Below are positions 1 to 42,579 of a DNA stretch of 42,579 nucleotides, in pieces. Under the pieces are notes generated by a model. The model searched no databases, was not told where the DNA came from, and worked only from the letters and a program-made list of their open reading frames with translations. A program made the position numbers and the translations under genes. Each line of letters begins with the position of its first letter. The first letter of the stretch is position 1. The stretch comes from a virus: the IMG/VR virus record IMGVR_UViG_3300045995_000846, positions 1 to 42,579 of that record; one strand, written 5' to 3'.

Positions 1-214
1 ATCAAAACTTACTCAAGAAAGATTGGATGCAGAAGCGATTGTTAAACTACAAGCAGGAGCAGAAAAGTCTTCCAAAGATAAAACCAAATCAAAACTTACT
101 CAAGAAAGATTGGATGCAGAAGCGATTGTTAAACTACAAGCAGGAGCAGAAAAGTCTTCCAAAGATAAAACCAAATCAAAACTTACTCAAGAAAGATTGG
201 ATGCAGAAGCGATT
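1..214 (+). repeat. 87-bp perfect tandem repeat inside tape measure gene
   Basis: Units run 1-87, 88-174 and 175-214. The third copy matches exactly up to 214 and diverges at 215. Each unit encodes 29 residues (LDAEAIVKLQAGAEKSSKDK...). Two full copies identical at the DNA level suggest recent expansion. The window begins exactly on a unit boundary, so more copies may lie to the left or have collapsed in assembly. Confidence 0.95.
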
Positions 215-3200
215 CTTAAGTTAGAAACTGACGCTACAAAGCGAGCCGAAGAGCGAAAAAGGCTTGAACTAGCTCAAGCCCCGGTAGAGCGAGGTCGCCT
301 TGCCTATGCCAACGCTGGCCAAAACATAGCTAATATCGCCTCAGCCGATCATGCCGATACCAAAGCTTACCTCCGGTTTCAACAACAGGAGCATTTAACT
401 CAAGCCAACCGGTTAACCAACACACCGGGCATCGGTGCAGACCACGAACAAACTAGATTAGCCACTGAGGCTGCTCACCGCTACGGAGCCGAGCTTCACC
501 AGCTCAATGCCGCTGCCACACATTTACACCCTGTCATGAGCCGATTAGGGGGCTTGTTTAGCCAGTTCGCCCGGTATTACATAGGGTATGGTGCGCTTTA
601 TCAAATTGGCGCAGCTTTCAGCTCAATCGCCGCAGCGGTGGTTGACTTGGAAGACAAGCTGAAATCTATCCAAGCGATCACCGGGTCATCGACCGCTGAG
701 ATGAGTCAGATGGGTGCGGCCCTAAAACAAGTAGCTGTCACCTCAGCTTTCAGCTTGAACGATATTTCGGATGCAGTTAAGACTGTTGCACAGGCCGGTG
801 TCGATTTAAAAGATATCCCCAAAACCTTGCAAGCTGTATCAGACTTGGCCACAGCTTCAGGTGCCAGCCTACAGGTTGCCGCCGATATTATCACCACTGC
901 CAAGGCAGTCTGGGATGATGTCAGTGTCACTGGTATTGCTGATAAAGTTACCCAAGCAGCGAATGTTTCTAAACTGGCAGTCGAAGATTTACAAACCATC
1001 TTCAGCTTAGGCGCATCGTTTGCCAAGAATGCCAATGTCAGCCTTGATCAATACCTGGGATTAGTTGCCACGTTAAAGAATGCTGGTATTAAATCATCCA
1101 CCATCGCGACCGGCACCAGCCAATTCTTGACTGAAGTCACCGCACCGGATGAGAAGTTTGGTTCATTCTTGAGTAAGCGGTACAAAGCAGTCGGTGAAAA
1201 TGTCTCTGGCTCGGAAGCCCGTAAGAAATTCTCCAGCTTCCGCTATGAAGACAACCCTATCCTGGCTGCACTTAATGAGTTGAAAAGGATCGGTGCCGAC
1301 TCTGCAGGTGCGTTGCCTGGGCTACAACGTGCGATGGACACACGCGGCTTCCGTATCTTGCAGCCCTTGCTGAACAACATAGGAAAGTTACAGGAAACAA
1401 GCGGTAAGTTGGGTACTGCGCCGACCGCACAAGAAGCCACTCAAATTGCTATGGATAGTTTGAAAAAGGCGACCAATAACTTGGTCGACCAATTCAATGT
1501 CTTGGCTGATACCTTAACGAAAGACGCTGTTCCTGCATTGACCAATCTGGTGAAAGGATTGTCCTCCGGCGTGGGTAAGCTGGATGACTTCATCAATAAA
1601 GCCCGACTTGAGCGGGGCGGTGAAACGATTAGTTGGCAAGGTAGTTTGGCTGGAGCTGCTACTGGTGCTGCTTATGGAGCCAGTAAAGGTAAAGGTGCCT
1701 GGAAACTAGGTACTGCAGCCGTTGGAGCGGTAGCAGGGCTTGCGGGGTCGTCTGCAGTTAGTAATGCATCAGCTGTTAGTGGGGATTCGGAGGAAGCAAC
1801 TAAGGTGATGGAACTTGGATTAATGGCCTATGTCGCCAGTAAGACCAAATTCATTGCCGATTTTTTCAGAAGAAGTAAGGGTTCAACTGCAGTTTTAGCT
1901 GCTGCTGAAAGTGGCACAGCAGGTATCGGGGCGGCTATCTCCGGATCATTGAAAGGCATAGGTGCCAAGATCACTGCTAAGCTTGGTGCCACTGGTCTGG
2001 TTGCGCTTGCTATCCCTGCTGTCGGTGAGATAGCGGCAGCACTGCTGGTTATCTGGACAGCCTTGGATGGGTTAGTAGCGATAGCTGACTTCTTCAAAAG
2101 CGACGAGCGTAAACTCGCTGATCTGGAGAAATTAAAACAAACGGCAGACCCCACACAGCTACGGGAAATACAAGCCCAAGAAAATGCCAAAGCAGGGCAA
2201 AGTGAGTTTACTAAATATGCTCAGCCGATAGCTGGACAGGCGTTACCTGAAGGTAGTATCGCAGGCAGTGTTAAGAAACAGCAAGATAGCCTTACCACAC
2301 TTCGTCAGGACTTTGGTCACGCTATCGGTAACCCTGATCTCAAGCCTGAATCTGATGGATTAATCTCGCAGAAACTGCATGAATTCAGAGCCTATGCGAC
2401 GGAAGGCGCTGCCCGAAAAGAACAGATGGGCAAGCTTCAAGACTTGTTTGGTGGCTCTGGAAAAGTTGATGAGCAAGCTTTGCAGGCGGATCAAGATGCA
2501 TCAGACGTTATCAGAGGTGCTGTTGAAGGTTTGGTATCGGCAACAGCAAAGCGATATGTTGAGCTGATTGAAAAGCGCAAGAAGGACACGCTGTCTGAAA
2601 ATGATGCCAAAGAGTTAAAGGTACTTGAATCCAGACAAAGTACTGACGGTACATTCCGAGATATCTTAAAGAACAGCACTGGGACAGCATCATCCCAGGC
2701 TGTCTTAAAATCTTTAAATGACTACTCAATTGCCGGTGCTAGGGATGTAGGCATGCCTGATAATTTGGCAACCCTTACCAAGCAGCATGTGAAGGAGGCC
2801 TACCACAAAACAGCTCAACAGTCTGATCCCGATCAAGCATCCATTGGCCAAGAAAACTTTAAGAACACCTTGCGTTCTGGTATTGCAGATTACGGTCCTA
2901 ATTTCGCCAAAGAGATCATCACAGACCTAACCAAAGGCAGTACGCTTGGACGCTTGACGGATGCCCAGTTGAAAAGCGGTATCAAAGAGTTAATCCCCCG
3001 GTTGATCAATGCAGAATCAAAAGGTAATCCTAATGCTGTTTCCAAAGTAGGGGCTACCGGTATCGTTCAGATTATGGACGAGACCCGAGCCAAACCTGGA
3101 TACGGTGTTGCACCAATTAAGAAAGGGGCTTTACCCATTGAGGATGTGAAGTTCGCTGAAGACCTGCTCTTCGGTATGGCCAAAGCCAATCCGCATTGGA

Positions 3201-6200
3201 ACCAAGATCAGTTGATCTCCGCTTACAACCGGGGACCCGGTAAAGTGGAAGAGGCCAATGGAGCTATCCCTAACCGAGCCTATGTGGACTCTATCAAAGG
3301 TACGCAATTGTCGGCACCGGTTGGCCATAGAGAATCGCAAATGCGTTCAACGCTGCTGGATACCGCAGCGGAAGAATTACTTCGTAGCTTGGAGAAAGAT
3401 TCAGAATCGTTACGTCGTATTCAGGATGCTGCTGTCGAGCAAGCTAAGGTACTGTCTGGGTCACCAGAAGGCAAAACCAGCATCGGCTTTCTTGCTCAGA
3501 CCGGAGAGTCCATTAAGGCGGCACCTGTTAAAACCGCTGAAGGGGTGCGTGACCAATTGCCTGAGGTCATTAAGCAGTTCACCAAAGGAGGTGGTGGCAT
3601 TTATGATCAGCTTGCTGCGGTTCGTAATGAAGCCGATCCTGTTAAGAAACAAGATTTGTTCAACAATACGGACCTTTCCGCACAGGGTGGTCTGACCGCA
3701 CAGATCAATGGCGGTGCGTTACGGCGCAACCCTGAAAACAAGACAGTAGAACTCAATCCTAATAACCGTGTCGAGAAGATAACGAACAAAATACTCTCGG
3801 CTGGTGATGTTGAAAAACCTAAAACGGAATTCATCGCCGACCCCAAGATCGAGGAGCAGATCACCATCTTGCTGGAAAAGATCGGTAGGCTGGAAGTTAT
3901 CGACCAACCGGCATTAAAGAAGGAAAGTCTTTATAATCAGTTGCAAGGTCTTCAAGATAGTCAATCTAATGCTCATAAGGCTCATATACAGAGTAACTTC
4001 TATACCGATAAAGAGCTTGAGGAAGGTAAGAAAGAAAAGGATCTGGCGGCTGTAGATGTTGAGATGCGTGCTCATGATCGTCAGAAACGCGCTAGTATCG
4101 TTAAATTAGATTATCAAATAGACTCTAAACGGCTTGCTCTTAGAAAGGAAACCCTTGATAGAGAGATAGCCACTTTGAGAAGCAGCCGAACCTCGATGGC
4201 TGCAGCTGGTAAGTTAAGTGAATTCACCAGTAGTTTAGCTGACCTGGAAGGGCAACGTGTTCTTGTTACTAAGGATTTACTGGTCTTACAGAAATCTAAT
4301 AACGATGCTACCCAAGGTCAGGTTGATGCTGCACAAGAGTCCTTACAACAGGATAAATTGCAAGCTGAAATTCAGGCCAGAAATGCTGACCTTCAAGCAA
4401 GGCTGCAGAAAATTGAATCCGGTACTGGCCATTTCAGTGTGGCCGATCAAGGTAAGCAAGCCTATACCATGGCATCAGGCGCCGAGATCGGCACAGATGT
4501 TAAACTCGGCCTTGCCCAATACCAGCACAAAGCTTACTCCGGCGAACAGGCCAACTTGATTGAGCAGATTGCTGCTAATCAAAAAGAGATCGCTAAGGTA
4601 TCACCCACCAGTGATGCATTCGGCATCTTGACTGAACAGGCCAACACGCTTAAGAACCAACTCATCGATGTGACCAAGTCGTTGGCTGAGGCTCAGGCTC
4701 GTATCGATGACTACAATCCAACGGTAGGCAAGGAGTTCTCCCAAATTTCTGGCCAAAGTATTGGTGCCAAGATCTCTGACTTGCCAAGCTCTTTAAAGAA
4801 CCTAAACAAAAATCTGGAAGGACGGGTCGTCACTGCGGTTGATTCAGCCACTTCCGCGTTAGCCGAATCGGCCATACACGCCGCTGAGAGCTTGCTGAAG
4901 CTTAGTAAAATTCCAGACTACCTCTTGCAAGCTTGGACTGCTAAACAGACTGCACAGGGTAATCAGGCTCAATTGGTAGCACAGGGTAGCGTGGGGCTTG
5001 CTGCACAAATCTCATCAATCCAGAACAATGAGACCGACCCTGCTCGTCAAGAGATGTTGATCAAGCGAGCTCAGGATGCCCAGGCTCAGGCTGAGGCGAT
5101 AGGCCAGACTCAAGTTGACCAAGCGAATCAAGCCTACAAAAAAGCGCAGTTCGACAATAGCTTTGCCGGTAAATCAGTTGGTGTAGTTAAAGAATTTGTG
5201 ACCGGTGCGGTCACCGATTACATTAAAGGTTCAGTGCAGGACAGCATTGCTGGGCTGTTCAAAGGCACTGCGATGTCCGGCCTGTTTGGCGGCGAGAAAG
5301 GAACTAAGCTCAACCCAATGGTGGTCACCGTTGATAATTTGCCGGCGGCAATTCCAGGCGCAGACGGTGGAGCTGGCGGAGCAGGCGGAGCAGGCGGGAC
5401 AGGGGGAACGGGTGGAGAAAGCAAGACAGCCGGTTTCGCTGGACTGAATTCAGCTGTTCCGACTACTCGCGGCACAGATCTTTTTACTAATACAGCACCG
5501 ACAACAATTGGGTCTTCTGCGCTCCCGGCTGACATGTTCACCTTCGGTCAGCCGGTAGCGGATCAGTCAACATCTCAAGACCCTGCCGCTGTAGCTGGTG
5601 ACAAAATGGCGGCAAGTATCACCGACTCCTTGTCCAGCCCGTGGTATACCGGTTTCACTGATACGATGAACACAGGGTTCACCGGTTTTGTAGAGGGACT
5701 GACTCAGACCTTTGGCTCCTTTACCGGTTCGCTTGGTCTTTTGCTCGGGGTGCAAGCCGGTGGTGGTGGCGGGAAGCAAAGTACTGTTTCTAAGATCCAA
5801 CAATGGGTCGGCCTTGCTCAGGGTGTAGTGGGAATGGCTGGCGGAGCAGTGGGATCGTTCAACAAGTTGTCAACCCCAGCTGCTACTCCTAATATGACCG
5901 CTGGCGGGTTCAACGCTGCATCTATGGGTGGATCGGGAAATACCAGTAATTTCTTCGGCGATGCTTCGAGTTTATCTAAAAGCTTTACCAAGTACGGACA
6001 ATCTATATTGAGGCGAGCAACGGGCGGTGCAATAAAAGGCCCCGGCACCAGTACTTCCGACTCAATCCCAGCTATGCTTTCAAACGGTGAATACGTTTTA
6101 AATGCAAAAGCCTCGGCAGCAATCGGCAAGGATACCTTGGATGCTTGGAACTTCCAATCAGCTAAACCAGCACGATTTGCAACAGGTGGACTGGTTGGCG

Positions 6201-6433
6201 ATATCCAGTCGTCAGTGAATAAAGCGGCTTCAGCTTCAGCCACAACCGCTGCAGCAAACACCTCCTCCAACTCCCCAGCGCCTGTCGCCGCTCAGTCTGC
6301 ACAATCAGTACGAGTGGTACTTGTAGACGATCAGCGGAATGTGAAGAACTACCTCACATCATCGGACGGGGAGAAGGTTCTGGTGGACTTTGTACGCCGG
6401 AATAGCTTATCATTGAAGACTGTACTCAGGTAG
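2..6433 (+). CDS. Tape measure protein with SLT transglycosylase domain, 5' partial
   Basis: Sets tail length and probably opens the cell wall during DNA entry. The frame is open to the left edge, so the true start lies outside; an in-frame TTG at 23 is only the first start-like codon. At least 2143 residues are present. The N-terminus is tandem 29-residue charged repeats. A TP901-type tape-measure region follows (about residues 180-430, counted from 23), then two hydrophobic stretches (about 540-580 and 650-690). A soluble lytic transglycosylase domain sits at about 985-1085, with the Glu of an AESKGNP motif, GATGIVQIM and AYNRGPGK. Long Gln/Ala-rich helical or coiled-coil segments and a Gly-rich linker (nt 5368-5416) come next. 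The C-terminus has the SDSIPAMLSNGEYVLNAKA motif common in tape measures. At the usual ~0.15 nm per residue the tail would be 300 nm or more. It heads the tail-tip operon. Confidence 0.95.
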   Translation, partial: SKLTQERLDAEAIVKLQAGAEKSSKDKTKSKLTQERLDAEAIVKLQAGAEKSSKDKTKSKLTQERLDAEAILKLETDATKRAEERKRLELAQAPVERGRLAYANAGQNIANIASADHADTKAYLRFQQQEHLTQANRLTNTPGIGADHEQTRLATEAAHRYGAELHQLNAAATHLHPVMSRLGGLFSQFARYYIGYGALYQIGAAFSSIAAAVVDLEDKLKSIQAITGSSTAEMSQMGAALKQVAVTSAFSLNDISDAVKTVAQAGVDLKDIPKTLQAVSDLATASGASLQVAADIITTAKAVWDDVSVTGIADKVTQAANVSKLAVEDLQTIFSLGASFAKNANVSLDQYLGLVATLKNAGIKSSTIATGTSQFLTEVTAPDEKFGSFLSKRYKAVGENVSGSEARKKFSSFRYEDNPILAALNELKRIGADSAGALPGLQRAMDTRGFRILQPLLNNIGKLQETSGKLGTAPTAQEATQIAMDSLKKATNNLVDQFNVLADTLTKDAVPALTNLVKGLSSGVGKLDDFINKARLERGGETISWQGSLAGAATGAAYGASKGKGAWKLGTAAVGAVAGLAGSSAVSNASAVSGDSEEATKVMELGLMAYVASKTKFIADFFRRSKGSTAVLAAAESGTAGIGAAISGSLKGIGAKITAKLGATGLVALAIPAVGEIAAALLVIWTALDGLVAIADFFKSDERKLADLEKLKQTADPTQLREIQAQENAKAGQSEFTKYAQPIAGQALPEGSIAGSVKKQQDSLTTLRQDFGHAIGNPDLKPESDGLISQKLHEFRAYATEGAARKEQMGKLQDLFGGSGKVDEQALQADQDASDVIRGAVEGLVSATAKRYVELIEKRKKDTLSENDAKELKVLESRQSTDGTFRDILKNSTGTASSQAVLKSLNDYSIAGARDVGMPDNLATLTKQHVKEAYHKTAQQSDPDQASIGQENFKNTLRSGIADYGPNFAKEIITDLTKGSTLGRLTDAQLKSGIKELIPRLINAESKGNPNAVSKVGATGIVQIMDETRAKPGYGVAPIKKGALPIEDVKFAEDLLFGMAKANPHWNQDQLISAYNRGPGKVEEANGAIPNRAYVDSIKGTQLSAPVGHRESQMRSTLLDTAAEELLRSLEKDSESLRRIQDAAVEQAKVLSGSPEGKTSIGFLAQTGESIKAAPVKTAEGVRDQLPEVIKQFTKGGGGIYDQLAAVRNEADPVKKQDLFNNTDLSAQGGLTAQINGGALRRNPENKTVELNPNNRVEKITNKILSAGDVEKPKTEFIADPKIEEQITILLEKIGRLEVIDQPALKKESLYNQLQGLQDSQSNAHKAHIQSNFYTDKELEEGKKEKDLAAVDVEMRAHDRQKRASIVKLDYQIDSKRLALRKETLDREIATLRSSRTSMAAAGKLSEFTSSLADLEGQRVLVTKDLLVLQKSNNDATQGQVDAAQESLQQDKLQAEIQARNADLQARLQKIESGTGHFSVADQGKQAYTMASGAEIGTDVKLGLAQYQHKAYSGEQANLIEQIAANQKEIAKVSPTSDAFGILTEQANTLKNQLIDVTKSLAEAQARIDDYNPTVGKEFSQISGQSIGAKISDLPSSLKNLNKNLEGRVVTAVDSATSALAESAIHAAESLLKLSKIPDYLLQAWTAKQTAQGNQAQLVAQGSVGLAAQISSIQNNETDPARQEMLIKRAQDAQAQAEAIGQTQVDQANQAYKKAQFDNSFAGKSVGVVKEFVTGAVTDYIKGSVQDSIAGLFKGTAMSGLFGGEKGTKLNPMVVTVDNLPAAIPGADGGAGGAGGAGGTGGTGGESKTAGFAGLNSAVPTTRGTDLFTNTAPTTIGSSALPADMFTFGQPVADQSTSQDPAAVAGDKMAASITDSLSSPWYTGFTDTMNTGFTGFVEGLTQTFGSFTGSLGLLLGVQAGGGGGKQSTVSKIQQWVGLAQGVVGMAGGAVGSFNKLSTPAATPNMTAGGFNAASMGGSGNTSNFFGDASSLSKSFTKYGQSILRRATGGAIKGPGTSTSDSIPAMLSNGEYVLNAKASAAIGKDTLDAWNFQSAKPARFATGGLVGDIQSSVNKAASASATTAAANTSSNSPAPVAAQSAQSVRVVLVDDQRNVKNYLTSSDGEKVLVDFVRRNSLSLKTVLR

Positions 6434-6450
6434 CAATGGATTGCTTATAA

Positions 6451-7761
6451 ATGACATTACAGGTTCTCACCACACAGCCAAATTGGAGTACTCCAGTACT
6501 GGAACGTCTGGAGTGGAAAACCGATGTTATCAAATCCAGAGATGGTTCAGAGCAACGGATTAAGTTACGGGAAAATCCCCGGCACTTAATGGAGTACGAT
6601 TTCGTCGTTATGAAAGACGAATATCGTGCTCTCCAGGTTCAATTGTTGCGTTGGCAAAGTGAACTCTGGATCGTCCCGCTTTGGATGCATACTCAACAAA
6701 CCACTGCACCTATACTACTGGGTGGTACTCGAATTTACGTGGGTAGCACGGCTACCTATGAATATCAAGTCGGTAGTCATCTCGTTCTCTTCTCGTCTTC
6801 TACGTTATACGAATACCTGCCGGTCATAGGCGTTGGAGTTAATTACATCGACGTTTCACCAACTACCAAGGCGTGGTCAGCAGGCGCACCAGTTTGCCCT
6901 GCACGTAATGGAAGATTAGCCAGCTCTATCAAAGTTAAAGCGGTTACTAGCGATGTCGTCACAGGGTCCCTTCAGGTCACTCTAGAAAACACTTTGAAGT
7001 TTACTTACACTGAAGACGAGCGTATCGATGGCTTGTTATTCTTTGGAGTGGAGCCTAACCGTGCTGAACCCATTGATATGGAGTGGAGCAGAAACCTTGA
7101 GATACTGGATTACGGCACCGGCCCGATTCTGTCTTATGACCTGAGAGGGTATACCGAGATCATCCGGGCGCACAGTTATTTACAACTTAACCGGTCTGGG
7201 CAGAACCGGATCAGATCTTTGCTTAATTACTGCAAAGGTATGTGGTCTCCTTTCTTGTTACCTACCTTTCAAGCTGATATAAGCGCCTTTAATGATGCTG
7301 TAACCGTGGTAGGGGTTGCTAATAGCTACGCATTCTTGACTGATTTAACAGGAGTCGCGTTAACTGATTCCACTTCTACAGCGTTAACTACTTTAGACGT
7401 TGTGTCAGGAACTCCCTCAATCACTACAGCGACGACCTATTTAAGTACTGATAATGCATTGACCATCAAGTCAGTGAACTATACCAATGATATGTTTTCT
7501 CGTTTGACGTACCGGTATCTGCGTATCGAGTTACAAACAGGGCAGGTACTGATCAAGCAAGTTCAGTCTTCAGTTGTGTTGTCTGCTGATTTAGAACGAT
7601 TAACCTTTACCACACCTTTCGGATACTCTTTTACAGCAGCCGGAATCAGCCGTATCTCCTACGTCAATATGAGCCGATTAGACTCAGATGCTGTTGAGTT
7701 TACTTGGATAACACCTAACGTCGCCAGCATGATGATTACCACCCGAGGCATACCTCAATGA
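6451..7761 (+). CDS. Putative distal tail protein
   Basis: 436 residues, directly downstream of the tape measure gene (17-nt gap) and overlapping the DUF2163 gene by ATGA. In many siphophages this position is held by the distal tail (Dit-like) protein that joins tail tube to tip. No catalytic motif, signal peptide or membrane segment is visible; the composition (aromatic and beta-rich, many Thr/Val) fits a virion protein. The junction with the tape measure contains a small perfect inverted repeat, AGCAAT-GG-ATTGCT (6432-6445), overlapping the TAG stop. The ATG at 6451 has only a weak ribosome-binding site. The role is inferred from gene order, not from a motif I recognise. Confidence 0.6.
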   Translation: MTLQVLTTQPNWSTPVLERLEWKTDVIKSRDGSEQRIKLRENPRHLMEYDFVVMKDEYRALQVQLLRWQSELWIVPLWMHTQQTTAPILLGGTRIYVGSTATYEYQVGSHLVLFSSSTLYEYLPVIGVGVNYIDVSPTTKAWSAGAPVCPARNGRLASSIKVKAVTSDVVTGSLQVTLENTLKFTYTEDERIDGLLFFGVEPNRAEPIDMEWSRNLEILDYGTGPILSYDLRGYTEIIRAHSYLQLNRSGQNRIRSLLNYCKGMWSPFLLPTFQADISAFNDAVTVVGVANSYAFLTDLTGVALTDSTSTALTTLDVVSGTPSITTATTYLSTDNALTIKSVNYTNDMFSRLTYRYLRIELQTGQVLIKQVQSSVVLSADLERLTFTTPFGYSFTAAGISRISYVNMSRLDSDAVEFTWITPNVASMMITTRGIPQ

Positions 7762-8573
7762 CCACTTATCAACAGTACGAAGCTTCTCCAAATTTAGGTG
7801 AACCCCTTGAGATTTACCGAGTGATTTATGGGGCCACCATCATTACGCTAGGCTCAGGAGATACCCCAGTGGTTCATGCCGGAGAGACATATCTTCCCTC
7901 TACTATGAAACGTAATGAAGTGGTTCAGACGCAAGAGATGAGTAAATCAGTTCTCATGTTGACAACCAGCAAGAACAATCCGATCGCTGCTTTATTCCTG
8001 ACAGGGTCCCCTCAGTTCCCAGTCTTCATCACTATATTTAGACAGCACACCAGTATTGCTGGATCAGACTATGTGACCACTTATAAAGGTCGAATCACTA
8101 ATTGCCGATTTACTAAGTTCGAAGCTGAGTTGAACTGTGAACCGATCTTTACCAGTTTGAAACGCCCAGGCTTGCGTATCAAATATGAACCTACTTGCGC
8201 TAACGGCCTCTACGACCCTGGCTGTACATTGAATAAAAATAATTTCGCAGTGCCTGGAGTCATCTCTGCGATTCTAGATGGTGGCCGGCAGTTTACTATT
8301 ACGGCTGCTGGGACACATCCGAATGGATATTTTACCGGAGGGATCATGTCCTTGAATGGGCAAGGGATGATCGCGGATCATGTGGGCACCACCATCACGC
8401 TGATTCGGTATGCAAATGGTGTGGTAGGGGATAACGTAATCCTATACCCAGGCTGCAACCATAACCCTAACACTTGTCAAACTACCTTTAATAACATTAA
8501 TAATTTTAGAGGGTTCCCTTGGATGGCAAGTCGAAATCCGTTCACGGATAACTCCATCAACTACATTAACTAA
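7758..8573 (+). CDS. DUF2163 / BR0599 family tail hub protein
   Basis: 271 residues. The C-terminal half matches the phage_BR0599 pattern: a Cys pair in CANGLYDPGC, then GCNHNPNTC followed by FNNINNFRGFPW. The N-terminal half matches DUF2163 (YRVIYGA, a strand-rich region, TYKGRITNC). Proteins of this family lie between the distal tail protein and the tip in siphophages and gene transfer agents, and act as baseplate hub components. The conserved cysteines may bind metal or form disulphides. The start overlaps the previous stop as ATGA. Its ribosome-binding GAGG sits in a small GAGG-CATA-CCTC hairpin just before the start, which fits translational coupling. Confidence 0.85.
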   Translation: MTTYQQYEASPNLGEPLEIYRVIYGATIITLGSGDTPVVHAGETYLPSTMKRNEVVQTQEMSKSVLMLTTSKNNPIAALFLTGSPQFPVFITIFRQHTSIAGSDYVTTYKGRITNCRFTKFEAELNCEPIFTSLKRPGLRIKYEPTCANGLYDPGCTLNKNNFAVPGVISAILDGGRQFTITAAGTHPNGYFTGGIMSLNGQGMIADHVGTTITLIRYANGVVGDNVILYPGCNHNPNTCQTTFNNINNFRGFPWMASRNPFTDNSINYIN

Positions 8574-8582
8574 GGAGCGCAT

Positions 8583-8849
8583 ATGGCTATCACTATTGGT
8601 GCTGTTCTTGAGATCATTTACGCTGTATTAGCGGTCGTCTCGATTGCTCTTGCTGTTTACCAAATGTTCCAAACTCCACCGGCTCCACCGGTACCGTCCC
8701 CTCATGGTATTACCGGGATACCGGAGGCTGAGCAGGGGATGGATGTGCCAGTACTGTTCGGTTCTCGGTGGATTACTAAATCGAATGTGGTTTGGTGGGG
8801 AAATCCTCACACTGCAAAAATACAAGTCAGCTCTAGCGAACTCTCGTAA
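8583..8849 (+). CDS. N-terminal piece of J-like tail hub/tip protein
   Basis: 88 residues: one hydrophobic helix (about 5-30), a Pro-rich stretch, then EQGMDVPVLFGSRWITKSN and VVWWG. That last block is typical of the N-terminus of J-like host-specificity proteins (VPVVFGT...NVIWYGD). It stops at TAA 8847-8849, just where such proteins normally continue. The expected continuation (TIGYQYFLSMHLALCHGPVD) starts the 1656-residue protein at 9073. It has a good ribosome-binding site (AAGGAG). I read it as one half of a hub protein encoded as two chains. A natural small membrane-anchored tail assembly protein is the alternative. Confidence 0.75.
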   Translation: MAITIGAVLEIIYAVLAVVSIALAVYQMFQTPPAPPVPSPHGITGIPEAEQGMDVPVLFGSRWITKSNVVWWGNPHTAKIQVSSSELS

Positions 8850-8861
8850 AAGGTAAACACC

Positions 8862-9071
8862 ATGTTCACGGAAGAACAGCTCAACCGAATCATCACAGTT
8901 CACACTTGCCGAGACTACGGCTTTTGCTTGTCTGGATCTAAGCAGCATATCGAAAGCCTGGGGCTTAATTTTAAAGAATGTTGGAAAAACGGTATCACCG
9001 TCCGGGATGCTGTACAATTGGATGACTGCCTATTAAACAGGCTAATAGATCTTGTAACCAAGGAAGGTTAA
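8862..9071 (+). CDS. Small tail-module protein, unknown function
   Basis: 69 residues starting MFTEEQLNRIITVHTCRDYG, acidic/neutral with four cysteines, likely helical. It sits between the two pieces of the J-like protein, 12 nt after one and 1 nt before the next. It has its own AAAGGT ribosome-binding site and is in the same frame as the 88-residue gene, so readthrough of that TAA would fuse them. No family recognised. It could be a tip assembly factor or a small inserted gene. Confidence 0.65.
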   Translation: MFTEEQLNRIITVHTCRDYGFCLSGSKQHIESLGLNFKECWKNGITVRDAVQLDDCLLNRLIDLVTKEG

Positions 9072-9072
9072 T

Positions 9073-12000
9073 ATGGGCGGTAAGTCCGGAAGTGATCGCC
9101 CAGTCACCATTGGGTATCAATATTTCTTAAGCATGCACTTGGCGCTTTGCCACGGCCCGGTTGATTCTATCAACACGATAAAGGCTGGCGATATTGCTGT
9201 TGTCTGGAAATCTGGGCAGGACTCTTGGGTTCCTGATTCTGGCCTATACACCACTAAGATAACTTCTAACGGATCTTTCTCTTTCAATAAGCCAGATTTG
9301 TTTGGCGGTAAATTGAAGGAAGGCGGGGCAGTAGGCTCCTGTTTAGCATTAATGGGTGGCCCAACTCAGCTACCTAATGAATGGTTGCGAACTGCGTTAG
9401 GTGGCCCTACAGCACTTCCTGCTTTTCGGGGGATTACTTCCATCGTTTGGCAGGACATCTTCTACGGTTCGAATTCAGCCATCCCTAAACCGTGGCAAGT
9501 TCATACCACACGTATCCCTTTAAAATTCCTAACAGGTGTTGAAGCGACAGCATTAGGCACTGCGCTTTATGCGGATATTCTTGGCGAAGCCAACCCTGCG
9601 TTTATCGTTGCAGAATGTCTGATTGATTCAGTCTGGGGACTTGGGTACGCATGGGCTGACCTCAACCTTGCCAGCTTCGCTACTGCAGCAGCTATCTTGC
9701 ATGCTGAGGGGTTTGGCTTATCTGCCCTCTGGGAGAGTTCCTCCACCACCGAGGATTTCCTCAACTTAATCATGCAGCATTGTAGTGGGACACTTTATGT
9801 TGCTCCCGACACCGGTCAATTCACCTTCAAGCTTATCCGTAAAGATTACAACGTTTTAAGCTTGTTCGTAGCGAACGAAACCAACGTTGTCGATATGAGT
9901 GATATGACTCGCACAGGAACTGCCGAGTTAGTCAATCAGGTTACGGTCAAGTGGGTGGATGTCAATACAGGTAACTGGAATTCACTGACCGTTAACAATC
10001 CTGCCGTTAGAGAATTGCAGAAGTCTATTGTCGCAGTGACCAGGGAATATGTAGCGGTCACCAGCTCTACTTTAGCGAAGACCATTGCCTTACGCGACAT
10101 CAGCGTAATGAGCCAGCCGCTGGCATCAGTCAAATTGATCATGAACCGAACCGCATCCCACTTGTCGATTGGGGATGTGATCGAATGGGTATGGCCAGAT
10201 CTTGGTATAGGGGTAAACGGATCTCAAGGCATGCTCTTGCGTATCGTGTCAATTGGTTACGGTCTGCTGGACTCCAGCGAAATAACGTTAGACTGTATTG
10301 AAGATATCTTTGGTGCTAATCACGTTAATTATTCCACCCCAAACGATACCGCTTGGGTTGATCCGACACCTAACGCAGCGGTCGTTCCCGCCCAACGCAG
10401 CTTCAATCCTACTTACATGGATGTCTTGCAGCATCTACGTTTTGAAGGTAATTCGATCACTGACCTTACACCTGATCGAGGATTCAATATCTTACTGGCT
10501 TCACAGCCTTCACGGATGGCGACCAACTATGAGCTTTGGGTCGACCGAGGCACTGCGAGCTATGCCTATAACAAACTGACCACGTTCAACCCATACGCTA
10601 AGATCACTACTACGGTCTCGCCTGCTGACTTCTCGACCTTTGCGATCTACGGATCCTTGAGTCCTGATTGGATAAAGGTAGGACAGTATGCAATCTGCGG
10701 CGAGGAGTGGATGTATGTTTCCGCTGTCAGCACTTCGGCGGTAGGGGTAACTACATTAACTTGTACCCGAGGTATCATCGATACCACGCCTGGGTTCTTG
10801 TATGCCGACGCAGATATCTGGTTCTACGACAAGTCTCAGACTGCTGATTATAAGGATTTCGTTACTGGAACTATCGTCCACAGTAAAGCGCTTACTCGTA
10901 CATCTTTAGGGTTATTACCTCTAGTTGAGGCGCCTGTTTCCACCAACACGATTGATGCTCGATGGATGAGACCTTATCCTCCTGCTAACCTAAAAATCAA
11001 TGGCTCACGTTTTCCGGCTACCGTAACCGGTGATGTTTCTTTGACTTGGTCTTATCGAAATAGAACACTACAAGAGCTGACGGTCTTAGGTCAAAATGAG
11101 TCAGCGACGATCAGCGATGAAGTTGGGACGACTTATACCGTCAGGATTATTTCACCTACCGATGTTGTTTTAAAAACCTATGAAGGGATTGTTGGGAATA
11201 TTTTTATTTATTCTCAAACCCAAGCAATCGCTGACGGTGCCAATGGGTCTTTCTATATCGGTATCGTTGCGGTTAGAAATGGGTTGGCTAGTCAAATGGC
11301 TCACTTCTCTGCGATTCAGAGCACAGGGTTCGTTAGTCAGGCCAACCTTGTTGATGGTCTAGGATTGAGTGTTTATGATAGTACCGGTGGACTTGTCACC
11401 ACTGTAGATGCAGCGGGTGTCGGCTATTCGGCAAACGCCGCGCTATCCGACGCAGCAGGGTCTGCGATTCTTGATGCGGCGTCTGGTGCTGTCACTACTT
11501 CAGACACCACCTTTGTCAGCACAGATCTTAGTCTCAGATTCCCACCCTTCGGTGCTTATACCCCATCAATCTTGGCCGTAGCTGACCATATTATTGTCAC
11601 CAGTATCAACGCAATCGGAGATGCCGGGGTTGGGTTCTCCGGTAAAGATGCGATCATCTATTGGACTGACAATCATGTTGCCTTGTTCACAGCCCCTACC
11701 AAGTTCTCTGTCGAAGAGCAGCATGGTTGGCTGAAAGATTATGAAGTGGTTATCTCTAAGGATGGCGTGGTACGCCGGACAGAATATGTTCTGATTCCTG
11801 AATACACCTACACGTATGATAAGAACGTTGCTGATGGATTGACACGTCGCTTCACTGTGACCATCAGAATTAGAAATGACCTGGGTATATTTTCACCCGG
11901 CTTAAGTGCCTCGATGGAGAACCCTGCAGCCGTTTTCAGCCAGATTACTTTCATGCCCAAGTCAAGTTCTGGAGCCTTGTTGGTGCATGCGGTTTCTACA

Positions 12001-14043
12001 GACCCTCAACTACGCTACACCAAAGTTTACGCATCAAAAACGTCAGGGTTCATCCCCAGCGATATCAATTTAGCCTATCAAGGTGCTGATACAATCATGA
12101 CAGTGCCTACTCCTGGTGGCGGTGTTTGGTTTATCAAATTGATGGCTGTGGATGATTTCGGTGAGTTCGGTGCGATAGTGTCGGCTGAACTCACCCCTGA
12201 TGTAATCCCTCCTGGTCCTCCTACGCAATTGACCGTGAAACCTATGATTAGGTCAGTCTTGTTACAGTGGATGAATCCCAGTGACGTAGATTTTGATCAT
12301 GTCGAGATTTTTATGGGGTTGGACAGTAACTTCAGTGGGAATGGAGTCAACGGTTCTGCAGCAGGTAAGGTCGGCAACTCAACAAGTGATTCGTATACCA
12401 TCACAGGTTTACCAGTGTCTATGGTTACGCGCTACTTTTGGGTACGGGCAGTTGACAAAACAGGTAATATTTCAGCGTTTAATACGGTGGTGGGAACGTC
12501 AGGTACAACCTTAGAAGAAGCAGACTTCATGGTAGCCTTGTTAGCCGGTAAGCTTTCTGAATCTGCATTAACCACAGCTTTAGGTACTCGGCTCAACTTG
12601 ATTGATGGTGCTGCCAGTGTTGCAGGATCTGTTGCCAATCAGGTCGCAGCTGAAGCGGCAGCAAGAGGCACCGCTATTTCTAATGAACGCACTGTATGGC
12701 AAGCTGCCGACTCCCAATTAGCACAGTCCATCAGCTTGATAACCGCAAGTTCTTCAACCGGATTTGATGCAGGGCAGACTTGGTATTTTGACGCCACCGT
12801 CGAAGGATGGACAGCTGCCGGTGCTACCCAGGCATGGAGTGCTGGGTACGTCAATGTGACTGCAACTGGATCGACTCCGCAATTCACATCTCCTGCTGCA
12901 TTATCGGTAGTCGGAACCCAGTACAACATCGTCAAGATCCGGGTCAAACGCCTTGCCGGTACCGGTTGGATTGGCAACTTGTTCTACTCCACATCAGGTC
13001 ACGGGCTCACAGCGCCTTATGGCAAGAACGTTCCGGTCCCTGCTGTGTTCGGAGTCGGCGACATAGCTATCATTGACTTTGACATGTCCTTGGTTACTGA
13101 TTGGACAAGCAACATCATTACCCAAATCCGTTTGGATTTGGGCAGTACCGGTGATATCTTCGCGGTGGACTGGGTAGCGATTGGACGGAATGCCCCCGCC
13201 TCAGCGGTAGCAGGATTATCCGTTGAACAAACAGCAAGGATAAGTGGAGATGCAGCGACGTTAGCATCTGCTACCGCCCTAAATACTACACTGTCTGCCC
13301 AAGTTAACGATGTCACAACTGGATTACCGGCAACCCGATCTACTTTGGTCGCCTTGTCTACCACTGTGTCTAATTTATCAACATCCACTTCAAGCAGTAT
13401 TTCCAGCTTGTCAGCACAGCTTAATACCCCGGGTACCGGTCTGGTAGCCTCTGTTGCTGCGATCACCACTGCTCAACAAGCAATGGTTACGCCTGCCACT
13501 GTGCAGGCTACCGTAGACACCTCCGTAGCCTCATCTGTACCGGCAGCGGTGAACACTGCTCTCGCCAATTCCACGACCTTGGGTGCGTCGGTAACGGCTG
13601 CGGTGGCCGCTTCCACAATAGTAGCCCAGCACACCTCCAGTATCAATGGGTTAAGTGGACAGTACACAGTAAAGATCGACAACAATGGGTATGTTGCAGG
13701 GTATGGCTTAGCCTCTATTGCAGCCGACCCTACTGCTGTACCTAGCTCTGCATTTAAGATCCGAGCCGATCAATTCACAATAGGTAATCCATCAGGGCCT
13801 GGAGTAGCCCCTGTTACACCTTTCATGGTAATTACCACGCCCACGGTTATAAATGGTTCGAACTTCGCTCCAGGCACCTATATAAATAACGCGATGATCG
13901 CCAACCTTAAAGCAGGGCAGATCTCAACTACGGACTTGAGCAGTATCAACTCTAATTTGGGAACCATTGTCGCAGGTGTTTTACGCTCTGCTGACGGGTT
14001 ATTTGTCATCGATTTGAATCAAAAATTTATCTCTATTCAATAA
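9073..14043 (+). CDS. J-like tail tip / central fibre protein (host specificity)
   Basis: 1656 residues. The N-terminal hub region carries MHLALCHGPVDSI, FRGITSIVWQDIFYG, a KPWQVHTTRIP block and NPAFIVAECLIDSVWGLGYA, all characteristic of the tail-hub domain of J-like proteins. A fibronectin type III domain lies near 1036-1140 (PPGPPTQLTV...RYFWVRAVDKTGN). A jelly-roll, lectin-like domain lies near 1232-1378 (QTWYFDATVEGW...DWVAIGR). Ala/Thr/Ser-rich helical linkers follow, then a DUF1983-type C-terminus (QYTVKIDNNGYVAGYGL). It lacks the normal N-terminal strand block, which is in the 88-residue gene upstream. It probably forms the trimeric central fibre that contacts the host. The AAGGAAGG ribosome-binding site supports the 9073 start. 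Confidence 0.92.
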   Translation: MGGKSGSDRPVTIGYQYFLSMHLALCHGPVDSINTIKAGDIAVVWKSGQDSWVPDSGLYTTKITSNGSFSFNKPDLFGGKLKEGGAVGSCLALMGGPTQLPNEWLRTALGGPTALPAFRGITSIVWQDIFYGSNSAIPKPWQVHTTRIPLKFLTGVEATALGTALYADILGEANPAFIVAECLIDSVWGLGYAWADLNLASFATAAAILHAEGFGLSALWESSSTTEDFLNLIMQHCSGTLYVAPDTGQFTFKLIRKDYNVLSLFVANETNVVDMSDMTRTGTAELVNQVTVKWVDVNTGNWNSLTVNNPAVRELQKSIVAVTREYVAVTSSTLAKTIALRDISVMSQPLASVKLIMNRTASHLSIGDVIEWVWPDLGIGVNGSQGMLLRIVSIGYGLLDSSEITLDCIEDIFGANHVNYSTPNDTAWVDPTPNAAVVPAQRSFNPTYMDVLQHLRFEGNSITDLTPDRGFNILLASQPSRMATNYELWVDRGTASYAYNKLTTFNPYAKITTTVSPADFSTFAIYGSLSPDWIKVGQYAICGEEWMYVSAVSTSAVGVTTLTCTRGIIDTTPGFLYADADIWFYDKSQTADYKDFVTGTIVHSKALTRTSLGLLPLVEAPVSTNTIDARWMRPYPPANLKINGSRFPATVTGDVSLTWSYRNRTLQELTVLGQNESATISDEVGTTYTVRIISPTDVVLKTYEGIVGNIFIYSQTQAIADGANGSFYIGIVAVRNGLASQMAHFSAIQSTGFVSQANLVDGLGLSVYDSTGGLVTTVDAAGVGYSANAALSDAAGSAILDAASGAVTTSDTTFVSTDLSLRFPPFGAYTPSILAVADHIIVTSINAIGDAGVGFSGKDAIIYWTDNHVALFTAPTKFSVEEQHGWLKDYEVVISKDGVVRRTEYVLIPEYTYTYDKNVADGLTRRFTVTIRIRNDLGIFSPGLSASMENPAAVFSQITFMPKSSSGALLVHAVSTDPQLRYTKVYASKTSGFIPSDINLAYQGADTIMTVPTPGGGVWFIKLMAVDDFGEFGAIVSAELTPDVIPPGPPTQLTVKPMIRSVLLQWMNPSDVDFDHVEIFMGLDSNFSGNGVNGSAAGKVGNSTSDSYTITGLPVSMVTRYFWVRAVDKTGNISAFNTVVGTSGTTLEEADFMVALLAGKLSESALTTALGTRLNLIDGAASVAGSVANQVAAEAAARGTAISNERTVWQAADSQLAQSISLITASSSTGFDAGQTWYFDATVEGWTAAGATQAWSAGYVNVTATGSTPQFTSPAALSVVGTQYNIVKIRVKRLAGTGWIGNLFYSTSGHGLTAPYGKNVPVPAVFGVGDIAIIDFDMSLVTDWTSNIITQIRLDLGSTGDIFAVDWVAIGRNAPASAVAGLSVEQTARISGDAATLASATALNTTLSAQVNDVTTGLPATRSTLVALSTTVSNLSTSTSSSISSLSAQLNTPGTGLVASVAAITTAQQAMVTPATVQATVDTSVASSVPAAVNTALANSTTLGASVTAAVAASTIVAQHTSSINGLSGQYTVKIDNNGYVAGYGLASIAADPTAVPSSAFKIRADQFTIGNPSGPGVAPVTPFMVITTPTVINGSNFAPGTYINNAMIANLKAGQISTTDLSSINSNLGTIVAGVLRSADGLFVIDLNQKFISIQ

Positions 14044-14576
14044 TGTATAAACTATTTGCAGGAAAACCCCCGGCCACTAAACTCAATGTGGATAACAGCA
14101 CTATCCCGAGTAGTGTGTTATCAATACTCAGGTCTGGATCATTAGCAGCTGTGGCAGGTATAGAAGGTGTTGACGTAGGTCGTAGGCCTGCTGGATGGAC
14201 ATTAGAGGCTAACGTCGAAAATATTGTATTTGATTCAAGATTTAAGTACTTGAGAAAGTTATTAATCGTTAATTCTACAGCGGTCACTCTACCTGCCAGA
14301 GGAGCTACAGCAGCTATCGCATATTATTCACTAGGGTCAGTTGTATCTAATTCCTCATCCTCATTTATCTTGGGAAAAGAGATTAACTCCCCTAATTATG
14401 GAATATATACCAACATGTGTAACGCAGCAGCCACTCGCTTTGTTTTCTTCAGTTCCATTGTCACCCCGATAGGGAATTTGTATACACATGAGTTATTCCT
14501 GATCGAACAATATGCAGGAATTTCAGCACCGTCAACGACGTTACAGGTTACTGCAATGCTACTTTCTGGAGGCTAA
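14043..14576 (+). CDS. Virion-associated protein downstream of tail tip
   Basis: 177 residues; its ATG overlaps the TAA of the tip gene by one base. Composition is Ser/Ala/Val-rich, beta-type, without signal peptide or membrane segment. The second half (FILGKEINSPNYGIYTNMCN...ELFLIEQYAG) reads like a compact beta-sandwich. Such proteins after the J gene are often decoration or receptor-binding partners of the tip. I do not recognise the family. Confidence 0.6.
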   Translation: MYKLFAGKPPATKLNVDNSTIPSSVLSILRSGSLAAVAGIEGVDVGRRPAGWTLEANVENIVFDSRFKYLRKLLIVNSTAVTLPARGATAAIAYYSLGSVVSNSSSSFILGKEINSPNYGIYTNMCNAAATRFVFFSSIVTPIGNLYTHELFLIEQYAGISAPSTTLQVTAMLLSGG

Positions 14577-14579
14577 GGT

Positions 14580-17500
14580 ATGGCTGAATTATTATCGATC
14601 ACTCCTAGTCGTATCGCCGTAGGAGACCGACTCGACACAGCTACCCCGTTCGTTTTTGTAAGTAGCGGGTTTGCTGATTACATCATGCCGGTGTATAGAG
14701 CTAGAGAAGCTGTTTTAAGCGCTGTGGTGATAGCCGCCCAAGCTGACATTGAAGTACGTTACCAAAGTATCGTACAAAATCTTATATTAAATGGCTTACT
14801 GACGGCTATTTATAAGCCTACTCTTATTGGCTATTACAATAAGATCCAAGCAGATGCTGCTACTTATATTGCTGTGGCTGCGTACTTCAATATAAGTTCA
14901 GGAGCATATCAAGCAGCTATATCCACCTTGACGACTACGTTGCCCATACACGCTCCGGGATGGTCTAACACCAGTATCGATTCGATGACGAACGCTACTC
15001 AAGTAGAGTACTTGTTTTTAAACGTGTACATACAACAGGCGTCTATATTGGTGGATATCGCCAACAAGTTATCCAGTTCATCGATCGTGGTTAATTTAAA
15101 AGCTGTTCTCCCTGGCAGTGGGGTAGCGTATACAGCAGGGATGGTTCTTATTACAGACCAATGGTTCCCTCAGGATCCAGCTCTCCTTGCATCTTACACG
15201 TTCACCGCAGGCAAAGTTCTAGATGAACTTTATATTGATAGCCATATTGCTATCCAAGATACCAATGTGGTTATCTCTGATCTGATAACCAGCCGTAGAA
15301 TGTCGCCTAGTGTTATGACTCAGGCCCAAAAAAATGCTTATTATGCTCAGTTAGCTACGATAAAAACCAGTATAGCAGCTGAGTTTGCTTCATATGCCGA
15401 AAAAATAACAACCTTTTCTGGGCATTCAGTTAACCATTCATACGTCAACGCGACAGGGTATAGCGTAATCACTTATCATGAAGTAAACACAGTAAATATA
15501 AATTCTTTAAATCGTTCAATCCCTAAGTTAACCCCTACTACCACTTCTGAAATATACACAGCCCCTCTCCAATTATCGGAAGTGCTTCCTGTTGATATTT
15601 TGGCGACCCAGGCTGAGCTATTTTCAGGGACTATGCAATTTTCTGGTGGGGTTAAGCTCTATGATGGCAGCATATTTTATGTCCCTTTCAATTCGACCAC
15701 TGCGCGAATTTATAACCCGACAACAAAAGTAACCACCACACCCTCTGGTACATATCCAGGCAATGGGGCCTTCTCTTGCGGAATTCGTTTGGTGAGCGGA
15801 GCCGTGCTTTGTGTACCTTACAATTCTCTTAACGCAATGGTTTATGACCCTACTCTGGATACATTGACAACTTTATCAGAATCCTTTCCCGGAAACGGAG
15901 CTTACTCGGGAGTGTCTGAGACACATGTAGGTGGTATATTTTTTGTTCCATTCAATGCAACAGTAGCAAAGATCTATAAACGTGATACAACTACTGGAAC
16001 GTATTCATTTACCGCCCAGCCAATCACCATATTCCCAGGTAATGGGGCCTTTTCTGGAGGGGTGCAGACTTCACTACCTAATACCCCAGGAAATTTTGGG
16101 TTAACATTCTGTATTCCTTACAATTCGACTCAGGCTGCACTTTATGATTACGTCAATGACAGCTTAACGTATCTTCCGGAAGTGTACCCGGGTAATGGAG
16201 CGTTCTCTGGAGGTGTTGTTACTTATCCTGGCACAAGCGATATTCTATCCGATGCTTATGACATCTTTATGGTGCCTTTTAATTCTACAACGGCACGACT
16301 TTATAAATCGTTAAATCAAGTAAATACTTTCACTACACCTGCAGGATTTTGCCCGGGTGGTGGTGCATTTTCAGGAGCTATTCATTACGTGTTTGATAGC
16401 ATTGGGGATTTACTGTGTATCCCATATAACTCCCCATCGGCATACGTGTTCTCCTACACGAAGACTACCCCTAAAATGATCGGCAACGTTCTGGTAAATG
16501 TACCTTTTACAGTGGTAGGTGGTTACATCGAAAAACGCCCTCTTGTGGTTGATTCAACAGGGGCACAAATTACATCAGGCACAGAGTTTGCTGGAGGCGC
16601 AGCTTTTTCAGCGGGGATGTTTATCAGCTCAAAAGTTGCACACTTCATTCCAAGCAGCGCCAGTCACGCAGTTACTTATTCTGTAGGTTTGGGAACGTTA
16701 AGCAGTAATCTTCCTACCTTGATATCTCCTATTTATGGAGGGGTAAGCAAGTACGAAAATAATATGAAGAATATGTTGTCATGGATATTCCCAACAGGGG
16801 TTTTACCAGCTATTAGGAAGCCCGATATCCTCCAGTTTCTAGCTGAGGTAACTGCAGACAAGGCGATAGTAGATGCTGCATTTGACAGATTTATTGGTAA
16901 GAACCCAATTTACTTCGACTCAGTTGCAAATAAATATATTGCAGCACTTGGGGCTAATACCGAATTGGAAAGGACTACATTACAGACTGCTTACACAGCA
17001 CTTACTACTTACCTTGGCACGTTGGACCTTGTATCTGCGACTGATTTGACCTTGTTGTCCCCAGCAAGTTTATCTCAGCAAGCTGTGTGTGATATAAATT
17101 CTAGGTATGCTGGCTGTACTTGGGTCTCGACGTTACAATCAAGATTTAATGATGTTTATCTGCAGTTGGCCGCAGCTATAGCTACAATGCCAGATTATGT
17201 TTGGCCTGCAGGTGTGGATCCTAAACAAACGGTATCAAATTGGGACCCGTCATTCACTATGGTTTCCCCTATCAACGCTACCGCAACTACTTCTGCTTTT
17301 CAAATACCCACCGTAGCTGAACAACCTACCATTTCCACTATAGCAAGTTTGTACTCAATCAATACGACCCCTTACACTGCAGTCCTGGGCAATATCACTA
17401 CTTATGCAACAGTACAGAATACTCCTCCGATAGGATCCACCGAGATAAAAACAGGGAAGTTTATATTCCAAGGATATGGGCGGGTGCAGTGGACGACCGA

Positions 17501-17684
17501 TCCTGCATCCATGGGTTTTTATAATTATGGGCTGTTTGCATCTGCCCTGGTAAAAGGAGCCAATGGTAATGTCCTATTAGGTAGGCAAGATTGGGTAGGA
17601 TTAGCCAATGACCATAAATACGAAGGGGATTCAACAGGTGGAGTGAACTATACGTTAACCGACAGGATACTGAATATCTTATGA
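14580..17684 (+). CDS. Large tail-fibre-like protein with seven propeller-like repeats
   Basis: 1034 residues with a GGAGG ribosome-binding site. The N-terminal third is helix-rich. From about residue 347 to 722 there are seven repeats of roughly 45-75 residues, each with a PGNGAFSGGV-like turn, a short variable strand, an I(F/C)xVP(Y/F)NS core and an AxxYxP strand. In the first five copies the core is VPFNSTTARIY, VPYNSLNAMVY, VPFNATVAKIY, IPYNSTQAALY and VPFNSTTARLY. Seven Kelch-like repeats suggest a seven-bladed beta-propeller, plausible for sugar or protein binding on a receptor-binding protein. The C-terminal part is helix-rich, ending in a beta region. It sits after the tip gene and overlaps the next gene by ATGA. 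The function is inferred. Confidence 0.75.
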   Translation: MAELLSITPSRIAVGDRLDTATPFVFVSSGFADYIMPVYRAREAVLSAVVIAAQADIEVRYQSIVQNLILNGLLTAIYKPTLIGYYNKIQADAATYIAVAAYFNISSGAYQAAISTLTTTLPIHAPGWSNTSIDSMTNATQVEYLFLNVYIQQASILVDIANKLSSSSIVVNLKAVLPGSGVAYTAGMVLITDQWFPQDPALLASYTFTAGKVLDELYIDSHIAIQDTNVVISDLITSRRMSPSVMTQAQKNAYYAQLATIKTSIAAEFASYAEKITTFSGHSVNHSYVNATGYSVITYHEVNTVNINSLNRSIPKLTPTTTSEIYTAPLQLSEVLPVDILATQAELFSGTMQFSGGVKLYDGSIFYVPFNSTTARIYNPTTKVTTTPSGTYPGNGAFSCGIRLVSGAVLCVPYNSLNAMVYDPTLDTLTTLSESFPGNGAYSGVSETHVGGIFFVPFNATVAKIYKRDTTTGTYSFTAQPITIFPGNGAFSGGVQTSLPNTPGNFGLTFCIPYNSTQAALYDYVNDSLTYLPEVYPGNGAFSGGVVTYPGTSDILSDAYDIFMVPFNSTTARLYKSLNQVNTFTTPAGFCPGGGAFSGAIHYVFDSIGDLLCIPYNSPSAYVFSYTKTTPKMIGNVLVNVPFTVVGGYIEKRPLVVDSTGAQITSGTEFAGGAAFSAGMFISSKVAHFIPSSASHAVTYSVGLGTLSSNLPTLISPIYGGVSKYENNMKNMLSWIFPTGVLPAIRKPDILQFLAEVTADKAIVDAAFDRFIGKNPIYFDSVANKYIAALGANTELERTTLQTAYTALTTYLGTLDLVSATDLTLLSPASLSQQAVCDINSRYAGCTWVSTLQSRFNDVYLQLAAAIATMPDYVWPAGVDPKQTVSNWDPSFTMVSPINATATTSAFQIPTVAEQPTISTIASLYSINTTPYTAVLGNITTYATVQNTPPIGSTEIKTGKFIFQGYGRVQWTTDPASMGFYNYGLFASALVKGANGNVLLGRQDWVGLANDHKYEGDSTGGVNYTLTDRILNIL

Positions 17685-18328
17685 GTATTTATCTTTCAAA
17701 AAATCTTATTGAAATTAAACGACCAGTAACAGGGGAGCTCATCCTTAATACAGACAAAATATTGCCTCATGTAACTTGGAGTGGTGAGTTCCTTAATTTT
17801 GCTACTGTTACTGACATGACAGGGGTAGTTTCTAACGCTTACTTAAACCCCCCTTCCGTGGGTCCATTCAACGATATCGAGTCGTTCAATATCGCCAGCT
17901 TTCCCATCCCTATACCTGCTTTATCTGATAGTTTGTTTCCACTTATATGGGTTAAATTATCGAACGCAACAGGCCCACTGGGTGCTTTACAAACTGGGTA
18001 CATGCACGTCCCAGGTACACTGATATTAGAATTATTTAGACACGGTAACGCATTTCAAGATACAGGAGGAATGCCTGTTGGCTATAATGGTATGATAGCA
18101 GTGAACACAACCTTCGAGGGTAGCACTGCAATACTGCAGATCTCCAGAACATTGGCAGCACTGAAACCCGGAGCTGGACTGGTAGGGTTTCAAAGCACTG
18201 CAGGACCGCTCTATCATAGCGTTGTAGGCCAGGAAACTAATTCGTTTAACATACCGAGAACTGTTTCAGTAACTGGAACAGGTTTTACACTTTCACTTAA
18301 AGTAAGTTTATTGAGGATAACAAAATGA
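17681..18328 (+). CDS. Tail-fibre cassette protein, unknown
   Basis: 215 residues, coupled by ATGA to the propeller gene and by ATGAG to the next. Beta-rich and Pro/Gly/Thr-rich with no catalytic motif; it includes repeated hydrophobic strands such as LILELFRHGNAF and PRTVSVTGTGFTLSL. The context makes it a virion component, perhaps an accessory or chaperone of the fibre. I do not recognise the family. Confidence 0.6.
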   Translation: MSIYLSKNLIEIKRPVTGELILNTDKILPHVTWSGEFLNFATVTDMTGVVSNAYLNPPSVGPFNDIESFNIASFPIPIPALSDSLFPLIWVKLSNATGPLGALQTGYMHVPGTLILELFRHGNAFQDTGGMPVGYNGMIAVNTTFEGSTAILQISRTLAALKPGAGLVGFQSTAGPLYHSVVGQETNSFNIPRTVSVTGTGFTLSLKVSLLRITK

Positions 18329-18543
18329 GTATCGCTATCTTATCGTTAGAGACAAATTATGGAGGAGCTACTCCAGAATCTAAAGTCTCGTTTAACATCT
18401 TCGAGCAAGTCGGTGCGTTTACACGCATTGTCGACACGCTGACATTAACCCTTCCTGGAGAGTATTCACTCAGTAACCCGACGCTGAGTACAGCAATACG
18501 TTCGGCATTGGTAGGGACCACTTGGGAACCTTATTTGGTCTAA
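18325..18543 (+). CDS. Small tail-fibre cassette protein, unknown
   Basis: 72 residues with ATG overlapping the previous stop and a GAGG ribosome-binding site. It looks like a single small beta domain (TNYGGATPESKVSFNIFEQV, then TLTLTLPGEYSLSNPTL). It is the last gene of the tail block. The function is unknown. Confidence 0.55.
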   Translation: MSIAILSLETNYGGATPESKVSFNIFEQVGAFTRIVDTLTLTLPGEYSLSNPTLSTAIRSALVGTTWEPYLV

Positions 18544-18574
18544 ACCCTCACATTCCGCTAATACAAGGATGTAT

Positions 18575-19708
18575 ATGGCAACCACCGCACCACTATCAGA
18601 AACTCTCATTCCGAAGATCACCAAGGCGACGAAAGAAGAATGCATCGCTGACCTTCGCTCCATAGCCATTGATAACCCTGAGCTGGTAATCAGCCGTAAC
18701 TATTACCGAGTCCACGGTAAGTATTCTGAATCTTGTTACTCAGCCTGGGCTGGAACCTTTGAAGAATTCAAACGTCAGGCAGGAATCAAACTGAGCCGGC
18801 AGCAGCATAATCTGGAAAAGAATATCGCTAAGCATGCGTCGGTTGATCATTATCGGCAGTTGAATATTGATAAAAAAGATTGGGGTGACAAATACCTGCG
18901 TCCGGTTGGGAAGCGGTTTCAAACCGTACTTATCTGTAGCGACCTACATGATGAGTTGGTTGACCCATTTTATCTAAGAGTATTGTTGGACACTGCTAAG
19001 AGGGTGCAGCCAGAGATCATAGTGTTGAACGGAGATATTTGGGATGCTTCTGAGTTCGGTAAGTATACGGTTGACCCCAGAGGGTTTAACGTGGTCGCCA
19101 AGATTAAATTCATCCATGAACATATCCTTGCACCGTTACGGGAAAATTGCCCTGACGCGCAAATAGATTGGATCTCAGGCAACCATGAAGACCGCTTAGT
19201 GAAACACTTAGCAGATGCCACACCAGCTATGCGTATCCTTCTTTCTGACCTGCATGGCTTTACTGTCAGTAAGCTTCTTGGCTTAGAGACCTACCAAGTC
19301 AATTTCATCGCCAAGTCTGATCTGTCAGCTTATACTGTTACCAATATAAAATCTGAGGTAGCTAAAAATTATAAGACCTATTTTGGGTGCTATGTTACCA
19401 ACCACTTTCCTGAAGGAATCAACCTAGGGATGCCAGGAACCAATGGCCACTCCCACAAATTCAAAGTTACCCCCTGCTATAATGAGACTTTTGGATCTTA
19501 CAGTTGGGTTCAGACTGGATGTGGACACCTTAAAGATGCGTCATATTGTAATGCGGAGAAGTGGGATATGGGTTTTCTTCTTGTCCATGTCGACACCGAA
19601 AGCAAAAATGTTAATCAAGAGTATCTGCCTATCACTGATTTCGCTGTGGTCGGCGGCACCTTCTATTACCGTACTCCTTCTGAGTATATCAAGGTGCTGG
19701 CGTCGTGA
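18575..19708 (+). CDS. Calcineurin-like metallophosphoesterase with N-terminal HNR-like domain
   Basis: 377 residues from the ATG at 18575, chosen because AAGGA (18565-18569) lies 5 nt upstream; an ATG at 18569 overlaps that site. The phosphoesterase motifs are complete and in order: SDLHD (about 122-126), GDIWD (153-157), GNHED (202-206), TNHFPEG, and GHSHKF (about 290). These ligate two metals for phosphodiester hydrolysis. The first 75 residues resemble homing-endonuclease-associated repeats (TKEECIADL, NYYRVHGKYS, then AWAGTFEEFKRQAGI), which usually bind DNA. It is distinct from the SbcD-like protein at 27273. Its position between tail and lysis genes does not reveal the substrate; nucleic acid is my guess because of the N-terminal domain. 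Confidence 0.88.
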   Translation: MATTAPLSETLIPKITKATKEECIADLRSIAIDNPELVISRNYYRVHGKYSESCYSAWAGTFEEFKRQAGIKLSRQQHNLEKNIAKHASVDHYRQLNIDKKDWGDKYLRPVGKRFQTVLICSDLHDELVDPFYLRVLLDTAKRVQPEIIVLNGDIWDASEFGKYTVDPRGFNVVAKIKFIHEHILAPLRENCPDAQIDWISGNHEDRLVKHLADATPAMRILLSDLHGFTVSKLLGLETYQVNFIAKSDLSAYTVTNIKSEVAKNYKTYFGCYVTNHFPEGINLGMPGTNGHSHKFKVTPCYNETFGSYSWVQTGCGHLKDASYCNAEKWDMGFLLVHVDTESKNVNQEYLPITDFAVVGGTFYYRTPSEYIKVLAS

Positions 19709-20274
19709 TCATCCGACCGCACGATTATGACACGCCCACTTATATAGTGTGTGGCACACCGTTCAGTGGCACCTCACTGGTGGCCGGAACGCTGCGTCAC
19801 TTAGGCGTGTATATGGGAAAGGAGTTTACGCACGAAGGGGTGCATCAGGATGTCGAATTCAGCACGCTTCGAACGCATAAAGAGCGTCTTGCCACGTTGA
19901 GAAAGCAAGATGCTGAATTCTTTTCTTGGGGATTTAAATCCGTGGATATGCGGCACTGGATTCCAGATCTGCTACCTTATATAAGGGATCCCGTATTCCT
20001 GTTCTGCAGCCGGGGTTTGGCTGAGTCGATGGAAAGCAAGTCTCCCTATACTCAAGGTCAGATGGCTGATCTTAATTCGCATCTGGCTGAAGAAGCTTTC
20101 TGGTGTAATTTCTTCTTGACTAACGCAGTGCCTTGGTGTGTGCTAAAATACAAAACTGATCCAGAGATATTGCTAGATTGGATACTGGAGTTTACCGGCA
20201 TAGATGCCACTGACAGGCAGATGCACAAAGCTCTGAAATTTAACGACCCGATAAAAGGGTATCAAACGATTTGA
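19705..20274 (+). CDS. Sulfotransferase-like P-loop protein
   Basis: 189 residues, GTG start overlapping the upstream TGA (GTGA), AAGGTG upstream. The N-terminal block CGTPFSGTSLVAGTLRHLGV matches the PAPS-binding 5'-phosphosulfate loop of sulfotransferases (GxPRSGTS). PVFLFCSRGLAESMESKSPY resembles the 3'-phosphate-binding segment (strand then RxP/S). It is short compared with typical 250-300-residue enzymes. The acceptor is unknown; possible targets are host surface glycans or virion proteins, given its place beside tail and lysis genes. A kinase-like P-loop protein is the alternative. Confidence 0.7.
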   Translation: MIIRPHDYDTPTYIVCGTPFSGTSLVAGTLRHLGVYMGKEFTHEGVHQDVEFSTLRTHKERLATLRKQDAEFFSWGFKSVDMRHWIPDLLPYIRDPVFLFCSRGLAESMESKSPYTQGQMADLNSHLAEEAFWCNFFLTNAVPWCVLKYKTDPEILLDWILEFTGIDATDRQMHKALKFNDPIKGYQTI

Positions 20275-20287
20275 CATGGAGGTCAAA

Positions 20288-20554
20288 ATGATTCAAGAAT
20301 TCAAAGCGTTTTTCACGCTGTTCCAACAAGGTAAAGAACTTACTGATTCCAAAGTCTGGAAGGACAGGCAGATCGTCGGCAACACTTTGGTGGGTGTGCT
20401 GGGTGCTATCGCGGTTATCGCGAAAGGTTTTGGCTACGATTTCCATATTGATGAGCAAACTATTCAAGCGGCTGCGATGGGAATCGCTGCGCTTTACGGA
20501 ATCGGGAACTCGATATTGACGGTGATCACGTCGAAGAAAGTTGGTTTAAAGTAG
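20288..20554 (+). CDS. Holin-like small membrane protein
   Basis: 88 residues from the ATG at 20288, which has GGAGG at 20278-20282 five nt upstream; the ATG at 20276 overlaps this site and is rejected. There are two hydrophobic segments (NTLVGVLGAIAVIAKGFGY and AAAMGIAALYGIGNSILTVI) and a basic tail (TSKKVGLK). The pattern GIGNSILTVITSKKVG is common in small phage holins. It is last in the rightward block, ahead of a terminator. No endolysin is visible beside it. Confidence 0.7.
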   Translation: MIQEFKAFFTLFQQGKELTDSKVWKDRQIVGNTLVGVLGAIAVIAKGFGYDFHIDEQTIQAAAMGIAALYGIGNSILTVITSKKVGLK

Positions 20555-20618
20555 GAGTGAAGTTGTGTAGAATGCTTCAATCCAAAGGCGGTGATAATTG
20601 CCTGGATTTAATTAAAAA

Positions 20619-20800
20619 GGACGTTTTCTCGGACACTTTTAGATAAACTCCTTATTAATCAATATAGTAATGGGGGCATAATGCCCCCTTTTTTGCGTCT
20701 GCATCCCTTGTATCCCTTGAGATTACTGAAAAAGTGTCCTTAAAATAAGTCTGAAAATGTACGTTTCTGTCTGAAAAAGGACGTTTTTAAGGACGTTTTT
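20619..20800. repeat. GGACRYTTTT repeat array, candidate attP arm sites
   Basis: Copies: GGACGTTTT 20619, GGACACTTTT 20631, the inverse AAAAGTGTCC 20730-20739, GGACGTTTTT 20779, and GGACGTTTTT 20791. Within each direct pair the copies are exactly 12 bp apart. CTGAAAA recurs at 20726, 20751 and 20771. The last two GGAC copies cover the 3' end of the integrase gene. Clustered direct and inverted 10-mers beside an integrase gene resemble arm-type sites for the N-terminal domain of a tyrosine recombinase, so the attP core would lie in or near 20640-20730. Apart from this array and the terminator I see no gene in 20555-20786. Confidence 0.6.
20672..20694 (+). terminator. Rho-independent terminator of the rightward late operon
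   Basis: Perfect 6-bp stem GGGGGC/GCCCCC (20672-20677, 20683-20688), loop ATAAT, followed by six T (20689-20694). It lies 117 nt after the holin-like gene, where late transcription meets the leftward integrase. Confidence 0.93.
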
Positions 20801-21938
20801 TCGTAGAGAAAATCTCCACTGCTTTGCCTCCTGCCTCCGGTTGAGAGTTTGGCATCCACGTTGCATAAGTCCCTGCCGTCTGGATAACACTTGAGTGACC
20901 CAGCTGCCTTGATACCCACGCTAAATTTTCTCCTGCCGATAACATCATCGACGCATAGGTGTGTCGGGTCGAATAAGGTTTACGGTATTTGACTCCTGCA
21001 ATTTTCAAAGTCTTAACCCAAAGCCGGTTGATCGGCTGATCTCCTTCCCAAGGTTTTCCGGTCAATGGGTCAGCAAAGATTACGTTGCGGGATTCAGGTG
21101 CTATGAGTCGTTGTGCATTTAGCGCATCGATTGCAGGAGGTAAAAGTTTTACTTCTCGATCGCCTGCTCTGGTCTTGGTGGTTTCAGGAGTTCGAGCGTG
21201 TTGAGTTTTCCCTCTGCGGATCTGAATGATACCTCTGTCCCAATCGATATCCTGCCATTCCAAGGCGACGAGTTCTGAAGTTCGTAACCCAGTCCAGAAG
21301 GCAAATTGGATCAAGTTACGAGGTTGCTCTGAAAGGGCTGCAAGAATGATCTCCTGTTCCTCAGGGCTGAAGGGGTTAACTGAGCGAGCTGGTGGAGGGA
21401 CGTTACGCCTGAAGCGAAAGTTTAGCAGGATATTCTCAGGTACAAGGCTGTCGCTATAGGCCTCTTGTAGTGCTACACGAAAGGGGGATAGTAAATTAGC
21501 GATGGTTTTATTACTGCAAGTTAATGTCTTGCACCATGCCTTGACATCGGTTTTCTTGAGATCAGTTAACTTGATCTCTCCGAAGTGTGCTTTGAGGATG
21601 TTGACCCGGGCGATGTATCCAACTCCGGTGCTGGTTTTTAGGTGAGGTTCTTTCTCAGCCAGCCATTGATCGAGCCACACCCCAACGGTGAGGCATTTTT
21701 CAACGGTGAATTTCTTGACGTTTCTACTGGTGGGGAAGACGGTGGCGTAATCAAAGCTGCCATTATCGATGGCATGCAGGATAGCTTGCCGATGCTGGTA
21801 GGCTTTTTTGAGTGCTACATCAGGTTCAGTGGTTGCAGGGTTGAACTTGACCCTTTCCCTGCACCTGACCCCTTGATAGAGGAACTCGATCTGTACGCTT
21901 GCTGCTGTGACAAGCTTAACTCCGGTGTTGCTGCCCAT
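20787..21938 (-). CDS. int: Tyrosine-family phage integrase
   Basis: 383 residues. The N-terminal DUF3596-like arm-binding domain (VQIEFLYQGVRCRERVKF ... DYATVFPTS) is followed by a SAM-like core-binding domain (about 80-175) and a catalytic domain. Catalytic residues are visible: Arg in GLRTSEL (about 219), Arg in STRHTYAS (about 324), His in QLGHSS (about 345) and the nucleophilic Tyr in GTYATW (about 358). The first His of the HxxR box is replaced, as in many phage integrases. The start at 21938 makes it overlap the excisionase by 124 bp. The arm-binding domain begins near residue 12, so a much later start is unlikely. It mediates site-specific integration and, with the neighbouring Xis, excision. 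Confidence 0.95.
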   Translation of the reverse strand: MGSNTGVKLVTAASVQIEFLYQGVRCRERVKFNPATTEPDVALKKAYQHRQAILHAIDNGSFDYATVFPTSRNVKKFTVEKCLTVGVWLDQWLAEKEPHLKTSTGVGYIARVNILKAHFGEIKLTDLKKTDVKAWCKTLTCSNKTIANLLSPFRVALQEAYSDSLVPENILLNFRFRRNVPPPARSVNPFSPEEQEIILAALSEQPRNLIQFAFWTGLRTSELVALEWQDIDWDRGIIQIRRGKTQHARTPETTKTRAGDREVKLLPPAIDALNAQRLIAPESRNVIFADPLTGKPWEGDQPINRLWVKTLKIAGVKYRKPYSTRHTYASMMLSAGENLAWVSRQLGHSSVIQTAGTYATWMPNSQPEAGGKAVEIFSTKKRP

Positions 21939-22096
21939 AGATTAAACCCATCTATACTTATTAATACCCTGTTGTCTGGGGCTCTTACCCAAACATCATT
22001 CTCTTTCCAAATGCATCGCGATATTTTAAGCCGAATCGCGTTCGCTGAATAACCCGACAGTTCTGCGAACTTGCCGATTGTTAAATATTTTATCAC
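21815..22096 (-). CDS. xis: Excisionase
   Basis: 93 residues, GTG start, CGGAG upstream. The N-terminus YLTIGKFAELSGYSANAIR followed by WKENDVWVRAPDNRVLISIDGFNLW is the classic excisionase winged-helix pattern. It directs integrase toward excision by bending attachment-site DNA. The C-terminal 40 residues are Ser/Gly-rich and overlap the integrase start by 124 bp in a different frame, giving tight coupling of the two. A CAGCAA hairpin lies 18 nt upstream of its start. Confidence 0.92.
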   Translation of the reverse strand: MIKYLTIGKFAELSGYSANAIRLKISRCIWKENDVWVRAPDNRVLISIDGFNLWAATPELSLSQQQAYRSSSSIKGSGAGKGSSSTLQPLNLM

Positions 22097-22114
22097 AGTG
22101 TTTGCTCCGGTTAA

Positions 22115-22144
22115 CCCACCACCTGATTGCTGTCAAGTGGTGGG
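22115..22144 (-). promoter_or_regulatory. CAGCAA-loop hairpin upstream of xis
   Basis: The leftward RNA folds as CCCACCACUUGA-CAGCAA-UCAGGUGGUGGG, a 12-bp stem with one U-G wobble. Its 3' end is 18 nt before the xis GTG. One of six hairpins in this operon sharing the loop but not the stem. Confidence 0.85.
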
Positions 22145-22158
22145 AAGCAGTTAATAGG

Positions 22159-22356
22159 TTATTTTGTTGGTAAGGAATATCTCCATCCAGCTAAAGCAAA
22201 TGCACAGCGTACCCAAAACTCTTGGTGATCAAGATACTCGTCAGGAAGTGTGTAGTAATTTACCCACCAAATCCAAAACTCTGGAGTCACAAATTCAGCG
22301 TGAAATCTGGTAAACCACTCGTCAGGGAACTTTGTAATACATTGTTCAAAAGTCAT
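22159..22356 (-). CDS. Small aromatic-rich protein, unknown
   Basis: 65 residues, start overlapping the previous stop as ATGA. Unusually rich in Trp, Phe and Tyr (EFWIWWVNYYTLPDEYL). No family recognised. It is the last gene of the early block before the xis leader hairpin. Confidence 0.6.
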   Translation of the reverse strand: MTFEQCITKFPDEWFTRFHAEFVTPEFWIWWVNYYTLPDEYLDHQEFWVRCAFALAGWRYSLPTK

Positions 22357-22781
22357 TTTAATCCCGTAACATGTTGTTCGATCACCAAACCGATGTCGGC
22401 CACAAGGGAAGGGACAAAGCCATGACCCTTCTTAAAGTACCCACCCGCTGGGTCGAACGTCGCTTTCATTTCGTCGATGATGAACTGATACTCACCGCCA
22501 TTTCTGAACACCGCCGACACCAACCGAGTAAAGATCATCACCCATTGAAAGCTTTCCACATGCTTGCAATTGATGAACAGCTCGTAAGGTCTGATCACAC
22601 CATCAACCAGGATATCGTTGATGGTGATGTACATCGCATGATCAATCCCTGCTGGTTTGATCTTGTAGGTTTTGCCGGTGATCTCATCGGGTCGAGATAG
22701 AACTGAGTGAACAGGTTCAACAACAACCTGCTCACCGGTCTTTACCTTGAAGCCCGTTATCTTCTTATCGATGGTACTCAT
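22353..22781 (-). CDS. NrdJb-like class II ribonucleotide reductase C-terminal domain protein
   Basis: 142 residues that match the C-terminal (TSCPD-family / NrdJb) region of adenosylcobalamin-dependent ribonucleotide reductases. The tell-tale blocks are YKIKPAGIDHAMYITINDI, RPYELFINCKHVESFQWV, TRLVSAVFRNGGEYQFIIDE, KATFDPAGGYF and FVPSLVADIGLVIEQH. In Pseudomonas-type split enzymes (NrdJa plus NrdJb) this half supports function of the catalytic half. No NrdJa-like catalytic subunit is in this window, so it is either an orphan partner of a host enzyme or the mate lies outside. It is coupled by ATGA overlaps to the dCTP deaminase-like gene and the 65-residue gene. Confidence 0.82.
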   Translation of the reverse strand: MSTIDKKITGFKVKTGEQVVVEPVHSVLSRPDEITGKTYKIKPAGIDHAMYITINDILVDGVIRPYELFINCKHVESFQWVMIFTRLVSAVFRNGGEYQFIIDEMKATFDPAGGYFKKGHGFVPSLVADIGLVIEQHVTGLK

Positions 22782-23230
22782 TTCAGTTTGAAAAAGTGTA
22801 CTTGACCGATCCGTAGTCCGGGCCTGAGTATCAACGGCTTGTTAGTTAGGTTGCTTAACTCAAGGACAAGATGCCCTTCCCAGTTTGGCCGTATCCAGAC
22901 CGAAGTAGATTGCTCTAATCCGGCTTGAGCCATTGCCGAACGCAGGCTGAACATACCAACTACGTTAGTTGGCATGTTAAATTTTTCGTGGGTGAGTGCC
23001 TTGACGAATTGTTTAGGGTAAAGTTTCAACCATTTATCAACGAGGACACGGTCATACATTTCTTCCTCGGTGGGTAAGTTAGATAGGTCGATTGCATCTA
23101 GATCTGGCTTTCTGGGTGTAAAAAATGTATCACTTAGTGTTACATCGATAGAGGATGGTCCAATCAATTCTGGATCACAAGGCCGAAATACCAGAGAAGC
23201 AAGGCTGGCTAATCTTTGTCCGGAGATCAT
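22778..23230 (-). CDS. dcd: dCTP deaminase-like protein (dUTPase superfamily)
   Basis: 150 residues. SLRSAMAQAGLEQ, WIRPNWEGHLVLELSN and LRPGLRIGQVHFF align with the Dcd blocks GRSSLARLGL, IDPGWxGxIVLE and LRPGMxIGxLxF, and the catalytic Glu is kept (E124). Two normally conserved positions differ: the last Arg of GRSSLAR is Gln (102), and DPG is RPN (114-116). The expected reaction is dCTP to dUTP, feeding the dUTPase and ThyX encoded in the same operon. The substitutions make activity uncertain. ATGA overlaps on both sides. Confidence 0.85.
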   Translation of the reverse strand: MISGQRLASLASLVFRPCDPELIGPSSIDVTLSDTFFTPRKPDLDAIDLSNLPTEEEMYDRVLVDKWLKLYPKQFVKALTHEKFNMPTNVVGMFSLRSAMAQAGLEQSTSVWIRPNWEGHLVLELSNLTNKPLILRPGLRIGQVHFFKLK

Positions 23231-23886
23231 ACTCTACCTCTCATCGGTGATCTTCTAAGCGGCTGTGACGTAGCCCTCAAAAGTCCCCAGCCTCTCCCTA
23301 TCCTAGATTTTAGTCTCTCCGCAGGGATACCACACTCAATGCTCCACCCATGTAAGGTCTTGCCTTCAATCCTAAAAGTTGTAGTTTTATTAAGGGCCTG
23401 CTCTTGATATGTAGCCCATCTACAATTATCTGGTGCATAGTCCTTATCGTTATCTTTGCGATCTAAAGTATGTTTCGAAGTAGGTTTACGGCCCATATCC
23501 TCTAGGAAGGATTCAAAACTATCCATCCACCTATCACAAACTTTAATCCCTCTTCCTCCATAATTGTGAAACTGTTTTATAGAGGATACAGTGCATCTTA
23601 CCTTCATTGCTCTCCAAGCCCTATATTCAGCGGAGCAGCGAGATGCTGTCGCTCCTTTTATGGATGCGCCCCCGTGTTTTGTCATCAAAGCAATTACGTT
23701 ATCCAACTGGAAACACCCGCATGACCGGGTATTTGATCTCTTACTTACAAGGTTAGTTCTCAAGACCTCCGTCTCTTTTCCGCAGGAGCACTGGCAAAGC
23801 CATACCATGTTCTTATTAGACACTCTTAGGGGTTTAATGGCTGTTAACCTGCCGAATACCTTACCTGCAATGCTGCTCCCTTTCAT
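23227..23886 (-). CDS. HNH homing endonuclease
   Basis: 219 residues from the ATG at 23886, chosen because it overlaps the upstream stop as ATGA; the frame runs open to 23961, but that would overlap the diphosphohydrolase gene. The N-terminus GKVFGRLTAI plus five cysteines (31, 33, 35, 56, 58) forms a zinc-ribbon-like module. The C-terminal half has NYGGRGIKVCDRW, LDRKDNDKDYAPDNCRWAT and a Gln/Asn-rich helix, the layout of phage HNH homing enzymes. It is wedged between two nucleotide-metabolism genes with 4-nt overlaps on both sides. It most likely cleaves an intronless or insertion-free neighbour locus. Confidence 0.85.
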   Translation of the reverse strand: MKGSSIAGKVFGRLTAIKPLRVSNKNMVWLCQCSCGKETEVLRTNLVSKRSNTRSCGCFQLDNVIALMTKHGGASIKGATASRCSAEYRAWRAMKVRCTVSSIKQFHNYGGRGIKVCDRWMDSFESFLEDMGRKPTSKHTLDRKDNDKDYAPDNCRWATYQEQALNKTTTFRIEGKTLHGWSIECGIPAERLKSRIGRGWGLLRATSQPLRRSPMRGRV

Positions 23887-24323
23887 AAAGTGACTCCGAC
23901 TTTTCGGTCGTCCATATGAGGCTGAGAATGAAACATCTCTGACAAGACAAGTGCGTTCCACAAGATGTGATCTACATGTGGTAACCCAGACTCATCGTCA
24001 GTATCCTGGCCATTGAAGAAAGCCAATTTATGCCGATCTAAACTATCAATCAGTTGAGTTATAGGTAAACCTTTCTTCCAATTGTCTCTACCATAGCCTT
24101 TAACTTCTGCCCCGAACGTAAAGACATTTGATAACCCTATGAGAGCTGCGGGAGCTGAACTTATATAGCTGAGCTTAGGTTTACCGGCGTTGAATCGGTC
24201 TGCTTGTATAGGAGCAGGTTTTGGAGGTGTTTGACATCTGATAGGTGTTGCATCTGTGCCGGAAATTACAGAACTTCCAGTACTTCCGATAGCTGATCGG
24301 TCAGGTTTCTTTTCGTTAAACAT
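23883..24323 (-). CDS. DUF5664 dATP/dGTP diphosphohydrolase-like protein
   Basis: 146 residues with a disordered N-terminus (1-40). Then DRFNAGKPKLSYI, FGAEVKGYGRDNWKKGLP, LIDSLDRHKLAFFNG and DTDDESGLPHVDHILWNAL, the signature of the phage dATP/dGTP diphosphohydrolase N-terminal family (DUF5664). Related proteins (MazZ) take part in 2-aminoadenine synthesis, but many carriers of this domain lack that pathway, and no PurZ is visible here. It probably hydrolyses purine dNTPs or adjusts pools. Its leader holds a CAGCAA hairpin and the ribosome-binding site AGAGGCA. Confidence 0.82.
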   Translation of the reverse strand: MFNEKKPDRSAIGSTGSSVISGTDATPIRCQTPPKPAPIQADRFNAGKPKLSYISSAPAALIGLSNVFTFGAEVKGYGRDNWKKGLPITQLIDSLDRHKLAFFNGQDTDDESGLPHVDHILWNALVLSEMFHSQPHMDDRKVGVTL

Positions 24324-24341
24324 GTGGTGCCTCTTTTAGTT

Positions 24342-24371
24342 AAGTAAAGGCAGTTGCTGCTGCCTTTACTT
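24342..24371 (-). promoter_or_regulatory. CAGCAA-loop hairpin upstream of the diphosphohydrolase gene
   Basis: Perfect 12-bp stem AAGTAAAGGCAG/CTGCCTTTACTT with loop CAGCAA on the leftward RNA. It ends 18 nt before the ATG at 24323. It also lies just after the sbcC stop, so a terminator or attenuator role is possible, although the T-run is weak. Confidence 0.9.
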
Positions 24372-24380
24372 GGTTGGTGA

Positions 24381-26489
24381 TTAGTGTAATAAAATACTGT
24401 GGTTTGCGTTTACTGCATCACCTTGACGGTGGGTGACCATTATAACCTGTGACTGCAGACCTCTCAACATCCCGGCGATCCGGGCGGCATTGTTCTCCGA
24501 GCAGTCAGCGGTTACTTCGTCCAGGAGAACGAAGCCACCAGTGCCATAAAACAGATGCGCCAAGCTCAATCTCAAGCAAAGCCCTACGATAGACTTCCTT
24601 GCTCCTGAAAGCTCCTCCACCGGCACCTGCTGTCCATTTTCGATGACATAGAAGTCACCGGAATCCGACCGACTTAAGGTGTGCATCAGGCCTTCAGTTG
24701 TTGAATTGATCAAGTGGCCAGCATAGTTGGTCAGAGCCGCCCAGTAGTCTATCATTAACTTTGCCCGGTTAGTTCTAAGGTATTTGTGCAGCTCAGCTCT
24801 CAGAGCGGATTGATGCTTAATAACGTTGACTTTATCAGCCTTGGATTCCGCTGCGGTGACTTGAATCAGTAAGCGGGACTTTTCGTTTACACTGTCACGG
24901 TATGCTTGCTGAGCGTTGTTGAGAGCAATTCTCTTTGTCGTCGCATCGAGCCGGGTTGTTTCCTCCGCTTGAGACAACGCTTTAAGTTCAGCATCGGATG
25001 GTACATTCAAGTCTGATAAATTGGTTTGCGCTTTCACCACAGCGGTATCGACCTGGGCGACTTCAGCTCCCAGTTTATTATATTGAGCCAGCCAGAGGTT
25101 GTACTCTCGTTGAGCCAGTTGAAGTTCAGTCAGCCTTGCTTTATCAAGAGCTAGTTGGGTCTCACGTTCAGCGATGGAAGCCTCTGTTAAGGTTAATGGG
25201 GTAGGTTCCTCTATTTGTGCAAGCTCCCGTTCCACATGGCTCAATTCTTGTTCATACCCGAGTAACAATGGTAGTGTTGTTCCATTCGCTTTTAAATAAG
25301 CCACCAGTGATGAGAAACTTTTCTCGGCTTCCTGAGTCACGGTATCAAGTACTGCAAAAGCCTCCATAACTTCAGCCTTGATCCGAACAATATCTTTACC
25401 TTCAAGTGGACGTTTGCAAGATAAACAATTGATACTGTGTTCTGCTTGTTGTTTGTTCTTCAGGTCGGCTAAAGCATCTAGCTGAGCCTCGTAATCTCGC
25501 AGTCGTCTACTCTCCAAAATCTTGGCGCCATTCAAGGTAAACGTAGTTAAGGACAGGCGTTGATGTCTTTCAACTACCGACTCGTAATGAGCTAAATCGT
25601 TTATGTAATTTTGGATTGAGTAATGATCAGAACCGATTTCTTTTTGCAGCTTAGTCACCGCCGCAGATAAGTTATCAATATCGATATGGCTTACAGCAAC
25701 GGGTTTGTTGGTAGTCAACTGCTCCAGCTGCTGCACCAACAATGCTTGACGTGCAAGCTGATTGGTCAACTCGGTATTAGCTTTTCCGAACCGTGCCATG
25801 CTGACCACCGCTTGGTCGTAATCTTTACGAGCAAGGTCTGCATGCCCTGTACTAACTTGAGCTTTAATTTGCAAAGCTACCTGGGTCTTCTCATGGGTAT
25901 TCGCTTTTGCGGTGACTTCATCAAGCTGGTTTCTCAGCGCATTGATGTCGACAAGTTCACCGATACCGGCCAGTTCGCCTTCAGCCCGAGTATTGTCAAT
26001 CCCGATCTTGGTGATCACCTTGTCGATCACTTCGATGTTCGCTACGGTTTCTAACTGACGCTGCAGACCGGCTGCACCCATCTTTAATAGCAGTTGAGCG
26101 TCGCCTTGTTCCGCATAAAGCATACTTTTAAAAAGCTTAGCATTCATCCCTAGCTTATCTTCAATATATCCGGTAACTGCTGTTTGTCCAGACGCAACTA
26201 AACTTCCTTCCAAAAGTACCTCTGCTTTAGTTAAACTGCGAATTACAGTTACTCTGCCTACAGTAGGGAGAGTTATGTCTAGCTTTACAGACATACCTGT
26301 TAACCCCCATGTGGTTAAATGGTCTTTGCATCCTGCAGCTGTGGCTCCAAATAGAGCGAATAAGACAGCTTTTAGAACCGCTGTCTTGCCTACCCCATTT
26401 TCCCCTTGAACAGAATTTAAGCCTTCATTGAACACCACTACTTTATTCTGGTGTTGTTTAAATTTATTTAATGTGACTGAATGTATCAT
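24381..26489 (-). CDS. SbcC/Rad50-like recombination ATPase
   Basis: 702 residues. N-terminal Walker A GENGVGKT (about 30-37), a long coiled coil split by a zinc-hook CxxC in NCLSCKRPL (about 348-351), the ABC signature region SGARKSIVGLCLRL (about 632) and Walker B FVLLDEVTAD (about 655) followed by VTHRQ. This is the SMC-like subunit that, with the SbcD-like nuclease at 27273, forms a phage SbcCD/gp46-gp47-type exonuclease for DNA-end processing, recombination or host DNA degradation. Shorter than bacterial SbcC, as usual in phages. Start TAATG-overlaps the HNH gene upstream. Confidence 0.93.
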   Translation of the reverse strand: MIHSVTLNKFKQHQNKVVVFNEGLNSVQGENGVGKTAVLKAVLFALFGATAAGCKDHLTTWGLTGMSVKLDITLPTVGRVTVIRSLTKAEVLLEGSLVASGQTAVTGYIEDKLGMNAKLFKSMLYAEQGDAQLLLKMGAAGLQRQLETVANIEVIDKVITKIGIDNTRAEGELAGIGELVDINALRNQLDEVTAKANTHEKTQVALQIKAQVSTGHADLARKDYDQAVVSMARFGKANTELTNQLARQALLVQQLEQLTTNKPVAVSHIDIDNLSAAVTKLQKEIGSDHYSIQNYINDLAHYESVVERHQRLSLTTFTLNGAKILESRRLRDYEAQLDALADLKNKQQAEHSINCLSCKRPLEGKDIVRIKAEVMEAFAVLDTVTQEAEKSFSSLVAYLKANGTTLPLLLGYEQELSHVERELAQIEEPTPLTLTEASIAERETQLALDKARLTELQLAQREYNLWLAQYNKLGAEVAQVDTAVVKAQTNLSDLNVPSDAELKALSQAEETTRLDATTKRIALNNAQQAYRDSVNEKSRLLIQVTAAESKADKVNVIKHQSALRAELHKYLRTNRAKLMIDYWAALTNYAGHLINSTTEGLMHTLSRSDSGDFYVIENGQQVPVEELSGARKSIVGLCLRLSLAHLFYGTGGFVLLDEVTADCSENNAARIAGMLRGLQSQVIMVTHRQGDAVNANHSILLH

Positions 26490-27031
26490 TATAATTCTCC
26501 AAAAGGGTGTAGAGATCTCTTAGCTACTACATAGGCTTGATGAGCTTCGTCTGCATTAGTGAAACATCCAAGATGTTTATTCTTCGAGTTAAGCATTATT
26601 TGTGCAGTGTATTTTTGACTCTTTTTATTAAAGCTAACCCCTAACAACCCAGATGACTTATTGGTGGATCTACACACTTGTAGGTTCTGTTGATTTTCGG
26701 GGTGTGTAGCATCTCGTAAATTATCTATCCAGTTATGGCATTTAATTGTATCTTTATGGTCTATCTGTGCAGTTGGCCACACTTTATGTATATAAAACCA
26801 AGCTAAACGGTGAGCGGAGTAAAGGATACAATCTATGGTAATCAGCCGATATCCTTCATTAATATACCCCGCTGGTTTACCTGAGTACCTTGTGTTCCAA
26901 GCTTTACAAGCACCCATAGATTTAAAATGGCTGACTGGCCGAGTCTTCCAGATAAACTCTCCACTACTTTGGTTATAATTTAGCAGCTCCATCAAATAAC
27001 TATATGTCAATACATGTTTGTCTTGTCTCAT
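26489..27031 (-). CDS. HNH homing endonuclease with AP2-like C-terminus
   Basis: 180 residues. The HNH_3 block is YSAHRLAWFYIHKVWPT, IDHKDTIKCHNWIDNLRDAT. The C-terminal 50 residues (GLLGVSFNKKSQKYTAQIML ... HLGCFTNADEAHQAYVVAKR) form an AP2/ERF-like DNA-binding unit. Together this is the standard layout of free-standing phage homing endonucleases. It separates the sbcC-like gene from the sbcD side; its start overlaps the upstream stop as ATGA and its stop overlaps the sbcC start as TAATG. Confidence 0.9.
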   Translation of the reverse strand: MRQDKHVLTYSYLMELLNYNQSSGEFIWKTRPVSHFKSMGACKAWNTRYSGKPAGYINEGYRLITIDCILYSAHRLAWFYIHKVWPTAQIDHKDTIKCHNWIDNLRDATHPENQQNLQVCRSTNKSSGLLGVSFNKKSQKYTAQIMLNSKNKHLGCFTNADEAHQAYVVAKRSLHPFGEL

Positions 27032-27276
27032 AACGTCACCTTCACTATTGCATTAATCATAGGGTCGATCTTCGAGTTGTGGATCGTTGCCAACATGGAA
27101 TAAACCCGGTTGGCATAGCCTACTTTGTATTTATACGACTGCCGTTTGAATACACTTCTCCAATCGCCTTTCAGTTCGTAGGCAATCCCGGCAGTTACCA
27201 TCGCATCGCTCAGTTCGTTTACTTGGTCAGGTGACAGCAGCTTTATCTGTGCCATAAATCGTGTGTCCGATTTCAT
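27028..27276 (-). CDS. Small protein between sbcD and HNH genes, unknown
   Basis: 82 residues from the ATG at 27276, which overlaps the sbcD stop as ATGA; the frame continues to 27300 but that start would overlap more and lacks a site. Contains LLSPDQVNELSDAMVTAGIA and GDWRSVFKRQSYKYKVGYA. Basic, helix-rich. It lies inside the SbcCD gene pair, so a partner or regulator of that complex is possible, but no family is recognised. Confidence 0.65.
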   Translation of the reverse strand: MKSDTRFMAQIKLLSPDQVNELSDAMVTAGIAYELKGDWRSVFKRQSYKYKVGYANRVYSMLATIHNSKIDPMINAIVKVTL

Positions 27277-28313
27277 AAAGCCCCCAAGTAAGCATTCCAC
27301 AGAGGTTCAAGCTTAGTGCCGGCCAGTTCTGTTGAGATTCGCTCCGGTACACTTTGGCATCGAGTCGACTCGTTAACTACGATCTCACCTTCTTGCTTGG
27401 TTGAAGTCACCGCATTTCTCACCATCAATAAGTTATCGGACATCTGCCATAACTTAGATACCTGAGAAGCGATCAATGGCATGTGCTGTTGGTCAGCCAC
27501 ACCTTTGATTTCAACGAACTGAACCATCGGTCCGATGCTGTCCAGTTCAGTTAGCTCAGTCCAGTCCAGCGACAGGTATCCAAGGTTCTCATCCCAGATT
27601 TGCTCTTTAGTGATAGAGACAACCTTGCCGTTTTCGATATCAAAGTCATAAGCAAACTTATCAGAGATGTCGGAGAAGCCTGTTGGGTGAGTGTTGCCCA
27701 AGATAATTACTCGCTCATCGAAGTCTGTTCTTGGCATGTGCTCATGGCCAATCAAGATGTAAGCGAACTTGGTTAACAAGACGTCAACATCTTCACGGGT
27801 TAAATTAAGCGTCGACTCTTGAGTAGCGAATGGTGAATCATAATTACAATGTAACAGCAGGATAGACCCTTCGGTGGCTTGGTTATAAGCGTCTTGCAAG
27901 GCACCCTCAAAGATTTCCTGGTTGAGTTTGTGATCGATCCACCACATCTGGACGCCATTGGCCATGGTGCTGGCTTTAGGTGTAGTTATGCTGTGTCTAC
28001 CACCGATGTAGTTAGTGACATAGCTGGACAACTCCACAGAGGACAATTGATCTACCCGATTCGATAGGTCATGATTACCGTATAAAGTAAGAGTGCATGC
28101 TTTGAATATCTTCAAGCCAGCTAGTAATGATTTATTGTCTGTATCGAAGGAGTCAAATAAATCTCCTAAACAGATCGTAGTGATTGGGAAACTTCCCAGT
28201 AGAGCGTCTACATTGTTGGCCAATGCCTGCTTCAATTTCTCTCTCGACGCAGGGGTGGTATGCGATGTCCGGTTTAACCCAATATGTGGGTCAGTAAAAA
28301 ATCTGATTTTCAT
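27273..28313 (-). CDS. SbcD/Mre11-like nuclease
   Basis: 346 residues. Metallophosphoesterase motifs in order: DPH (8-10), GDLFD (50-54), GNHD (79-82), LLLHCNYD, and GHEHMP (about 189-193). These match the nuclease partner of SbcC/Rad50 and T4 gp47. The C-terminal 120 residues are the cap and ATPase-contact region. Its ribosome-binding site is AAAGAGGCA, the same extended form used by other leaders in this operon. Start TAATG-overlaps the Crp-like gene upstream. Confidence 0.92.
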   Translation of the reverse strand: MKIRFFTDPHIGLNRTSHTTPASREKLKQALANNVDALLGSFPITTICLGDLFDSFDTDNKSLLAGLKIFKACTLTLYGNHDLSNRVDQLSSVELSSYVTNYIGGRHSITTPKASTMANGVQMWWIDHKLNQEIFEGALQDAYNQATEGSILLLHCNYDSPFATQESTLNLTREDVDVLLTKFAYILIGHEHMPRTDFDERVIILGNTHPTGFSDISDKFAYDFDIENGKVVSITKEQIWDENLGYLSLDWTELTELDSIGPMVQFVEIKGVADQQHMPLIASQVSKLWQMSDNLLMVRNAVTSTKQEGEIVVNESTRCQSVPERISTELAGTKLEPLWNAYLGAL

Positions 28314-28921
28314 TATGATGCCTCTTTAAGTGTTACGCTGATGTTCGTCTTTGTGGTTATCTCCCCTTGGCATACCAACTGCTTTAATGCCCGACTAACT
28401 GATTCAGGAGCGATGCCGGTATGGGCAGCGATCCTGATTTTTAACATTGGTATAATGTCTGCACATTTGGTGATCTTCTTATACCGTTGAATCGCCCACA
28501 TCACCTTGTCACTTGCTGTTCCGTGACTAACTCCTAATGTTGTTTCTACTGCGGTAACTGAGTGATCATGTATCTCTGCAACAACGTTCGCAAGAAGATT
28601 GTCCTTCTTGACGATCGCTTTGAAGTCAGCAATACTCATCACTGCGATCACCGCGACTGGGGTTTCACATACATACTTTCGGGCTTCTCCACCCTTACTG
28701 AACACGTTTTCTAAATTGAGCATGGAGCCGTTAGCAGCCAAGCGAATAGTAACGAAAACGTCTTTGGCCGGGTGATACCCATCACAACCGACTACCCCAT
28801 CTATAACCCAGGCAACAGAGTCGATAAGTGGAATATTATCTCCCATTTTGTATTTCTTTAAACTGACGGCTGAAATATGTGCTGTGTAAAGAATTTCATG
28901 CAACCGGTTTGATGTCTCCAT
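28313..28921 (-). CDS. Crp/Fnr-like transcription regulator
   Basis: 202 residues from the ATG at 28921 (GAAGGA 9 nt upstream). A TTG at 28930 also opens the frame but would sit on that site. The N-terminal beta-rich region with VAVIAVMSIADFKAIVKKDN resembles the cyclic-nucleotide-binding fold followed by the dimer helix. The C-terminal RIAAHTGIAPESVSRALKQL is a winged helix-turn-helix of the Crp/Fnr type (about 165-200). Bound effector unknown; the phosphate-binding cassette is not obvious. It may sense a host signal and control the early operon; a 20-bp near-palindrome at 30614-30633 is a candidate site. Confidence 0.75.
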   Translation of the reverse strand: METSNRLHEILYTAHISAVSLKKYKMGDNIPLIDSVAWVIDGVVGCDGYHPAKDVFVTIRLAANGSMLNLENVFSKGGEARKYVCETPVAVIAVMSIADFKAIVKKDNLLANVVAEIHDHSVTAVETTLGVSHGTASDKVMWAIQRYKKITKCADIIPMLKIRIAAHTGIAPESVSRALKQLVCQGEITTKTNISVTLKEAS

Positions 28922-28923
28922 GT

Positions 28924-29382
28924 TTAACAATCCTTCAAATTATTTAATAGGTCAGGGATAGAACCACCTAATTCCGGGATCCGTCCGGACGATAAGGGGC
29001 TATATTTCTTATTAATCACATTAATACCATGGTGCCATTCGAAGGTAGCTTTCCTCTCCCCTTCAGTTAGGTTACCAAATAAATATAAAGAAGGATGACC
29101 GGATCGTTGCCATAGTCGGTGTTTTGCGATCTGGTTCTTACCTACCTTTCCATGCCAAGCTAAAGATAATAAGGTGGCGTTAGCCACCGTTGATTTACAT
29201 TCGATTAAGATGCTGCCCTGAGGAACCAGGAAGAAAAAGTCCCCAGGCTGAGCCTGGAGAAAGTTTCCACCTGCTGATTTGGTATCAGGAAACCGGTGCA
29301 TCAACCCCTTGTGGTTAGCGGAGTAGTCTTTCAACACCTTCGCTAACTTGTCTTGCAGGTACGATCCATCGTTGGTTTTCAT
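28924..29382 (-). CDS. Hjc/RecU-like PD-(D/E)XK nuclease
   Basis: 152 residues. The core is QPGDFFFLVPQGSILIECKS with the catalytic Asp of PGD (48) and the Glu and Lys of ECK (61-63); an upstream FPDTKSAG and a downstream Gln-containing helix (KNQIAKHRLW) complete the fold. These features fit Holliday-junction resolvases and VRR/RecU-like nucleases. The neighbouring exonuclease, SbcCD and polymerase support a recombination or replication role. Confidence 0.8.
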   Translation of the reverse strand: MKTNDGSYLQDKLAKVLKDYSANHKGLMHRFPDTKSAGGNFLQAQPGDFFFLVPQGSILIECKSTVANATLLSLAWHGKVGKNQIAKHRLWQRSGHPSLYLFGNLTEGERKATFEWHHGINVINKKYSPLSSGRIPELGGSIPDLLNNLKDC

Positions 29383-30080
29383 TAGATACCCCGTCTGGCG
29401 ATCTCCTGCCGGAAGTTGTAAGCTACATCAGCGTCCAGATCACTCATGCCGAGCATGTAATTCATATAAGAAGTCGGCACCGTAGTGAAGCTTTCCCCTT
29501 TATGTTTACCGAATGGCACAATTTTAAGTGTGACCGGCTTGGACTGCCCTCTGGCCAGATCAAGATAACCAAGTCCTAAAGTATCCATGTAGTGCTTCAA
29601 GATATCGAACGACATCCAACAATCGTCCAACGCAGCATGAGCTTGGTAATTACCGGTGCAGCCAAGATGGGCATGCAAGGTAGTCAGCTTATGGTTTTCA
29701 GCTTCCGGTGAATACAGACGACCCAGCTTCATGGTGCAAAGCACTGGCGTGTTCTCTGGAACAACTACATATTTTTTTAAAACTCGTAAGTCAAACCCGC
29801 TGTTATGACCGCCTAGAACCAGTGGCCCTTGTGCTGGATTATGTAGATCATTGATGTCCTTCCAAAATTCAGTAGTGACTTCGGTGTCGCTACGTTCATT
29901 TGCCACCATTTGATTACTGATACCGTGCACACCACAAGCCCCATCTTCAATAGGGGATGACGGTTTGCAACGGCTGTGGTAAGTAAAGGTTTCACCGTTC
30001 GGTGTGTAAATTACAGCAGCAAGCTCTACTGCGTGGTTGGACTTGAAGCCCGTCGTTTCGAAATCGTAGATAACAATCAT
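29382..30080 (-). CDS. DnaQ-like 3'-5' exonuclease fused to DUF3820-like domain
   Basis: 232 residues. DEDDh motifs: DFETTG (5-10), GHNSGFD (about 89-95), HAALDD (about 147-152). The C-terminal 50 residues, VPFGKHKGESFTTVPTSYMNY followed by a helix, match the DUF3820 pattern (PFGKHKG...P.SYL.W). The exonuclease may proofread or trim DNA or RNA; the role of the DUF3820 part is unknown, and such fusions occur in other phage and bacterial exonucleases. TAATG coupling to the dUTPase gene. Confidence 0.88.
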   Translation of the reverse strand: MIVIYDFETTGFKSNHAVELAAVIYTPNGETFTYHSRCKPSSPIEDGACGVHGISNQMVANERSDTEVTTEFWKDINDLHNPAQGPLVLGGHNSGFDLRVLKKYVVVPENTPVLCTMKLGRLYSPEAENHKLTTLHAHLGCTGNYQAHAALDDCWMSFDILKHYMDTLGLGYLDLARGQSKPVTLKIVPFGKHKGESFTTVPTSYMNYMLGMSDLDADVAYNFRQEIARRGI

Positions 30081-30511
30081 TACACTGTACCGGTCGAGCC
30101 GAAGCCGCCTGTACCACGCTCAGAGTCGTCCAAGCTTTCAACTACTTCGAACTCAGCCTTGACGTAAGGGATGAACATCAGTTGGGCAATACGTTCTCCT
30201 TTACTTATCCAGATCGGATGATCAGTCATATTGTGGGCAAGAATTTTTATCTCGCCTCTGAAGTCTTCGTCAATTAACCCAGGTGAGTTGCTAACCCCAA
30301 GTCCTCTTTTTGCCTGCCCTGATTTTGGTAGGACTAGGCCTGCAAATCCTGCTGGAATATGAAGCGACAAGCCTGTTGCTACTGCTTGTATCTCGCCGGG
30401 TTGCAGACAAACGTCTGATACACTTGCTCTCAGCTCAACGGCTGCTGATCCTTCAGTACTGTAGTCCAGTGATTGTATAGCGGCCGGTAATTGTTGTACT
30501 TTAATTTTCAT
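30080..30511 (-). CDS. dut: dUTPase
   Basis: 143 residues, the full trimeric dUTPase length. Motif II PKSGQAKRGLGVSNSPG, motif III GLIDEDFRGEI (catalytic Asp 81), motif IV KGERIAQLMF and motif V RGTGGFGSTG are clear. Motif I is ELRA rather than DLRA (E26), and the stacking Tyr of motif III is Phe (84). It converts dUTP to dUMP, feeding ThyX, and limits uracil in DNA. The ribosome-binding AGGA is in the 3' arm of a CAGCAA-loop hairpin. Confidence 0.92.
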   Translation of the reverse strand: MKIKVQQLPAAIQSLDYSTEGSAAVELRASVSDVCLQPGEIQAVATGLSLHIPAGFAGLVLPKSGQAKRGLGVSNSPGLIDEDFRGEIKILAHNMTDHPIWISKGERIAQLMFIPYVKAEFEVVESLDDSERGTGGFGSTGTV

Positions 30512-30516
30512 AATGA

Positions 30517-30536
30517 TTTCCTATTGCTGTAGAAAA
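30517..30536 (-). promoter_or_regulatory. CAGCAA-loop hairpin covering the dut ribosome-binding site
   Basis: The leftward RNA can form a 7-bp stem (UUUUCUA/UAGGAAA, one wobble) around loop CAGCAA. It is the weakest member of the family. The AGGA ribosome-binding site is inside the 3' arm, 5 nt before the ATG lies its end, so it could reduce dut translation. Confidence 0.55.
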
Positions 30537-30572
30537 GTTGGTTAAATTTTTTAAAGAATGAACTAAATTGTT

Positions 30573-30611
30573 AGCCCCTATAAGATAAGCATTTGCGCTA
30601 CTATAAGGGCT
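30573..30611 (-). promoter_or_regulatory. Compound hairpin in the polA-dut gap
   Basis: Ten-base arms AGCCCUUAUA/UAUAGGGGCU with one U-G pair; the 19-nt interior can form a smaller AGCG-CAAA-UGCU hairpin. No T-run follows on the leftward strand, so it is not a typical terminator. Together with the palindrome and the dut hairpin it fills the 156-nt gap 30512-30667. Confidence 0.6.
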
Positions 30612-30613
30612 GT

Positions 30614-30633
30614 TTGTGACAATTGTGTTACAA
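30614..30633. promoter_or_regulatory. 20-bp near-palindrome, candidate operator
   Basis: TTGTGAC-AATTGT-GTTACAA: 7-bp arms with one mismatch around a 6-bp centre. It resembles dyad sites of Crp/Fnr-type regulators in general form, though the spacing is wider than the Crp consensus. It lies in the longest gap of the early operon, and a Crp/Fnr-like protein is encoded 1.7 kb downstream. Confidence 0.4.
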
Positions 30634-30667
30634 AGTAAGAATATAATTACAGAATGTAGGCTAATCC

Positions 30668-33600
30668 CTATGCTGCCATTTGCTCCTCGATTCCAAAAGC
30701 CTTATTCATAGCCTTCATAATTTTGGCATCCGTTAGTGGATCATCAGCATCCTTCAAGATTTCGATTTGGTCAGCAAAGTTCAACCCGATGGAAGGGTTA
30801 GCCAGTGTTTCGATCGGCAGGCCAGGAATCCCTTGCACCATGAAGCTGTAAACTTCTTTGATAAAATCAACAGCTTGGCTGCTGTGGACGGAGAAGACCA
30901 TTTCGTCATAGATCGCTGCATACATCACGGCACCGTGACGTTTCAGAGTTCTAGCCTTGTACATATCAGTCAGAACTTTCTTCAAATAGTCAGCAGCAAC
31001 ACCCTGAATCTGGAAGTTAATAGAAGCTCTTTCATAATAAGAGTTCATCCCGTCATCACTGCTCAGCACCTTATTGAATACATGCTTTCTGGATCCGAAT
31101 AACGTTTTGAAAAACCCTTTATCGCGAAGGATTGCGATTTGTTGTGCTCTCCATTCCTCGATACCGAAGTAAACATTCTTCTTGGCAGTCAAGTATTCCT
31201 TAGCTATTTCCACAGAGCAGAGCAATTTTCTAGCAAGTTTTCCAGCACCACCACCGTAAGCCGACAAGAAGTTTACATTCTTGGAGTCTTTCCGGATGTC
31301 GCCGAACTTGCCGGACAACTGATGGTCTTCATCTTTCAGGATTGCAATGAACTCTTCATATGATGTTCCGGCAATGCCGGCACCGGTCAGCGAGTGAACA
31401 TTCTTCTTGTTGTCTCCAACGTAGCAAGAAGTCATCGCCTTATCGCCTGACAACCCTGCGATGATCCGCAGTTCCTGCCCATCAAAATCGATTGACACGA
31501 TGACGTCATGATCATACTTGGTGTTCGGGATGAAGCACTGCCGTACTTTCACACCCTCACCACGCTTGCTCAACTGCAGCATATTCGGCGAGCTGCCAGA
31601 GAATCGACGAGTCTCAGTGCCGCATGAGTTGAATTGCGGATGAATCAAGCCATCGATAGGGTGTTTCCACATCGGTAACTTGGAGTAGAACAAACCGATT
31701 CGAGTACTGGCACTCTTGGCTTCCGTCAGCAGTTCTAACACTTTCCGTTTCCAGCCTACCGCATCACCTGAGGCAATGGCCATAGCCAATGCATCTTTGT
31801 TGGTTTGCGGTGAGCCTTCCAAACCTTTCTCAACCCTACTATTAGATATCTCCATTGCCCTGGTACGGATCGGTAACCCAAGCATTGCATAAAGCAATTC
31901 GGCTGCTTGCTTTGGGCTGTTCAGATTTAACTCAGACCCTGACTTCTCAATACCACCTTCAAAGCGGCTGACGTATTGCTCTTTCAGCCATTTATAGGAC
32001 TCGGTCTTGGTGTGTTTCTTCTTGACAGCCGCCTCAGCAGCAAAGAATACTGCCTCAACAAAATTTTCTTTATCACCTCGATCTTCCCACATGAGAATGT
32101 GTTCAATGGATTTCTGATAGGCGTTCATCGCATCAAGGTCGGAGATGCTTGGCCAGACCGGCAATCCAAAAATCTCGGATAACTGATTAACTTTGCCAAG
32201 GCTCCAAGAAAATGAAGCGGGTTTTGGTTCTTCTTTATAGTCAGCGTAAGTCGCCGCTTCAACAGCCTGCTTCCAGAGTGGAGCCCTTGTACCGGACTTC
32301 GCCTCACCTTCAATACTGTCCCTGAACAATTTTTCATTCAGCTTATCCAGGATCTGTTCCAGCGTAGCTTCATCAGTAACTGAATCTCCGACCCACTTCA
32401 TCACTATCTTATTGGCTCTCAACACGGCAATAAAGTTTTCACTCTTGCTTGCTTTAGCGATTAAGCCAGAGAGATACTTCGCTTCAGCTCGGTGGTTAAC
32501 CAGTAACTCTTCCATCCAGTTTTTAGCACCGGCGTAGATCGTATCTTTATCCAGGTTTGCTTTTAACAGACCACGTATCGTAAGCAGGTTGGTGTCATAA
32601 GTGAGTTGGTCTTCCTCACGTTGACGTTCAACTTCATCGAAGTCGATTGCAACACCGTCCAGATAGCCATCCGATAAAACGTAGTTCATGGTGAACTCGT
32701 TGTCCCGGACAAACTCCCAAGTGCCTTCCAGGTTCAAGATGATATAGAACAGATCGTACAAGTGAGCTGTGACGAGAGGATCATCGGCACCGTATTTGAA
32801 CACGTGTTCACCGGTGTAGTCCTTCATGGTCTTGCCTTTCGCAATGACATCGTCGTAACGCAACTGGCTATAATTCATCCAGTGCTTGGTCATATCTTTC
32901 AGACCGGAAGGGAGTGACTCATCAACGTGAGACGCCATTATTTTAGTGTCGTGTAACCCCGGTATGTCGAAGCCAAACTCGTTGAGAAAGACTGTTCTCT
33001 CAAAAAGTGCGTTTTGAGCGATAATAGGCATGCCCTCTGGGATGCAGTCAAGCAGTTCGACGAGGTGGGACTTGTCGATGTTGTTGTCTTCATCAGCATG
33101 ATCGAACTGGAAGTAGAATGTGTGTTCAAGGTTTTCTCCGCAAGTGAAGCCCGTCCCGGTGATCTTGGAGCTGAGCATGTCAACGTAAGTACCTTTGCTG
33201 GCCTTTGTGAAAGGGGCATGTTCAGGCGCCCAGGTTTCCCAATCGATTGAGATGTAACGGGATCCCTTGAATAGCTGAGTAGCTTCTTTAAGGACATCGT
33301 CGTCCCAATCTTTCGCGGTGATCAGCGTCTGGGTGGGCATCAAATGTTTAAGGTCTTGTGCCAGCCAGTAAGCACTGGTCGATTTCATTAATCGGTCAAG
33401 CCTTGATTGCTCAGGGAGACGCTTGTTCCATTTAATTCTGGTGAACTTTCCACCTTGTTTTCCGTCTACCAGCTCAGGGCGAAGTTTGGCTAAAAGGTAT
33501 GACTTGCGCCATTCATTAATATTAAGAACTATCTTATTAAGCAAGGGATGTTTAGCTTGCTCAGCAATCGTTTTCAGTTGTCCAAGATCGTCTGAATCCA

Positions 33601-34264
33601 CAATAGCGACTAATTCATCGATCCCATCAATTCCGAACTCAGTGACTAGGGTTGACCAAGCGCTGGGTCCCATACCTTTTATTCCGGTAATACCATCTGA
33701 AGTATCACCAACAATTGACTTAAACAAAGTCACATGTCGAGGTAAGATCGTCAGGTCACCTTTTCTATACGCTGTTTGAGGTTCGTTTTTCAGAAACACA
33801 GTCGTTGTTGGGCTGATCATCGCTGTTAAATCACCATCTACACTAAAGATCAATTTACGCCCTGGTAGCTTGTCGTTTAAATAGCAGATCAGATCATCAG
33901 CCTCTGTCCCTTCTACTGACGCTTGAACGATGCCTAAGCAGTTAAGCAGTTCAATTATCGCCGACATAGATGCATCAACTGCTATTTTTACATCTGGGTC
34001 CATGGGAAGTCTTTTGGCTTTGTAATCGTCGGAAAGGGTTTTACGATAAAGATTTCCGGCATCTTCTACTGCAATAATTTTATTCAGTGGGACAAGTTTA
34101 GTGGCAGGTAGAAGATACTTCTCCATAAACTTGTCTAGCGTGTGTCCTGTGGATCTTATCTTTGGGTTTAATGATCCTGAATCCTGATCTGTACCAGAAT
34201 GGTAGGATTGAAGAATCAAACCTCGGAGATCCCACAAGACCCAAAGGTCTTTGCTTGGGGTCAT
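30668..34264 (-). CDS. DNA polymerase I-type (family A), three-domain
   Basis: 1198 residues. Residues 1-330 are a FEN-type 5' nuclease (EGTEADDL, SVDGDL, GDTSDGITGIKGMGP). Residues about 335-520 are a DEDDy 3'-5' exonuclease (ISIDWETW, IIAQNALFE, KYGADD). Residues about 560-1198 are the polymerase: motif A DFDGQELR (about 926), motif B RKDSKNVNFLSAYGG (about 991) and motif C IYDEMVF (about 1118). Motif C has Tyr where HDE is usual, and exonuclease motif II has Glu in place of Asp. Phe is kept in motif B at the ddNTP-discrimination position. It is the replicative polymerase of the phage. The start overlaps the HNH stop as ATGA. Confidence 0.95.
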   Translation of the reverse strand: MTPSKDLWVLWDLRGLILQSYHSGTDQDSGSLNPKIRSTGHTLDKFMEKYLLPATKLVPLNKIIAVEDAGNLYRKTLSDDYKAKRLPMDPDVKIAVDASMSAIIELLNCLGIVQASVEGTEADDLICYLNDKLPGRKLIFSVDGDLTAMISPTTTVFLKNEPQTAYRKGDLTILPRHVTLFKSIVGDTSDGITGIKGMGPSAWSTLVTEFGIDGIDELVAIVDSDDLGQLKTIAEQAKHPLLNKIVLNINEWRKSYLLAKLRPELVDGKQGGKFTRIKWNKRLPEQSRLDRLMKSTSAYWLAQDLKHLMPTQTLITAKDWDDDVLKEATQLFKGSRYISIDWETWAPEHAPFTKASKGTYVDMLSSKITGTGFTCGENLEHTFYFQFDHADEDNNIDKSHLVELLDCIPEGMPIIAQNALFERTVFLNEFGFDIPGLHDTKIMASHVDESLPSGLKDMTKHWMNYSQLRYDDVIAKGKTMKDYTGEHVFKYGADDPLVTAHLYDLFYIILNLEGTWEFVRDNEFTMNYVLSDGYLDGVAIDFDEVERQREEDQLTYDTNLLTIRGLLKANLDKDTIYAGAKNWMEELLVNHRAEAKYLSGLIAKASKSENFIAVLRANKIVMKWVGDSVTDEATLEQILDKLNEKLFRDSIEGEAKSGTRAPLWKQAVEAATYADYKEEPKPASFSWSLGKVNQLSEIFGLPVWPSISDLDAMNAYQKSIEHILMWEDRGDKENFVEAVFFAAEAAVKKKHTKTESYKWLKEQYVSRFEGGIEKSGSELNLNSPKQAAELLYAMLGLPIRTRAMEISNSRVEKGLEGSPQTNKDALAMAIASGDAVGWKRKVLELLTEAKSASTRIGLFYSKLPMWKHPIDGLIHPQFNSCGTETRRFSGSSPNMLQLSKRGEGVKVRQCFIPNTKYDHDVIVSIDFDGQELRIIAGLSGDKAMTSCYVGDNKKNVHSLTGAGIAGTSYEEFIAILKDEDHQLSGKFGDIRKDSKNVNFLSAYGGGAGKLARKLLCSVEIAKEYLTAKKNVYFGIEEWRAQQIAILRDKGFFKTLFGSRKHVFNKVLSSDDGMNSYYERASINFQIQGVAADYLKKVLTDMYKARTLKRHGAVMYAAIYDEMVFSVHSSQAVDFIKEVYSFMVQGIPGLPIETLANPSIGLNFADQIEILKDADDPLTDAKIMKAMNKAFGIEEQMAA

Positions 34265-34761
34265 AATGAAGCCTCTCTTGGGGTTGGTTGGAATGTGTGG
34301 TGGATTGCCTTAGCAGCTAAGTACGCTGTATAAGCCAATTCTGGTGTTTTGTGATAGCCAAGAGATATGACGACCTTCTTGATTTGTATTCTTGCAGCCC
34401 ATAGACCACTAAGTTTATGAAAGACAACACCGGTATAGCCGGACGTATTTGTCTCATACGTCTTTGTATTTTGCATATTCTCTAACTTACTTGCTTGTCG
34501 TAAATTAGAGATAGGATTGTAGTTTCTTACTCCGTTAATATGGTCAAGTTGAAACTTGGGCCATTCTCCAAAGGTGTATAGCCAAGCCAATCTATGTGCT
34601 CGGTAAAGCCGGTTATCAACTCTGATATCTACATAGCCATCGATCCTAGTATGCCCGACAATAGCTCCTGCGCTGTTACAGCCGCGTTTACTAATCGTAA
34701 TAAAGATCCCTGTTTCTGGGTCGTAGTGAAGCAGCTCTTTCAAGCGTTCTTGAGTAATCAT
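34261..34761 (-). CDS. HNH homing endonuclease with AP2-like C-terminus
   Basis: 166 residues with the HNH_3 layout: LYRAHRLAWLYTFGEWP, LDHINGVRNYNPISNLRQAS and an AP2-like tail (GYTGVVFHKLSGLWAARIQI...). Preceded by a CAGCAA hairpin ending 16 nt upstream with ribosome-binding site AGAGGCA. Its stop overlaps the polA start, so it looks inserted immediately before the polymerase gene. Similar in design to the protein at 26489 but clearly diverged. Confidence 0.9.
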   Translation of the reverse strand: MITQERLKELLHYDPETGIFITISKRGCNSAGAIVGHTRIDGYVDIRVDNRLYRAHRLAWLYTFGEWPKFQLDHINGVRNYNPISNLRQASKLENMQNTKTYETNTSGYTGVVFHKLSGLWAARIQIKKVVISLGYHKTPELAYTAYLAAKAIHHTFQPTPREASL

Positions 34762-34777
34762 TGGAAATGCCTCTAAA

Positions 34778-34809
34778 AGAAAGGCCCTGATTGCTGTCAG
34801 GGCCTTTCT
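34778..34809 (-). promoter_or_regulatory. CAGCAA-loop hairpin, terminator-like
   Basis: Perfect 13-bp stem AGAAAGGCCCTGA/TCAGGGCCTTTCT with loop CAGCAA on the leftward RNA, followed by TTT. The strongest of the family. The 3' arm ends in CTTTCT and T residues continue, so it could terminate or attenuate transcription after the 276-residue gene. It ends 16 nt before the HNH ATG. Confidence 0.9.
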
Positions 34810-34831
34810 GGTTATAACGAAGATTTATGGG

Positions 34832-35662
34832 TTACTTGACGACTTCAAATGCCCATGGGTAAAACGGATTTGCAACCTTTGTGATCTTAGTTCCCACCAA
34901 GATCTTAGAGATCACTTCACCAGGATCACCGCCACCCATCGCTGCACACTTCGCAGCATGGCCGGTAAATCTGCCTTTCGATGTGGGTGAAATTGACAAG
35001 ATGCGATACTCGCCATCGTAAGCTTCACCAGGAGAAACCATCTCTACCATCGCCTCTAGGTAAAGTTTTTCTTCAACGGTTTTGCCTTGTGCAATCCACT
35101 CACGTTTCTTGTCTTCCAACAAGATACCGTTTTGAGTGCTGATGCGATCGTAAGAGAAAGCGACGTCGCGTTTGTTGTCTACCACAGGGTTAGCCCGGTA
35201 GACCCAACGCTCTTTCGATCCACGCAAACGGCAAGTGAATTCTTTACCGTAGACCATACCTTCGAAGTCTTCAAACTGTCCTTCGGTTTTCAACGAGATG
35301 CTTGGGAATGAAGTCCAATCGAACGCCAAACCTTCAAAGCCACGGGTAGATAAAGATGCCAGTGAACTTGGAGCAGATACAGTTGCGACAGGTAAGTTTT
35401 CAACTGCTACAGCGATCGGTTGATCTGCAACCGGAACTTGTGCAACTGGAGCCTGCTCTACAGCTCTCGCTGCTTGGGCTGCTCTGACTGCAGCAATAGC
35501 TGCAAGAACTTCAGGGTCATGAATTACGGTGGAATCTTCAACAACTACCGATTCGATAACTGTCGATTCAATAACCGGCAAAGCTTCAGCAGCTTGTTCG
35601 ATTATTGCGCCAGTTGATGCTGGGATATTACTTGGGGTTACTTCTGCTTTAATAAGTGCCAT
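34832..35662 (-). CDS. Replication-block protein, unknown
   Basis: 276 residues. The first 105 are Ala/Val/Pro/Gln-rich, probably disordered (runs of IESTVIESVVVEDSTVI type). The folded part has FEDFEGMVYGKEFTCRLRGS, AFSYDRISTQNG, EWIAQGKTVEEKL, SPGEAYDGEYRIL and GHAAKCAAMGGGDPGEVISK. It lies between the helicase and the polymerase block, where a single-strand binding protein would be expected; no recognisable SSB is elsewhere in the window. I suggest that role only as a hypothesis. Ribosome-binding site AAAAAGGCA. Confidence 0.65.
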   Translation of the reverse strand: MALIKAEVTPSNIPASTGAIIEQAAEALPVIESTVIESVVVEDSTVIHDPEVLAAIAAVRAAQAARAVEQAPVAQVPVADQPIAVAVENLPVATVSAPSSLASLSTRGFEGLAFDWTSFPSISLKTEGQFEDFEGMVYGKEFTCRLRGSKERWVYRANPVVDNKRDVAFSYDRISTQNGILLEDKKREWIAQGKTVEEKLYLEAMVEMVSPGEAYDGEYRILSISPTSKGRFTGHAAKCAAMGGGDPGEVISKILVGTKITKVANPFYPWAFEVVK

Positions 35663-35694
35663 ATTCAGTGCCTTTTTAAGTTTAGGTTAGTTTA

Positions 35695-35716
35695 CCCATC
35701 GGTTGCTGCCAATGGG
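35695..35716 (-). promoter_or_regulatory. CAGCAA-loop hairpin between helicase and next gene
   Basis: Leftward RNA CCCAUUGG-CAGCAA-CCGAUGGG, 8-bp stem with one U-G pair. Ends 32 nt before the ATG at 35662, the only copy besides the dut one not placed at 16-18 nt. Confidence 0.8.
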
Positions 35717-35725
35717 ATGCTCAGT

Positions 35726-37309
35726 TTATGCTGCTTCCAGGTATGAGTCAACCTCTTTCGAGTCGTCTACCGCTTCCACCGCATAGGATAAGGAATCTAA
35801 GGATCCTCTTACCCCTTCATCGCCCATCAACGCCGAAAGAATGGTTCGTTTATCACGAACCGCAAGCTCTTGCTGATAGTCTTTCTTTACTAAATCGTTC
35901 CTCAATTTCACAGCAACTGTCCCGGTAGGAACAAGAATGTAAACGTTGACCGATTCAGCTTTTTGCCCGGTCCGATGTAGTCTATCAATGGATTGTTGAA
36001 ACACCCCAGGAAAGGGGCAGACTTCTGCAAAAACCACATGGGACGATACATCTTGAAAGCCATCCACTCCTACTCCCCCGGATCGGGGGTTGGCAATGAT
36101 GATCCTACAAGTCGGATCGTTGATAAACTTCATCTTCTCGGCTTCCCGTTTACTGCCTACGGTCTTGCCATAGAGAGTAGCCGGATTCAAGTGCTCGTAA
36201 CGCAGTTTCAATTTCTCAACTGATGATTGAAACCACGCATAGATCACCACTTTCTTACCCTCAAGCGTTTCCAATAAAGCGTCTAAAGTAATCAGCACTT
36301 CATTTTCTATTGCTTGATCAGTAAACTGATCGGGGTTTAGTAATAGCCTTTGCATCGATTGATACAAAGCAGACTGGGTTGTCATATCTATTACTTGTTC
36401 CCCAATTTCTATCATTCGCTCATCCACTGCCTTTTGATAAAGCTCACGGTGTGAACGGTTCAGGGTCACCGGTATTTCTGTTATCAGCCTGGGTGGCAAG
36501 TCGGATACATCTGACTTTTTTACCCTTCGGCCTTGTAAAAATAGTGCCTGATTCAATACATCGTAGTTCTGGTAAGCAACGATCTGATTGAAATAATTTT
36601 TCTCCTCCCCATCAGCTCCGGTAATCACCTTTTTCGCAAAGATACAGTGGGTACGTTCAAACATTTTCTTCGAACCATACCGATCAGGGGTTACGATCGC
36701 TATCAAGCCGTAGGCATCAACTACGTTGGTGTCAATCGGGGAGCCTGTCATCAGCACGACGCCGTTTGAGTCATTCCGATGATTACCGCCGAAGATCTTC
36801 ACACAGTTATGAAGCTGGCTGCTGGGGGACTTGACAGCAGTCGCCTCGTCGACCACCACACAGGTATACCCTTGTTCCTCTTTTAACTGCTTGTGGTAGT
36901 CGACAAACATCCGGAAGCTCATAACTAAGATGTCCGGCCACTTGCCTTCCCAGGAGTTGATCAACTTCCCTCTTTGCTTAGGTGTTCCTTGCAGAATGCC
37001 TGATGAGATGTACTTGTCATAGCCTGGGTAGGATTTACCGAGCGTACCAACAAACTGCGCTACAAGAACAGGTGGCATAACATAGACAACACGATTACCT
37101 TGACTGGCTAACCAGATCCCGTAAGCCTGAACTGGCATAGTCTTGCCGGTGCCGGGTTCGTTATATAGCCCAGCTCGGGTAAATGTAGCCATATGATTAA
37201 GGTCAGCGATCTGGTGTTCAAAGGGCGCAAACCGCATCTTAATCGTCTCAGCAAACTCAGGTACAGCCGGTAACCCTGCTGACCTGAAGTAATCCGCTAA
37301 CGTAGTCAT
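35726..37309 (-). CDS. SF2 / SNF2-type helicase
   Basis: 527 residues. Walker A NEPGTGKT (50-57), DEAT box (154-157), LMTGSPI (motif III-like), and C-terminal RSGGVGVDGFQ and QSIDRLHRTGQK (motifs V and VI), as in SNF2-like SF2 helicases. Probably a replication or recombination helicase/translocase. Its start codon directly follows the primase stop (TAAATG), so the two are translationally coupled. Confidence 0.9.
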   Translation of the reverse strand: MTTLADYFRSAGLPAVPEFAETIKMRFAPFEHQIADLNHMATFTRAGLYNEPGTGKTMPVQAYGIWLASQGNRVVYVMPPVLVAQFVGTLGKSYPGYDKYISSGILQGTPKQRGKLINSWEGKWPDILVMSFRMFVDYHKQLKEEQGYTCVVVDEATAVKSPSSQLHNCVKIFGGNHRNDSNGVVLMTGSPIDTNVVDAYGLIAIVTPDRYGSKKMFERTHCIFAKKVITGADGEEKNYFNQIVAYQNYDVLNQALFLQGRRVKKSDVSDLPPRLITEIPVTLNRSHRELYQKAVDERMIEIGEQVIDMTTQSALYQSMQRLLLNPDQFTDQAIENEVLITLDALLETLEGKKVVIYAWFQSSVEKLKLRYEHLNPATLYGKTVGSKREAEKMKFINDPTCRIIIANPRSGGVGVDGFQDVSSHVVFAEVCPFPGVFQQSIDRLHRTGQKAESVNVYILVPTGTVAVKLRNDLVKKDYQQELAVRDKRTILSALMGDEGVRGSLDSLSYAVEAVDDSKEVDSYLEAA

Positions 37310-40180
37310 TTAATCCACCAAAAAGTTCTCAACCCGAACGCTTCTTTCTTTCAGTCCAGGTATGTGGAATGAATGCCAACCGGCTGGGCTTTTAACACCC
37401 ACTGGTGGACAACTGCCCAAGGCATACGGCTGATGCTGCAGCAAGTCTTGGTACTGCTTGATCGACGACAGCTCAGGTGGACGCATCAGAACTTGCCGAC
37501 TGTACCGGACGTACTGTGGAAAGAACACCGATGACCAGATATGCAAAGTATCACCGACGACAATGTAATGCTCACCGTGGTTGAACTTCTTGCTGTACCC
37601 AGTGTCTTGGATAACCATCTCGCCAAAAGTGTCGATGACCTTGTCGATTTCCTGAGTCTCTGACGACAGTGACAACTCAATTTCATGGCTTGTTAGATAA
37701 TCCAGCAAGTTTTGTTTCAAGCCGATCACGGTTTCAATGATGTCCCTTGGTGCTTGTTTCTCTGTCAGAATATATTCAAAGTAATCCAAGCCAACCAAAG
37801 CAAAACGCCAGTTGCCACCCACTCGATCTTGAATACCCTTCGGCATGAGTTTGTGGTTCCGTTCAACACAGGCATCTACCCAGTCCACGCTCAGGTGAAT
37901 CGTAGTTTCCATGGCCGTCCTGGCCATTCTGATCAAGTGTCCTGGGTTGTCCCGAACGTGTCGGAAAGCATCCGCATTTTGTTCATTACGGTGGACCCGG
38001 TTGATCGACAATGGGATCGTCCGTTCATGAATTTCCGTTGCGCTGTTCAGTTGGGTTGCCAGCATGATGATCGGTGCCGTCGCCACTTTGTTATCAAGTT
38101 CCAGGCCGTTATCTTTCGACACTTTACCGCTTGGCATTGTGCCGCCCCGGGCCGACATCTTGACCGCTTCATAAGCTTGCACATACTTCGATCTATCAAC
38201 GATTCGATGCTCGTTCATTTCATCAAAGATACGAGGGATCGTTGTTGAGATCGCCGCTTCGCAACGGATTGCGAAAGGGGTCGCCGATGATACTACCAGC
38301 GGTTCGGTGCTGATATAGTCGGCACCAGCTAGCAAGGAGAACAGCGTTGCCGTTTCTGTCTTGCCGTGGCCAGATGACCCGTAAATCTGCAGTGCAGGTA
38401 AATGCTTGTCGGTGGTTTCACTGGTACGGATATGGGTTCTTAACCAGCAGCCCATAACCCAGCCCAGTGTCGGGCCGACGATACCCGGCGTATTAACTTT
38501 AAACAGGTTTCGCAAAGTATCGTTAACTTCTTCCTCTTTGTTTTGGTAAGGAGTGACTCCCTGTAATTTGACACTACGTGTCTCGACTGTTGATGTTGTG
38601 ATCCCTTTGAATTTAAGCGTGTCGACAAGACCGCTGGTGTTAAAAGAGTAATCCTCTTCAACCCAAACGTATTCATCGATACCCCTAACTTCATCAAGGT
38701 GCCTTTGTATTCCTATTGTTGATACATGTTCCACGGTTTTTATTACTCCTATCACTGCTGCATTTGTCAGCAACAATTTAATGTGTTGTAAGTCATCATC
38801 ATTGCCAAACCAAGCGGCATCTATGATGTGTGAGATTGCTTTTTTAAACTCTCCAGCTGATCGCCAGACACTATTTTCTAAGTAGACCGATCCCGACTTT
38901 GTTGCTTCTACCCCGGCACTTACAGTTTGCATAAGATCGCAAGTCAGACCCTTGTATGTGTTAGCTGGGTCTCCTTCCGAAATGTATCTGACTTTCGGTT
39001 CAAGATGAAAGTTAGCGAGCCGTTTGATAGGCCCACGTGCTGGTGTCTTGAAGTAGCCAAAAATATCCACCTCGACGGGTGAAGCCTCAGCCACTTCCCG
39101 TCGTTGCTCGACTTGAATCTTGCAGCCTGGGCAAGGGTTCTCAGTCAGGATGTTGGTCATAAAAGGGCAAAGAAAACCTTCCTCTCTGCCGTATGACATA
39201 GTTTCCTGTAAAGCCTTGTGCCGGCTCTCAACTGTTGGGCAGTGAGTCGACTCCCAATTATTAACGAACTCATCAGCCAATCGATTACGTTCAGCGTCAG
39301 TGATCGGCGCATTGGCCAAGTACCGAGCTAAACTCATCTTGGCTCGATTGAATTTTCCATCCCCAGCTTTGATGTTGTGGTTTTGAACGATCCAGTCGAC
39401 GCAGGTGGGGTTGTCTCCGTCGGAGAAAGCATCCATCTGAGCTGACGATATCGCGGTAAACACGATCTTGCTAAGCTCTTGCTGCTCTTCCTCAGCTTCG
39501 ATATAAAGCAAGCACAGCTCGTCTACTGACTTGGGTGGGGCATAGATGGTTTCAATTCTGGGCTTTGAGGTCAATGCTATATAAGATTCAGGGGTCATCT
39601 CCAGAATCTCATCATAAGTGACCGGTACTTTGAATCGTCCATTCGCCCTAGGCTTGTTCTCTACCCGCAGCATCTTGCCTCTGCCGGTATTGTAGGTAGC
39701 CATGTCAATACCAGCGGTTTCAGCACGTTGCTGAATCAACCTAGCCATATGCTTGTGGATCAGCGGCAGAAATTTCGTTGGCGCCGTGGCCCGGAACACT
39801 GTTGCCGGTACACAGACATGGAATCCCTTGCCGCCCGATGCAAACAATCGACAGAACTTAGGCAGTAAACCTACCGATATGAAGTAATCTAAAAGTTTCT
39901 TAACGTCGGTGATCGCTGCATTAATCGCTGCGTCATAGTCGGCCTGGGTCGGATTAGCTCCAGATGGTTTGTGATCAATATCGAACCACAAGTCACCCTG
40001 GTATCGCACATCGGAGCTATCATATGATCCGGCTGCTGTTTTGATAGGTGCTTTATCCAGCTTGTAGATGCTCATATGGAAAGCACTTTCTTGCCGGATT
40101 ACATCTTCTTGTTCTTCCTGGAATCCTTTCCAGGTCTGCACTGAGTCTTCTTTTGACTGGTAGTACATAAGCATAGTCAT
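37310..40180 (-). CDS. PrimPol primase-helicase
   Basis: 956 residues. The N-terminal AEP primase core has DLWFDIDHK (DID at 67-69, metal ligands), ASGGKGFHV (114-122) and RGKMLRVENKP. A Cys cluster CPFMTN...CPGC (about 337-353) may bind zinc. The C-terminal helicase has Walker A GSSGHGKT (about 600-607) and Walker B RIFDEMNE (about 650), followed by a sensor-like MLATQLN. A fused primase-helicase of this design initiates replication in many phages and plasmids. GGAGAG six nt upstream supports the ATG at 40180. Confidence 0.92.
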   Translation of the reverse strand: MTMLMYYQSKEDSVQTWKGFQEEQEDVIRQESAFHMSIYKLDKAPIKTAAGSYDSSDVRYQGDLWFDIDHKPSGANPTQADYDAAINAAITDVKKLLDYFISVGLLPKFCRLFASGGKGFHVCVPATVFRATAPTKFLPLIHKHMARLIQQRAETAGIDMATYNTGRGKMLRVENKPRANGRFKVPVTYDEILEMTPESYIALTSKPRIETIYAPPKSVDELCLLYIEAEEEQQELSKIVFTAISSAQMDAFSDGDNPTCVDWIVQNHNIKAGDGKFNRAKMSLARYLANAPITDAERNRLADEFVNNWESTHCPTVESRHKALQETMSYGREEGFLCPFMTNILTENPCPGCKIQVEQRREVAEASPVEVDIFGYFKTPARGPIKRLANFHLEPKVRYISEGDPANTYKGLTCDLMQTVSAGVEATKSGSVYLENSVWRSAGEFKKAISHIIDAAWFGNDDDLQHIKLLLTNAAVIGVIKTVEHVSTIGIQRHLDEVRGIDEYVWVEEDYSFNTSGLVDTLKFKGITTSTVETRSVKLQGVTPYQNKEEEVNDTLRNLFKVNTPGIVGPTLGWVMGCWLRTHIRTSETTDKHLPALQIYGSSGHGKTETATLFSLLAGADYISTEPLVVSSATPFAIRCEAAISTTIPRIFDEMNEHRIVDRSKYVQAYEAVKMSARGGTMPSGKVSKDNGLELDNKVATAPIIMLATQLNSATEIHERTIPLSINRVHRNEQNADAFRHVRDNPGHLIRMARTAMETTIHLSVDWVDACVERNHKLMPKGIQDRVGGNWRFALVGLDYFEYILTEKQAPRDIIETVIGLKQNLLDYLTSHEIELSLSSETQEIDKVIDTFGEMVIQDTGYSKKFNHGEHYIVVGDTLHIWSSVFFPQYVRYSRQVLMRPPELSSIKQYQDLLQHQPYALGSCPPVGVKSPAGWHSFHIPGLKERSVRVENFLVD

Positions 40181-40190
40181 AAAGCTCTCC

Positions 40191-40625
40191 TTAGCTTAAA
40201 TGCAGCTGTTTATAGATCTCCGGAAATCTGTTTTTGGCAAAGTCAAGGTAATGCATCCGGTAGCCGTGCCGTACTTTGACAGTGAATAAAGTGCAGAGCC
40301 CCTTATGGTTTTTGATGATTTTGACGGGCTGGGCTAAATAAATATCGGCCAGCTCATGTCTGAAGGCGTTTTCACTGACGATCCCATTACTATCGCGGAT
40401 GCACCAGTCGATTGAATTCTCTTTATGATCGATGCGATCAACATAGAAGAGACCGATCGGGTACATGTCAGGTCTTAGGTTGTCGTTTTCGTCAGTGTGG
40501 TTGGTTGCTAAAACTAAGGTATCCCCAGGAGCTAACGCCATCTGTAGCTTGTGCGTATAGATTTTATCGGGGACAGGAATTTGTACCGGGATCTTTTTGG
40601 ACCCCAAGCTTGATTGTAAAAACAT
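40191..40625 (-). CDS. Unknown protein upstream of primase
   Basis: 144 residues with compact, mixed alpha/beta composition (APGDTLVLATNH, DMYPIGLFYVDRIDHKENSI, VKVRHGYRMHYLDFAKNRF). Ends 10 nt before the primase start, so probably a replication accessory protein. Leader has a CAGCAA hairpin and ribosome-binding site GAGGCA. No family recognised. Confidence 0.7.
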   Translation of the reverse strand: MFLQSSLGSKKIPVQIPVPDKIYTHKLQMALAPGDTLVLATNHTDENDNLRPDMYPIGLFYVDRIDHKENSIDWCIRDSNGIVSENAFRHELADIYLAQPVKIIKNHKGLCTLFTVKVRHGYRMHYLDFAKNRFPEIYKQLHLS

Positions 40626-40641
40626 TTGTAATGCCTCGTAA

Positions 40642-40667
40642 GATGGGTCTGTTGCTGCAGACCCATC
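40642..40667 (-). promoter_or_regulatory. CAGCAA-loop hairpin in the 40626-40671 gap
   Basis: Perfect 10-bp stem GATGGGTCTG/CAGACCCATC with loop CAGCAA on the leftward RNA, ending 16 nt before the ATG at 40625. The leader TTACGAGGCATTACAA shares 12 of 16 bases with the leader of the HNH gene at 34761. Confidence 0.9.
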
Positions 40668-40671
40668 ATGG

Positions 40672-41127
40672 TCAGAAGAATATGTGCCGAGTGATCGGAG
40701 TGCCTATGATACTACTAAGTTGATACTCTGCGAAAGCGGCAGCATTAATTATTATCTGGAAGTCGGGCGCCCAGACATAGCCTCGCAAATAGTCCGGTAT
40801 CGTCCCTAACTCCACATAAAACTGCTTGGTGGTGGTCATTTTGGTTGCTAACCAGAGGAAGTATTCCACCGCTTCTTTATCGTCCCGTAGCACGGCTGCA
40901 ATTGATATTGCTTTGCCGGTATCAGCTAAGGTTACGTGGTGCTTGGTGAAATCGATGCCTTGCATTTTTTGGAAATGCAATGATCGAACCCAAACTTCTC
41001 GGAAATTATAGTTCTGACTAGCCTCTATATCTGCCTTGGTAATAGTGACAAGAGGGTTGATTTGTTGTTGGGTAGTGGGATCATTTTGAACCCGTTTTTT
41101 ACTAAAAATGTTGATTATTTCTGCCAT
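40672..41127 (-). CDS. Unknown protein
   Basis: 151 residues. Contains KADIEASQNYNFREVWVRSL, TLADTGKAISIAAVLRDDKE and AVEYFLWLATKMTTTKQFYV. No signal peptide or clear motif. Ribosome-binding site AGAGGA supports the start. It heads the primase sub-cluster; function unknown. Confidence 0.65.
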   Translation of the reverse strand: MAEIINIFSKKRVQNDPTTQQQINPLVTITKADIEASQNYNFREVWVRSLHFQKMQGIDFTKHHVTLADTGKAISIAAVLRDDKEAVEYFLWLATKMTTTKQFYVELGTIPDYLRGYVWAPDFQIIINAAAFAEYQLSSIIGTPITRHIFF

Positions 41128-41248
41128 ATAATTCCTCTGGTTGGTTAATATTCGCTCGTAAGAAAAGTTTCTGGTGGATTTCAGTGGCTCGCTCGAACCC
41201 AGTGTCTATGTTTATACCCAATGGCTCGCTAATGACTGATGTTTCTGG
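41128..41248. other. 121-nt intergenic gap without the CAGCAA hairpin
   Basis: The only gap of 40 nt or more in the leftward operon without a CAGCAA-loop hairpin. It holds a 9-bp direct repeat TGGCTCGCT (41185-41193 and 41222-41230). I see no promoter or ORF I can support. Confidence 0.5.
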
Positions 41249-41416
41249 TCATTCCAACTGGCTAACTGGTTTTCCTTTGGTTAATAAATAGTTATTGAAC
41301 AATGCGCAGCACTTCTCACCGCCACACCACACCACATACAAAGTGAGTGGAATGATTGAGATTATTCTGAGTGCCATCAATAACAAGTCGACGAGTAACA
41401 CTTCAACTGTAATCAT
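41249..41416 (-). CDS. Small membrane protein, unknown
   Basis: 55 residues from the ATG at 41416, which overlaps the thyX stop as ATGA; the longer start at 41443 would overlap thyX more. One strongly hydrophobic segment (about 4-34) then CGGEKCCALFNNYL. Probably a single-pass inner-membrane protein. Function unknown. Confidence 0.55.
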   Translation of the reverse strand: MITVEVLLVDLLLMALRIISIIPLTLYVVWCGGEKCCALFNNYLLTKGKPVSQLE

Positions 41417-42279
41417 AAGATGTGCTCCATGTGATTCAAGCAATCTACTTCTATGGGAAGCATCGGTTTAACCTTTTGCAAGATGTTTCTGTACTGGTGC
41501 CAGCCACGGAAATTACTGCTTTGGATGTCTGGGTTGTTCATGGCTACCGCAACGTGCTCAAAAGGTGACCAGTGACCTGACTCAAGTAAAGAATCATGCC
41601 GTTCGATGTCATCGAACGAGTGCGAATCCGCATTCAGGTTGTTGTAGGAGACCCGGCAGCATCTCGCTACCGATACCTTCATCTTATCATCCAAGGACAG
41701 CCCTTCGTCAGTCGGTCTGATATAAGGCAGATGACACAACGTCTGAGTATAGGTTGCACCTTCCATTGCTTGCTTCATGCAGAGAGCAAGCTCATTGATC
41801 TCCGGCTGTGCCGCAGGAGAAATACGCTGAGCAAAGAAGTTATCCCATTCGGTTGACGACACCAGGGTGGTCATGAACTGCCAAGGCTCAAGGATCCGGT
41901 TGGTGATCTGCTTATGAAGGCCCATTTCATTCGCTGTTTCAGCAAATGTTCGAGCAGTATAAGCTGCCATGCCCCACCAATTATTTGCCCAATTTGTATC
42001 AACTTGCTCATCTTGGGCTTGCATCCCTGGCTGGTTTAAGCCCCAATGTATCGGGGTAGCTGGGTTGTGCTTAACCTGCTCGATCATCTTCGAAACTGGA
42101 ATCGCCCTAGAGCTGGATGCATTGCGGCTGAACAATCTATGTGTCATCAGTTCGCTGTGGATGAACCTTGGATAACGCAACTCCAGGGTTGTTAACTTCT
42201 TACCAACAGATGACACGGACGCCGCCACTACCTTGGCACTGATCCCATTCAAGCCTTCTACTTCGCTTAGGTACTTCAT
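41413..42279 (-). CDS. thyX: FAD-dependent thymidylate synthase ThyX
   Basis: 288 residues from the ATG at 42279, which overlaps the upstream stop as ATGA; the frame continues to 42360 but that would overlap the previous gene by 85 nt. The ThyX motif region is THRLFSRNASSSR (46-58), the form of RHRxxSxNxxSxR seen in a large group of phage enzymes (first Arg is Thr). It makes dTMP from dUMP using FAD and methylene-THF, downstream of the dUTPase and dCTP deaminase-like proteins in the same operon. C-terminus has a FRGWHQYRNILQK helix. Confidence 0.92.
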   Translation of the reverse strand: MKYLSEVEGLNGISAKVVAASVSSVGKKLTTLELRYPRFIHSELMTHRLFSRNASSSRAIPVSKMIEQVKHNPATPIHWGLNQPGMQAQDEQVDTNWANNWWGMAAYTARTFAETANEMGLHKQITNRILEPWQFMTTLVSSTEWDNFFAQRISPAAQPEINELALCMKQAMEGATYTQTLCHLPYIRPTDEGLSLDDKMKVSVARCCRVSYNNLNADSHSFDDIERHDSLLESGHWSPFEHVAVAMNNPDIQSSNFRGWHQYRNILQKVKPMLPIEVDCLNHMEHIL

Positions 42280-42557
42280 AGTGTGGTGCCTATCGACTCT
42301 ACGACTAGACCAATGATTCCTATCACATCGGCTGTTAGCAATATAATAAGAGCGGTGCAAAGGAATTTATTGTCCCGCTTAGCTGTGGACTTCATATCGA
42401 GAAAGGAGTCCCTCATTGATTTAATAGTGCTATCCATGATCGTGTTAGATCGACTCAAAGATTCGATATAACCTTGCTGTATTTCGATAAGGTTTTCCTT
42501 AATCTCAAGCTCTTCTTTGAGCGTTTCTACTGCTTCCAGAACATGGTCGGTTTTCAT
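42276..42557 (-). CDS. Small coiled-coil membrane protein
   Basis: 93 residues. N-terminal 60 form an acidic coiled coil (EAVETLKEELEIKENLIEIQ); about 66-88 is a single transmembrane helix (CTALIILLTADVIGIIGLVV). Cytoplasmic coiled coil with a C-terminal anchor is likely. Start shares bases with the upstream stop as TGATG. Function unknown. Confidence 0.6.
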   Translation of the reverse strand: MKTDHVLEAVETLKEELEIKENLIEIQQGYIESLSRSNTIMDSTIKSMRDSFLDMKSTAKRDNKFLCTALIILLTADVIGIIGLVVESIGTTL

Positions 42558-42579
42558 CAGTCGACCTTGGTTGCTTTTT
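42557..42579 (-). CDS. Possible 3' end of an upstream leftward gene
   Basis: The last 23 nt read leftward in frame as KATKVD then TGA, with the TGA overlapping the next ATG as TGATG. Such overlaps are the norm in this operon, so a gene probably continues past the right edge. Too short for any function. Confidence 0.35.

Follow-up and report, generated by a model that had tools for sequence, protein, structure and literature searches.

Genomic Context of the Propeller Gene

The gene at positions 14580..17684 of the window (the whole 42,579-base stretch of DNA analyzed here, a complete IMG/VR record) encodes a repeat-bearing protein of the tail region. The initial annotation had proposed, from the sequence alone, a tail-fiber protein carrying seven propeller-like repeats. 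The record starts inside the tape-measure gene and continues with tail-assembly genes, and its opposite strand carries the replication genes (polymerase, helicase, primase, SbcC/D-like exonuclease, and thymidylate synthase). A tRNA search of the 42,579-base record found none, and no near DNA match was found for positions 1–25000. Given the presence of a tape measure and a J-like tail tip, we take the phage of this record to be long-tailed. The N-terminal half of the J-like tail-tip protein matches 886 phage records, all at <60% identity, and many of these are Pseudomonas phages, YuA among them.

The propeller gene lies directly after the tail-tip genes (Table 1), which is the usual place for accessory or receptor-binding tail proteins, and it is part of the tail module, as expected for the gene of a receptor-binding protein. 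A metallophosphoesterase gene and a weak holin match are found downstream of the 215-a.a. ORF.

Table 1. Features of the propeller gene and its immediate neighbors; coordinates are those of the window.
Feature	Coordinates	Strand	Basis and remarks
J-like tail-tip protein, 1656 a.a., upstream gene	9073..14043	+	phrog_1101, E 1.6e-201
177-a.a. ORF between tail tip and propeller gene	14043..14576	+	no relative found
Propeller gene, 1034 a.a., tail-region protein with predicted internal seven-bladed beta-propeller	14580..17684	+	ATG start; ORF, models, position
N-terminal segment, residues 1–338	14580..15593	+	no known relative; helix predicted 248–278, rest low confidence
Closing strand, residues 340–343, fourth strand of blade 7	15597..15608	+	models (model residues 15–18); blade-7 pairing suggested by strand count
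Blade 1, residues 348–391	15621..15752	+	repeat analysis, model
Blade 2, residues 392–435	15753..15884	+	repeat analysis, model
Blade 3, residues 436–484	15885..16031	+	repeat analysis, model
Blade 4, residues 485–535	16032..16184	+	repeat analysis, model
Blade 5, residues 536–590	16185..16349	+	repeat analysis, model
Blade 6, residues 591–669, low-confidence insert about 635–668	16350..16586	+	repeat analysis, models
Blade 7, residues 670–702, three strands	16587..16685	+	repeat analysis, model
C-terminal segment, residues 703–1034	16686..17681	+	helices predicted 729–867, low confidence; no known relative
215-a.a. ORF, 4-base overlap with propeller gene end	17681..18328	+	no relative found

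Repeat Units and Predicted Fold

Seven repeat copies had been claimed between about residues 347 and 722, and we confirmed all seven, from residue 348 to about 702. The unit starts are spaced by 44, 44, 49, 51, 55, and 79 residues, the last spacing being long because blade 6 carries an insert (Table 1). The repeat is not a chance pattern, given that 40-residue self-diagonal scores of 111, 106, 95, 89, 59, and 54 exceed the maximum of 45 reached in 30 shuffles. The motif first put forward for the unit (PGNGAFSGGV, followed by (V/I)P(Y/F)NS and AxxY) is literal in some blades only: PGNGA(F/Y)S is present as such in blades 2–5 but altered to SGTMQFS in blade 1, PGGGAFS in blade 6, and AGGAAFS in blade 7, and (V/I)P(Y/F)NS is literal in five of the seven units but replaced by VPFNA and IPSSA in the others. 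The aromatic residue at the end of the AxxY part is Tyr in six units and Phe in one. The seventh repeat is the weakest, and a strict HMM filter scores only six in this protein; despite this miss, the seventh repeat is a full blade in the AlphaFold2 model.

That model (417 residues, computed from an alignment of 40 sequences) predicts the propeller with good confidence (pLDDT 78.9, pTM 0.81, 215 of 417 residues at ≥90), its strands forming seven four-strand groups in a closed seven-bladed propeller. By unit column, the strands lie at 7–12 (A), 18–22 (B), about 27–32 (C), and about 37–44 (D). Only three strands belong to blade 7, and one additional strand lies ahead of blade 1; as the strand count suggests, this strand would pair with blade 7 in the usual propeller closure. 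The best solved structural match was the seven-bladed virginiamycin B lyase 2z2o (Z 27.6, rmsd 2.6, 295 aligned); virginiamycin B (streptogramin) lyases overall, compared at fold level only, gave Z 27.2–27.6, rmsd 2.6–2.7, and 293–295 aligned, followed by galactose oxidase (Z about 26).

We consider it extremely improbable that the repeats form no closed propeller but a beta-helix or separate sandwiches. Repeats of ~44 residues also build solenoids, and the model draws on 40 sequences. Against this, the model is closed and seven-fold with four-stranded blades, 982 of the 984 chains compared with it gave Z ≥8 (those listed being propellers), and seven blades are fixed in most relatives, a constancy that a solenoid does not need. 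Structure prediction, which had been proposed as the check, thus returned a closed propeller rather than a beta-helix or unconnected sandwiches, and the seven-bladed assignment is supported jointly by the model, the structure comparison, and the seven-blade preference of the relatives.

About 337 residues precede the propeller domain and 332 come after it. In the full-length model (pTM 0.51), the propeller is retained and most flank residues are at <50 pLDDT. The earlier description of the flanks as helical finds weak backing in helices near residues 248–278 and 729–867, and the term "internal insertion" fits the propeller of this protein but not that of most relatives, where it is a C-terminal domain. 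We found no relatives of the flanks among all ORFs of the loci examined, and none convincing in phages (E 1 or worse).

The likeness to Kelch proteins, also proposed at the outset, applies to the fold and to remote sequence similarity: for a profile of structure alignment A3, the best PDB matches were Kelch designs (7on6, E 3.3e-13) and galactose oxidase (2.9e-11). Alignments A3 and A4 hold 39 relatives, with L009, L052, L041, L061, and L059 omitted from the 44 relative stretches. The likeness does not extend to the Kelch hallmarks. A Kelch repeat is defined by a diglycine after strand B and a Tyr ... Trp pair. GG at columns 22–23 occurs in 0 of 237 relative blades, and the units of the present protein have P-F/Y/S where Kelch has its diglycine; Trp at columns 36–40 is likewise found in 0 of 237 relative blades, and there is no Trp in the seven units of the present protein. 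The tyrosine of the pair is there, at column 31, in 230 of the 237. Since the diglycine and the tryptophan are absent in all 237 relative blades, the protein is best classed, by its sequence, as a Kelch-like propeller outside the Kelch repeat proteins proper; its remote similarity in sequence and fold places it in the wide-sense Kelch superfamily, that of galactose oxidase. In Pfam searches of the 40 aligned members at E 0.01, Kelch_1 matched six and Kelch_6 matched five, and one relative (L003 ORF 8615) passes the Kelch_6 cut-off. Other Pfam matches of the relatives (DUF4651, RCC1_2, Rap1a, ETM, and similar) were discarded, as they add up weak, short matches of repeats and contain no passing stretch.

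A Family of Propellers in Viral Contigs

The protein itself gave no Pfam match at E 1, only two weak matches to PHROGs (E 0.35), no tblastn match in phage records, and no match of its own peptides in viral or bacterial contigs. Matches to antibody Fab chains among solved structures (E 0.001–0.1) were set aside as a composition effect.

A profile built from its seven units does recover relatives, and a second profile found 122 in IMG/VR viral contigs, of which 80 were retained (77 loci). Bacterial and archaeal genome contigs yielded only two confirmed loci, both in metagenome-assembled genomes (Afipia sp. and Planctomycetaceae); the ratio of 122:2 is a rough one, the peptide patterns having differed between the viral and genome scans. 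By this distribution, the propeller family looks viral. The clean unit in the relatives reads YPGSGAFxGGVLLPDGRVFCVPxNSTTARIYDPVTDTVTTPSGT. Blades were counted with the strict HMM filter, and only in complete ORFs, of which there were 76 before and 56 after redundancy removal at 90% identity: 45 of the 56 non-redundant ORFs have seven blades, seven have six, two have four, and one each has five and eight. The present protein was counted among those with six because its degenerate blade 7 falls below the threshold. Some of the low counts may stem from collapse of near-identical repeats in short-read assemblies, a problem reported for Podospora repeats (PMC12222747).

We scanned 109 of 113 neighboring ORFs at 47 related loci, four large ones being omitted (two at L064, one at L034, and one at L063); three of these four had already been named in another scan. 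The commonest named families among the 109 were central tail fiber J, tail fiber phrog_11518, and virion structural protein, with five matches each, followed by several tail proteins with four matches each, and many ORFs had no named function. A baseplate wedge gene lies close upstream of the propeller at L050, a J gene lies nearby at L051, and at L045 a tail-fiber match (phrog_19602, E 5.9e-11) is on the same polypeptide as the propeller. In L083 (1835 a.a.), the propeller is internal, as in the present protein. Loci L003, L058, and L082 carry three propeller genes each.

A Predicted Hypervariable Face in the Relatives

Blade statistics were taken from ungapped blades only, 237 from relatives or 239 with two from the present protein. 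Column entropy across the 239 peaks at columns 5, 8, and 23 (3.39, 3.48, and 3.32 bits), followed by columns 42, 4, 34, and 24 (2.42, 2.22, 2.16, and 2.14 bits). Blades of one protein were also compared with each other (351 blade pairs at ≥70% identity): amino acids differ at columns 4, 5, 8, 23, and 24 in 0.48, 0.72, 0.85, 0.75, and 0.58 of pairs, against a maximum of 0.35 at any other column (column 42), while synonymous differences amount to 0.01–0.09 at these five columns versus 0.08–0.40 elsewhere. The effect is present in all 33 proteins that had eligible pairs (36 qualified), and of 200 random splits, 180 ranked these five columns highest in each of the two halves. Outside these columns, the blades within one relative are nearly identical; L022 and L020 are extreme cases, with per-site differences of 0.03–0.04 (amino acid) and 0.01–0.02 (synonymous) in the framework, as opposed to 0.42–0.69 at the five columns. 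In the protein of Cylindrospermopsis phage Cr-LKS4, which has near-identical blades, the differences of blades 2–6 from blade 1 are confined to the equivalents of columns 8 and 21–26. This protein is distant and stands outside the close members of the propeller family.

Mapped by meander topology, the five variable columns would all lie on one face of the disc, with the D-A and B-C loops and the beginning of strand A on one side and the conserved LPDGR (A-B) and PVTD (C-D) turns on the opposite side. We read this variable face as a receptor-recognition face under diversifying selection, which would bind its receptor through these positions.

The present protein departs from this design. In 33 of 33 relatives, nearly identical blades carry a small number of hypervariable codons on a single face; here, the blades have diverged and the five columns are rather conserved. 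Between its blades, identity averages 0.56 at the five columns as against 0.28 outside columns 4–8 and 22–25; the corresponding means in 30 relatives are 0.29 and 0.84. This reversed pattern is only a hint, because the column permutation for the contrast gave P 0.06 (not significant). Hypervariability is established for the family and not for the present protein, which is without a close relative. Its column 8 is Ser in all seven blades, column 23 is occupied in blades 1–7 by F, Y, F, Y, F, Y, and S (Phe/Tyr in six of seven), and column 24 is Asn in six of seven. The serines are residues 355, 399, 443, 492, 543, 598, and 677, and the aromatics are residues 370, 414, 458, 514, 567, and 616. Such a ring of aromatic and hydroxyl groups is compatible with carbohydrate contact, though not proof of it.

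Possible Origins of the Variation

Sister genes were compared only in pairs at ≥85% identity. The near-identical L027-type and L009-type genes, each known from four separate assemblies, show no amino-acid difference in 82 flank codons, and their blades differ by 44 amino acids (17 of 35 variable and 27 of 273 framework positions) and at about 90 synonymous sites. Identical flanks next to divergent blades suggest that the propeller was exchanged as a block, and the pattern could partly reflect recombination of any kind. The remaining sister pairs show few differences or none; therefore, the face does not change with each generation.

In retroelement targets, changes fall on the first two positions of NNC/NNT codons. 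Because low-divergence genes of the family show such changes, we considered that a diversity-generating retroelement writes the variable codons, and set this aside as highly improbable. No RVT_1 (reverse transcriptase) domain was present in any of the 30 records searched, which may be incomplete. Most A-bearing framework sites are constant (26 of 27 in L020, 32 of 34 in L022, 22 of 27 in L049, and 20 of 32 in L041), and in L020 and L022 they hardly vary (1 of 27 and 2 of 34), which argues against adenine-directed mutagenesis. Variable sites without any A exist, and the diversification is spread over seven separate blades per gene.

Proposed Function of the Propeller

The best explanation as a whole, to which we give a probability of about two in three, is that the gene encodes a tail-associated adsorption protein whose propeller face serves as the recognition surface; the same odds apply to binding of a host receptor by this face. 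Residues of about 340–702 would form a seven-bladed propeller of four-stranded blades, which would be linked to the tail tip, or else to partner chains, through the long N- and C-terminal segments. Ligand binding and host recognition would fall to the face made of the D-A and B-C loops together with the start of strand A. In the relatives, five codons per blade are diversified on this face and the rest of the scaffold is homogenized; the present protein combines a diverged scaffold with a nearly uniform face.

A propeller could instead be an enzyme that cuts surface polysaccharide or another substrate, as in propeller lyases, sialidases, and galactose oxidase, and the closest folds to the model, virginiamycin B lyase and galactose oxidase, are indeed enzymes. 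Closeness of fold, at which level alone the comparison was made, is uninformative on function; in addition, the face-lining positions are the most variable of the family, so that no shared active site is visible there, and the face of the present protein offers Ser, Phe/Tyr, and Asn without an acid or a histidine. We therefore regard an enzymatic role as unlikely. Slightly less unlikely is a structural platform or connector in the tail, as with the nozzle propellers of SU10 and T7. The near-uniform face between blades of the present protein could suit a symmetric contact, and the core of the SU10 nozzle protein is formed by a seven-bladed propeller. Nozzles of the SU10 type, however, belong to short-tailed phages and this record has a tape measure and a J-like tail tip, and a hypervariable face on a conserved remainder, as in the relatives, is the opposite of what a fixed internal joint would show. 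Recognition by the propeller face thus remains our preferred reading.

Relation to Known Propellers and Significance

The fold had been called unusual for a phage fiber, which overstates the case given two precedents. In phiKZ, gp131C (PDB 4GBF) is a seven-bladed beta-propeller and a peripheral tail/baseplate protein for which receptor binding or an enzymatic role was proposed (PMC4901313 and PMC6115969). It resembles the present protein in being a phage tail protein with a seven-bladed propeller and differs, by these accounts, in being a myophage protein with the propeller as C-terminal domain. 4GBF was absent among the structural matches listed for our model, which carries no weight either way. 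The receptor-binding protein Gp45 of phage phi11 has a five-bladed propeller, a trimeric stem and tower, and a proposed glycan-binding cavity (PMC4901313). Like that of the present protein, its propeller is internal, with an N-terminal helical stem on one side and a C-terminal part on the other; the blade number differs, and the trimeric stem and the tower are known for Gp45. Phage CBB has Kelch-like proteins, one of them in the virion (PMC5259590). CBB proteins ranked 16 and 40 in a viral fold search. The Kelch-like proteins are annotated as Kelch repeat, unlike the present family, which is without the Kelch hallmarks. On its own, the present protein is therefore a new member of a known phage tail propeller type and not a new kind.

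Further phage proteins follow the outline of the family. Vibrio phage 2.095.A AUS02120, annotated WD40/YVTN repeat-like and encoded after the presumed tape-measure gene, and the Cr-LKS4 protein WHL30579 each have seven repeats by reading of the sequence, with only 27–29% identity to relative L003 and no match to the present protein. The best single-sequence PDB match of L003 was 6R60, which comes from Afanasieva et al. (PMC6805158). Highly repetitive beta-propellers have been described as amplified from a single blade, with mention of viral members (Pereira and Lupas, PMC9218822; Afanasieva et al., PMC6805158); neither main text contains the word "phage", and neither contains "hypervariable". 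We found no description of hypervariable phage propellers in the open-access literature, subscription journals being mostly outside this scope.

The added interest comes from the family as a whole, in which interchangeable blades bear a diversified face, a pattern known from fungal receptors. The HNWD receptors HET-D and HET-E of Podospora anserina (PMC12222747) are seven-bladed propellers whose repeats share >80 to 100% identity under concerted evolution; on their interaction face, a small number of hypervariable codons are under diversifying selection. This is the design of the phage relatives, with near-identical repeats and hypervariable codons on one face; the HNWD proteins differ, by the same account, in their WD40 lineage, in being fungal immune receptors, and in having four such codons versus five, and the present protein is unlike them in that its blades have diverged. 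We give even odds to a broader reading, in which the phage tail propeller family is widespread and works as a modular recognition disc of seven near-identical blades with five face residues each (~35 positions), its framework kept uniform by blade or gene exchange and its face diversified by selection without a retroelement. The family would then be an independent phage counterpart of the fungal HNWD propellers, and the present protein an older, diverged member with a settled ring of Ser, Phe/Tyr, and Asn.

As a rule, phage adsorption proteins are fibers, spikes, or lectin-like tips. A propeller with interchangeable blades that vary at a few positions of the face would make it possible to ask directly what encodes receptor specificity in a repeat protein, and by what means a phage holds its scaffold uniform as the binding face diverges. 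The parallel with the fungal self/non-self propellers (PMC12222747) suggests a solution that may be common to both sides of recognition conflicts.

Gene context and C-terminal architecture

The second gene after the propeller gene encodes a metallophosphoesterase; immediately beyond it are a short ORF and a weak match to a holin. At the extreme start of the record, within the tape-measure gene, lies an 87-base unit in 2.5 copies (99%), which could be genuine or an assembly-edge effect.

Most non-redundant, complete relatives of the propeller protein (45/55) have NK and then one of F, L, I, Y and V as their last residues, ~20 residues downstream of blade 7, and the protein of the Cylindrospermopsis phage Cr-LKS4 likewise ends in LNKF. 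The window protein lacks this end, having 332 further residues there instead. In the 1835-aa ORF of viral locus L083 the seven-blade propeller is internal, and the 822 residues after it include a LADLDDVAAARDNLGL stretch of a kind known from tail fibres.

Table. Positions of the propeller genes and other features
Feature	Position	Match
Compared propeller gene	L027:410-1582	
Compared propeller gene	L009:5806-6978	
Three-propeller-gene locus	L003:6099-10147	
Three-propeller-gene locus	L058:5602-9759	
Three-propeller-gene locus	L082:5893-10985	
C-terminus of relative, example	L003:8520-8597	
Long ORF	L083:3973-9480	
Metallophosphoesterase	window 18569-19708	phrog_20266, E 1.2e-95
87-base repeat	window 1-219	

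Propeller variation among viral loci

Three of the IMG/VR loci (L003, L058 and L082) each contain three propeller genes, in tandem or almost so, with seven or almost seven blades apiece and differing N-termini. The gene types of L027 and L009, represented by four assemblies each, have identical flank residues while their blades differ strongly, and this sequence contrast suggests that the propeller was swapped as a block.
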